Assembly (NCBI GenBank): GCA_020725605.1 | Contig: DYER01000099.1 | Span: 1-46,034, forward strand | Source of the DNA: Ammonifex sp. | Lineage (GTDB): Bacteria; Bacillota; Desulfotomaculia; Desulfotomaculales; DYER01 | Direction: 5' to 3' | DNA length: 46,034 nucleotides | Shown here: positions 1 to 46,034 of the stretch, piece by piece | Position numbering within the stretch: the first letter of the stretch is position 1 | How the letters are laid out: each line of letters begins with the position of its first letter | Notes under the pieces: generated by a model | What the model was told of the DNA's origin: nothing | The model's input: the letters and a program-made list of their open reading frames with translations, nothing else | Databases searched by the model: none | Made by a program: the position numbers and the translations under genes

Positions 1-345
1 TTCCACCCCGCCGGCCACGTAGATGCGACCCACGCCCGCCCGGATGTAAGCGGCGGCCAGGTTCACGGCGCTCGACCCGGACCCGCACTGCCGGTCCACG
101 GTCAGGCCGGGCACGCCGATCGGCAGGCCGGCCTTGAGGAGCGCCAGGCGCGCCATGCAACCGGGGGCCCCCAGGCAGTGGCCGAAGATAACCTCGTCGA
201 TCTGGCCCGGGTCGGCAAGCCCGCTGCGCCGGACCACCTCCCGGATCACCAGTGCGGCGCAGTCTTCGGGCGGCACGTCCCGCAGGGCCCCGTTCTCCCG
301 GGCAATAGGTGTTCTCACGGCGCCGACTATCACGGCCTCGGGCAT
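1..345 (-). CDS. Thiolase (acetyl-CoA acetyltransferase family), N-terminal part, cut by window edge
   Basis: Reading the minus strand from ATG at 345 gives an open frame to the window edge that starts MPEAVIVGAVRTPIAREN, the classic thiolase N-terminus. About residue 87 lies DRQCGSGSSAV, which carries the nucleophilic cysteine of the thiolase active site. Thiolases of this family cleave acetoacetyl-CoA or 3-ketoacyl-CoA with CoA. A strong ribosome site (AGGAGG, 8 bases before ATG) fixes the start. The frame is missing from the ORF track only because it is open at the edge. It is transcribed away from the ligase-crotonase fusion and has its own sigma-54 promoter at 483-498. It would supply the last step, to two acetyl-CoA, for the crotonyl-CoA pathway encoded further right. 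The C-terminal catalytic His/Cys cannot be seen. Confidence 0.93.
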   Translation of the reverse strand, partial: MPEAVIVGAVRTPIARENGALRDVPPEDCAALVIREVVRRSGLADPGQIDEVIFGHCLGAPGCMARLALLKAGLPIGVPGLTVDRQCGSGSSAVNLAAAYIRAGVGRIYVAGGVE

Positions 346-388
346 TTGGAGTTCCTCCTTTTACCGGGTGTTTGGTGGTGAAATATGC

Positions 389-474
389 ATCCGACCGCCA
401 CGTGTTTAACATTGAAACCTTGGGCGGCGCTCTTGCGTTTCACCGCTGTGACCTCCACGGTGCGGTCTTTTCGG
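389..474. repeat. Dispersed imperfect repeat, copy A (85-86 bp)
   Basis: This stretch aligns by eye with 8143-8227 at roughly three-quarters identity. The shared core runs ATCCGACCGCC, TGTTTAA, TGAAAC, TTTCACCG and GTCTTTTCGG. It contains GTTTAACATTGAAAC and, about 33 bp on, a related element in inverted orientation (GTTTCACCGCTGTGAC). In this copy it lies in the predicted 5' leader of the thiolase transcript. It may be a pair of protein-binding sites or a mobile-element remnant; neither can be settled from sequence alone. Confidence 0.6.
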
Positions 475-482
475 CCTTTCTT

Positions 483-498
483 TGCAACATCCGTGCCA
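483..498 (-). promoter_or_regulatory. Sigma-54 (-24/-12) promoter for the thiolase
   Basis: On the minus strand this reads TGGCACGGATGTTGCA, a full match to the sigma-54 consensus TGGCAC-N5-TTGCA with GG and GC exactly 10 bases apart. Transcription would start near 472, giving a leader of about 127 bases before the thiolase ATG at 345. Confidence 0.85.
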
Positions 499-609
499 GA
501 GCACTCCCTCATGGGCGGTCGGCGGGCGAAGCGCCGGGCCGGAGGTTGGGTTGCGGTGGCGATTCCGGGTGCTGAGCGCAGCGGACGTCTTCGGGGATGG
601 GTTCCCCGG

Positions 610-629
610 GCGGTGCGTAGCGGCACCGC
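610..629. promoter_or_regulatory. Putative enhancer palindrome 1 (sigma-54 activator site)
   Basis: GCGGTGCGTAGCGGCACCGC is a perfect 7-6-7 palindrome of the GyGGTGy-N6-rCACCry type. It lies between the divergent sigma-54 promoters, with its centre about 123 bp from the -24 GG of the thiolase promoter, a normal enhancer distance. The same motif class occurs three times upstream of the 13.3-kb operon. Confidence 0.65.
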
Positions 630-684
630 GGGAGGAAGGAAGGATCGTGGCGGAAAAAGGCACTGCCGTGGACCGAAGGACCGT

Positions 685-704
685 CCGGTGACGAAGAGCA
701 CCGC
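685..704. promoter_or_regulatory. Putative enhancer palindrome 2 (sigma-54 activator site)
   Basis: CCGGTGACGAAGAGCACCGC has the GGTG-N8-CACC core with imperfect outer arms. Its centre is exactly 21 bp (two helical turns) from the next palindrome at 706-725, the spacing also seen between the two promoter-proximal sites before the 13.3-kb operon. Confidence 0.65.
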
Positions 705-705
705 C

Positions 706-725
706 GCGGTGTGAGCATGCACCAT
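706..725. promoter_or_regulatory. Putative enhancer palindrome 3 (sigma-54 activator site)
   Basis: GCGGTGTGAGCATGCACCAT has the same two 7-base arms as the site at 13156-13175 (GCGGTGT and GCACCAT) around a different 6-base spacer. Its centre is about 62 bp upstream of the -24 GG of the plus-strand promoter, nearly identical to the arrangement at 13.2 kb. Confidence 0.75.
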
Positions 726-775
726 TTGGGGAGCTTACCGTGCGGGGCGAAGGGGTACCCCGTGGTTATGAAAGT

Positions 776-791
776 TGGTACAAGGATTGCA
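776..791 (+). promoter_or_regulatory. Sigma-54 (-24/-12) promoter toward the ligase-crotonase fusion
   Basis: TGGTACAAGGATTGCA matches TGGCAC-N5-TTGCA with one change (C to T, frequent in real sites), and GG and GC are 10 bases apart. The first gene downstream starts at 1311, so the predicted leader is about 500 bases long. Confidence 0.75.
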
Positions 792-794
792 ATT

Positions 795-1247
795 AGTTAA
801 TGTACGACACTGCGGAAAAGTAGAAAACCAACGGACAGAAGTAGTTGCTTTTAGCAAGTCTCAAGGGGAACGGACGGATCTAGTTCGTGGGGCCCATCGG
901 TCTTGCATCCCGCACAAGATGTGGGTGATAGGAGGAATTGACGCTGGGGGTGCCGCACGCAGAGTTTGTTGGCTGTGGCCAAGGACACGAGCCGCTATAG
1001 GGTCGCGCTACAGGCAAGCGTCTGCGGGCATAGGGTGCAGCGAAACGAGGCAGGGCCCGTGTGGACGACGTAGAGGAACTCGTAAGAGGGGGTAGGAGTC
1101 CGCGGCGGTGGAATTCACGTTTCTCTAATGACGTGGTACGTGGCACGGGAGTGGGGTTCGGTGCTTTTGTGATGCCCGGAGCGAGGCCGAGGTTAGAACT
1201 CACGGCGTTTCTCTAGAATGAAGGGACCTAACTCGAACGGCGGTTGA
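795..1247. other. Long intergenic leader, no intact gene
   Basis: No frame here has a convincing ribosome site, domain or sustained coding character; the short ORFs in the track are arginine/glycine-rich shadows. A possible decayed gene start (AGGAGGAATTGACGCTGGGG near 932) opens a frame beginning LTLGVPHAEFVGCGQG that is soon stopped, so part of this stretch may be a degraded gene. It is otherwise the leader between the sigma-54 promoter at 776 and the fusion gene. Confidence 0.4.
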
Positions 1248-1310
1248 ATGGGGAAGTCCAAACAAACCCAATTCCTGTGGGAGAAGTTGACAATCCAGGA
1301 GGTGGAACCC

Positions 1311-3908
1311 GTGACAGAGAGCCTCTATTTTGAGCAGCTGGAGGCCTGCTGGCGGCGCGTCTGGCCTCATCCGTCTCTCCCGGAGCGGCCTGTCAAACCC
1401 TTCGGGGACCTTCCGATATGCCATTACGTAACCGAATACGCGCGGCGCCGGCCGGAAAGGGATTGTCTCATCTATTACGGACGGCGACTCTCCTACCGGG
1501 AAGTCGACGAATTGAGCAATAGATTCGCCAATTTCCTGCTGGACATGGGCCTAAAGAAGGGCGACAGAGTGGCGCTGATGCTCCCCAACTGCCCGCAGTT
1601 CTACATCGGGTATCTCGGAACGCTGAAGGCGGGCGGCGTCTGCGTGTTGCTGAATCCCCTGTTGAAGGAACTGGACCTGGAGTCCCTGGTGCAGGAAGCG
1701 CAACCGGTAGCCGTCCTGACGCTGGACCAGCTTTACCCCCTGGTGAGCGGGGTGGTGGCGAGGGTTAACCCCTCCGCCCGCGTGATCCCAACAAGCTTTG
1801 CGGAATTCCTGCCGCCCGAGCCCGAGATACCGTTGCATCCCACCATGCAGGGGGCGGCACCCCTTGGGGAAACCTCGGCCTACCTGTCCTCGCTTTTAGA
1901 GAAGAGTTCGGCGGCCCCGCCGCCGGTGCAAATCTCACCCGAGGACTACGCCACCATGAACTTTACCGGCGGAACCACCGGGTTACCCAAGGCCGTGCTG
2001 CACCGCCACCGCAACATCATCTACACAGCGGCCTGTATCTACACCTACAATTACGCTCATTTGCTTGTGGAAGACCATTCCGGAAGACCCGTAGATTTTC
2101 AGGGTTTCCTGGACGCAATATACCGGGACGAGGTGGCCATGGCGGCCATGCCGATTTTCTGGATCGCCGGCAAAGACGTCGGTGTGGACGGCCCGCTTTT
2201 CGGCGGCTCCACCATCGTTCCCATCACGCGCTGGGACCCTGCGGTGGCCATGGAAGCCATTGATAGGTACCGGGTAACCACCATGTACGCACCGTTTGAT
2301 CTTTACTGGGAGATCCTGACCCATCCGGCGCAGGACCGGTACAGCCTGAAAAGTTTGCGACTCTGCGTGGGGTCGAGCTTTATAAAGGGTCTCAGCCGGG
2401 AACTGCGGGAAAGGTGGCGTCTCCGCACGGGAGCCATTCTCCGCGAGGCGGCCTACGGCCTAACCGAGACGCACACCTGCGACACCATGACGGGGGGCTT
2501 TCACAGGGGGGACCTCGACATCGAGCGGAGCCAGACCTACGGTGGGGCGTTCTGCGGTATTCCCCAGCCGGGAACGCTCGTCAAGATCGTGGACCCGGAG
2601 AGCGGAGAGCTGTTGGGTCCCGGCCAGAAGGGTGAGATCGTGATCAAGTCGCCCTCGGTTGTCGAGGGGTATCTTAATAAGCCCGAGGAAACGGCCAAAT
2701 CCTTCCGCGAGGGCTGGCTCCACACCGGGGATATCGGCATGTACGACGAGGACGGCTTTTTGTACTACATTTCCCGAACCAAGTACATGCTCAAGGTTTC
2801 GGGCGTCAGCGTCTACCCTACCCAGATTGAGATGCTCCTGCTGAAACACCCCGCGATTGAACTGGTGGGTGTGATCGGGGCGGATGACCCGGTAAAGGGG
2901 CAGGTACCCATCGCCTACGTAAAGCTGAAGGAAGGTTTTCCCGCGGTAACCGAAGCCGAGTTAATCGACTGGTGCCGCAAGAATATGGCGGCCTACAACG
3001 TACCTCAGCGGATCATCATCGAAAGTTCGCTGCCGTTGTCGGCCACGGGCAAGGTTATCAGAGAAGAGCTGGTGCGCGACTACGCCCGCAGGTTCGCGGC
3101 TGGATGTTCACCATCGGAGGAGAAACGAGGAGGCCAATTCAGGAGCTATCGCAATCTCTCGTTGGAATGGCGTGGATCCGTTCTGTACATCACCATCAAC
3201 CGTCCGGGAGCCTTGAACGCCCTCAATCGGGAGACGCTGGAAGAGATTATCGCGGTGTTGCGCACCGAGGCGCGGGAGGCGCGGGTGATCGTTTTTACCG
3301 GGGCGGGGAACAAGGCTTTCGTAGGCGGGTCGGACATACGCGAGATGGACGGAATGGACGCGCTCAAGTTCCGGGAGTACATGCGCGTATTCGCGGAAGC
3401 CATAGGGCTGATAAGAAGTATAGAGAAGCCCACCATCGCCGCCGTGAACGGTGTGGCTTTCGGGGGCGGCAATGCGCTGGCTCTTTCGTGCGACTTCGTG
3501 GTAGCAGCCGAGGGAGCCCAGTTCGGCCAGCAGGAAATCAACGTCGGCATTTTCGGTGGCGCGAGCCTTCTCACTGCTTTGGTGGGTAGGATACGGGCGG
3601 CGGACGTTGTCTTTACGGGCAGGGCACTCGACGCGCGCGAAGCCCATGCCTGGGGACTGGTGACCCGGGTGGTGCCGGCGGACGCACTGGCCGAAGAAGT
3701 GGCGAGGCTGGCGGAACATCTTGCCAGCCGCCCCCCCAAAGCCCTGGCGCTGGCCAAGCAAGCGATCAATTACGCCATGGCGGTGCCCCCGGATGCGGCC
3801 GCAACTTACGAGAGAGAACTCATCAGTTTGTGCTTTGACACTCGAGATCAGAAGGAGGGGATGCGTGCCTTCCTGGAGCGCAGGAAACCGGTATTCACGG
3901 GTGAGTAG
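1311..3908 (+). CDS. Fusion protein: AMP-forming acyl-CoA ligase + enoyl-CoA hydratase/isomerase
   Basis: Residues 1 to about 605 are an ANL-superfamily acyl-CoA ligase: ATP-binding loop FTGGTTGLPK (near 215), YGLTET, the hinge region WLHTGDIGMYDEDG and a C-terminal SATGKV with the adenylation lysine. From about residue 610 to the end is a crotonase domain with the oxyanion-hole loop NGVAFGGGNALAL and FGQQEINVG. In mitochondrial enoyl-CoA hydratase the two catalytic glutamates fall at GGGcEL and FGQPE; here the first is Ala (GGGNAL) and the second is kept, so hydration may be altered or replaced by isomerase- or hydrolase-like chemistry. I chose GTG at 1311 because AGGAGG lies 8 bases upstream; the longer track start (ATG 1248) has no ribosome site. 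The fusion would activate an acid and act on its CoA ester in one polypeptide. It lies behind a sigma-54 promoter, divergent from the thiolase. Confidence 0.9.
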   Translation: MTESLYFEQLEACWRRVWPHPSLPERPVKPFGDLPICHYVTEYARRRPERDCLIYYGRRLSYREVDELSNRFANFLLDMGLKKGDRVALMLPNCPQFYIGYLGTLKAGGVCVLLNPLLKELDLESLVQEAQPVAVLTLDQLYPLVSGVVARVNPSARVIPTSFAEFLPPEPEIPLHPTMQGAAPLGETSAYLSSLLEKSSAAPPPVQISPEDYATMNFTGGTTGLPKAVLHRHRNIIYTAACIYTYNYAHLLVEDHSGRPVDFQGFLDAIYRDEVAMAAMPIFWIAGKDVGVDGPLFGGSTIVPITRWDPAVAMEAIDRYRVTTMYAPFDLYWEILTHPAQDRYSLKSLRLCVGSSFIKGLSRELRERWRLRTGAILREAAYGLTETHTCDTMTGGFHRGDLDIERSQTYGGAFCGIPQPGTLVKIVDPESGELLGPGQKGEIVIKSPSVVEGYLNKPEETAKSFREGWLHTGDIGMYDEDGFLYYISRTKYMLKVSGVSVYPTQIEMLLLKHPAIELVGVIGADDPVKGQVPIAYVKLKEGFPAVTEAELIDWCRKNMAAYNVPQRIIIESSLPLSATGKVIREELVRDYARRFAAGCSPSEEKRGGQFRSYRNLSLEWRGSVLYITINRPGALNALNRETLEEIIAVLRTEAREARVIVFTGAGNKAFVGGSDIREMDGMDALKFREYMRVFAEAIGLIRSIEKPTIAAVNGVAFGGGNALALSCDFVVAAEGAQFGQQEINVGIFGGASLLTALVGRIRAADVVFTGRALDAREAHAWGLVTRVVPADALAEEVARLAEHLASRPPKALALAKQAINYAMAVPPDAAATYERELISLCFDTRDQKEGMRAFLERRKPVFTGE

Positions 3909-3977
3909 TGCAGCCGACTGTTACTGTTTTCTTTCATTATACAGTAGCTATGGCAATCAGATGAGGGGGTGTACGGC

Positions 3978-4181
3978 ATGTCTCCCGTCATTAGAATGTC
4001 GGGGAATGACTTCGTCATTCTGGCTATGATTGTGGTTGCTACGCTTATTATCTATGTTCCCTGGCACTTCGATATAAAGATAAAGGGTCTGTGCCTGATG
4101 GGCTGGATGCTAATCGGGTTGTACTTTCTTGCCCCGGTAGTTTCCTTGATCCTCATCGGTAGAGAAAAGGAAAGACGCTAA
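3978..4181 (+). CDS. Small two-helix membrane protein, possible symporter partner
   Basis: A 67-residue protein with two hydrophobic segments (about residues 9-27 and 37-60) and a basic tail GREKERR. It sits 66 bases before the sodium:solute symporter gene on the same strand. Several SSS transporters are encoded next to a short integral membrane subunit, so a role as accessory subunit is inferred from position and topology only. The ATG at 3978 is preferred over GTG at 3969 because AGGGGG lies about 9 bases before it. No family could be assigned from sequence reading. Base composition is less GC-rich than in the flanking metabolic genes. Confidence 0.65.
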   Translation: MSPVIRMSGNDFVILAMIVVATLIIYVPWHFDIKIKGLCLMGWMLIGLYFLAPVVSLILIGREKERR

Positions 4182-4247
4182 TGGCTTGCTGCCGCCGACT
4201 GCAAAGGGCGCGCTTGAAAATGATGAAGGTGGAAAGGGGATTGGGTT

Positions 4248-5705
4248 GTGGCGAAAGGCGTTGAGCTGAGCATTGTAATCCTGTACTTCTTGCTATGCAT
4301 CGGAATAGGCGTTTGGTCGCGAAGGTTAGTGGCAAACAGGGCTGAGGAATACTGGGCTGCCGGCAGAAGTATTGGGACATTTCTTAACTCATGGGCTATC
4401 CTAGCTGCCCTCACCAGTGGAGGGTCCACGCTGGCTGCGCCAGGTACAGCTTATAAGCTGGGTGTGCCTTACGGGTCTAGCCTGGTTGCGGGAGCAATCT
4501 GTGGCTTTTCGTTGGCTTCGGTATTGGTAGCCAGGTATTTGCGAAATGCCGAGGTATACACGGTTCCAGAATTTCTGGGTAAACGCTATAACGATAATAA
4601 AACGATTGGGATACTTGTACCAATAATTGTTCTCCTTACGAACGGGATGTATATGGTGGCGCAGCTCAAGGCTACGGGGTTAGTTATTAGCTGGTTGACG
4701 GGACTGCCGTACGTCTACGGATTGGTTATTGGAACAGTCACCTTTATCCTGTATGTTTCCATCGGTGGCATGTGGGCAGTGACCTACACTGACGTCATAC
4801 AGGGAATGCTTTTAACCTTTGTCACCATAGCCTTAACAGTTACAGCGGTAGCGAGGTTCGGGCTGGGAAATATGGCTACTCACGTTGTCACAGATGCGCC
4901 TCAGCTGGGCTCGATCGCGGCAGCTTTACCCTATTCCTCCTACGTGGGTGGTTTTATAAGTTGGGCGCTGGCCGTTTGCGTGCTGCCACATTTGATGATG
5001 CGCGTGTTTACTGCTCGGAACGTAAGGTCCGCGCGTCTTTCACTTAATTATGGGATGTTAATCTATGCGTTTGTAATGGCCTCTGCTGTATTGCTTGCGA
5101 TGGCATGTAGCTTTCTGCCGTCGGACGTGCTACGTCGTGTGCCGGCCGACCAGTACCTACTGAACTTGGGCGACATGCTCTTTGGCCCGATAATGAAGGG
5201 TGTTCTGGTAGCCGGGGTTGCGGCTGCGGTAATGTCGACTGCAAGCGGTTTGTTACTGGCATGCAGTGCCGCTTTTACCAATGATCTTTACAAGCAATAC
5301 ATCCGGCCTAACACATCTGAGCGCGAGGTAGTTCGTGTAGCTCTTGTTACCACCTGGGTAGTTGGCGTAGCCACATTGATCCTGTCCATTAAGCCTCCGC
5401 CGTTCCTGGTGGTGCTGTATACGGCGGCCGTGGCCTTTCTAGTGAGTTCTTTGTTTGCACCCCTTATCCTGGGAATTTGGTGGCGCAGGATGAATACCGC
5501 TGGTGCAATCGCAGGGTTGATAGTTGGAGCTGTTACCTTCAGTATATGCTTCTTTGGATTAGATATGCCGGCATCAACAGAGATTCTGGTTGCGCTACCC
5601 CTATCACTTGTGGCAGCCGTGGTTGCCAGTCTGTGTACGAAACCGCCTGCACCCGAGGAGATATCTTTCTTGAGGAAAATTCACGAGGCAGGATTAGGTG
5701 GTTGA
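4248..5705 (+). CDS. Sodium:solute symporter (SSS family)
   Basis: A 485-residue polytopic membrane protein with many hydrophobic segments. It carries SSS hallmarks: an N-terminal EEYWAAGRSIGTFLNSWA segment and the family signature GGMWAVTYTDVIQG. The family couples uptake of small organic solutes (carboxylates, amino acids, pantothenate, proline) to sodium. Placed among acyl-CoA ligases and hydratases, a carboxylate substrate is the best guess. Start GTG follows AAAGGGG. The gene is visibly richer in A+T than its neighbours, which could mean separate acquisition. The substrate cannot be told from sequence. Confidence 0.88.
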   Translation: MAKGVELSIVILYFLLCIGIGVWSRRLVANRAEEYWAAGRSIGTFLNSWAILAALTSGGSTLAAPGTAYKLGVPYGSSLVAGAICGFSLASVLVARYLRNAEVYTVPEFLGKRYNDNKTIGILVPIIVLLTNGMYMVAQLKATGLVISWLTGLPYVYGLVIGTVTFILYVSIGGMWAVTYTDVIQGMLLTFVTIALTVTAVARFGLGNMATHVVTDAPQLGSIAAALPYSSYVGGFISWALAVCVLPHLMMRVFTARNVRSARLSLNYGMLIYAFVMASAVLLAMACSFLPSDVLRRVPADQYLLNLGDMLFGPIMKGVLVAGVAAAVMSTASGLLLACSAAFTNDLYKQYIRPNTSEREVVRVALVTTWVVGVATLILSIKPPPFLVVLYTAAVAFLVSSLFAPLILGIWWRRMNTAGAIAGLIVGAVTFSICFFGLDMPASTEILVALPLSLVAAVVASLCTKPPAPEEISFLRKIHEAGLGG

Positions 5706-5872
5706 AAACCTATCTTTCCAGCCCTTAGCTGAAGAGGTCACGAACCTCTGGCACACGGAACGGAGCGTGGCTGCCCCAGCTTCCTATCGTAAATGCGGTT
5801 CCGGGCATTGCTTAGTACGGCTCCACATGAGTTGCTATCCCTTTTTGGCTGGCGTGTGTCCCGCTCGCTCCC

Positions 5873-6848
5873 GTGCTCCGTAGACCGGGTTACGGAGAAC
5901 ATGACTATGACGAAACGGCAAATGAATACAGGCTTAACAAGAGCTTCAGCGAGTACTGGGATAGGATTAGGGAATCTAAAGCTACCTGCGCTATACTATT
6001 GGAGGTTGTTATCCCTTTGCTAATGAGCAGGCGCGTGAGCCCATATGACCGAGAAAATACCTTAAACAAGGCGTACATGCAACCATTACCTAAATACTAC
6101 CACCAAGTAGCTGAGAGATTTGGATTCGATTTTGTACTTGCTGGATACGGGCAAACGGAAGCGGGAAATGCGTTCTTTGCTATAATTGATGAGCTACCTG
6201 GAGAGATGGGAACACCGGAAGAGCTATAAGAGGGCTTGTCAAAGGATGAGATCAGGGAGCCGGCAAGGGTGGATGGTTACTTGTAACAGGCGATTCGGCC
6301 CTCAAAAAGGGGTTTGCGGGGAAACCGTCGCACTGGTAGACGCCATAGTAGTAGATGACGGTGATCAGGAACTCGGTGTGGGCCAGGTTGGTGAGATTTG
6401 TTTTGGACCAAAGTTGCCATGGAGTATGTTGAATACTTTAGAAGCATTGATACACCGGCTGAGGCTTTTCGAAATTGTTGGTTTCATTCAGGGGACGTTG
6501 GTTAGAGGGACGAGGAAGTGTTGTAGATCGGAAAGGGTGGGTCATACGGCGTCGGGGGGAAGAATATATCATCATATCAAGTGGAGGACTTCGTTAGCAA
6601 TCACCCCAAAGTTAAAGTGTCTGCCGCATTTCTGGTACCGACGAAGGTGGGCGGTGAGGATGAGGTCGCAGTAGTTGTTGCAGTAAATGGGGGGTGTTGG
6701 CCGAGATGAGTTGAGAAAGCGGCTTGAAATAGAAATGTCGGGGTTTATGGTACAAACTACATAAAGCATGGATGATTTACCAAGAACTCCAACGAACAAG
6801 ATAGAGAAGTTGTACTTCGGAAGCGTATGGTTAAAGAGCCGGGGCTAA
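5873..6848 (+). pseudogene. Decayed AMP-forming acyl-CoA ligase
   Basis: Pieces of one ANL-family ligase can be followed through several frames. An open stretch to 6229 contains YGQTEAGNAFFAIIDELPGE. Further on, QELGVGQVGEICFGPKLPWS, then SSYQVEDF and HPKVKVSAAFLVPTKVGGED, and finally DDLPRTPTNKIEK just before a stop at 6846-6848. These are the middle and C-terminal motifs of an acyl-CoA synthetase of the CaiC-like type, in order but separated by frameshifts and stops. The N-terminal half with the ATP-binding loop is missing. The region 5706-5872 contains no recognisable gene and may hold more of the debris. Confidence 0.85.
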
Positions 6849-6863
6849 GAGGGAGGAAGGGGC

Positions 6864-7349
6864 ATGAGTAAGCGAGGCGTAGGAGATATATATTTCGAGG
6901 ATTTAGAAATCGGTAGGACGTTTAGCTCCCCCGAAGTAACGATAACGGCTTGTGAGGTCGATATTTACTCTTTTCTGACGGGGCATGCCCACCCGATAGA
7001 TAACGCACGCAACATTCACATCAACTCGGATTACGCCAGGAGTCTGGGCTTGAAGGACCGGGTGGTTCCGGGGTTGCAGTTGGTGTCCTACACCACAAAG
7101 CTGGCTGGGTTAATTGGGCTGTGGGGAAGGGTGCTACTTTTTCTAGGCCTGGACAGCATCAGATTCCTGCACCCCGTTTTTCCCGATGACAGGGTGCGCC
7201 TTGACATAGAAGTCGTTGACAGGAGGGAGGCGGACAAGTGGCCAGACCGGGGCGTCGTGACCTTTAGGTACGTCATGAAGAACCAGGAAGACAAGGTGGT
7301 ACTGACTGGCGAAGCCTCTTATCAGTTCTTGAAGCGGGTAGCTGGATAG
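6864..7349 (+). CDS. MaoC-like hotdog-fold hydratase/dehydratase
   Basis: A 161-residue single-hotdog protein. The N-terminal FEDLEIGRTFSSPEVTIT, the loop FLTGHAHPIDNARNIHINSD and VVPGLQLVS match the MaoC/(R)-hydratase fold. Classical (R)-specific enoyl-CoA hydratases carry a G-D-x-N-P-x-H motif; here Asp is replaced by His (TGHAHP) and several residues are inserted before the conserved His. It may act on an unusual acyl-CoA or have a different mechanism. GGGAGGAAGG just before ATG makes the start certain. It follows directly on the decayed ligase, so the two were probably once co-transcribed. Confidence 0.8.
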   Translation: MSKRGVGDIYFEDLEIGRTFSSPEVTITACEVDIYSFLTGHAHPIDNARNIHINSDYARSLGLKDRVVPGLQLVSYTTKLAGLIGLWGRVLLFLGLDSIRFLHPVFPDDRVRLDIEVVDRREADKWPDRGVVTFRYVMKNQEDKVVLTGEASYQFLKRVAG

Positions 7350-7596
7350 CCGGTTCTCGATAATAGCTCTCTTCAAAAAAACATTGGCCAGAACATATCA
7401 CGAATATGATACCATTTGGCAGAAGGTTTGTTCCAGGAATTAAGTAACTGGCCGTTTCGGGTTTTCCGGCGAGTTTGGTAAGCGGTCGGAGCTAGAGAAT
7501 TTCTTTTGTGAACACGGAAATGACTTGGCGAAACAGTCTTGAGTGCCGGAAAGAAATACAAGGATTGCACTTGCGAAGTGATGGAAGAAGTAGCCC

Positions 7597-7615
7597 AAAA
7601 ACCAGCTTGGTTTTT
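7597..7615. terminator. Possible bidirectional intrinsic terminator
   Basis: AAAAACCA-GCT-TGGTTTTT forms an 8-bp stem with a 3-base loop, and the T-rich arm doubles as the U tract on either strand. It lies 250 bases after the MaoC-like gene and before the broken transposase. The stem is short and A/T-rich, so strength is uncertain. The rest of 7350-7727 holds no supported gene. Confidence 0.4.
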
Positions 7616-7727
7616 CCTAGTATACCTCAGCGTTACATCGAGATCCGGCTTTTGGCGACCCGACCCTAAGATAAAGGAGTGTTCTCTTTACCAGTTAATC
7701 AAAGAAAAGGCGCCGTCCCGACATTTC

Positions 7728-8140
7728 TTTCCCCTGCTTTTTCGACCAGGAAATCTTCAGCCGCGTGTTCCCGGGGGGCCATCCCCTGGTGCTGATCAAG
7801 AAATATGTGACTTCTCCTTCGTGAACGAGCATGCCGTACGTTACTACCACGCGGAGCTCGGGTGCCCGAGCTTTCCGCCCGAGGTGCTCTTTCGGGTGCT
7901 GTTCCTGGAGGTGTGGGCCAGCCTTTCGGCCCCCTGGGCGTGCCGGGAGCCGAATACAACGTGGTCTACCGCTGGTTTTGCGGCCTGGGCTGGGAGGACC
8001 CGTGGCCGGCGACACCACCCTGGTTGTCTTGAGAAGGCCCCTGGGCGAGGACGGCTTCCGGCGCCGGTTCGAGCGGGTGGTGCGGCAGGCAAAAAGGAGA
8101 AGGGCCTTTTACGGGGTAAGTGGGCCATTGCGGACGGCGC
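7728..8140 (+). pseudogene. Broken IS1182/IS5-type transposase, N-terminal fragment
   Basis: Three frames must be joined to read one protein: FDQEIFSRVFPGGHPLVLIK, then DFSFVNEHAVRYYHAELGCP with PPEVLFRVLFLEVW, then EYNVVYRWFCGLGWEDP, then GEDGFRRRFERVV and EKGLLRGKWAIADG. This is the N-terminal (DUF772-like) domain of IS1182-family transposases. The DDE catalytic core is absent, as the sequence stops at KWAIADG and runs straight into repeat copy B. At least three frameshifts make it inactive. Confidence 0.8.
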
Positions 8141-8142
8141 AA

Positions 8143-8227
8143 ATCCGACCGCCCTGTGTTTAATAATGAAACTTTGCGCGGGGCTTTTGTGTTTCACCGT
8201 TTAACCTGCGGGGTGTTGTCTTTTCGG
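8143..8227. repeat. Dispersed imperfect repeat, copy B (85 bp)
   Basis: Counterpart of 389-474. It begins where the transposase fragment ends and stops 11 bases before the livH sigma-54 promoter. It contains GTTTAATAATGAAAC (8158-8172) and GTTTCACCGTTTAAC (8191-8205). Reverse-complementing the second gives GTTAAACGGTGAAAC, so the two are inverted copies of GTTwAA-N3-TGAAAC with centres 33 bp apart. The position directly upstream of -24 fits an activator site; the junction with the transposase also allows a mobile-element end. Confidence 0.6.
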
Positions 8228-8238
8228 TCGTGGCCCCG

Positions 8239-8254
8239 TGGTACGAAAATTGCA
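8239..8254 (+). promoter_or_regulatory. Sigma-54 (-24/-12) promoter of the liv operon
   Basis: TGGTACGAAAATTGCA has correct GG-N10-GC spacing and one difference from TGGCAC-N5-TTGCA. It lies 72 bases before the livH ATG. None of the GyGGTGy palindromes seen at the other two control regions is visible nearby, so a different activator, or repeat B itself, may be used. Confidence 0.75.
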
Positions 8255-8325
8255 ATTACGAAAAACTGCCAGAAAACTGCAAGTAGCATGAATCCCACAC
8301 AACACGAGGGGCGGTCGCCAAAGGT

Positions 8326-9189
8326 ATGGAGGTATTCGTTCAGCAGGTCTTCAACGGGATCATGCTGGGGAGCACCTATGCCGTGGTGGCGGTAGGGCTC
8401 ACCCTGGTTTTCGGCATTCTGCACATTCCCAATTTTGCCCACGGCCACTTTTACATGCTCGGAGCGTACCTTACCTTTTTCCTTGTGACCTCCTGGAAGA
8501 TCGATTTCTGGCCGGCTCTCGTGCTGTCCGCCGTGCTGCTGGCGCTGCTCGGGGTCCTGGTGGAACGGATCGTTTTCCGGCCCATGAGGGACCAGCCGCA
8601 CGTCAACGCGTTCATTTCCGCCATCGGGACCCTGATGTTTCTGGAAGCCTTTGTTATGGTCGTTTGGGGACCGCAGGGGCACCGCATTCCAAACCCGTAC
8701 CCCGAAACGGTCAACCTCCTGGGAGTCGTTACCACACAGCAGCGCCTGCTGGTAATCGCCGCCGCCGTGGTCCTGATTGTGCTGTTGCACCTGTTCATCA
8801 AGAAGACCGTTATGGGCGCGACCATCGAGGCCGTGGCCCAGAACCGCGAAGGGGCCATGCTTGTGGGGATAAACGTCGATCGCGTGTCTTCCGTAACCTT
8901 TGCCGTATCCGCCGCCACCGCCGCGATCGCGGCTTCCATGGTGGCCCCCATCTTCATGGTCTCCCCCACCATGGGCGCCCTGCTGGGAATGAAGGCCTTC
9001 ATAGTGGTCATCCTCGGAGGCCTGGGCAGCGTTCCGGGTGCCATTGTCGGAGGGTATATTCTGGGCATCGTCGAGGCCCTGGGCGGGGGATACATCTCGG
9101 CCGACTACAAGGACGTTTTCGCCTTCGGAGCCCTCATCCTGATCCTGGCCATTAAGCCTACCGGCCTTTTCGGAAAGGAGGTCGGCTAG
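8326..9189 (+). CDS. livH: Branched-chain amino acid/carboxylate-type ABC transporter, permease LivH
   Basis: A 287-residue inner-membrane permease. The N-terminus (FNGIMLGSTYAVVAVGLTLV) and FGILHIPNFAHGHFYMLGAY are typical of LivH. A GGLGSVPGAIVGGYILG segment near the C-terminus is the loop that contacts the ATPase. It is the first gene of a five-gene operon and ends 2 bases before livM. The ribosome site before ATG is weak. Liv-type systems import branched-chain amino acids but also many organic acids and aromatics. Placement between acyl-CoA ligase genes suggests an organic acid rather than leucine; that is inference. Confidence 0.9.
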   Translation: MEVFVQQVFNGIMLGSTYAVVAVGLTLVFGILHIPNFAHGHFYMLGAYLTFFLVTSWKIDFWPALVLSAVLLALLGVLVERIVFRPMRDQPHVNAFISAIGTLMFLEAFVMVVWGPQGHRIPNPYPETVNLLGVVTTQQRLLVIAAAVVLIVLLHLFIKKTVMGATIEAVAQNREGAMLVGINVDRVSSVTFAVSAATAAIAASMVAPIFMVSPTMGALLGMKAFIVVILGGLGSVPGAIVGGYILGIVEALGGGYISADYKDVFAFGALILILAIKPTGLFGKEVG

Positions 9190-9191
9190 CG

Positions 9192-10199
9192 GTGAGGCGC
9201 GGGCAATTCTTTCGGGAAAAATGGCCGTACCTGATACTGCTGGTCTTTGCACTGGCGGTTCCGGCGCTTTTTCCGAGCCGCTACGTGCTACAGGTAATTA
9301 CCATGAGCTGCGTCTTCGCCATTGCCACCCTGGGTCTTAACCTTATCCTGGGCTATACCGGCCAGGTTTCCCTGGCACACGCGGGCTTCTTTGCCATCGG
9401 AGCCTACGGGGTGGCAATGATGACGAAGGCGGGGCTTTCTTTCTGGCTTGCTCTTCCGCTTTCCGCCCTCCTCGCCGCCGCGGTGAGCTTTTTCGTCGGG
9501 CTGCCCACGCTCCGCACGCGGGGATCGTATTTTGCCATTGCCACCCTCTGCTTCGGCGTGATCGTCTCGATTGTGGCGGGTAGCTGGTTCAGCCTCACGG
9601 GCGGCCACACCGGAATCGTCGGTATCCCGTTGCCGAATGCGATTCCTTTCCCCCTGGTGGGGGAGATCGGGTTCCATTCCAAGGCCGCGCAGTATTACCT
9701 CGTGCTGGGGTTCTTGCTGTTAACCCTTTTCGTCATGCATCGCCTGGTTAACTCCGTACAGGGGCTGAGCTTCGTGGCCGTGCGGAACAACGAGGTTCTG
9801 GCCGGTGCCGTGGGCATCAACGCCTTTGCCACGAAGCTGCTCTCCTTTGTGATCGCCAGCTTTTTTGCGGGCATCGCAGGCGGCATTTACGCGAGTCTCA
9901 TGAGAAGCGTCAGCCCGGACGTCGCCTCGATCAACCTCATGTTTAACTGGGTGGTGTACCTTTTGCTTGGGGGCGCGGGCACCCTCGCGGGACCCGTGGT
10001 CGGCACCCTGGCCATCTCGGCACTCACGGAGTCCCTCCAATTCCTGGCCGAGTACAACCTCCTCGTCTTTGGCGCCCTGCTGGTCGCGGCAATGGTTTAT
10101 TGCCCCCGGGGGCTCGTGGGGCTAGTGGAGGCCGGGGGGAAGAAGGTCAGGGTCTACTATCGCAGGCAGGTGGGTGTGAGAAGTGATCTTGAGGGTTGA
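9192..10199 (+). CDS. livM: ABC transporter permease LivM
   Basis: A 335-residue permease partner of LivH. It shows GYTGQVSLAHAGFFAIGAYG and LPTLRTRGSYFAIATLCFG, both characteristic of LivM, and LLGGAGTLAGPVVG as the ATPase-coupling loop. Start GTG lies 2 bases after the livH stop. Its last codons overlap the livG start, which implies translational coupling. With LivH it forms the membrane channel of the importer. Confidence 0.92.
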   Translation: MRRGQFFREKWPYLILLVFALAVPALFPSRYVLQVITMSCVFAIATLGLNLILGYTGQVSLAHAGFFAIGAYGVAMMTKAGLSFWLALPLSALLAAAVSFFVGLPTLRTRGSYFAIATLCFGVIVSIVAGSWFSLTGGHTGIVGIPLPNAIPFPLVGEIGFHSKAAQYYLVLGFLLLTLFVMHRLVNSVQGLSFVAVRNNEVLAGAVGINAFATKLLSFVIASFFAGIAGGIYASLMRSVSPDVASINLMFNWVVYLLLGGAGTLAGPVVGTLAISALTESLQFLAEYNLLVFGALLVAAMVYCPRGLVGLVEAGGKKVRVYYRRQVGVRSDLEG

Positions 10200-10947
10200 A
10201 AGGCTTACGAGGAGATTTGGGGGGCTGCTGGCCGTCAACGAGGTAAGTTTTCACGTCGAAAAGGGCGAAATACTCGCAATTATCGGTCCCAACGGGGCCG
10301 GCAAGACCACGGTCTTTAACCTCATCAGCGGCTTGCTTCACCCCACCTCTGGCCAGATTTACCTGGAAGGAGTGCCGATCGCCGGTCTCAGGCCGCACCA
10401 GATCGCCAGAAAGGGCATTGCCCGGACCTTCCAGACCACCGCCCTCTTTAACCAGCTCCGGGTGATCGACAACCTGGTCGTGGCCCACAAGCTCCGCACA
10501 ACGCATGGCCTGCTGGACACCCTGTTTCGTACGCGGCGCTGGCGGGCGGACCGGGAGAAGAGCCTTGCCAGGGCGGTGGAAGTTCTGGAGTTCGTGGGGC
10601 TGAGGGAAAAGGCCCTCCACCCGGTGTCCACCCTATCCCAGGAGGAACAGAAGCGCCTGGCCATAGGCGTCGCCCTGGCCACAGAGCCGAAGATCGTATT
10701 GCTCGACGAGCCCACCGCGGGACTCATCCAGGACGAAACCGATGGGATCATGACGTTGATTAAAAAGCTCAAAGCCGCAGGGGTTACGGTGTGCGTAATA
10801 GAGCACAAGATGCGCCTGATCATGGACCTGGCAGAGCGGATTATCGTTCTGAACTACGGTAACAAGATAGCCGAAGGGACGCCGGAGGAAATAAGCAGGA
10901 ACGACGCGGTGGTCCAGGCCTACCTGGGAGGGGAGTACGCTGCTTAA
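10183..10947 (+). CDS. livG: ABC transporter ATPase LivG
   Basis: A 254-residue ATPase with Walker A GPNGAGKTT, Walker B IVLLDEPTAGL and the switch His in VIEHKM. The LivG-type insertion TFQTTALFNQLRVIDNLVV is present. The ABC signature is LSQEEQKRLAIG rather than the usual LSxGQ, a noticeable departure from the glycine-containing consensus. GTG at 10183 overlaps the end of livM by 17 bases. The C-terminal YLGGEY motif is typical of LivG. Confidence 0.92.
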   Translation: MILRVERLTRRFGGLLAVNEVSFHVEKGEILAIIGPNGAGKTTVFNLISGLLHPTSGQIYLEGVPIAGLRPHQIARKGIARTFQTTALFNQLRVIDNLVVAHKLRTTHGLLDTLFRTRRWRADREKSLARAVEVLEFVGLREKALHPVSTLSQEEQKRLAIGVALATEPKIVLLDEPTAGLIQDETDGIMTLIKKLKAAGVTVCVIEHKMRLIMDLAERIIVLNYGNKIAEGTPEEISRNDAVVQAYLGGEYAA

Positions 10948-11647
10948 GCTGACCGATGTGACCACCACGATCGGGGGATTTCGAGTCATTCACGGAGTCT
11001 GTCTGGAGATCCGCAAAGGAGAGTTCGTTGCGCTGTTGGGCAGCAACGGCGCGGGCAAGACGACCTTGTTTCGAACCGTCGCCGGGGTGCTGAAGCCCTG
11101 CCGGGGGACGATAGAGTTTCAGGGGAAGCAGATTCACAGGCTTTCTCCTGACCGGATCGTCTCCCTGGGATTGTCGCTCTGCCCCGAGGGGCGCCAGCTT
11201 TTTCCCCAGCTTTCGGTCTACAAGAATCTCCTCCTGGGGGCGTACACGCGGCGTAAGGAAATGTCCAGGGTTCGCAAGACCATGGAGTGGGTGTACGAAC
11301 TGTTTCCGGTGCTCAAGGAAAGGCGAAATCAGCCCGCCGGAACCCTGAGCGGCGGGGAACAGCAAATGCTGGCCATCGGCCGTGCGTTGATGTCCGAGCC
11401 GGAAATGTTACTTTTGGACGAGCCGACCATGGGGCTGGCGCCGCTGGTGGTGCGGAGAATAGCGGAGGTGATCAAAGAGATCAACAGGGCGGGAACGACG
11501 GTGTTCCTGTCGGAGCAAAACGCCAATATAGCGCTCATGATCACCGAACGGGGTTACGTCCTGGAGAACGGCAGGATCGTCCTGGAGGGCCCGAGCCCGG
11601 AACTCCTGGAAAACGCGACGGTGAAACGGGCCTATCTGGGCGCCTGA
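10940..11647 (+). CDS. livF: ABC transporter ATPase LivF
   Basis: ATPase with Walker A GSNGAGKTT, signature LSGGEQQMLAIGRALM and Walker B LLLDEPTMGLAP. It pairs with LivG at the inner face of the permeases. The track begins at GTG 10958, but that would remove the first beta strand. The in-frame codons upstream (CTG CTT AAG CTG ACC GAT GTG) give LLKLTDV, the usual LivF N-terminus, and GGGAGGGG lies just before CTG at 10940. I therefore take the rare CTG start; it also overlaps the livG stop, fitting translational coupling. If CTG is not used, the protein starts at 10958. Confidence 0.85.
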   Translation: MLKLTDVTTTIGGFRVIHGVCLEIRKGEFVALLGSNGAGKTTLFRTVAGVLKPCRGTIEFQGKQIHRLSPDRIVSLGLSLCPEGRQLFPQLSVYKNLLLGAYTRRKEMSRVRKTMEWVYELFPVLKERRNQPAGTLSGGEQQMLAIGRALMSEPEMLLLDEPTMGLAPLVVRRIAEVIKEINRAGTTVFLSEQNANIALMITERGYVLENGRIVLEGPSPELLENATVKRAYLGA

Positions 11648-11740
11648 GGCCCACACCGACCAGGGGAGGAGGGGGAATGACGCCGGTCGTGAGGTTTGGA
11701 GGCTGCGACAGGTAGAAAGAGGAAGAAGGGAGGTTAAAGA

Positions 11741-13024
11741 ATGAGAAAACTCAAAACGTTCGGGCCGGCGCTGGTGGTCGTGGCCGCACTCCTGTTGGTG
11801 GTGGCGGGCTGCGCCGGGCAGGGGGGCCGGCAGACCGCGAAGGAAATCGTCATCGGCTTCAACGGGCCCCTGAGCGGGCCGGCCGCGGAGTACGGCCGGG
11901 ACTGCGCCAACGGCGTCGAGATGGCCATCAACGAAATCAACGAGGCGGGCGGCATCACGGTGGGGGGGCAAAAGTACGTCTTCCGGCTGGAAAAGCTCGA
12001 CCACCGGGCCGACCCCTCCCAGGCCGTGGCCAACGCCCGGCGGTTCCGCGACCAGTTTAAGGCGCGGGTGATCTTCGACTGCGTGTTCAACTGCATCGCG
12101 CCGCAGCTGGAGATCAACCAGGAGAAGGGCAACGAGTTCCTGATGATGGCCTGGACCTCCACTCCTAAGCTGGTCGAGCTGGGGAACAAGCTGGCCGTGG
12201 CCATTCCGCCGCCCTTCACGGCGTACATGAAGGCCTTCATGGACATGGCGTGGCAGGAGGGCTACCGCAAGGTGGCCATGGTCGTTACCGTCGGGGCCTA
12301 CGGCGACGAGTGGCGCTCGATATTCAAGGAGGAGTGGCAGAAGAGGGGCGGGGTCATTACGGCCGACCAGCCGGCCAATTACTACGCGCAGACCGATTTC
12401 TCGGCCCAGCTCACCGCGGCCCTGGCGACCAAGCCCGACGCCCTGCTCATCGGCGGGCCCTCCAGCACGACGGCGCTGGTCATCGAGCAGGCCCGGAACC
12501 TCGGGTTCAAGGGCGGCTTCATCCTGGTGGACCAGGCCAAGATGGACTACATCGTAGACGTCGTCTTCAAGGGGAAGACGGACCAGATGGGCACCACCTT
12601 TGGCGTCGGCGCCATCGCCCAGTATCCGTCGCCCGCGGCCAAGTCCTTCAACGAGAAGTACCAGGCCAAGTACCAGGTGCACAACACCTGGGAGGCGGCG
12701 GGCAACTACACGGCCATGCACGCCCTGGCGAAGGCGATGGTGGCGGCGGGCACCGTGGAGGACGTCGCGGCCATCAGGGCCGCCCTGGAGAAGGTTTTTC
12801 CCATGACGGGCGACAAGTATCCGGCGGAGATCCTCGGCATTCACAAGAACGGCCAGATGCTGATGATGGCCCTCCCGCAGGCGATCAAGGGAGGAAAATA
12901 CACGGATCCCTGGCTCATGGTTTACTGGACCAGAACCCAAGAGGGCTTCGAACGGGTCAAGGAAAAACTGACTATGCCTCAGTTGGCCAGGTGGGTGCCG
13001 CTCGAAGGTTATTACGTTGACTGA
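11741..13024 (+). CDS. Liv-type substrate-binding lipoprotein
   Basis: A 427-residue extracellular solute-binding protein of the Peripla_BP_6/LivJ-K type. It has a lipoprotein signal peptide with the lipobox VVAGC at about residue 23, so it would be anchored to the outer face of the membrane. IVIGFNGPLSGPAAEYG is the typical start of the mature domain. A good ribosome site (AGGGAGG, 7 bases before ATG) fixes the start. It is the last gene of the liv operon, 93 bases after livF. The binding pocket cannot be read for substrate; synteny suggests an organic acid fed to the ligases around it. Confidence 0.9.
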   Translation: MRKLKTFGPALVVVAALLLVVAGCAGQGGRQTAKEIVIGFNGPLSGPAAEYGRDCANGVEMAINEINEAGGITVGGQKYVFRLEKLDHRADPSQAVANARRFRDQFKARVIFDCVFNCIAPQLEINQEKGNEFLMMAWTSTPKLVELGNKLAVAIPPPFTAYMKAFMDMAWQEGYRKVAMVVTVGAYGDEWRSIFKEEWQKRGGVITADQPANYYAQTDFSAQLTAALATKPDALLIGGPSSTTALVIEQARNLGFKGGFILVDQAKMDYIVDVVFKGKTDQMGTTFGVGAIAQYPSPAAKSFNEKYQAKYQVHNTWEAAGNYTAMHALAKAMVAAGTVEDVAAIRAALEKVFPMTGDKYPAEILGIHKNGQMLMMALPQAIKGGKYTDPWLMVYWTRTQEGFERVKEKLTMPQLARWVPLEGYYVD

Positions 13025-13046
13025 CTTTGGTATTCCGCAAAAGTTA

Positions 13047-13078
13047 GGCAGTGGTGCAAATCCGCACCACTGCCTTTT
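13047..13078 (+). terminator. Intrinsic terminator of the liv operon; also contains palindrome P1
   Basis: GGCAGTGGTGC-AAATCC-GCACCACTGCC is a perfect 11-bp stem with a 6-base loop followed by TTTT, 22 bases after the binding-protein stop codon. Its inner 20 bp (13051-13070) also match the enhancer palindrome GyGGTGy-N6-rCACCry, and its centre is 84 bp (eight helical turns) from the next palindrome. It may therefore serve both as terminator and as activator site. Confidence 0.75.
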
Positions 13079-13134
13079 GCGATTGTGTCGGTGTGCCGGT
13101 GCTTGAGGAGGTGAGGGCCGGCGAAGAACCCAAT

Positions 13135-13154
13135 GTGGTGTATTCCTACACCAC
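13135..13154. promoter_or_regulatory. Putative enhancer palindrome P2
   Basis: GTGGTGTATTCCTACACCAC is a perfect palindrome with the GGTG-N8-CACC core. Its centre is exactly 21 bp from that of P3, so both sites face the same side of the helix. Confidence 0.75.
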
Positions 13155-13155
13155 T

Positions 13156-13175
13156 GCGGTGTCTAACTGCACCAT
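13156..13175. promoter_or_regulatory. Putative enhancer palindrome P3
   Basis: GCGGTGTCTAACTGCACCAT has arms identical to the site at 706-725. Its centre lies about 62 bp upstream of the -24 GG at 13228-13229, the same geometry as before the fusion gene. Confidence 0.75.
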
Positions 13176-13226
13176 AGTCATCGGTCTGCGTGCCGGGTGC
13201 CCGCCCGGAGTCGGGGAACCGCTTTC

Positions 13227-13242
13227 TGGTACGGTTATTGCA
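13227..13242 (+). promoter_or_regulatory. Sigma-54 (-24/-12) promoter of the ligase/beta-oxidation operon
   Basis: TGGTACGGTTATTGCA has GG-N10-GC spacing and differs from the consensus at one base. Transcription would start near 13254, only about 17 bases before the GTG start of the first gene. Confidence 0.8.
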
Positions 13243-13270
13243 TATAAAACGATACTGAGAGGTGGTAGGG

Positions 13271-14902
<1,632 letters not shown>

Positions 14903-14905
14903 AAG

Positions 14906-15769
14906 GTGAACGTGGAAAAGATTTGCGTGGTGGGGGCCGGCAACATGGGGCACCAGATCGCCCTGTGTGCCGCCCTGGCCGGCTACCGGGTCAGGTGCAC
15001 CGACACGGATCCCCGGGCACTGGAGAAGGCCGAGCGCTTTGCGGACACGTACCTGCCCGAGAGGGTGGCCAAGGGCAAGCTGACGGAGGAGGCCGCCCGC
15101 CAGGCCCGGGCCAACCTCACCTTTACGCCGGGCCTGGAAGAGGCGGCCTCCGACGCGGACTTCGTCATCGAGGCCATCATTGAGAATCTCGAGGCCAAGC
15201 GCCGGCTGTTCGCCCGCCTGGACGAGATCTGCCCGGCCCACGCCATCCTGGCGACCAACAGTTCCTTTATCGTGAGCTCGCGCATTGCCGACGTGACCCG
15301 GCGGCCCGAAAAGGTGTGCAACATGCACTTCTTCAACCCGGCCCTGGTGATGAAACTGGTCGAAGTGGTCAAGGGCCCGCACGTGGCGGATGAGACCGCG
15401 GCCGTCACCGTGGAAGTGGCCAAGAGAATGGGCAAGGTACCGGTGGTTCTCAAAAAAGAGATCTACGGGTTCCTGGTCAACCGCATTCTGGCCGCCATCA
15501 ACGCCGAAGCCCTGTACCTGTACGATATGGGAATCGCCTCCTACGAAGACATCGACAACGCCGTCGTGCTGGCACTGGGCCACCCCATGGGGCCGTTCCG
15601 GCTCATGGACCTGACGGGCATCGACCTGGCCTACCACATCGGCATGGAGCGGTATCGGGAAACCGGCAACCCGGCGGACAGGCCCTCGCCGGTGGTGGTT
15701 GAGAAGTACGTCAGGGGAGAATGGGGCCGGAAGACGGGCAAGGGCTTTTACGAGTACGGCGAGAAGTGA
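14906..15769 (+). CDS. 3-hydroxyacyl-CoA (3-hydroxybutyryl-CoA) dehydrogenase
   Basis: A 287-residue NAD-dependent dehydrogenase that oxidises 3-hydroxyacyl-CoA to the 3-keto form. The Rossmann loop GAGNMGHQIA is at the N-terminus. The catalytic segment MHFFNPA with its histidine follows NSSFIVSSRIA. The C-terminal domain contains GFLVNRIL and HPMGPFRLMDLTG, as in clostridial Hbd proteins, whose usual length of about 280 residues agrees. GTG follows the ligase stop by 3 bases, with GAAGGGGG as ribosome site. In the proposed pathway it makes acetoacetyl-CoA for the thiolase. Confidence 0.93.
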   Translation: MNVEKICVVGAGNMGHQIALCAALAGYRVRCTDTDPRALEKAERFADTYLPERVAKGKLTEEAARQARANLTFTPGLEEAASDADFVIEAIIENLEAKRRLFARLDEICPAHAILATNSSFIVSSRIADVTRRPEKVCNMHFFNPALVMKLVEVVKGPHVADETAAVTVEVAKRMGKVPVVLKKEIYGFLVNRILAAINAEALYLYDMGIASYEDIDNAVVLALGHPMGPFRLMDLTGIDLAYHIGMERYRETGNPADRPSPVVVEKYVRGEWGRKTGKGFYEYGEK

Positions 15770-15780
15770 GGTGTTGGAGT

Positions 15781-16920
15781 TTGATCAGCTTCAAGCTGAC
15801 CGAGGAGCAGGAGCAGATCCGGCAACTGGCGAGGTCCTTTGCCGCCAGGGAAATCATCCCCATTGCCGCGGAATACGACGAGAGAGAGGAAATTCCCTGG
15901 CACGTGGTGGAGAAGGCGCACGAGGTGGGCCTGATGAACCTGGGGGTGCCGGTGGAGTATGGCGGACAGGGGCTGGACCTCCTCACCGGCGCCATAGTGG
16001 CGGAGGAGCTGGCCTACGGCTGCCTGGGCATCAACGGTACCTTCGGCGCCAACGAGCTGGCCCTGACGCCGCTGCTGCTGGCGGGCACCCCGGAGCAGAA
16101 GGCGAAGTTCCTGCCGCCCTTCTGCGCCAGGCCGCAGCTGGCGGCCTTCTGCCTGACGGAACCCAACGCCGGTTCCGACGCCGGGGCCATCACCACCAGC
16201 GCCCGGCCGGAGGGCGACGAATACGTCATCAACGGCCAGAAGTGCTTCATCACCAACGGCGGGGTGGCGGCCCTCTACACCGTCTTCGCCAAAACGGACC
16301 CGGCCAGGGGCCTCAAGGGCATCAGCGCCTTTCTGGTTCCGGGTGACACGCCCGGACTCAGGGGGGGCAAGAAGGAGAAAAAGATGGGCGACCGGGCCTC
16401 CCACGTGGCCGAAGTGATTCTCGAGGACGTCCGGGTCCCGCGGGAGAACCTGCTGGGCAAGGAGGGCGACGGCTTCAAGATCGCCATGATGACCCTGGAC
16501 CGCACCCGTCCGGGAGTCGGGGCGGCGGCCGTGGGCGTGGCGCGCCGGGCCCTCGAAGAGGCCATCAAGTACGCCAAACAGCGCGTGCAGTTCGGACAGC
16601 CCATAGCCGCCAACCAGGCCATCCAGTTCATGCTGGCCGACATGGCCATGAAGGTGGAGGCGGCCCGGGGCCTGGTCTGGAAGGCGTGCTGGATGCTGGA
16701 CCAGGGACTGCCGGCCACCAAGGAGAGCGCCATGGCCAAGTGCTTTGCGGCCGACGTGGCCATGTCCGTAACGACCGACGCCGTGCAGATCTTCGGCGGC
16801 TACGGCTACATGAGGGAATACCCGGTGGAAAAGCTGATGCGCGACGCCAAGATCCTGCAGATTTACGAAGGCACCAACCAGATTCAGCGCCTGGTGATCG
16901 GCCGCGAACTGTTGAGGTAG
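15781..16920 (+). CDS. Acyl-CoA dehydrogenase (short-chain/butyryl-CoA type)
   Basis: A 379-residue flavoprotein. The N-terminus FKLTEEQEQIRQLARSFA and the segments CLTEPNAGSDAGAITT (FAD/substrate loop), FGQPIAANQAIQFMLADMA and QIFGGYGYMREYPVEKLMRD are typical. The catalytic glutamate is in YEGTNQIQR near residue 365. The track start at 15721 lies inside the previous gene. TTG at 15781, 11 bases after that gene's stop, gives MISFKLTEEQ and the family's usual length. It interconverts saturated and 2-enoyl-CoA and would need electron-transfer flavoproteins, which are not in this window. Confidence 0.93.
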   Translation: MISFKLTEEQEQIRQLARSFAAREIIPIAAEYDEREEIPWHVVEKAHEVGLMNLGVPVEYGGQGLDLLTGAIVAEELAYGCLGINGTFGANELALTPLLLAGTPEQKAKFLPPFCARPQLAAFCLTEPNAGSDAGAITTSARPEGDEYVINGQKCFITNGGVAALYTVFAKTDPARGLKGISAFLVPGDTPGLRGGKKEKKMGDRASHVAEVILEDVRVPRENLLGKEGDGFKIAMMTLDRTRPGVGAAAVGVARRALEEAIKYAKQRVQFGQPIAANQAIQFMLADMAMKVEAARGLVWKACWMLDQGLPATKESAMAKCFAADVAMSVTTDAVQIFGGYGYMREYPVEKLMRDAKILQIYEGTNQIQRLVIGRELLR

Positions 16921-16943
16921 TCCGACCAGGGGGGAGACATAGG

Positions 16944-17717
16944 GTGGAATACACCAAGCTGGAAGTCAGGAAAGGCGAGGGCTACGTGGTGGCGGCCATA
17001 AACAACCCGCCGGCCAACGCCCTGGGACAGAAAGTACTGGCGGAGCTCAACGCCCTGCTGGACGCCTGTCTCGGGGACGATGAGGTAAGGGCTCTGGTCA
17101 TAACCGGGTCCGGACCGAAACTGTTCTCGGCCGGGGCCGACATCAACGAATTCGCCGCCCTCAGGGCGGGTCAGAAACCGGAAATCAGCGGGCACGACGT
17201 TTTCGCCAGGATCGAAAACTATCCCAAACCGGTGATTGCGGCCCTCCAGGGCAGCGCCTTCGGGGGCGGCACCGAACTGGCCATCAGCTGCCACCTGCGC
17301 ATCATGGCGGCCAACGCCCAGATCGGCCTGCCCGAGGTCAAGCTGGGCATCATCCCGGGGTGGGGAGGCACCCAGCGGTTACCCCGGCTGATCGGCAAGA
17401 CCAAGGCCCTCGAGGTCATGCTCACAGGCGACCCGCTGAGCGCCGAAGAAGCCCTGCGCTGCGGCCTGGTGAACCGGGTGGTGCCGCAGGAGCAGGTGCT
17501 TCCCGAGGCGGAAGCCCTGGCCGCGCGGCTGGCCAGGGGGGCTCCCCTGGCCATCAGGGAGATCCTGAAGGCGGTGACGCGGGGTCTCGAGACCACCCTT
17601 GAAGAGGGCATCAAGATCGAGCAGGCGGGATCGGCGGTGGTCTTTGCGAGCGAGGACGCCGTGGAGGGAGCTACGGCGTTCTTCCAGAAAAGGGCGCCGA
17701 ATTTCAAGGGGAGATAG
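16944..17717 (+). CDS. Enoyl-CoA hydratase (crotonase)
   Basis: A 257-residue crotonase that hydrates 2-enoyl-CoA to 3-hydroxyacyl-CoA. Both catalytic glutamates are present, in FGGGTELAIS and GLPEVKLGI, followed by PGWGGTQRLPRLIG. The contrast with the fusion protein at 1311, which lacks the first glutamate, is clear. The track's 16686 start overlaps the dehydrogenase in another frame; GTG at 16944 with an AGGGGGGAG ribosome site is the real start. It provides the crotonyl-CoA hydration step between the 4-hydroxybutyryl-CoA dehydratase and the dehydrogenase. Confidence 0.93.
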   Translation: MEYTKLEVRKGEGYVVAAINNPPANALGQKVLAELNALLDACLGDDEVRALVITGSGPKLFSAGADINEFAALRAGQKPEISGHDVFARIENYPKPVIAALQGSAFGGGTELAISCHLRIMAANAQIGLPEVKLGIIPGWGGTQRLPRLIGKTKALEVMLTGDPLSAEEALRCGLVNRVVPQEQVLPEAEALAARLARGAPLAIREILKAVTRGLETTLEEGIKIEQAGSAVVFASEDAVEGATAFFQKRAPNFKGR

Positions 17718-17808
17718 CCGGCTGAACAATCCTGAAAGGCGAAGAGCAGAGAACCGGTGCTCAGAGGTGAGTATAAGGAACCTCGCTGCCAAGAGTGGGG
17801 GGAGCAAA

Positions 17809-19476
17809 ATGAGCAGACCTTACGAAGCCTTCTGGCCGGCACGATTGCCCAAAACCCTGGATTACCCCGCCGTGCCGCTGTTCCGGTTACTCGAGGTGGC
17901 GGCCGATTTTTACCCCAACAAGACCGCGATAAATTACTACGGTCGGGCGATAAGCTACCGCGATCTGTGGCTGGGTGCGCAAAACCTGGCCGGTGCACTG
18001 GCGCGGCGGGGCCTCGCAAAGGGGGACCGCGTGGCCCTTTACATGCAGAACTCACCCCATTACGTTATCGCCTTCTACGGCGTGATGCGTGCCAACGCGG
18101 TCGTCGTGCCCGCAAACCCGATGCTTACGGAGGAGGAATTGACCTTTTTGCTGAAAGACAGCGGGGCTACCGGGGTCATCACCACCACGGACCTGTGGCC
18201 GCGGGCGGAGAAAGCCGGTAGCCGGGCCGGTGTGCGGTTTGCCCTGGTGGGGAGCTACGCCGACTACCTCCCTGCGGAGCCCGCTCTGCCGGTGCCCGAA
18301 TTTGTGCTGGCCGGCCCTGCCGCGCCCTCGGGCGACGAGGGGTGGTTCACGGCGCTGAAAGAAAACAATCCACCACCTCCGGTAGAGGTTGACTATCAGG
18401 ACCTTTGCCTGCTACCGTATACCTCCGGTTCGACCGGGATACCCAAGGGCTGCATGCACACGCACCAGACCGTGATGGCCAACCTTCTCAGCTCCTACTA
18501 CTGGCTGACAATGACTCCTTCCAGTGTTCACCTTTCCGTGTTGCCCCTTTTCCACGTCACGGGACTGATCCACAGCATGCTGGCGCCCCTTTACGCCGGC
18601 GCCACGCTGGTATTGCTAACGCGGTGGGACCGGCGGGCGGCCGTGGAGGCGATAGAAAAGTTCCGGTGCACCCACTGGGTCAATATCACGACCATGGCGG
18701 TGGATTTCTTGAACGCCCCGGACATCGCCTCCCGCGACCTGAGTTCCCTCGTGGCCGTGGGCGGTGGAGGCGCGCCGCTACCTGAGGCGGTGGGGCGGCG
18801 GTTGGAGGAGCTGACCGGATTAAAGTACGTCGAGGGCTACGGGTTGACCGAAACCATTTCCCAGACCCACTTCAACCCGCCGGACCGCCCGAAACTGCAG
18901 TGCATCGGCATCCCGGACTTCGGAGTTGATGCCCGGATTGTGGATACGGACACCTTCAAAGAACTGCCGCCCAACGAACCGGGCGAACTGGTCATCGACG
19001 GACCGGAAGTGTTCAAGGGCTACTGGAACCTGCCGGAAGAGACCGCCGCGGCCTTCATCGAACTCGAGGGCAAGCGGTTCTTCCGGACCGGCGACGTGTG
19101 CTACATGGACGAGGAAGGGTACTTCCATATCGTGGACCGCACCAAGCGCATGATCAACGCTGCGGGATTCAAGGTATGGCCTGCGGAGGTGGAGAACCAT
19201 CTGTACCGGCACCCCGCCGTCAAGGAAGCGTGCGTGGTCGGGGTCCCCGATCCGGTACGGGTGGAGGAGGTACGCGCCTACGTGGTGCTGAGGGAAGAGT
19301 ACCGGGGCAAGGTCCGGCCGGAGGACATAATCGCGTGGGCCAGGGGCCAGATGGCGGCCTACAAGTACCCGCGCCAGGTGGTTTTCGTGGAGGACCTGCC
19401 GAAGACGGGAACCGGCAAAATAGCGTGGCGTGAGATTCAGCAGCAGGCGCGGGCCGAAGCCGAAAGGAGCGGATAG
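17809..19476 (+). CDS. Second AMP-forming acyl-CoA ligase of the operon
   Basis: A 555-residue ANL-family ligase with PYTSGSTGIPKG (about residue 203), EGYGLTETISQTHFN, RTGDVCYMDEEGYFHIVDR, INAAGFKVWPAEVENHL and PKTGTGKIAWREI. The ATG at 17809 has GGGGGGAG 5-12 bases before it; the longer track start is not supported. It is preceded by a 91-base gap but no terminator, so it probably belongs to the same transcript. Divergence from the ligase at 13271 (SGSTG instead of GGTTG loop, different pocket region) suggests a different acid, possibly the hydroxy acid that the downstream dehydratase needs. Confidence 0.92.
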   Translation: MSRPYEAFWPARLPKTLDYPAVPLFRLLEVAADFYPNKTAINYYGRAISYRDLWLGAQNLAGALARRGLAKGDRVALYMQNSPHYVIAFYGVMRANAVVVPANPMLTEEELTFLLKDSGATGVITTTDLWPRAEKAGSRAGVRFALVGSYADYLPAEPALPVPEFVLAGPAAPSGDEGWFTALKENNPPPPVEVDYQDLCLLPYTSGSTGIPKGCMHTHQTVMANLLSSYYWLTMTPSSVHLSVLPLFHVTGLIHSMLAPLYAGATLVLLTRWDRRAAVEAIEKFRCTHWVNITTMAVDFLNAPDIASRDLSSLVAVGGGGAPLPEAVGRRLEELTGLKYVEGYGLTETISQTHFNPPDRPKLQCIGIPDFGVDARIVDTDTFKELPPNEPGELVIDGPEVFKGYWNLPEETAAAFIELEGKRFFRTGDVCYMDEEGYFHIVDRTKRMINAAGFKVWPAEVENHLYRHPAVKEACVVGVPDPVRVEEVRAYVVLREEYRGKVRPEDIIAWARGQMAAYKYPRQVVFVEDLPKTGTGKIAWREIQQQARAEAERSG

Positions 19477-19478
19477 AC

Positions 19479-20276
19479 ATGGTGCGTTATAGAATCCACC
19501 CGCTGAAGGTGGGCGAGCTGACGGCGCCCGTGGGCGTACTGACCATGTTGGGGGACATGCGCACGTTTCTGGTGGCTCCCGTGCTGATCTTTTACCTGGA
19601 GGGAGGGCCGAGGAAGATAGTGGTGGACGCCGGGGTGCCGGCGGCAGGCGAAGACGGGCTGGTACACGGCTTTCCGCTGAAAGGGGGCGGGGAAGAGGGG
19701 GTGCGGCAGGCGCTGGCAAAGGTCGGTACGACGCCTGAAGAAATCGAACTCCTGATTCTCACCCATCTGCATTTCGACCACTGCGCCGCGGCGCACCTTT
19801 TCCGTAACGCCCGAATCGTGGTCCAGAGGAAGGAGTGGGAGACGGCCTTTAACCCCATTCCCACGGCCCGGGCGGTATACGACGAGGCGCTGTTCAGGCG
19901 TCTGGAACATATGGACCTGGTTTTGCTGGAGGGCGACTGCGAGGTCGCTCCGGGCGTGCGCGTTCTCCTGTTGCCGGGACACACTCTGGGCATGCAGGGT
20001 TTGGCGGTTGAAACCACACGGGGAACGGTGGTACTGGCCGGCGATCTCGCCTATTCCTATTACAACATAAATCCCAACCTTTCGGAGTTCACGGATCTCG
20101 CCGGCAACAAACTGACCCTAACTGGGCGTCCGGACCTGCCCTTCGCTCCTCCGGCCATTCATATCGATCTGGTGGCCTGGTTCGACAGCATGTGGAAGGC
20201 GGTGGCCACCGCCTCCCGCCGGGATATGGTTATCCCCGGACACGATCCGGCGCTCGTCAACACCGTCATTGAATGA
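19479..20276 (+). CDS. Metallo-beta-lactamase-fold hydrolase, lactonase-like
   Basis: A 265-residue MBL-fold protein with all metal ligands of the dinuclear lactonase group visible: LTHLHFDHCAAAHLF, PGHTLGMQG, AGDLAYSYY and IPGHDP. This layout and length resemble AiiA/AttM (BlcC)-type lactonases, of which AttM opens gamma-butyrolactone. It starts 2 bases after the ligase stop (AAAGGAG ribosome site) and precedes a 4-hydroxybutyryl-CoA dehydratase paralogue. A lactonase releasing 4-hydroxybutyrate or a related hydroxy acid is a reasonable inference. A thioesterase or glyoxalase-like role cannot be excluded. Confidence 0.82.
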   Translation: MVRYRIHPLKVGELTAPVGVLTMLGDMRTFLVAPVLIFYLEGGPRKIVVDAGVPAAGEDGLVHGFPLKGGGEEGVRQALAKVGTTPEEIELLILTHLHFDHCAAAHLFRNARIVVQRKEWETAFNPIPTARAVYDEALFRRLEHMDLVLLEGDCEVAPGVRVLLLPGHTLGMQGLAVETTRGTVVLAGDLAYSYYNINPNLSEFTDLAGNKLTLTGRPDLPFAPPAIHIDLVAWFDSMWKAVATASRRDMVIPGHDPALVNTVIE

Positions 20277-20354
20277 AGAGCGAAGAGGTTTCAGATATGG
20301 CGCCCGTGGTGCTAAAAAGTCCGACGGAAAAAATTTGAAAGGACGGGTGAACTG

Positions 20355-21878
20355 ATGGGAGTTAAGACTTTCGAGGATTACTACAACCGCCTGAAGAAGA
20401 TGCGTCCCAATATTTACATTGACGGGCACAAAGTGGACCGCACCGACGAGAGATTGCGGCCGGGAATCAACGTCATCCGCGAAACCTACGACCGCGCCAA
20501 CGATCCCTCCTTTGAAGACCTTTGCGTGGCGACCTCGCACATTACCGGCGAAAAAATCAACCGCTTCTGCCACATTCACCAGAGCCGGGAGGACCTGCTG
20601 AAGAAGCAGCTCATGACACGCCTCCTCTGCCACCGGGTTGGGGGCTGTATCCAGCGCTGCATGGGGACCGACGCGCTGAACGCCCTTTCGGTGGTCACCT
20701 ACGAAATGGACCAGGCGCTGGGCACGGCCTATTACCCGCGCTTCCTCAACTACCTCCGCTACTACCAGGAAAACGATCTCTGTGCCAACTGCGCCCAGAC
20801 GGACGCCAAGGGATACAGAATCAAAAGACCGCACGAGCAGGACGATCCCGACCTTTATTTGAGGGTCGTAGAGGTAAAGAGCGACGGCATCGTGGTGCGG
20901 GGAGCAAAGCTCCACAACACCATTGCCCCTTACGCGGACGAAATCATCGTTCTCCCCACCCGCTTTATGACGGAGAAGGACAACGAGTACGCCGTGGCCT
21001 TTGCCATTCCTGCGGATTGGGAAGGGGTAAAGATCGTCGCGCGGCACGCGGTCCAGCACAGGCGGAAAAAGCTCCTCGCTCCCATCGCGGAATTCGGCGA
21101 CGCCGAATCCTTCACGATTTTCGACGACGTCTTCGTGCCGGAAGAAAGGGTCTTCATGAACGGCAAGGCCGACCCCCGGCAGACGCCTTTCGCTGGCTTC
21201 CTGGCCCTGCTTTTTGCCCACTACCACCGCCACACGTACACCGGCTGCAAGCCCGCAATTTCGGAAATCATTGCCAGCGAGGCGGCGCTTGTGGCGGAGT
21301 ACAACGGCATTGAGCGCGAGGATCACGTCCGTGAAAAGCTCTGCCACATTATCAGCACCGCGGAACTCGTTTTTGCCGCGGGCCAGGCGAGTGCCTACCG
21401 TGCGGAACGGGCGCCTTCGGGAACGTACATACCCGATGAAATTCTCACCAATGCCGGCAGGAAACTGGCGGGAGAAGAGATTTACAACGAGTACAGGATA
21501 CTCGCCGACCTGGCCGGGGGCCTGGCGGCCACCCTTCCCCTGGAAGGAGACTTTTACAACGAAGAAACGGGTCCCTTCCTTCACAAGTACATCAGGCGTA
21601 ACCCCAGGATCTCGCCGGAAGACGTGCACCGGTGCTTCCGGTTGATCGAGAATACCCTTGTTTCGGAGCTGGCCGGGGTTATGCAGGTTGCGGGCCTGCA
21701 CGGCGGCGGCTCTCCTCAGATGGAAACCATCACCATGATGTCCCGCTACGATTTGGAAAAGCTTAAGAGTATCGCCAGGTACCTGGCGGGGATCGAAAAG
21801 GAGCTCCCGCGCTACGAAAGGGAAACCGTGACGCCGCGCCAGATGCTCGAAAGGTTCCGCAAACTTTACGGCAGGTGA
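20355..21878 (+). CDS. 4-hydroxybutyryl-CoA dehydratase paralogue (HpaB/AbfD superfamily)
   Basis: A 507-residue flavin and iron-sulfur enzyme of the 4-hydroxybutyryl-CoA dehydratase/vinylacetyl-CoA isomerase family. The four [4Fe-4S] ligands described for the Clostridium aminobutyricum enzyme are present: C98 and C102 (CIQRC), H291 and C298 (HRHTYTGCK). Also kept are the glutamine between the cysteines, Y295, K299, T189 and E251. At the C-terminus, however, the TESMHGAG segment of the canonical enzyme reads VAGLHGGG, so the equivalents of Glu455 and Ala460 are Ala and Gly. The overall sequence is clearly diverged from the copy at 25258. A related but different 4-hydroxyacyl-CoA substrate or partial (isomerase-only) chemistry is possible. 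It is the last gene of the sigma-54 operon. Confidence 0.85.
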   Translation: MGVKTFEDYYNRLKKMRPNIYIDGHKVDRTDERLRPGINVIRETYDRANDPSFEDLCVATSHITGEKINRFCHIHQSREDLLKKQLMTRLLCHRVGGCIQRCMGTDALNALSVVTYEMDQALGTAYYPRFLNYLRYYQENDLCANCAQTDAKGYRIKRPHEQDDPDLYLRVVEVKSDGIVVRGAKLHNTIAPYADEIIVLPTRFMTEKDNEYAVAFAIPADWEGVKIVARHAVQHRRKKLLAPIAEFGDAESFTIFDDVFVPEERVFMNGKADPRQTPFAGFLALLFAHYHRHTYTGCKPAISEIIASEAALVAEYNGIEREDHVREKLCHIISTAELVFAAGQASAYRAERAPSGTYIPDEILTNAGRKLAGEEIYNEYRILADLAGGLAATLPLEGDFYNEETGPFLHKYIRRNPRISPEDVHRCFRLIENTLVSELAGVMQVAGLHGGGSPQMETITMMSRYDLEKLKSIARYLAGIEKELPRYERETVTPRQMLERFRKLYGR

Positions 21879-22038
21879 GGAAGGTAGGGACCGTTACGAA
21901 GGCACGGGTCGGCAAAACGAGAGCAGCACACCGGTTCGAATACATTGTCCATAGAAGGGAGCGCCTTCCGTTCGGGAAAAACGGAGTTCGGAAGCGGGAC
22001 GGCGACGCGGAAGAAGAACCTCGAGTGCTTCAGGAGGG

Positions 22039-22076
22039 AAGGCACGTCGGGCCCCGCAGAGGGTCCGGCGTGCCTT
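22039..22076 (+). terminator. Strong hairpin after the operon, possible terminator
   Basis: AAGGCACGTCGGGCCC and GGGTCCGGCGTGCCTT pair over 16 positions with two imperfect pairs around a CGCAGA loop. It lies about 160 bases after the dehydratase paralogue. No T tract follows, so it may be a transcript-end stabiliser rather than an intrinsic terminator. The remaining non-coding stretch 21879-22162 contains nothing else recognisable. Confidence 0.4.
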
Positions 22077-22162
22077 GGTGTACCCGGCAGGGGCGCTGAC
22101 CTGACGGTAAAATCGCCTGCGACACCAAGGGTTACAGCCGGACAGAAGAGAAAGGGCTGGTA

Positions 22163-22378
22163 ATGCTCGGTGCCGGGACAGGGTTGGGCATTTCGGTGTT
22201 AAGTCCCATAAGTAACGCCCTGATTGCTGGTTTTAGTTGGCGGATGGCCTTTGCTGTTTTGGGCACTACGGTAACGGTACTTGTTATTCCCTTGGCCTTA
22301 TTGTTTGCAAAAAGGCGACCGCGGAAAACCCGGTTAGGGGAGAGTTCAAGCACAAGCTCGGAATTTTCGGTGCGGTGA
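22163..22378 (+). pseudogene. Remnant of an MFS transporter
   Basis: A 71-codon frame reads GAGTGLGISVLSPISNALIA, GFSWRMAFAVLGTTV and LALLFAKRRP, which resembles transmembrane helices 5-6 and the cytoplasmic loop of a major facilitator (oxalate/formate antiporter-like) protein. Nothing before or after continues the transporter. It is best read as a relic left by deletion, perhaps of an acid transporter that once belonged to this catabolic cluster. Confidence 0.6.
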
Positions 22379-22420
22379 AGTTCCGGCAGCGGCCTGGGGA
22401 GCATCGCAGGGTTGGGGCGA

Positions 22421-22849
22421 ATGGAGGAACTAAAGATGCTCTTGGGGGAGCTACGCGCCAGGGCCGAGGGGAGCGGGTTTTGGCGCCTGTTAGGCATGAG
22501 GGTCGGGAAGGTCGAAGAGGGAAAGGCGGAACTCGCGTTAACCGTCTCGGAGGAAATGATGGAGCCGGACGGTACGGCGTCGAAGGGCGTCATTGCTTCA
22601 CTTATCGATTCGGCCGTCGGCGTCGCGGTTGCCACTCGCCTCGAACCGGGTATGCGACCGGTGACGGTACAACTGAAAGTGAGTTTCCTCCTCCCTGTGA
22701 AAAGGGGCGACCTGAGGGCGGTGGCCACCGTCGTACACCAGGGTGAGGACGTGAGCGTCGGCATTGCCGAGGTGAAGGACGAAAGCGGCCGGCTGGTCGC
22801 CTGTGGTATGGCCACTTACCTGGTAAGTGAGGCGCGCAGGAGCAGGTGA
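22421..22849 (+). CDS. PaaI-type hotdog-fold thioesterase
   Basis: A 142-residue single-hotdog protein. GFWRLLGMRVGKVEEGKAEL, then the active-site helix region DGTASKGVIASLIDSAVGVA and TVQLKVSFLLPVKRGDL match the acyl-CoA thioesterase PaaI/YbgC group. ATG at 22421 (MEELKMLLGEL) is preferred over TTG 22412, though both have weak ribosome sites. The usual N/HGG motif of PaaI is replaced by ASKG, so catalysis may differ. Likely role: releasing free acid from stalled CoA esters to recycle CoA in this pathway. It lies between the MFS relic and the regulator. Confidence 0.75.
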   Translation: MEELKMLLGELRARAEGSGFWRLLGMRVGKVEEGKAELALTVSEEMMEPDGTASKGVIASLIDSAVGVAVATRLEPGMRPVTVQLKVSFLLPVKRGDLRAVATVVHQGEDVSVGIAEVKDESGRLVACGMATYLVSEARRSR

Positions 22850-23069
22850 AATGCCCTCCGGGTCAAGCGGGTACCTCAAGGAGAAGCTGGGGAGGCCAGA
22901 GGTTATTTCCATAACGCCCGTTCGGCGCTCGACGAGGAGAGGGCAATCTCGTTGCCGTGGGGTTGCAGTCAGCAGTCGGTATTATTGGGGCGGCGGATTT
23001 CCTCGAAAAGGGCCGGAGCGATGATAAGTGCGGCGGTTTACGGGACGCTTAACGAAGGGAGGAATACCG

Positions 23070-25136
23070 GTGGTCAGGGTGAGGCACGTAATGAGTCGGG
23101 CCTTCGTGATTCTTACAGAAGAGGTCGCAATCCGGGAGGCCGCGGCCAACTTCCAGGAAAAGCCCATCCGGCGCATCGTGGTTGTAGACAGGGGTCAGCC
23201 CGAAACGGTTGTGGGCATTATTTCCACCGAATGCTTCCTCAAGGCCATAACTGAGGGACTGGACTTCCGTGCCCCCGTGGGGAACATCATGTACCGGGAG
23301 TTCTGCACCGTCCATGAGGAAGCCCCCGTGGAAGAGCTTCCCCGCGAGACGGTACATACGGTGGTGGTCCTGAACGGAGCGGGGCATGTGGCCGGCATTT
23401 TAACCCGCAGTGACCTGATGGCCATCCACGGCGGAAACTGCTGGCTACGCAACGAGCAGGTCAAGGCGATCTTCGACGCACTGCCCAACGGAGTGGTGTT
23501 CACCGATAACCGGGGGACCATACTGCTGGTCAATAAGGCGGCCGAGGAGATGCTCTGCGAGGACGCGGGAAAGCTTGACGGGTTGTCCTATTGGGACGTG
23601 TTTCAGGACGAACACCTGTCTGAAGTGTTGGATACCGGCGTGGCGGACAGGAATCGAAGGCAAATCATAAACGGGGTAGTGGTTCTCCGCAACATCTTCC
23701 CCAGTGTCAAGGACGGCAAGACATGCGGAGCCCTGGTTACCTTCCAGGACGTCTCGGAACTCGAAATGCTGGCCGACGAGCTGAACCGCGTCAAGGAGCT
23801 AAATCGTGACCTGGAGGGTATTATCGAATCCTCCTTCGACGGCATAGTGGTGGCCGATGGCTCGGGAAGGGTGTTGAAGTGCAACCGGAGCTTCACCGGC
23901 CTGGCCCGTTGCCTGCCGGGAAACCAGTTTAGCGAAACGGTTGTCGAACCGGTTATCTCGAGGGCTCTGAAAAGGGGCAAGACGGTCACAATTAAGAAAA
24001 CCGTGGCCGGTAACAGGGAGCTGCTTCTGACGGCCAACCCCATTTTCGGCGACAATCAGGCCATCGAAAGGGTGGTCTGCAATATCCGGGATATGACCGA
24101 GCTGGAATCGCTCAGGAGGGAAATGGAGCAAAGCAAGGATCTGTCCATCCGCTATTGCGAAGAACTGGCAACCTTGCGCAGTCTCCAGCTGGAACTGGCC
24201 AATCTGGTGGTTTCCAGTCCGGTTATGAAAAGGGTCGTTGAACAGGCGATACGCGTTGCGTCCGTGGACTCGACCGTGCTGATCACGGGCGAAACCGGCG
24301 TCGGCAAGGAGGTTATCGCCAAGCTGATTCACCAGCACAGCCCTCGTAAGGACAAGCCGTTTATCCAGATAAACTGCGGGGCAATTCCCGAGGCCTTGAT
24401 CGAGTCCGAGCTGTTCGGCTACGAAAAGGGGGCCTTTACGGGTGCCAGCAGGACCGGCAAGGTTGGCCTGCTGGAGGCCGCCAGTCACGGGACCCTTCTT
24501 CTGGACGAAATAGGCGAACTTCCGCTGCCCCTGCAGGTCAAGCTACTGCGAGTGTTGCAGGAGCAACAAATCATAAGAGTCGGCAGCGTCAGGCCGACCA
24601 AAGTAGACGTAAGGATTATCGCGGTTACAAACCGGAACCTGGAAAAGATGGTCGGAGAAGGTCGCTTTAGGGCCGACCTGTTCTACCGGCTGAACGTCGT
24701 ACCCATTTACGTCCCGCCGCTACGTGAGAGGAGAGAGGATATAATTTCGCTGGCGCAGTATTTCGTGGAGAGATACAACAAGAAGTACGGCCTGAACAAA
24801 AGGCTCGCTCCGGCTGCGCTTGCGGTGCTGGAGAGGTACAACTGGCCGGGCAACGTACGCGAACTGGAGAACGTGATCGAAAGAATGGTTATCATGAGCG
24901 GCGGGCAGACCATTGAGCCGCACGAGGTACTGGGATACCTGCAGGAGAAAGCCAATCCGGTGATGGGGGTGGAGGATATCATCCCCTTGAGAGAGGCCAG
25001 CGAAATGGTCGAAAAGCAGCTCATCCTGAAGGCCCTTGCCAGATTCAAAAGTACCCGCAAGGCGGCACGCGTTCTGGGAGTCGACCATTCCACCATAGTC
25101 CGCAAGCTGCTCAAATACCAGCTTCAAAGCGGTTAA
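23070..25136 (+). CDS. Sigma-54-dependent transcriptional activator with CBS and PAS sensor domains
   Basis: A 688-residue enhancer-binding protein. Order: a CBS-domain pair (about 1-115, with VRVRHVMSRAF and GILTRSDLMAIH), a PAS domain (about 130-235, FDALPNGVVFTDNRGTILLV), a second PAS (about 255-345, IIESSFDGIVVADGSGRVL), an AAA+ domain (about 385-620) with Walker A GETGVGKE, the sigma-54 contact loop GAFTGA and Walker B LLLDEIGEL, and a C-terminal helix-turn-helix STRKAARVLGVDHSTIVRKL of the TyrR/Fis type. GTG at 23070 is chosen because GGGAGGA lies 6 bases upstream; the track start 23028 has none. CBS pairs bind adenine nucleotides, PAS domains small ligands. It sits between the two dehydratase genes and is the natural candidate to bind the palindromes at 610-725 and 13051-13175. 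Confidence 0.93.
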   Translation: MVRVRHVMSRAFVILTEEVAIREAAANFQEKPIRRIVVVDRGQPETVVGIISTECFLKAITEGLDFRAPVGNIMYREFCTVHEEAPVEELPRETVHTVVVLNGAGHVAGILTRSDLMAIHGGNCWLRNEQVKAIFDALPNGVVFTDNRGTILLVNKAAEEMLCEDAGKLDGLSYWDVFQDEHLSEVLDTGVADRNRRQIINGVVVLRNIFPSVKDGKTCGALVTFQDVSELEMLADELNRVKELNRDLEGIIESSFDGIVVADGSGRVLKCNRSFTGLARCLPGNQFSETVVEPVISRALKRGKTVTIKKTVAGNRELLLTANPIFGDNQAIERVVCNIRDMTELESLRREMEQSKDLSIRYCEELATLRSLQLELANLVVSSPVMKRVVEQAIRVASVDSTVLITGETGVGKEVIAKLIHQHSPRKDKPFIQINCGAIPEALIESELFGYEKGAFTGASRTGKVGLLEAASHGTLLLDEIGELPLPLQVKLLRVLQEQQIIRVGSVRPTKVDVRIIAVTNRNLEKMVGEGRFRADLFYRLNVVPIYVPPLRERREDIISLAQYFVERYNKKYGLNKRLAPAALAVLERYNWPGNVRELENVIERMVIMSGGQTIEPHEVLGYLQEKANPVMGVEDIIPLREASEMVEKQLILKALARFKSTRKAARVLGVDHSTIVRKLLKYQLQSG

Positions 25137-25257
25137 CGGGTACCGGACTGTGGCCCCTGCCCCCACGGAGAGAGGGGCGGGTCCTGGAAGGAAGGTCGGG
25201 TTACGGGGGAGATTGACGTTCTGCCGGACCCGGCAGGACCAAACCGGGGGTGAGCAA

Positions 25258-26715
25258 ATGGCCTTGAAGACCGGCCGGGATTACCTGGAGAGCCTGCGCA
25301 AACTGAACATGACCATTTACCTGTTCGGAGAGAAAATCGAAAACTTCGTGGACCACCCCGTCATCCGTCCGTCGATCAACTCCGTGGCCAGGACCTACGA
25401 GCTGGCCCTGGACGAGCGCTACCGCGACCTCATGACCGCCACTTCGAACCTCACCGGGAAGACCGTCAACCGCTTCACACACCTCCACCAGAGCGCGGAA
25501 GACCTGGTGCGGAAGGTCAAAATGCTGCGCCTGCTGGGACAGAAAACGGCGTCCTGCTTCCAGCGGTGCGTGGGCATGGACGCCCTCAACGCCATCGACA
25601 CCGTGACCTACGAGATGGACCGGAAGCTGGGCACCAACTACCACGAGCGCTTCCGCCGTTTTGCGACGTACGTCCAGGAAAACGACCTGGTGGTGGACGG
25701 AGCGATGACCGACCCCAAGGGCGACCGGTCCCTCCGCCCGAGCCGGCAGGCCGACCCGGACCTTTACCTGCGGGTGGTGAGGAAGAATTCGGACGGCATC
25801 GTGGTGCGGGGGGCCAAGGCCCACCAGACCGGGGCCGTGAACTCCCACGAAATATGCGTCATGCCCACCGTGGCCATGACCGAGGAGGACCGCGACTACG
25901 CGGTCTCCTTCGCGGTACCGAGCGACACCCCGGGGCTGCTTTACATCTACGGCCGGCAGTCCTGCGACACCAGAAAACTGGAAGGGTCCGAGATCGACGT
26001 GGGCAACGCCCGCTACGGCGGCCAGGAGGCCCTGGTGATCTTCGACGACGTGTTCGTGCCCTGGGAGCGGGTATTCATGTGCGGGGAGTACCAGTTCTCC
26101 GGGGCCCTGGTGGAGCGGTTTGCCGCGTACCACCGCCAGAGCTACGGCGGCTGCAAGGTGGGGGTGGGCGACGTACTCATCGGCGCGGCGGCCGTGATGG
26201 CGGAGTACAACGGGACCGCCGGGGCATCCCACATCAGGGAAAAGCTCATCGAGATGATCCACCTGAACGAAACCCTGTACTGCTGCGGCCTCGCCTGTTC
26301 CTCCCAGGGGCACCGTACCCCCTCGGGGACCTACCTGGTCGACCTGCTGCTGGCCAACGTTTGCAAGCTGAACGTAACCCGCTATCCATACGAAATAGCC
26401 CGCCTGGCCGAAGACATAGCGGGCGGACTCATGGTCACCATGCCTTCGGAAAAGGACTTCCGGCACCCGGAGATCGGCCGCTACCTCGAAAAGTACCTCA
26501 AGGGGGTGGCTGGGGTGCCCACCGAGCACCGGATGAGGATGCTGCGCTTGATTGAAAACCTGACCATGGGCTGCGCCGCGGTGGGCTACCGCACGGAGTC
26601 CATGCACGGTGCGGGGTCGCCCCAGGCACAGCGGATCGTGATCTCCCGGCTGGCCAACCTCGATCACAAGAAGAAGCTGGCCCGGATTATTGCCGGTATT
26701 GACGAGGAGGAATAA
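25258..26715 (+). CDS. abfD: 4-hydroxybutyryl-CoA dehydratase / vinylacetyl-CoA delta-isomerase
   Basis: A 485-residue member with near-canonical active site. Counting from ATG 25258 gives cluster ligands C100, C104, H292 and C299 (CFQRC, HRQSYGGCK). Q102, T191, E257, Y296 and K300 match residues studied in the Clostridium aminobutyricum enzyme, and TESMHGAGSPQ holds the equivalents of Glu455 and Ala460. The enzyme is an FAD/[4Fe-4S] protein that converts 4-hydroxybutyryl-CoA to crotonyl-CoA by a ketyl-radical mechanism and is sensitive to oxygen. The start has GGGGGTGAG before ATG; the track's 25150 start is an extension into the leader. It follows the activator gene by 121 bases, without a visible sigma-54 promoter. 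Confidence 0.93.
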   Translation: MALKTGRDYLESLRKLNMTIYLFGEKIENFVDHPVIRPSINSVARTYELALDERYRDLMTATSNLTGKTVNRFTHLHQSAEDLVRKVKMLRLLGQKTASCFQRCVGMDALNAIDTVTYEMDRKLGTNYHERFRRFATYVQENDLVVDGAMTDPKGDRSLRPSRQADPDLYLRVVRKNSDGIVVRGAKAHQTGAVNSHEICVMPTVAMTEEDRDYAVSFAVPSDTPGLLYIYGRQSCDTRKLEGSEIDVGNARYGGQEALVIFDDVFVPWERVFMCGEYQFSGALVERFAAYHRQSYGGCKVGVGDVLIGAAAVMAEYNGTAGASHIREKLIEMIHLNETLYCCGLACSSQGHRTPSGTYLVDLLLANVCKLNVTRYPYEIARLAEDIAGGLMVTMPSEKDFRHPEIGRYLEKYLKGVAGVPTEHRMRMLRLIENLTMGCAAVGYRTESMHGAGSPQAQRIVISRLANLDHKKKLARIIAGIDEEE

Positions 26716-26757
26716 ACCGGGAGAATTAAAAGGGCCGGGCCAGCGGCGGCCGCCGCG

Positions 26758-26973
26758 TCACCCGGGCCCCAGCCGCAGCACCGCTCCGGGGCTGAATTCG
26801 GGCCGCAGGTAGTCCCGCGGGTCCGTGCTTAGAAGGCGCAGCACGCGGGCCAGGCCCGGACCGCAGGCCTCCACCAGCAGGCGGGCCCCGCCGGCCTCCA
26901 CCTCCACGCCGGCCGCAACGCGGTCCCAGCCTTCCAGCACCCGTTCCAGGGGTAGGGGCGTGTAGAGGATCAT
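26758..26973 (-). CDS. ylzJ: YlzJ-like small protein
   Basis: A 71-residue protein starting MILYTPLPLERVLEGWD, the hallmark of the YlzJ-like family found next to tepA in spore-forming Firmicutes. GGGAGGT about 9 bases before ATG supports the start. The central part is rich in Val/Ala/Leu and ends PEFSPGAVLRLGPG. Function is unknown in the family. It faces the abfD gene convergently with a 42-base gap, marking the right boundary of the catabolic block. Confidence 0.8.
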   Translation of the reverse strand: MILYTPLPLERVLEGWDRVAAGVEVEAGGARLLVEACGPGLARVLRLLSTDPRDYLRPEFSPGAVLRLGPG

Positions 26974-27235
26974 GTGGCGCCGACCTCCCGAATGAACCTG
27001 CCTCGGCCATTTTTAAAGGGGAACTCCGGCCCGCCCTCACCGGCGACCCTGGTGCCGCGTCCGCTTCCGGCCTCCCGAAGGGGGTTGCAACCCTTCGGTA
27101 CTCCGAGCCTCGTGGATCCCGGGAATCCGCGCGCGGCCGCCCTTCTCCCGACGGACGGTGTCCTGGGGCCCCGCCCGGGCTTCCCGCGCCGACGTGGCTT
27201 GCGGGAGGGGTAGCCCGAGGCGCGCCGGAATGCGC
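26974..27235. other. Intergenic region between tepA and ylzJ with one hairpin
   Basis: No gene is supported here. CCGAAGGG-GGTTGCAA-CCCTTCGG (27075-27098) forms an 8-bp perfect stem; no T tract follows on either strand, so its role is unclear. Confidence 0.4.
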
Positions 27236-28000
27236 CTACCGGGCCATCAGTTCCTTCAGCTTGGCCACGGCCTCGGCCACGCCGCCCACCTCGTCGATGA
27301 TGCCGCGCTCCACGGCCTCCCGGCCGATGAGCACCGTGCCGATGTCCCGCGCCAGCTCCCCGGTGCGGAACATCAGGTCGCGGAAGGCCTCCTCGGAGAT
27401 GCGCGAGTGGCGCACCACGAAGTCCACCACCCGATCCTGCATCTTCTCCAGGTACTCCCAGGTCTGCGGCACCCCTATCACCAGCCCGTTCAGCCGGATG
27501 GGGTGGATGGTCATGCTCGCCGTCTCGGCGATGAAGGAATAGTCTGCCGCAACCGCGATGGGCACTCCAATGCTATGACCGCCCCCCAGCACCAGCGAGA
27601 CCGTGGGCTTGGACAGCCCGGCGATCATCTCGGCGATGGCCAGGCCGGCCTCCACGTCCCCGCCCACGGTGTTGAGAATTACCAGGAGCCCCTCCACGCT
27701 TGGGTCCTGCTCCAGGGCCACCAGTTGCGGCAGGACGTGCTCGTACTTCGTGGTCTTGTTCTGGGGCGGCAGCACCAGGTGTCCTTCGATCTGGCCCACG
27801 ATGGTGAGACAGTGGATGCTGCTGCGGGGTCGGGGCAGTTCGGGCACGCCCATTTCCCTGATGCTGGCTTGGGTCTGGGGCGCCGGCCCGGGGTGGGGCG
27901 CCTGGGGCTCCCGGTGCGGGCGCTCCTCCGCGTCCGGCTCCGCGCCGGGCGGCCAGTAAATACCACATCCGCCGGGCCCTCCGTACCGCCTCTCGGACAC
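27236..28000 (-). CDS. tepA: ClpP-class serine protease, TepA family
   Basis: A 254-residue protein of the ClpP/crotonase fold. The core [29 protein letters not shown], the serine in [15 protein letters not shown] and the histidine in SMTIHPIRL correspond to the ClpP-like catalytic Ser and His. Bacillus TepA (translocation-enhancing protein, about 245 residues) has the same length and neighbour. I chose GTG at 28000 because GAGGGGAG lies 8 bases upstream; the track start 28243 extends through non-coding DNA. The first 60 residues are Pro/Arg-rich and poorly conserved in character. Confidence 0.85.
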
Positions 28001-28079
28001 CGGCTCACGCTCCCCTCGGGTGGGTTCCCTGCCGTGTTTATTATGCGCCGGCCCCGACAAAATAACCCCGCCCGTTGTT

Positions 28080-28148
28080 CGACGGGGAATTTTGCCTTCG
28101 GAAACCCCTCCGGTTACCGCACCGGTAAGCTGGCAAAATTCCTCGTCG
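28080..28148. repeat. Large imperfect inverted repeat
   Basis: CGACGGGGAATTTTGCC (28080-28096) and GGCAAAATTCCTCGTCG (28132-28148) are 17-bp arms with one mismatch. The 35-base interior holds a second small hairpin, TTACCG-CAC-CGGTAA (28114-28128). On the minus strand this lies in the leader before tepA. It could be a small mobile repeat (MITE-like) or a structured leader RNA. Confidence 0.6.
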
Positions 28149-28325
28149 TTCGACGGGGCCCCTCGCCGATTCCCACAATGCTCAGGACCTTCGCCACATC
28201 CTCCGGCGTGCGCTCCACCGGCCCGGTGCCTCCAGTTCCTCAAGCTCGGCGCGTTCGAAAGCCATCCTTTCCAGCGCGGCCGCCCGTGCCTCCAGTTCTT
28301 CGACCCTGCGCTCGAGTCCGCCCAC
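28114..28325 (-). pseudogene. Small coiled-coil gene, probably frameshifted
   Basis: GTG at 28325, preceded by AAAGGGGG, opens [20 protein letters not shown], a charged heptad-like coiled coil. This frame stops after 47 residues at 28182. The overlapping minus frame continues with [18 protein letters not shown] to a stop at 28114, which reads like the natural continuation, so one frameshift near 28220 is likely. The last codons lie inside the inverted repeat 28080-28148. Function unknown; position is directly upstream of tepA on the same strand. Confidence 0.45.
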
Positions 28326-28372
28326 GCCTTTTCCCCCTTTATCGGGTACCCGAAAGCTGGCTCACCACAATA

Positions 28373-28381
28373 CTATACCAC
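28373..28381 (-). promoter_or_regulatory. Extended -10 promoter toward the coiled-coil/tepA genes
   Basis: On the minus strand TGGTATAGT matches an extended -10 (TGn-TATAAT-like). A clear -35 at proper distance is not visible. It is about 48 bases before the GTG at 28325. Confidence 0.4.
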
Positions 28382-28429
28382 GTGTTGTGACCCGTGAGGG
28401 CAAGCCGGGTATTCTACCGGGCCAAGGCG

Positions 28430-28459
28430 TTGACAGGGCACCCGGACCGCGGCTATGAT
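28430..28459 (+). promoter_or_regulatory. Sigma-A promoter of uppP
   Basis: TTGACA (28430-28435) and TATGAT (28454-28459) are separated by 18 bases, a near-consensus housekeeping promoter about 86 bases before the uppP start. Confidence 0.75.
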
Positions 28460-28545
28460 GTTACGGTGGGGCCGGCCGCCACCCGCGCCCCGGGCCGGCG
28501 AAAGGGCCGGGGCGGGCGGCGCAGGTCCCGGCGGGAGGAATGCCT

Positions 28546-29340
28546 ATGGCAGAGATAACGGTGTGGCAGGCGGCGGTCCTGGGGACCGTCCAGGGGCTGG
28601 GCGAGTTCCTGCCCATTTCCAGCACGGCCCACCTGGCCCTCGTGCCCTGGATTATGGGCTGGCACGACCCGGGCCTGGCCTTCGACGTGGCCCTGCACCT
28701 GGGCACCCTGGCCGCGGTGCTGGGCTTTTTCTGGCGCGACTGGGTGGTGCTGCTGCGCCACGGCCTCACGGGCCGCCGCACGCCTCAAGGGCGGCTGTTC
28801 TGGTACCTGGTGCTGGCCACCGTGCCCGGCGCGGCCTTCGGCTATCTGCTGGAAGACCTGGCGGCCACGGCCTTTCGCGCCCCCTGGCTCATCGCCCTCA
28901 TGCTGATCGTTATGGGACTGGTCCTCTACCTGGTGGACGCCCGGGCCCGGCGCCAAAAGGACCTGGCGGGCCTTTCCGCGGTCGACGCCGTGCTGGTGGG
29001 CCTGGCTCAGGCCGTGGCCGTGGTGCCCGGCGTGTCCCGTTCCGGCGCCACCATCACCGCCGCCCGCGCCCTGGGCTGCACCCGCGAGGCCGCGGCCCGC
29101 TTCTCTTTTCTGCTTTCCACCCCCATCATCGCCGGCGCCGGGCTCCTGGAGGCCACCCGCCTGGGGCCGGGCACCGTCGACGCACCCTTTGCGGTCGGCG
29201 TGGCCACCAGCGCCCTGGTGGGCTTCCTGGCCATCGGCTTCCTGCTCCGCTACGTGGCCACGCGCAGCTTCAACCTCTTCGTCTGGTACCGCTTCCTCCT
29301 CGGCACCGCGGTGCTCCTGCTCTGGCTGGTGCGCGGCTGA
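28546..29340 (+). CDS. uppP: Undecaprenyl-diphosphatase UppP/BacA
   Basis: A 264-residue polytopic membrane protein that recycles undecaprenyl pyrophosphate to the monophosphate carrier for peptidoglycan and surface glycans. Signature segments: GTVQGLGEFLPISSTAHL near the N-terminus and PGVSRSGATITAA near residue 160, which form the active site. ATG at 28546 has GGGAGG with 7-base spacing, better than the track's ATG 28540. It lies just before the surface-protein and exopolysaccharide genes, which depend on the same lipid carrier. Confidence 0.93.
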   Translation: MAEITVWQAAVLGTVQGLGEFLPISSTAHLALVPWIMGWHDPGLAFDVALHLGTLAAVLGFFWRDWVVLLRHGLTGRRTPQGRLFWYLVLATVPGAAFGYLLEDLAATAFRAPWLIALMLIVMGLVLYLVDARARRQKDLAGLSAVDAVLVGLAQAVAVVPGVSRSGATITAARALGCTREAAARFSFLLSTPIIAGAGLLEATRLGPGTVDAPFAVGVATSALVGFLAIGFLLRYVATRSFNLFVWYRFLLGTAVLLLWLVRG

Positions 29341-29395
29341 CTTCTGGAGGCCGTGCGCACGCGGTCGCGCCGCCGGCGGCCGGCCCAATCGGGCA

Positions 29396-29425
29396 TTGCA
29401 CAATGTGTGCATTTTGTGCTATAAT
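29396..29425 (+). promoter_or_regulatory. Sigma-A promoter with overlapping palindromic operator
   Basis: TTGCAC (29396-29401), 18-base spacer, and perfect TATAAT (29420-29425). A palindrome TGCACA-ATG-TGTGCA (29397-29411) covers the -35 box, as a repressor site would. It lies about 230 bases before the SLH protein start. Confidence 0.7.
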
Positions 29426-29551
29426 ACGCCCCCAACCGGCGCCACCACCTGCCCTGCGTCCTGCGGGTGGCCCTCTGTCGCACCGACGCGGAAGTGAGGT
29501 CGCTATTTCGGCTTCCATTCCCCGCGAAAATGTGAGGTGGATCACTTTACT

Positions 29552-29575
29552 TCCCCGGCCAACCTGTGGTAAAAT
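29552..29575 (+). promoter_or_regulatory. Possible second promoter of the SLH gene
   Basis: TAAAAT at 29570-29575 with a weak -35 (TTACTT-like, 17 bases upstream). It is closer to the gene than the TATAAT promoter. The match is modest. Confidence 0.35.
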
Positions 29576-29653
29576 GCTGCCAGGTTTCCGGGGGTGTACT
29601 GTGCCCGCCGGAACCTCCCTTCATCCCCGCCCGGAAAGGGGGTGAGTAAGGTG

Positions 29654-31351
29654 ATGGGCGTACTTTATCGCAACCGCCCGTTGCTCGGCAACGTGGGGTT
29701 GGTGCTCTTCGTCGCCTTCCTGGCCATGGTCTTGTTCCCCGCGTACGCTCCCGCCGGCGACCAAATGTCGTTCTACGTCCGACAGACGTATCCCGGTACC
29801 ACGCCGGAGTGGGTTTCTGTAGACGGAACCGCGCAACTGGTCACCGATGATTCCCTCGCAAGCACCGCGGTCGAAATCGCGATAGTTCCCCTGACAGAGC
29901 AAGACTTCCAAGCCATGCTTCCGAACCTGTGGTTCACAATCAAGCGTGGTGACCAGGTGGTAGCAACCGTTTATGCCAACCAGGCCACCTACGAGCAGGT
30001 CTACGTAGGGGTTTACGCGGGATACAAACTGGTCTACCAGTGGGCCTACGCCTTCAGCCAGCTGCCCTCGTTACCCCAGAGTTTCACGCTGACGGTTTAC
30101 TGCGACGGGCAACAAAAAGCTGGCTTCACCTTGCAGGTGGATCGACCACCCGCTCCTCCTACCGGCGGCGGTGGCGGCGGTGGCGTCACTGAGACCACCA
30201 CGCCCGTAGATGCGGGCACGGTGAAGAGCACCGCCACGACCTCCACGCTGACGGCCGACGCGGCCAGGGTGGAGCAACTGGCGGCCACGCAGCCCAGGGT
30301 CGAGCTGGTGGTGCCCGCAGACCTGGTTAAGGCCACCAACTACGTGGTCGTGAGCGCGGACGCGCTGGCCAAGGTCTTCGACGCCGGCAAGCCCGTGGTG
30401 GTGGGCGCCGGCGACGTAAAGCTCACCATCCCGCCTCAGGCCATGGACTACGAGCCCCTCGTGGGCCAGGACCTGACCGTCAGGGCCGAGTTCGGCAGGG
30501 CCGACGTGGGCACCCTCCCGGCGAGCTACCGGGCCGCCGGTGACGCCTGGGACGTGGCCATCCGCGTCCTCAAGGGCACCGAGGACAAGGGCGGCATCAG
30601 CAGCTTCCTGGCGAAGGTCACCCTGGCGCTGCCGTACAAGGCCGACGGGCTTGACGAGAACAAGCTCGGGCTGTACCGCTCCACAAACGGTTCCTGGGCC
30701 TACCGCGTGAGCAAGGTCGACAGGGCCAACAAGCAGGTCGTCGCCTGGCTCGCGAGCCTGAGCCGGTACGCGGCCCTGGCCTACGAGAAGACCTTCGCGG
30801 ACATCGCCACCCACTGGGCCCGGAACGACATCGAGGTCATGGCGGCGCGGCACGTGGCCCAGGGCATGCCTGACGGCACCTTCGCGCCCGATGCCGGCGT
30901 GACCAGGGCGCAGTTCGCGGCCTTCGTGACCCGGTGCCTGGGCCTGGAGCCGGGCGGCGCGGCCGGGTTCTCGGACGTGCCCGCCAACGCGTGGTACGCC
31001 GGCGTGGTGGCGGCGGCGGCGAAGGCCGGCATCGTGAAGGGCTTCGAGGACGGCACCTTCCGTCCGGACGAGCCGATTACCCGCGAGCAGGTGGCGGCCA
31101 TGGTGACGCGGGCCCTTAAGGTGGCGGGCAAGGAGGTCACCCTGACGCCGGCGGAGCGCGACCGGCTCCTGGCCGTCTTCGCGGACCGCGGCGCCATCGG
31201 CGACTGGGCCCTGGACGCGGTGGCCGTGGCCGTGAAGGAGGGCATCGTGCGGGGCCGCGCCGTGGACAGCTTCGCGCCGCAGGCGGGCGCCACGCGGGCC
31301 GAGGCGGTCACCATGCTCAAGCGCCTGCTGACCTCCGTCGGCTGGCTGTAA
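29654..31351 (+). CDS. Secreted SLH-domain surface protein
   Basis: A 565-residue exported protein. Residues 1-35 are a signal peptide (LLGNVGLVLFVAFLAMVLF, then AYAPAGD). An N-terminal domain of unknown type (about 36-160) is followed by a PPAPPTGGGGGGG linker near 165-178 and a second domain. Three S-layer homology repeats close the protein (starting near 381, 438 and 509: FADIATHWARNDIEVMAARH, FSDVPANAWYAGVV, GDWALDAVAVAVKEGIVRG). SLH triplets bind pyruvylated secondary cell-wall polymer. Start ATG 29654 (or GTG 29651) follows AAAGGGGG. An intrinsic terminator follows directly. Confidence 0.88.
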   Translation: MGVLYRNRPLLGNVGLVLFVAFLAMVLFPAYAPAGDQMSFYVRQTYPGTTPEWVSVDGTAQLVTDDSLASTAVEIAIVPLTEQDFQAMLPNLWFTIKRGDQVVATVYANQATYEQVYVGVYAGYKLVYQWAYAFSQLPSLPQSFTLTVYCDGQQKAGFTLQVDRPPAPPTGGGGGGGVTETTTPVDAGTVKSTATTSTLTADAARVEQLAATQPRVELVVPADLVKATNYVVVSADALAKVFDAGKPVVVGAGDVKLTIPPQAMDYEPLVGQDLTVRAEFGRADVGTLPASYRAAGDAWDVAIRVLKGTEDKGGISSFLAKVTLALPYKADGLDENKLGLYRSTNGSWAYRVSKVDRANKQVVAWLASLSRYAALAYEKTFADIATHWARNDIEVMAARHVAQGMPDGTFAPDAGVTRAQFAAFVTRCLGLEPGGAAGFSDVPANAWYAGVVAAAAKAGIVKGFEDGTFRPDEPITREQVAAMVTRALKVAGKEVTLTPAERDRLLAVFADRGAIGDWALDAVAVAVKEGIVRGRAVDSFAPQAGATRAEAVTMLKRLLTSVGWL

Positions 31352-31372
31352 TCGTCCTGGTCGTGCAAACCC

Positions 31373-31417
31373 TTCCCCGGCGGGCGCACGCCTGACCCCG
31401 CCGGGGAATGTTTTTTT
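31373..31417 (+). terminator. Intrinsic terminator after the SLH gene
   Basis: TTCCCCGGCGGG and CCCGCCGGGGAA form a perfect 12-bp stem around a 12-base loop, then TG and seven T. It closes the SLH transcript and separates it from the exopolysaccharide genes. Confidence 0.9.
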
Positions 31418-31594
31418 GGCCGCCCGTCCGGACCTGAAAGCCGGTTCCGGGCCGGCACGGTGAGTTCGGTCCGGCCGGCCTGGCAGGAAATTGGGTGAAT
31501 TGGTCGAAGAACTAGCGAAAACCGTGTCCCGTATCAACCTGTTGCGGATGTCCCCGGCGGCGCGAGGCCGCATTTTTCGGGAGGAAGTTTTCCT

Positions 31595-33973
31595 TTGGGC
31601 AGGTTCCGGTGTGAAAACACGGGCGAGATCCGGCTCAACCTCAATCTCTCGCCCTTTATCCTGACCGTCGTGGCCGCCCTGCTGGTGCTGGCCCCGCTGG
31701 GCCGCGGGCTCTTCTTCCCGCCGGAGCTCCTGCTGGCCAACGCGGCCGCGGGCGCGCTGTTCCTGCTGCTGGCCCTGGACGCGGCGGCGCGGGGCGCGCG
31801 CGGCGGGCTCACCTGGGCAGACGCGGCCCTGGTGGTCCTGGTGCTGGCCTACGCGGCCTCCACCCTGGTGGCCGTCCACGTCAGGCCCGCCGTGGGGGCC
31901 CTCCTGACCCACCTCATGTACGGCGCGGTGTACTGGGCCGCGGCCCGGCTGTCGGCCCGGGAGGGGTACGCCCGCGCGGTGCTTGCGGCCTGCCACGCCG
32001 GCGTGGTGGTCACGGCCCTCGTGGGGGCGCTGGCCGCGGCCGGCCTGCTGCCGGTGCCCGGGGCCTGGGACGGCCGGTCCCTCATGTCCACCCTCCAGTA
32101 CAAGAACGCCTTCGCGGCCTACCTGGCCACGGGCTGCGTGGCCGGGATGGGCCTGGCCGTGCGGGCGGGGAGCCTGGGGCGCGTCGTGCTGGCCTCCGCC
32201 AACGCCCTGCTGGTGGTGCTGCTTTTCGCCACCCAGTCGCGGGGCGGGTGGGTGATCTTTCCGGTGGGCCTGGCCCTGCTCTTCTGGTGGGTGCCGGCGG
32301 TGTACCGCTACCGCGCCCTGTTCCACGCCGTGCTTTTCGTGACCGCCGGACTGGTGGCGGTGCGGCCGGTCTACGGGGCCCTTACCGGCGGCGCCGGCGC
32401 GCGGGCCCTCGTCTGGCTCGCGGTGGCCGCGGCCGCCGCCGGGCTGGCCCAACTGCTGTACGAAGGGCTGGCGGCCTGGCTCAACCGGCCCGAGGTGCCG
32501 GACGCCACCCGGCGGCTGATGGCCCGCGGCGGGGCGGCCTACGTCCTGGCCGTGGCCCTGGCCTACGCCACCTACGCCGTGGGCACGGCCCCTACCGTGG
32601 CGGCCACCGTGCTGCCGGCCCCGGTGGCCGCGCGCATGGCCACCATCGGGGCCGAGGACGTGAGCTTTAAGGCGCGGCTCCTCTTCACGGCCGACGCCGT
32701 GCGCGTGGCCCTGGACCGGCCCTGGCTGGGCGGCGGCGGGGGGGCCTGGAGCGCCCTTTACCATCAGTATCAATCTTCGGTCTACTGGACCACCGAGGTG
32801 CACAACCACCTGGCCCAGGTGTGGGTGGAGGCCGGCGTAGCCGGTCTGCTGGGCTTCCTGGGCCTCGTGGCCGGCCTTGTTGTGGCCGGCCGGCGGGCGG
32901 TGGCCCGGCTGCCGCGCGACGCCGCGGCCCTGACCGCGACGGCGGGCGCGGCTGCGGCCACGCTTTTCCTGCACAGCGTCCTCGATTTCGACCTTTCGCT
33001 GGCGGCCCTGGGAGTGGTGCTGTTCGCCCTGATGGGCGTGGTGCGGGGCGCGTCTGCGTCCCACGCGCCGGCCGTGACGATGCCTGCGGCCGCGGGAAGG
33101 CTGCCCTGGCCGCGGCGGCCGCGCGCCCGGCAGATTGCGGCCGCCCTGCTGGGCGTGGTGCTGGGCGCGGGCCTCCTGGTGACGGCCGGCCGCCTTTACC
33201 GCGCCGGGGTGGAGGGGGCCCTGGGCGCCCGGGCCGTGGCGGCCGGGGACCTGGCCCGCGCGGCGGCGCACTACGCCGCGGCGGTGCGCCTCGACCCCTT
33301 CACGCCCGAGTACCGGGCGGACCTGGCGCAGCTCTGGGCCGTGCGGGCCGTGGCCCGCGACGACGCCGTGGCCCGGTACCGGGCCCTGGCCCTGGCAGGG
33401 GAGGCGGCCGCGCGGGCGCCCCACGACGCGGTGCTCCGGGGCACGCTGCGCAACGTCTACCTGATTTTAAGGGAGTACGACCCGGCCGTGAGTGAGGCCG
33501 AGGCCGTGGTGGCCGCCAATCCCCTGGTGGGCGCCCACTGGGAGGTGCTGGGCCAGACCCTGGTGGCGGCGGCCCGCGGGCTTCTGGAAAATGGAGACCG
33601 GGCCGGGGCCGGCGGGTACCTCGAGCGCGCCGCGGCCCTGCCGGAGGAATTGGCCGCCGCCGAGGCGCGCCTGAACAGGCAGGCGGCCTACGGCCGGCGC
33701 GCCGTCGACCGGCCGCCGGGCCTGTGGCTGGCCGCGGGACAGGCGCACTACCTGCTGGGCCGGTATGCGGAGGCCGTAAGCCTGCTGGAGCGGGCGCGGG
33801 CGCAAAAGGCCCCGGCGGGCGAGGCGCTGGTGTGGCTGGCCGCGGCCCACGCCCGGCGGGGGGAGGCGGATCGGGCGCGGGCCCTGCTGGACGAAGCCGC
33901 GCGGGCCGACGCCAAGGCCCGCGAGCGATACCGGGAGATTTTGGCCCTGGGCCCGGTGCGGCCGGGGCAGTAG
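31595..33973 (+). CDS. O-antigen ligase/polymerase-like membrane protein with C-terminal TPR region
   Basis: A 792-residue protein. The first two-thirds are strongly hydrophobic with many membrane segments. The Wzy_C-type loop AEDVSFKARLLFTADAV, then HNHLAQVWVEAGVAGLLGFL near residue 405 is the family's mark. After a last helix pair (about 500-535) comes an alanine-rich helical region (about 547-785) that reads as tetratricopeptide repeats, e.g. LARAAAHYAAAVRLDPFTPE and HYLLGRYAEAVSLLERARA. TTG at 31595 is supported by GGGAGGA upstream. The family joins or transfers lipid-linked glycan chains outside the membrane. The very high GC matches tepA-Wzz but not the later glycosyltransferases. Confidence 0.82.
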   Translation: MGRFRCENTGEIRLNLNLSPFILTVVAALLVLAPLGRGLFFPPELLLANAAAGALFLLLALDAAARGARGGLTWADAALVVLVLAYAASTLVAVHVRPAVGALLTHLMYGAVYWAAARLSAREGYARAVLAACHAGVVVTALVGALAAAGLLPVPGAWDGRSLMSTLQYKNAFAAYLATGCVAGMGLAVRAGSLGRVVLASANALLVVLLFATQSRGGWVIFPVGLALLFWWVPAVYRYRALFHAVLFVTAGLVAVRPVYGALTGGAGARALVWLAVAAAAAGLAQLLYEGLAAWLNRPEVPDATRRLMARGGAAYVLAVALAYATYAVGTAPTVAATVLPAPVAARMATIGAEDVSFKARLLFTADAVRVALDRPWLGGGGGAWSALYHQYQSSVYWTTEVHNHLAQVWVEAGVAGLLGFLGLVAGLVVAGRRAVARLPRDAAALTATAGAAAATLFLHSVLDFDLSLAALGVVLFALMGVVRGASASHAPAVTMPAAAGRLPWPRRPRARQIAAALLGVVLGAGLLVTAGRLYRAGVEGALGARAVAAGDLARAAAHYAAAVRLDPFTPEYRADLAQLWAVRAVARDDAVARYRALALAGEAAARAPHDAVLRGTLRNVYLILREYDPAVSEAEAVVAANPLVGAHWEVLGQTLVAAARGLLENGDRAGAGGYLERAAALPEELAAAEARLNRQAAYGRRAVDRPPGLWLAAGQAHYLLGRYAEAVSLLERARAQKAPAGEALVWLAAAHARRGEADRARALLDEAARADAKARERYREILALGPVRPGQ

Positions 33974-33987
33974 AAGGGGGGCAAACC

Positions 33988-35355
33988 TTGACCGCGGAAA
34001 GGGAAATGTCGTCCGGCGGGCCGGCGCCGCCGGCGGAAGACGTCATCGACCTCAGGGAATACCTGCGGGTTCTGGCCCGCCGGCGGGGGGTGGTGGTGCT
34101 TACGACGCTGCTGGCCGTGCTTACGGCCGGACTTTTGAGCTTTTTTGTATTACCCCCGGTGTACGAGGCGCGCACCGTCTTGCTGGTCACCCAGGCCACC
34201 GAAAAGGTGCAGGCACCCACGGCCGGCAAGGAGGGCGAGTCGGTCATCACCACCATCACGCGCCTGCCGGCCCTCACCATGAACACCTACGTCGGTCAGT
34301 TGAAGAGCGAGACCGTGGCCGAGCGCACCATCAAGAAGCTGGGGCTCGATCCCACCCTGTACACGCCGGTTACCCTGGCGCGCATGGTCACGGCCACGGC
34401 CCAGAAGGACTCCAACCTCATCGAGCTCAAGGTGCGCCACCAGGACCCCCTGCTGGCGGCGCGCATCGCCAACACCATGGCCGAGGAGTTGCTGGGGCTG
34501 ATCTCCGAGAAGAACCAGGAGCAGATGGCCCGCTCCGTGCAGTTCCTGGTGGACCAGCGGCAGGCCACCGAAAAGGAACTCCAGAAGGCGGTGGAGGAAC
34601 TGGGCAAATTCGACTCCGAACCGCGCAGCGTGGCCTTCCTGGAGGAGCAGTTCAAGGCCCTCACGGCCGAACTCACCCGCGCCCAGGCGGACCTCAACAA
34701 GGTGAGGGTCGAGGCCGAACAACTGCGGGCCGGCCTGGCGCGGCTGGAGGCGGACCTGGCGGACACCCCGCGCATGATCAAGGTCACCCGGTTGGATCCC
34801 GTCACGGGCCGCACGCTGGAGGGCGAGGACGTCAACCCCGTTTACGTCAACCTGGCCGAAGAGGCCGCCAAGAAGAAGGCGACCCTGGGGGAGAAGGAGG
34901 CGCAAGTGTCGGCCCTGCAGTCCCTGCAGGCGACACTCGCAGAGCAACTGGCCACCCTCCAGGGCGAGCTCACGGCCAAGAAGGCCAAACGCGACCAGCT
35001 GGCGGCCGAGGTGAAGCGCCTGGAGCAAACGCGGGACCAGCTGGCGAGCAAGGCCACCGAGACCCAGATCGCCCGCTCAGTGGACCTGGGAAGCACCACC
35101 GTGGTGGTGGTTTCCCCGGCGGTGGTGCCGGCCAAACCCGTCAAGCCCAACAAGAAGCTCAACGTGGCCGTGGCCCTGGTGCTGGGCCTCATGGCCGGCG
35201 TGGCCCTGGCCTTCGTGGCCGAGCACCTGGATTACACCATCAAGACCCCCGAGGACGTGCGCCGGCACCTCGGTCTGGCCGTGCTGGGCTCCATACCCGA
35301 CGCCCACCTGGAGCGCCGGCTGCGCGGGGTCAGGGCCGGGGGTGCTGAGGCGTGA
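33988..35355 (+). CDS. Wzz-type chain-length determinant / polysaccharide co-polymerase
   Basis: A 455-residue protein with the Wzz layout: cytoplasmic VIDLREYLRVLARRR, membrane helix about 34-55, a long extracellular coiled-coil part (about 165-370), PAVVPAKPVKPNKKLN before the second helix (about 391-414) and a short cytoplasmic tail. These proteins set the chain length of exported polysaccharide and activate a partner BY-kinase. TTG at 33988 follows AAGGGGGG; the track start is inside the preceding gene. It overlaps the kinase gene by four bases. Confidence 0.9.
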   Translation: MTAEREMSSGGPAPPAEDVIDLREYLRVLARRRGVVVLTTLLAVLTAGLLSFFVLPPVYEARTVLLVTQATEKVQAPTAGKEGESVITTITRLPALTMNTYVGQLKSETVAERTIKKLGLDPTLYTPVTLARMVTATAQKDSNLIELKVRHQDPLLAARIANTMAEELLGLISEKNQEQMARSVQFLVDQRQATEKELQKAVEELGKFDSEPRSVAFLEEQFKALTAELTRAQADLNKVRVEAEQLRAGLARLEADLADTPRMIKVTRLDPVTGRTLEGEDVNPVYVNLAEEAAKKKATLGEKEAQVSALQSLQATLAEQLATLQGELTAKKAKRDQLAAEVKRLEQTRDQLASKATETQIARSVDLGSTTVVVVSPAVVPAKPVKPNKKLNVAVALVLGLMAGVALAFVAEHLDYTIKTPEDVRRHLGLAVLGSIPDAHLERRLRGVRAGGAEA

Positions 35356-36128
35356 GAAGGATGTTGCGGCGTTTGTCCCGCGTGTTCGGCCGCGCGCGGC
35401 GTCCCCGCCCGCCCGCGGGCGCCGACGGCCCGGCGCCGGTGTGGGTCGACGGCCGTACCGGCCTGGCCGAGGCCTTCCGCACCTTGAGGGCCAACCTGAG
35501 CTTCGCCGGGCCGCCCGAGACCAGAACCCTGCTGCTGGTCACCAGCACCGCGCCCGACGACGGCAAGAGTACGGTGGTGGCCAACCTGGGCGCCGTGCTG
35601 GCCCAGGCCGGGGACCGGGTGCTGGTGGTGGACTGCGACCTGCGCAAGCCCACCCTGCACCGCATGCTGGCCGTGCCCAACCACCGGGGCCTCACCAACG
35701 TCCTGGTGCAGCGCGCGCCGGTGGAGGAACTGCTGCTGGACGGCCCGGTGCCCGGGCTGAAAGTGCTCACCAGTGGCCCGGTGCCCCCGAACCCGGCGGA
35801 GCTGCTGGCCACGCCCGAAATGTCCTACCTGCTGGCCCAGCTGCGGGAGAACTACGACGCCGTGCTCGTCGACACTCCGCCGTTGCTCGCCGTGGCCGAC
35901 GCGGCCGTGCTCGCCCCGCTGGTGGACGGCGTGATCCTGGTGGTCTCGGCCTGGAGCGCGCGCGTGGACATGGTGCAGGAGGCTCTGGAGCAACTGGAAA
36001 AGGCGCGCGCCCGCATCCTGGGCGTGGTGCTCAACCGCACCCGCGTGCCGGCGCGGGACTACTACTATTACTACTACCGCTACCGCCGGGGCCGCGAACG
36101 GGAAGAGGGGCCGGAGATAGTGCTCTAA
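35352..36128 (+). CDS. Bacterial tyrosine kinase (CpsD/CapB/YwqD type)
   Basis: A 258-residue P-loop kinase: Walker A STAPDDGKST, Walker A' LVVDCDLRKPTLH, Walker B-like AVLVDTPPLL. The C-terminal tail holds a run of six tyrosines followed by RYR, the autophosphorylation cluster of BY-kinases. As usual in Firmicutes the kinase and its Wzz-like membrane activator are separate polypeptides. The GTG start overlaps the wzz stop (GTGA), so the two are translationally coupled. It should control polymerisation or export of the exopolysaccharide through cycles of tyrosine phosphorylation. Confidence 0.92.
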   Translation: MRRMLRRLSRVFGRARRPRPPAGADGPAPVWVDGRTGLAEAFRTLRANLSFAGPPETRTLLLVTSTAPDDGKSTVVANLGAVLAQAGDRVLVVDCDLRKPTLHRMLAVPNHRGLTNVLVQRAPVEELLLDGPVPGLKVLTSGPVPPNPAELLATPEMSYLLAQLRENYDAVLVDTPPLLAVADAAVLAPLVDGVILVVSAWSARVDMVQEALEQLEKARARILGVVLNRTRVPARDYYYYYYRYRRGREREEGPEIVL

Positions 36129-36239
36129 AGGTCGCAGGAGTAGTACGGGGCCATACCCCGGTCCCTCACTTATTCCTCCACGATTTTCACCCTGCGCTCT
36201 CGTATTCAGGCCGTCGCCCGGATGCTGGCCTCCACCGGA

Positions 36240-36257
36240 CTGTGATCCCAATCACAG
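36240..36257. promoter_or_regulatory. CRP/FNR-type binding site
   Basis: CTGTGATCCCAATCACAG is a perfect palindrome containing TGTGA-N6-TCACA, the consensus of CRP-like regulators. Its centre is about 41.5 bases upstream of the start point predicted from the -10 box TAAAAT (36278-36283), the class II activator position. Confidence 0.6.
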
Positions 36258-36277
36258 AATTTCTCCCCCGCCGGGAG

Positions 36278-36283
36278 TAAAAT
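36278..36283 (+). promoter_or_regulatory. -10 box of the WbaP-gene promoter
   Basis: TAAAAT with no good -35 box, as expected of an activator-dependent promoter with a CRP-like site at -41.5. Predicted start near 36290, about 270 bases before the gene. Confidence 0.45.
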
Positions 36284-36562
36284 TACTTAACGACATTTCC
36301 ACCGGCGGCAGGAATTTCCCGCCCTGCCGTCGAAATTACAGGGGACCCGGCGGAGGCGATGACCCGCGGTCCCGACGTGGGCGCCAGGGGACGCGGAATA
36401 GCTGGTGGCGCAACCGGCCGCCGGGAAGATTCCGTTTTGCGCGCCGCGGCGCCCACTGACCACGTACCCGTCCCCTTTTCAGACGGCCCTCCAGCATCCT
36501 GCGGCGCTCGCGCACCCCACCTTCCCGTCGGCTCCCGCGGCGCGCGGAGAGGAGAAAGTTCC

Positions 36563-38074
36563 TTGGACGGACGGGCCGTTCGAAACCTGGAACACGCCGC
36601 GCTGCCGGTTCCGAAGGCCGGGGCGCGCTTTACATTGGCTGCGGCCCTGCGGCGCGTTGCGGCCCCGGCGGGCCTGCTGCTGGGGGACCTGGCGGGCCTC
36701 GCCACAGGCTTCGCGCTGGCCTGGGCCCTGCGGGTGTGGCTCCTGCCGCGCCTGTGGCCCGCCTACGCGGTACCGGCGCCGGCCGCCTTCTGGGCCAACC
36801 TCTGGTGGATGCTGGCCTTCGGCGTGGTGTGCCTGGCCTACCAGGGCCTCTACACCAGGCGCCTGCCCTTCTGGCGCGAGGCCAAGCGCCTGGCCAAGGC
36901 CTGCCTGCTCGCGTTTCTGATTGTTCTCGGCGTGGTCACGCTGGGCAAGAAAGCGGGCCAGGTCTCCCGTACCGTCCTTGTGCTGGCCTGCGCCTTCAAC
37001 CTCTTCACCCTGCCCGCGGCCCGCTGGGCCGCCAAGCGGCTCCTGTGGCGCGCCGGCCTGTGGGCCAGGCCCGTGCTGGTGCTGGGCGCCGGCAAGACCG
37101 GCGAGCTGGTGGCCCGCGCCCTCACCGGAGACAGGCACCTGGGCTACCGCATCGTCGGCTTTCTGGACGACGACCCGGCCAAGCGCGGCGTGCGCGCCAA
37201 CGGCGTCTACTACCCGGTCCTGGGCGGCTTCCGCGACTCGGACCGCGTCATGCAGGCCACCGGCGCCCGGGACCTCATCGTGGCCGCCCCCGGCATGGAG
37301 CCGAAGGCCCTGGTGGGCCTGGTCAACAGGCTCCAGCGCTCCGCGGCCTCGGTCACGGTCATACCGGACCTCTTCGGCGTGCCCGTCATGGGCGCGGAGA
37401 CGGACTACTACTTCGACGAGCAGGCCCTGGCCCTGAGGGTGAGGAACAACCTGGCCAACCCCCTGAACCGGTTCTTGAAGCGCGGCTTCGACCTGGTCGC
37501 TGGCTCGCTCATTCTCGTCGCCGTCCTGCCCCTAGTGGGCCTGATAGCCCTGGCCGTGAAGCTGGATTCGCCCGGCCCGGTGCTCTTCCGCCACCGGCGC
37601 CTGGGCCTGGGCGGCCGGGAGTTCTGGTGCTACAAGTTCCGCACCATGCACGTCAACGCCGAGGAGATCCTGCAGAGGCTCCTGGCCGAAAACCCGGCCC
37701 TGCGGGCCGAGTGGGAGCGGGACTTCAAACTGCGGAAGGACCCACGCATTACCAGGGTGGGCGGGTTCCTGCGCCGGACGAGCCTGGACGAGGTCCCCCA
37801 GATTTTCAACGTCCTGAAGGGGGAAATGAGCCTGGTGGGCCCGCGGCCCATCGTGGAGAAGGAGCTCCCGCGTTTCGCCATCTTCGCCCGCGACTATTTC
37901 TCGGTGCGGCCCGGCGTCACCGGTCTGTGGCAGGTCAGCGGCCGCAACGACACGGGGTACGAACACCGCGTGCGCCTGGAATCCTGGTACGTCCGCAACT
38001 GGTCCCTCTGGCTCGACCTCACCATCCTCGTCCGCACCGTCGGCGTGGTGCTGGCAAGGCGGGGAGCGTATTGA
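36563..38074 (+). CDS. Initiating sugar-1-phosphate transferase (WbaP/polyprenyl glycosylphosphotransferase)
   Basis: A 503-residue membrane enzyme that moves a hexose-1-phosphate from a nucleotide sugar to undecaprenyl phosphate, the first step of a repeat unit. N-terminal membrane helices (about 30-160), a nucleotide-binding-like central domain beginning VLVLGAGKTGELVARAL (about 171), then the catalytic domain from about 303 (FDLVAGSLILVAVLPLVGL) with FWCYKFRTMHVNA, RRTSLDEVPQIFNVLKGEMS, LVGPRP and PGVTGLWQVSGRN. TTG at 36563 has GGAGAGGAG 9 bases before it; the track's 36359 start lies in the leader. Confidence 0.92.
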   Translation: MDGRAVRNLEHAALPVPKAGARFTLAAALRRVAAPAGLLLGDLAGLATGFALAWALRVWLLPRLWPAYAVPAPAAFWANLWWMLAFGVVCLAYQGLYTRRLPFWREAKRLAKACLLAFLIVLGVVTLGKKAGQVSRTVLVLACAFNLFTLPAARWAAKRLLWRAGLWARPVLVLGAGKTGELVARALTGDRHLGYRIVGFLDDDPAKRGVRANGVYYPVLGGFRDSDRVMQATGARDLIVAAPGMEPKALVGLVNRLQRSAASVTVIPDLFGVPVMGAETDYYFDEQALALRVRNNLANPLNRFLKRGFDLVAGSLILVAVLPLVGLIALAVKLDSPGPVLFRHRRLGLGGREFWCYKFRTMHVNAEEILQRLLAENPALRAEWERDFKLRKDPRITRVGGFLRRTSLDEVPQIFNVLKGEMSLVGPRPIVEKELPRFAIFARDYFSVRPGVTGLWQVSGRNDTGYEHRVRLESWYVRNWSLWLDLTILVRTVGVVLARRGAY

Positions 38075-38109
38075 TTGCGGATAGGCCAACGAAGAAAGGA
38101 GTTTTTTTC

Positions 38110-38802
38110 GTGGACAAAGATCGCCTCTACAACTGGACCCTCGAACAAAAGGAAGCCGAGAGCATCCGCATCATTAAGGAAACCGTGGACCGCTTCGGCC
38201 AGGACAGGGTGGCCACAACCTGGACCGGCGGCAAGGACTCCACCACGCTCCTGCACCTCATCAGGCAGGCCTGCGGCGGCCGGGTGCCGGTGCGGGTGAT
38301 CCAGATCGACACCTCGGTGAAGTTCAGGGAAATCTACGATTTCGTGGCCCGCATGGCGAGAGAATGGGACTTGAACCTTTGCGTGGTGCGCAACGAAGAA
38401 GCGCTCAAGACCATCAAGATCGCCGAAGATCACGTGCAGTGCTGCTATCAGCTCAAAACCATCCCCCTGCAAAACGCCATCCGGGAATTCGGCTTGGCGG
38501 CCCTGTTCACCGCGGTTCGCTGGGACGAGCAGGAGGCCCGGCAAAACGAAGAGTACTATTCACCACGCCAGAACCCCGATCACGTGCGGGTGCAGCCCAT
38601 CCTGCACTTCCGGGAAATCGATATCTGGAGCTACATCAGGAAATACGACCTGCCCTTCTGCGAGCTTTACCGCCGCGGCTACCGTAGCCTGGGCTGCGAA
38701 CCCTGCACCCGCATCGGCGCCACGACCGGCCCCGAGCGAGCCGGCCGCGAGGCCGCCAAAGAGCAGGCCATGCGGCGCCTGCGGGAGATGGGGTATTTTT
38801 AG
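38110..38802 (+). CDS. PP-loop ATPase of the PAPS reductase/CysD family
   Basis: A 230-residue protein with the PP-loop TWTGGKDSTTLLHLIRQ, DTSVKFREIYDF, FTAVRWDEQEARQNE and GCEPCTR. This resembles sulfate adenylyltransferase subunit 2 (CysD) and PAPS reductases. The C-terminal ECGLH motif of true reductases is absent. GTG at 38110 follows AAAGGAG. No CysN/CysC partner is visible in the window. Between a WbaP gene and a sulfatase-fold gene it may take part in sulfur or nucleotide activation for glycan modification, or be a thiolation enzyme; the specific role is open. Confidence 0.8.
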   Translation: MDKDRLYNWTLEQKEAESIRIIKETVDRFGQDRVATTWTGGKDSTTLLHLIRQACGGRVPVRVIQIDTSVKFREIYDFVARMAREWDLNLCVVRNEEALKTIKIAEDHVQCCYQLKTIPLQNAIREFGLAALFTAVRWDEQEARQNEEYYSPRQNPDHVRVQPILHFREIDIWSYIRKYDLPFCELYRRGYRSLGCEPCTRIGATTGPERAGREAAKEQAMRRLREMGYF

Positions 38803-38816
38803 GAGGATAAGTTATA

Positions 38817-40139
38817 TTGTCCAAGAAAAAGTTACCCCACATCATCCTTATCGTTCTAGATAGTGCCAGAGCCAAAAGCTTTTCGTGTTACGGCTACCAC
38901 CGCAAGACCACGCCCAACATCGACCGCATCGCGGAAGAGGGCGTGCTTTATAAGTGGTGCTTCGCCCCGGCGAATTGGACTCTTCCGTCGCACGCTTCAC
39001 TTTTTACAGGGCTTTATCCTTCGGAACACGGTTGCCATTGGGGTTTCCCTTTTCTAGATAACGCCCTTATCACGTTGCCTCAGGTACTTCAGCAGGCGGG
39101 CTATTTCACTGTCGGGATCTCCTGTAACAGTCTGATATCTAACGCCACTGGGTTTACCCGGGGTTTTGACCGCTTCTACGACCTGGGTGTCGCTTACCCC
39201 TTTCAACATGCGGAGGCTCCAAGCGGATTTAGCGTACGAGAGAAGCTGGCAAGCATAATAAGCGAGCCCTCGCCAGCCCGGGTGCGCTGGCTTGTAAACC
39301 GTTTAGTCGCTCGAGCCTACGGCCTGGTGGCAAGCTGGAAGGCCTTTCTAACACGGCGCGCGCTAAGGCTGGCTCTTACTACGCTCGCTATGGGGCAGGA
39401 GAGGCACATTTTCTTGTTTCTCAACCTGATGCAGGTGCACGGGCCATACGAACCCCCGAGGGAGACGCTGGGCACATTTGGAGGGAGAAGGAAGCCGAGC
39501 TTTCGCCATCTGGCGCCCCTGCCGTCGCAGTACTACGCAATTCGTCCGATGCCGGCGGAGGCGGCTGAGAAGTTAACTGCGTTGTACGACGAAGAGCTTC
39601 TCTATGTAGACAGGAGAATCGGCGAGCTACACCAGTATCTCGAAATGTCCGGTCTGGCCGACGAAACTGTACTAATCATCACCTCGGATCATGGAGAGTT
39701 GCTCGGGGAGCACGGCGGGCTTTTCTGGCACATGTATGGGCTCTTCCAGGAGCAGTTGCACATTCCGCTAATCATCCGCTGGCCGAGTGAGTTAGGCGCT
39801 TACGGCGTTAATGACAACCTGGCTCAGCTGCATGACCTCTTTGCCACTCTGGTAGGCCTTTGCGGCTCGCCGTTTCCCGTTCCAGAAGGAAGTGTGGACC
39901 TTTTGAATGGTAAGAGAGGATTTGCGCTGGCGGAGGATGTGGACGCACCGTTGCGGGTAGGGGATTGGGCGGCCAGGGACCCGAAGTTTGATGCGGCGGC
40001 CTTTCCTTTCCGGGAGCCGGCGAAGGTTACCATCCGGTTAAAAGACACGGGCCGCCTGGAGGTAGCAGTCTTGCAGCCGCAGGACTCAATCTCACTTACC
40101 TCGCTGGCGAAAGGGGCGATGGAATGGAAAAGGAGTTAA
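38817..40139 (+). CDS. Sulfatase-fold (alkaline phosphatase superfamily) enzyme with Thr at the nucleophile position
   Basis: A 440-residue protein. The metal-binding N-terminus HIILIVLDSARAKSFSCYGY, APANWTLPSHASLFTGLYPS, and ITSDHGELLGEHGG are typical of the sulfatase fold. Formylglycine sulfatases carry C/S-x-P-x-R; here the site is T-L-P-S-H, so the nucleophile would be threonine, as in LtaS and related phospho-transferases. The enzyme more likely handles a phospho-ester (phosphoglycerol or phosphoethanolamine on a glycan) than a sulfate ester. TTG at 38817 follows AGGAGG. No N-terminal membrane bundle is visible. The codon use and GC content fall from this gene onward. Confidence 0.8.
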   Translation: MSKKKLPHIILIVLDSARAKSFSCYGYHRKTTPNIDRIAEEGVLYKWCFAPANWTLPSHASLFTGLYPSEHGCHWGFPFLDNALITLPQVLQQAGYFTVGISCNSLISNATGFTRGFDRFYDLGVAYPFQHAEAPSGFSVREKLASIISEPSPARVRWLVNRLVARAYGLVASWKAFLTRRALRLALTTLAMGQERHIFLFLNLMQVHGPYEPPRETLGTFGGRRKPSFRHLAPLPSQYYAIRPMPAEAAEKLTALYDEELLYVDRRIGELHQYLEMSGLADETVLIITSDHGELLGEHGGLFWHMYGLFQEQLHIPLIIRWPSELGAYGVNDNLAQLHDLFATLVGLCGSPFPVPEGSVDLLNGKRGFALAEDVDAPLRVGDWAARDPKFDAAAFPFREPAKVTIRLKDTGRLEVAVLQPQDSISLTSLAKGAMEWKRS

Positions 40140-41461
40140 TCTTACTTCTGATGTGCGGAATGCTGGTCTTTGTGTTCGCCCTGGTGAGGCCACGCTACGC
40201 CCTTGCCGTGACATTGGGAGCCAATTTTTTCAACCAACCCCGCCCCCAGATCGCGGGTGCCTATGTTACGCTGGCAGATACGGCCATCGTTGCCCTGACC
40301 TTAGTGTGGATACTGAGGTCGCTTGTGGTTGGAAGGCTCGCATTTCCCAGGACCGGCCTCGAAATGCCTTTTGGGTTCCTCGCAGGCGCTTACGCCCTCT
40401 CGACAGTTTTCGCTTTTGACCTCGGCCGGGCGCTGGTTAAAACCCTTCAGTTGGTTGAGTGGATGCTTCTCTTATACCTTACAGTTAACTATGGACGCGG
40501 TAAAAAAACCCTCCGTCTCCTCGTCGGTACGCTCGTGGGCGTTGGTCTCTTCGAGGTGGCTGTAGCCGGTTACCAGGCGGCACGAATGGAAGATTTTCGC
40601 CGGGTTACGGGAACCCTAGGCAATGACCTGGGTTGGTACATGTTTATGCTATTGGTTTTGGTAACGGTGCAGGTCGTTACATGCACCGAATTAAAACACA
40701 GGCTCTTATGGGCTGTTGCAAGTATACTTTTCACCTTTGGTTTTTTGTTGACCCAGGTTCGCGAACTCTGGTTTTCGCTCCTGGCGGTTCTGTCGCTTTT
40801 AGCGATTCTAGAGGTTTTCATCCACCGGCGGCCACGCCGTTTTCTGCGGTTTTTGGGCATTGTGGCGGTGAGCGGTGCTGCGGGCATCATCCTTTTACTA
40901 CCAAAACTCGGGTCTTATTTGGTCACTCTTGAAAATCGCGGCTTGGACACCCTTTACACGCGATTGGGTCAGTGGGGGGCGGCACTCAATATCGCCGCCG
41001 CGCATCCCTGGGTCGGGATTGGCCCAGGCGGATTTGGTCAGTTGTGGGCCCCTTTCATTCCTGAAACGTACTATTCGCTATGCGTGGCCTACGGCCTGGT
41101 CGGCAATCCAGAGATCGATGCCCACAGTTTTCTTTTTACCCGGCTGGCCGAGACGGGGCTTTTCGGGGCGGCGGCGGCGGTTTGGGTGCTGTGGTGCCTA
41201 GTTAGACGCACGGCACGGGTTAAGTGGCTATCGCTACCCCCTTTAGCCCAGAGTATCGCCATAACCGCGTGGCTGTTGGCGCTCTTGGCTTTGCTAACAT
41301 TTGTTTACAGCGACTTCTTCCAGATCAAGCTGTTCTGGATACTGGTGGGCTTGGGCCTGGCCTGCTATAGTTTTGTCACGGACACTGCTCGGCCGGAAGC
41401 AAAGGCGACCACTCTTCGGCCATTGCAGCGCGAGAAGGGTGCGTATAACTTTGGGTGTTGA
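40124..41461 (+). CDS. O-antigen ligase/polymerase family membrane protein (Wzy-like)
   Basis: A 445-residue polytopic protein with many hydrophobic helices. AAHPWVGIGPGGFGQLW followed by NPEIDAHSFLFTRLAETGLF is the characteristic large extracellular loop of the O-antigen ligase family. It begins inside the end of the sulfatase-fold gene (16-base overlap; GGGGCG upstream). It is the second such protein in the locus; this one lacks a TPR tail. One may polymerise repeat units and the other attach the chain to an acceptor. Confidence 0.85.
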   Translation: MEKELILLLMCGMLVFVFALVRPRYALAVTLGANFFNQPRPQIAGAYVTLADTAIVALTLVWILRSLVVGRLAFPRTGLEMPFGFLAGAYALSTVFAFDLGRALVKTLQLVEWMLLLYLTVNYGRGKKTLRLLVGTLVGVGLFEVAVAGYQAARMEDFRRVTGTLGNDLGWYMFMLLVLVTVQVVTCTELKHRLLWAVASILFTFGFLLTQVRELWFSLLAVLSLLAILEVFIHRRPRRFLRFLGIVAVSGAAGIILLLPKLGSYLVTLENRGLDTLYTRLGQWGAALNIAAAHPWVGIGPGGFGQLWAPFIPETYYSLCVAYGLVGNPEIDAHSFLFTRLAETGLFGAAAAVWVLWCLVRRTARVKWLSLPPLAQSIAITAWLLALLALLTFVYSDFFQIKLFWILVGLGLACYSFVTDTARPEAKATTLRPLQREKGAYNFGC

Positions 41462-41659
41462 AGAACCTTATGAGTAAAAGAGCCCAGACTGCTTCGGCTG
41501 TGTCCGAAAAGAAATAGTAGTGAAGTCTTATAAAAGGCAAGGGGCGCGGCTTTTAAGCCAGTCTTGAACGCAATTACCTGCGGCCTACGTGAGCGGTTCT
41601 TCACGACCCAGTATCTGATAAAGGCCCGGCGGCCCGAGATGAAACGGGGGATTTGAAGC
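41462..41659. other. Intergenic gap in the glycan cluster
   Basis: No gene supported. A 15-codon frame MSKRAQTASAVSEKK at 41470 could be the stub of a lost gene. GGCTTTTAAGCC (41549-41560) is a short palindrome. No clear promoter was seen, so the downstream genes may share the upstream transcript. Confidence 0.35.
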
Positions 41660-42694
41660 TTGGTACATCAGCCGCTGGTTTCGGTTATCGTCGTAAATTA
41701 TAACGGGCGCCACCTGCTGAATGCTTGCTTACAGTCACTGCTTGCCCAAACTTACCCCAAACGGGAAATAATCCTGGTAGACAACGGTTCTTGTGACGGC
41801 AGTGCGGACTATGTGGCGGAAAAGTTCCCGGAGGTTGTGGTGGTGCGGTCCGAAAAGAATCTTGGTTTTGCCGGAGGTAACAACCTCGGAGCGTGCTACG
41901 CTCGGGGCGAGTTCATAGCGCTTCTTAACAATGACGCCGAGGCGGCACAGGACTGGCTAAAGCGGATGCTCCAGGCTTTTGACGACCCTCGTGTAGCGGT
42001 GGCGATGGCCAAGGTCTACACCGAAGGAACGCCGTCCGAGTATTACGAGAAGAACGGCACAATCAATTTCCTCGGCTACAACATCATGAGGATTTTTGAC
42101 GAGCCATGGAAGACTTTCTTCGCCTCCGGCTGTGCCTTGATGTACCGGCGGGAGGCGGTGGGTGAAGTACCCTTCGATGAGGATTATTTTCTGTACGCGG
42201 AGGACCTCTATCTGAGCTGGCGGATGCGGCTAAAAGGTTACGAAGTAATACAGGTACCAGAGGCAGTTGTCTTTCATAAAGGATCGGCTACAGCTAAGAA
42301 GCGCGCGGATAATCTTTACTATCAGGTGAGGAACCGGCTCTTAAACTGCCTTTTATTCTACGAAAACCGTACGTTGCTGAAAATCGCACCGTACCTCAGC
42401 TTTTACCTTGTAGCGGAGGTTGCCCGCTGTGTATGGGCTAATCCCCAAAGTTTTCCGGGTATCCTAAAGGCGTATCTATGGCCAGTGCTGCACTGGCGGG
42501 CCGTGCTGGCTAAAAGAAGGGCGGTACAGGCGGAGCGAGTAGTCAGGGACGAAGAGATCCTGGGCCTGATGAGCTGCAAGCTGGTCGACGGCGGTGGCTT
42601 CTTGGCCCGTCGGCTCAATGGGTTGAGCCGTCTCTACTGCCGACTCTTTGGCCTGCGCACTGTGGAGATCTCAAAGGAGAGTGCTCTATCTTGA
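41660..42694 (+). CDS. Glycosyltransferase family 2 (rhamnosyltransferase-like)
   Basis: A 344-residue GT-A fold enzyme: PLVSVIVVNYNGRHLLNACL at the N-terminus, ILVDNGSCDGS, the metal-binding LLNNDAEA (in place of DxD) and FLYAEDLYLSWRMRLKGYEV, which supplies the catalytic base ED. This pattern resembles WbbL-type rhamnosyltransferases. TTG at 41660 follows GGGGG. Its stop overlaps the start of the next gene (TTGA). Donor and acceptor cannot be read from sequence. Confidence 0.88.
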   Translation: MVHQPLVSVIVVNYNGRHLLNACLQSLLAQTYPKREIILVDNGSCDGSADYVAEKFPEVVVVRSEKNLGFAGGNNLGACYARGEFIALLNNDAEAAQDWLKRMLQAFDDPRVAVAMAKVYTEGTPSEYYEKNGTINFLGYNIMRIFDEPWKTFFASGCALMYRREAVGEVPFDEDYFLYAEDLYLSWRMRLKGYEVIQVPEAVVFHKGSATAKKRADNLYYQVRNRLLNCLLFYENRTLLKIAPYLSFYLVAEVARCVWANPQSFPGILKAYLWPVLHWRAVLAKRRAVQAERVVRDEEILGLMSCKLVDGGGFLARRLNGLSRLYCRLFGLRTVEISKESALS

Positions 42695-43836
42695 AGATCG
42701 CGGTTGACGCGCGTTGCGCGGCGGACCAGGGCAGGACCGGAACGCACACTTACGTTCTAAATTTGCTAGCTCATATGGTTCGTTTAAGGGAGGAACCAGG
42801 AACGGGAAGGCTAGAGTTTCTTTACTATACCTCAGAACCTCCCTGCGCGGACGTGGTAGATCTCTGCAAGAACATTGCTACCTTTGTTACTCTCCCCTTC
42901 CCGTGGCGGAGGAACCGGTTATGGGTGGACCTGCGTTTATTACCATGCGTCCTTCGCGAGCGGCCGAGTATCCTTTTTCTTCCTAATCATGTGGCACCGC
43001 TTTTGCCGACGCCCTTTCCCGTGGTGACCACCATCTTCGACTTGGCCTTCCTTCGCTTCCCGGAGCATTTTCCCCGACGTGCGCGGAGCACCCTGAAGCG
43101 GAATACGGCCCACGCCGTGCACCGGGCGGATCGGGTAATTACCATCAGCGAGGCCACCATGCGCGACCTCCTAAAAACTTATGGCCTCCCGGCGCAGAAG
43201 GTGGTCGTCACATATCCAGGGGTAGATCACAACATATTTAAACCCTGCGTGGAGCCCTCGGCTTTGCAGGCGGTGCGGGAGAGGTATGGTTTGCCGGAGG
43301 CTTTCTTTCTCTATGTGGGCGCACTTCAGCCGCGCAAGAACCTCAGACGTCTGTTACAGGCTTATGCTATGGCGAGGAGCAGGGGTCTTGAATGGTCGCT
43401 GGTGGTGGCCGGGCCCCGAACCTGGCTTTACGAGGACATTGTAGCGGCACTGAAAGTCACGCCGGGAGTCCGCTATCTCGACTATGTGCCTTTTGCGGAC
43501 CTACCTGTTCTTTACAACCTGGCGGGGGCCTTCGTTTACGTGCCCCTCTATGAAGGCTTTGGCCTGCCGGTGCTGGAGGCCATGGCCTGCGGGACGCCAG
43601 TCATCACTTCTAACGTTTCTTCCCTGCCCGAAGTAGCCGGTGATGCGGCGGCGTTGGTGGATCCCTATGATACCGAAGCAATCGCATGGGTACTACAGCA
43701 GTTGGCAGGAGACGAAGAGCTGCGCCGGACGATGAGGGAAAAAGGCCTGGCCCGCGCAAAGAGTTTTTCTTGGGAGCGCTGTGCACGGGAGACGCTGTCC
43801 GTGTTTGAGGAAATAATTCGGGGGGTGCGACATTGA
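42691..43836 (+). CDS. Glycosyltransferase family 4 (GT-B)
   Basis: A 381-residue GT-B enzyme. The N-terminal domain starts [57 protein letters not shown] and the C-terminal donor-binding stretch [20 protein letters not shown] (with the E-x7-E motif) are diagnostic of GT4. Start TTG overlaps the previous stop by four bases and is preceded by AAAGGAGA. Likely mannosyl- or rhamnosyltransferase; specificity unknown. Confidence 0.9.
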
Positions 43837-44355
43837 AAATCTTCGACCTAGGTTGTGGCCTGAATAAACTTCCGGGTGCTGTAGGGGTTGACATACGGCC
43901 GGGGCCGGAGGTGGATGTGATCCACGACCTGAATGTATATCCCTGGCCCTTTGCCGACAACGAGTTTGATTTTGTGCATGCCAGTAATATCCTGGAGCAC
44001 CTGGATGACGTGGTCCAAGCGGTGGAGGAGATCCACCGTATCACCAGGCCGGGGGGTGGTGAAGGTGCTGGTGCCTCACTTTTCAAGCAGCGCTTTTTTC
44101 ACCGACCCCACGCATAAGCACGCCTTTTCGTCCCGTTCTTTTGATTACTTTGTGACAGGAACCGAGTTGTGTCGTCTCAACTATTCACACGTCAGATTCT
44201 TAAAAAAACATGTTCAGTTGGGCTTTCCCTCCCGGAACCCGCTCAAGAACCTGGTTTTGAGGCTCATCAACCGTTACCCCGAGTGGTACGAGAAGAGGCT
44301 GGCCTTCCTTTTGCCGGTTGGCTCCGTCCTCTTTGAGTTGGAGGTCGTAAAGTGA
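43833..44355 (+). pseudogene. SAM-dependent methyltransferase, frameshifted at a G6 run
   Basis: Two overlapping frames make one class I methyltransferase-like protein. The first (TTG 43833) reads FDLGCGLNKLPGAVGVDIRP, FADNEFDFVHASNILEHLDD and IHRITRPGG. The second continues GVVKVLVPHFSSSAFFTDP, HAFSSRSFDYF and ends at 44355. The switch falls in GGGGGG at 44051-44056: removing one G joins the frames into RPGVVKVLVPH. Both ends overlap neighbours by four bases, so the full-length gene is clearly the ancestral unit. It may be an assembly error, phase-variable slippage or a true lesion. Confidence 0.8.
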
Positions 44356-45305
44356 TGCCGCCGGCATCCCCGCAGGAGGTCACGCCTAAAGTAGACGTGA
44401 TCGTCGTGACTTACAACGCGGCCGGGTATATAGAAACCTGTTTGAAATCGGTCCTTACTCGTAACCCTCGGTATCCTTACACCATCACCGTGGTGGACAA
44501 TGCATCTACGGATGGCACAGTAGATATTGTCGCCGCCAAATTTCCTGTCGTCAACATTCGCCGGAACACGCATAACCTGGGCTTTGCACGCGCGAATAAT
44601 GCGGCCGTCGGGGAGGCCCGAGGGGACTACGTTGTCTTCCTTAACCCAGACACGGATGTGAAAGAAGGGGCGCTCGATAATCTGATCGACTTCCTGGAAG
44701 CTCACCCAGAGGCGGGAGCCGCAGGGCCGAAGCTCCTCAACAGTGACGGTTCGCTCCAGCTTACCGGCAACACCTTTCCTACGCTTTGCAACTTGCTTTT
44801 TGAGACGCTTTTCTTGGACCGGCTTTTTCCTCGTAGCAGGGTTTTCGGGGCGCATAAGCTTTCATGGTGGAATAGACAGGAGGCGGCCCCTGTGGACTGG
44901 GTGATGGGCGCTTGTCTTGCTGTCCGGCGGGAGGTAGGGGAGAGGCTAGGCTGGTTTGATGCGCGGTTCTACATGTATTTCGAAGAGACCGACCTTTGCC
45001 GCCGGATCCGGGAAGCTGGATACAAGGTGTATTACGTGCCGCGGGCGGAGGTGGTCCACTTCGGAGGTACGGGGCCAAAGGCGTATTCCGGCCAAAAGGT
45101 CTGGTGGTGGCATCGGAGTCTGTTTTATTACTATCGAAAACACCACCGGGACAAGCTTATTCTTTTACGCCTTATAGTTTTCTTCCGCACGCTGTTGCGC
45201 ACCGGGCTGTGGCTTTTGCTCATCCTGCGTTACGGGCGTTTCGCCTGGGAGAAGAGCTTGGCGTATTTGAGGACGCTCCAGCTGGTCTGGTTTGAGGGCT
45301 GGTGA
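44352..45305 (+). CDS. Glycosyltransferase family 2
   Basis: A 317-residue GT-A enzyme: KVDVIVVTYNAAGYIETCL, VVDNASTDGTVDIV, NLGFARANNAAV, the metal site FLNPDTDV, and FYMYFEETDLCRRIREAGYK with the catalytic acid pair. A basic, hydrophobic C-terminal part (about 235-310) may anchor it to the membrane. GTG at 44352 overlaps the methyltransferase stop. It probably extends the same repeat unit as the other transferases. Confidence 0.9.
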   Translation: MMPPASPQEVTPKVDVIVVTYNAAGYIETCLKSVLTRNPRYPYTITVVDNASTDGTVDIVAAKFPVVNIRRNTHNLGFARANNAAVGEARGDYVVFLNPDTDVKEGALDNLIDFLEAHPEAGAAGPKLLNSDGSLQLTGNTFPTLCNLLFETLFLDRLFPRSRVFGAHKLSWWNRQEAAPVDWVMGACLAVRREVGERLGWFDARFYMYFEETDLCRRIREAGYKVYYVPRAEVVHFGGTGPKAYSGQKVWWWHRSLFYYYRKHHRDKLILLRLIVFFRTLLRTGLWLLLILRYGRFAWEKSLAYLRTLQLVWFEGW

Positions 45306-46034
45306 TTTTGTTGAAGGTAACCATGGTTACGGGAAGCTTTCCTGAAATGCCCTGTGGCGTTGGCGATTACACCTATCGCCTGGTGGAAGCACTTTTAGAG
45401 GGGGACGAAGGAATAAGGGTCGACGTGGTGACCAGTGCCGACAATCGGGTCAGGGTTCCCGATGCTCCCAGGCTTGCTATTCATCGGGTGAGTACCTGGA
45501 GTATGCGGGGGTTCCTCCGCCTGATGCAGCTGATAGCCAGCACCGGCCCGGACGTGGTGCATATCCAGTATCCTGCGAAGGGGTATGGCACCGGTCTTGC
45601 GCCCAACCTTGTCCCACTCCTCTGGCGTTTTTATCGGCCCGGGGTGCCGGTGGTGGTCACCTTGCACGAGTTTACCATTGCTCACCCGCTCCGGAAGTTG
45701 AGTGCTCTCTTTCTAATCCTCACTTCGCGCTGCCTGGTCGTCTGCGACCCGCGGGAGGAAAAGGCCCTCCGCTACTTCCGGTGGCCACGCGGCGGGCCAG
45801 AGTTGATCCCTCTAGGGGCTAATGTTCCAGTACAGTTCAAGTGCCACCTGCAGGCCCGTGAGGCTGACTGCCTGACGATCTGTCACTTTGGGTTTTTGGA
45901 CAAGTCTAAGGAAGGTTCTCTTTGCGTTGAAGCGCTATACTACCTGCAGAGAAAAGGGTTGCCTGCAAAACTCGTCTTTGTTGGTGGAGTAAAGCCGGAG
46001 GAAGAAGCCCGGCTGAGGGCGTTAGCGGCGGAAA
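45302..46034 (+). CDS. Glycosyltransferase family 4, N-terminal part, cut by window edge
   Basis: An open frame to the window end, absent from the track for that reason. GTG at 45302 overlaps the previous stop (GTGA) and gives MILLKVTMVTGSFPEMPCGV, followed by GDYTYRLVEALL, GPDVVHIQYPAKGYG, VVVTLHEFTIAHPLRKL and HFGFLDKSKEG. This is the N-terminal domain and the start of the nucleotide-sugar domain of a GT4 enzyme. The donor-site E-x7-E motif lies beyond the window. Confidence 0.85.
   Translation, partial: MILLKVTMVTGSFPEMPCGVGDYTYRLVEALLEGDEGIRVDVVTSADNRVRVPDAPRLAIHRVSTWSMRGFLRLMQLIASTGPDVVHIQYPAKGYGTGLAPNLVPLLWRFYRPGVPVVVTLHEFTIAHPLRKLSALFLILTSRCLVVCDPREEKALRYFRWPRGGPELIPLGANVPVQFKCHLQAREADCLTICHFGFLDKSKEGSLCVEALYYLQRKGLPAKLVFVGGVKPEEEARLRALAAE

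Follow-up and report, generated by a model that had tools for sequence, protein, structure and literature searches.

The junction of the liv and acyl-CoA ligase operons

The window analyzed here, a 46,034-nucleotide stretch of DNA from Ammonifex sp., carries a liv-type ABC operon whose last gene encodes a periplasmic binding protein (11741..13024, + strand). It is followed by an operon that begins with an AMP-forming acyl-CoA ligase (13271..14902, +) and continues to 19476 with genes for a 3-hydroxyacyl-CoA dehydrogenase, an acyl-CoA dehydrogenase, an enoyl-CoA hydratase, and a second ligase. Three palindromes can be read directly from the sequence between the two operons, namely P1 (GTGGTGCAAATCCGCACCAC, 13051-13070), P2 (GTGGTGTATTCCTACACCAC, 13135-13154), and P3 (GCGGTGTCTAACTGCACCAT, 13156-13175), along with a sigma-54 -24/-12 promoter (TGGTACGGTTATTGCA, 13227..13242, +) that reads TGGTAC-GGTTA-TTGCA and matches TGGYAC-N5-TTGCW exactly, with the correct spacing. 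Within the palindromes we predict activator boxes, assigned to neither strand: TGGTGC-AAATCC-GCACCA in P1 (13052..13069), TGGTGT-ATTCCT-ACACCA in P2 (13136..13153), and CGGTGT-CTAACT-GCACCA in P3 (13157..13174), respectively 158, 74, and 53 bp upstream of the -24 element. The centers of P2 and P3 are 21 bp apart and those of P1 and P2 84 bp apart, while P3 is centered about 62 bp from -24; an earlier note on this DNA had described these palindromes, the promoter, and the three distances, and all agree with our direct reading and re-measurement. The pattern GGTGYN6RCACC occurs three times in 13025-13226, whereas among 5000 dinucleotide shuffles of that interval it occurred once in 21 and twice in none. 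The arms, YGGTGY/RCACCR, show the geometry of TyrR boxes (TGTAAA-N6-TTTACA; PMC4894688), two 6-bp arms with 6 bp between them, and the TyrR arm sequence TGTAAA/TTTACA itself is absent from P1-P3.

P1 also forms the apex of a hairpin followed by four T residues (13046..13078, +). Its stem pairs 13047-13057 with 13064-13074 around a loop of six nucleotides and amounts to 11 bp, or 12 bp counting A13046-T13075 (ΔG -31 kcal/mol, z -8.9); the hairpin lies 22 nt past the stop codon of ORF 11741-13024. In being a stable GC-rich stem-loop right after an operon, with T residues behind it, it is like an intrinsic (Rho-independent) terminator. Unlike a typical one, it has a predicted protein-binding box as its apex and a T-run of only four (TTTTGCG), as against the U-tract of at least about five expected of such terminators. 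A strict scan of 12900-13400, which asks for at least 5 T in 8, called no terminator, P1 being missed because of this short run. Thus, the hairpin with T4 that had been claimed around P1 is present, while its assignment as the liv terminator did not pass the strict scan; we nevertheless regard it as the probable end of the liv operon. The loop and the upper part of the stem would come from the P1 box with its 6-nt spacer, and the lower stem from its flanks, such that one stretch would carry both a DNA-level and an RNA-level function.

The short T-run and the empty scan would equally fit a hairpin that does not terminate, with P1 acting only as an enhancer and liv being either read through or ended elsewhere, for example, by Rho. 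We consider this unlikely, given that six pairs of the stem lie in the flanks, beyond what the box requires, that its stability and its placement just past the stop codon are as given above, and that relatives have clear terminators with a box at the apex (see below).

Three promoters with paired boxes and a candidate activator

Pattern searches of the genome assembly (2.2 Mb in 115 contigs, estimated to be 85% complete) returned 20 exact matches to the -24/-12 consensus, versus one for a reversed-pattern control, with four of them in the window, at 483(-), 776(+), 8239(+), and 13227(+). Single GGTGYN6RCACC sites number 56, versus seven for the control. Box pairs spaced by 21 bp, with one mismatch allowed, occur exactly three times, where about 0.001 would be predicted from nothing but the density of single sites (56 in 2.2 Mb), and each lies upstream of a consensus -24/-12 element. 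The pair is thus present at only 3 of the 20 consensus sites, its proximal box ending 52-53 bp upstream.

Besides the promoter at 13227, one of these is the sister sigma-54 promoter at 776..791 (TGGTACAAGGATTGCA, +), ahead of a ligase/enoyl-CoA hydratase fusion gene at 1248. Its proximal box (707..724), middle box (686..703, with one mismatch), and distal box (611..628), likewise unstranded, end 52, 73, and 148 bp from -24. The near-constant offset of 52-53 bp and the shared pair spacing of 21 bp bear out the claim that the enhancer/promoter architecture is repeated at 685-791, and the arms of P3 are indeed identical to those of the 706-725 site (GCGGTGT / GCACCAT). To the two copies first noted we add a third, on contig C20, with a promoter sequence identical to that at 13227 and a short-chain dehydrogenase as the gene it drives. 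Measured from box end to -24, the boxes thus stand at 53/74/158 bp (13227), 52/73/148 bp (776), and 52/73/126 bp (C20), with distal-to-middle spacings of 84, 75, and 53 bp, that is, about 8.0, 7.1, and 5.0 helical turns of 10.5 bp each. A further site, C89:29317, has a core equal to that of P1, which we set aside as a coincidence; it lies within ORFs and has no promoter near it in the stretch read.

These distal boxes bear on whether P1 is an enhancer at all. Two boxes can suffice for enhancer-binding proteins (EBPs), P1 is as far as 158 bp from -24, and a strong hairpin directly after liv is expected in any case; hence, P1 could be only a terminator that resembles a box by chance or ancestry, with P2 and P3 as the sole enhancers. 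Against this, P1 fits the box consensus best, with both 6-bp arms perfect, a distal third box is also found at the other two copies in the genome (126 and 148 bp), and P1 and P2 are in helical phase, all of which make this account quite improbable.

The surroundings of the sister promoter have further features of their own. A divergent -24/-12 site (TGGCACGGATGTTGCA, 483..498, -) faces a minus-strand gene at the left edge of the window; the boxes at 612, 687, and 708 are flanked by 483(-) and 776(+), and one enhancer cluster may serve both directions. An element of about 85 nt, with TGAAAC...GTTTCA arms, has only two copies in the genome, 80% identical: one at 385-475, beside the 483(-) site and in opposite orientation to that promoter, and the other at 8143-8227, just ahead of the liv -24/-12 site 8239(+). 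The leader of about 450 nt between the 776 promoter and ORF 1248 (792-1247) gave no Rfam match.

The genome encodes RpoN (PF04552, E 2.4e-63, contig C55) and about a dozen EBPs, the genes of two of which are cut by contig ends. The candidate activator, encoded at 23028..25136 (+), 10 kb from P1-P3, has the architecture CBS-CBS-PAS-PAS-AAA+-HTH_50 (PF00158, Sigma54_activat, E 1.8e-71; HTH_50, E 6e-15), with the GAFTGA loop in the AAA+ domain and the C-terminal HTH of an EBP, and the recognition helix GVDHSTIVRK. As a query, its HTH peptide found only itself in the genome assembly, so that no second TyrR-type (HTH_50) domain was found there, and the other visible EBP C-termini look Fis-type; its best NCBIfam match, PrdR, was below the cut-off, and no box adjoins its own gene. 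From the sequence, we consider it probable that P1-P3 are sites of a sigma-54 activator with a TyrR-type HTH, likeliest the 23028-25136 EBP, and that P1 is built into a probable liv terminator; the same activator most likely serves the 13227, 776, and C20 promoters. Adenine nucleotides are frequent ligands of CBS domains, which would be in keeping with a role in acyl-CoA metabolism. Such an assignment would link an orphan sensor-activator of this metabolism, the candidate activator, to a concrete box and a regulon of three promoters.

In the mechanism we propose, EBP dimers on P2 and P3 would share one face of the DNA at a distance of two turns, and a third dimer would sit in phase on P1, another eight turns upstream. 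Together they would seed assembly of the AAA+ ring, which would open the -24/-12 promoter at 13227 and thereby switch on the acyl-CoA ligase/beta-oxidation-type operon. We infer the binding, activation, and termination steps, as well as the activator's identity, from the boxes, their spacing, the promoter, the hairpin, the EBP's domains, and their recurrence elsewhere.

Among known systems, the nearest parallel is with GcsR and other TyrR-like EBPs (PMC4894688), in which a TyrR-type HTH is likewise combined with 18-bp palindromic boxes, three of them upstream of a sigma-54 promoter, as in the three 18-bp sites of Pseudomonas GcsR (PMC4894688). The boxes here differ in being GGTGY/RCACC rather than TGTAACG-N4-CGTTCCG or TGTAAA-N6-TTTACA, and, unlike in GcsR, the sensors are CBS and PAS domains, one box lies in a probable terminator hairpin, and the target is a fatty-acid/acid-activation operon. 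PAS/CBS sensors and multiple upstream activating sequences before sigma-54 promoters also feature in the Clostridiales sigma-54 EBP regulons, as presented in the main text of PMC6615313; the PrdR-group motifs given there are TGT...ACA, unlike the boxes here, and the string GGTG/CACC is absent from that main text. We would see the system as a new member of the TyrR-type sigma-54 regulons with its own box, its novelty being a predicted box that doubles as a probable terminator.

Recognition helices and boxes in related loci

We gathered about 120 loci of TyrR-type EBPs in the order, aligned the HTHs, and removed identical ones before counting; exact boxes were counted from -400 to +600 bp around the EBP stop codon. 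When the proteins were sorted by position 2 of the recognition helix (for His, as in GVDHST), an exact box was found near 11 of 34 distinct His-type sequences in the order and near none of 57 Gln-type ones; for His against all others, p = 2.3e-5, an optimistic value in that kinship is ignored. An exact box is missing near the stop codon of the remaining 23 of the 34 His-type EBPs. The sole box-bearing 'other' in that test, L334, has the helix AVDHATVLRK and is thus His-type too; its boxes lie 51, 133, and 153 bp from -24, a layout near that of the window. By gene ends, GATGC-N6-GCATC occurs at 8 of 56 Gln-type loci (e.g., L313, L244, L314, and L339) as against 0 of 34 His-type ones, which is suggestive only of the Gln-type helix going with this box, as if His/Gln chose G/A at base 2 of the half-site. 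The HTH class of the 23028 EBP accordingly co-occurs with GGTGY-N6-RCACC in other genomes, and a single recognition-helix residue (His/Gln) appears to sort with the box (GGTGC/GATGC), which could help predict the targets of many uncharacterized TyrR-type activators.

In pattern searches, noncoding box pairs elsewhere in the order lie only beside homologs of the 23028 EBP; of the single pair matches in the order's other genomes, three (L158, L159, and L162) seem to fall within coding sequence. Across 84,980 species genomes, the matches listed for the pair pattern are mostly simple repeats and chance occurrences, and among them Serratia and Luteimonas have a pair with a nearby -24/-12 site, with one mismatch each. 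An Achromobacter locus, also with a pair and a nearby -24/-12 site, was set aside because it fits an NtrC site.

This last case touches on the possibility that the boxes are read by another EBP. The strongest alternative activator is an EBP with a PrpR_N-PAS-AAA+ architecture, whose gene precedes the C20 promoter by about 1.5 kb; an NtrC-like protein might instead read the RCACC-N5-GGTGY element between paired boxes. The NtrC consensus resembles this element, and the Achromobacter match, upstream of an apparent nitrite-reductase gene, fits NtrC. However, a true NtrC box (GCACC-N5-GGTGC) should also appear at solitary sites, and N5 is found only between paired boxes, where it arises automatically from the 21-bp pairing; the solitary boxes (P1, 612, and the distal C20 box) keep N6 and thereby fix the box register as N6, with the N5 element as a by-product. 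As for the PrpR_N protein, its HTH is Fis-type, whereas the box has TyrR geometry, and the noncoding pairs of other genomes in the order are not beside its homologs. We therefore judge a reading by either of these EBPs to be rather unlikely. Palindromic operators are common, and the boxes could, in principle, belong to a repressor or another non-EBP regulator unrelated to sigma-54 activation. This we deem very improbable in view of the near-constant offset to -24/-12 at the three promoters and several promoters of relatives, and of the association of the boxes with EBP genes of one recognition-helix type.

The 23028-EBP homologs extend beyond the immediate family. In four genomes of another family (genus g8), a 21-bp box pair overlaps the 3' end of an EBP gene whose product is 44-45% identical, and at the next promoter, which precedes a sodium:solute symporter gene, the distances of the boxes from -24 are 52/97/118 or 76/121/142 bp. 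In these (L211-L214), the pair overlaps the final codons and the stop codon of the EBP gene, and behind it comes a conserved but degenerate TCGCAYGGAGTTTGCG, possibly a weak -24/-12 element. The series of EBP gene, boxes, sigma-54 promoter, and symporter gene recurs in L211-L214 (g8) and in L300, L321, and L327 (f11), and the g8 and f11 symporters have a similar N-terminus as judged by eye. This arrangement suggests a conserved carboxylate-uptake switch across two families.

Boxes within terminators

The overlap of box and terminator seen at P1 recurs in L240, L321, L341, L263, L265, L300, L327, L330, L332, and L359. It is clearer elsewhere than at P1: L240 has ATAGTTGGTGC-GGTGGA-GCACCAACTATTTTT, and the f11 genus has terminator boxes of the form AAAAAAGCATGGTGC-ATTACA-ACACCATGCTTTTTT or AAAAAAGGAATGGTGC-AGGACA-GCACCATTCCTTTTTT. 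An alignment of six f11 species, all of one genus, shows the box, hairpin, and -24/-12 site to be kept while the surrounding DNA has diverged, the lower stem shifting from GCAT/ATGC to GGAAT/ATTCC. Among 399 genomes of the phylum that were scanned, 21 have a box followed by T5; L359, L363, L364, L366, and L367, which have this combination, adjoin His-type EBP genes, and three of them are outside the order. Of 52 distinct boxes, 11 have flanks that extend the pairing by three or more contiguous base pairs, against 1.0 expected (0 of 5000 permutations reached 11); since L359 was picked partly for its T-run and several of the 11 are orthologs, the independent lineages number only about five: f1 (the window), f4, f11, f16, and f64.

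The idea of a terminator doubling as an enhancer thus fares in two ways: the box as terminator apex recurs beside related EBP genes, including in four other families, while P1 itself is missed by the strict scan. The recurrence argues that the predicted double role is more than a one-off. In relatives, the terminator with the box follows the EBP gene itself; in the window, it follows an unrelated operon, liv. Through its spacer of 6 nt, a palindromic box already provides a hairpin with a loop of that length, and the overlap may be favored by crowded intergenic regions without functional coupling. In the literature searched, with few subscription journals covered, we found no description of an enhancer box inside a terminator.

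A bolder and, at present, doubtful reading is that EBPs with a His-type TyrR-like helix use such 'terminator-enhancers' as a selected device, in which box occupancy and termination or read-through would influence each other: the bound activator would strengthen termination or block polymerase, and heavy upstream transcription would clear the enhancer. That occupancy of the box affects read-through from liv into the ligase operon, as the earlier note had raised, is speculation by analogy, conceivable because DNA-bound proteins can block polymerase, as in the study of LacI as a roadblock (PMC4132739). As there, polymerase could be held up by a protein on the DNA downstream of a transcribed gene, here as a possible consequence only. 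More generally, the DNA of a terminator behind one gene can serve to regulate the operon that follows, and the recurrence of the overlap means that the annotation or trimming of promoters should not treat terminators as neutral.

Elsewhere in the window, a c-di-GMP-II-GAG riboswitch (36343-36428; Rfam RF03169, 40.2 bits, barely over the gathering threshold) lies close to the gene for a bacterial sugar transferase, part of an exopolysaccharide cluster.
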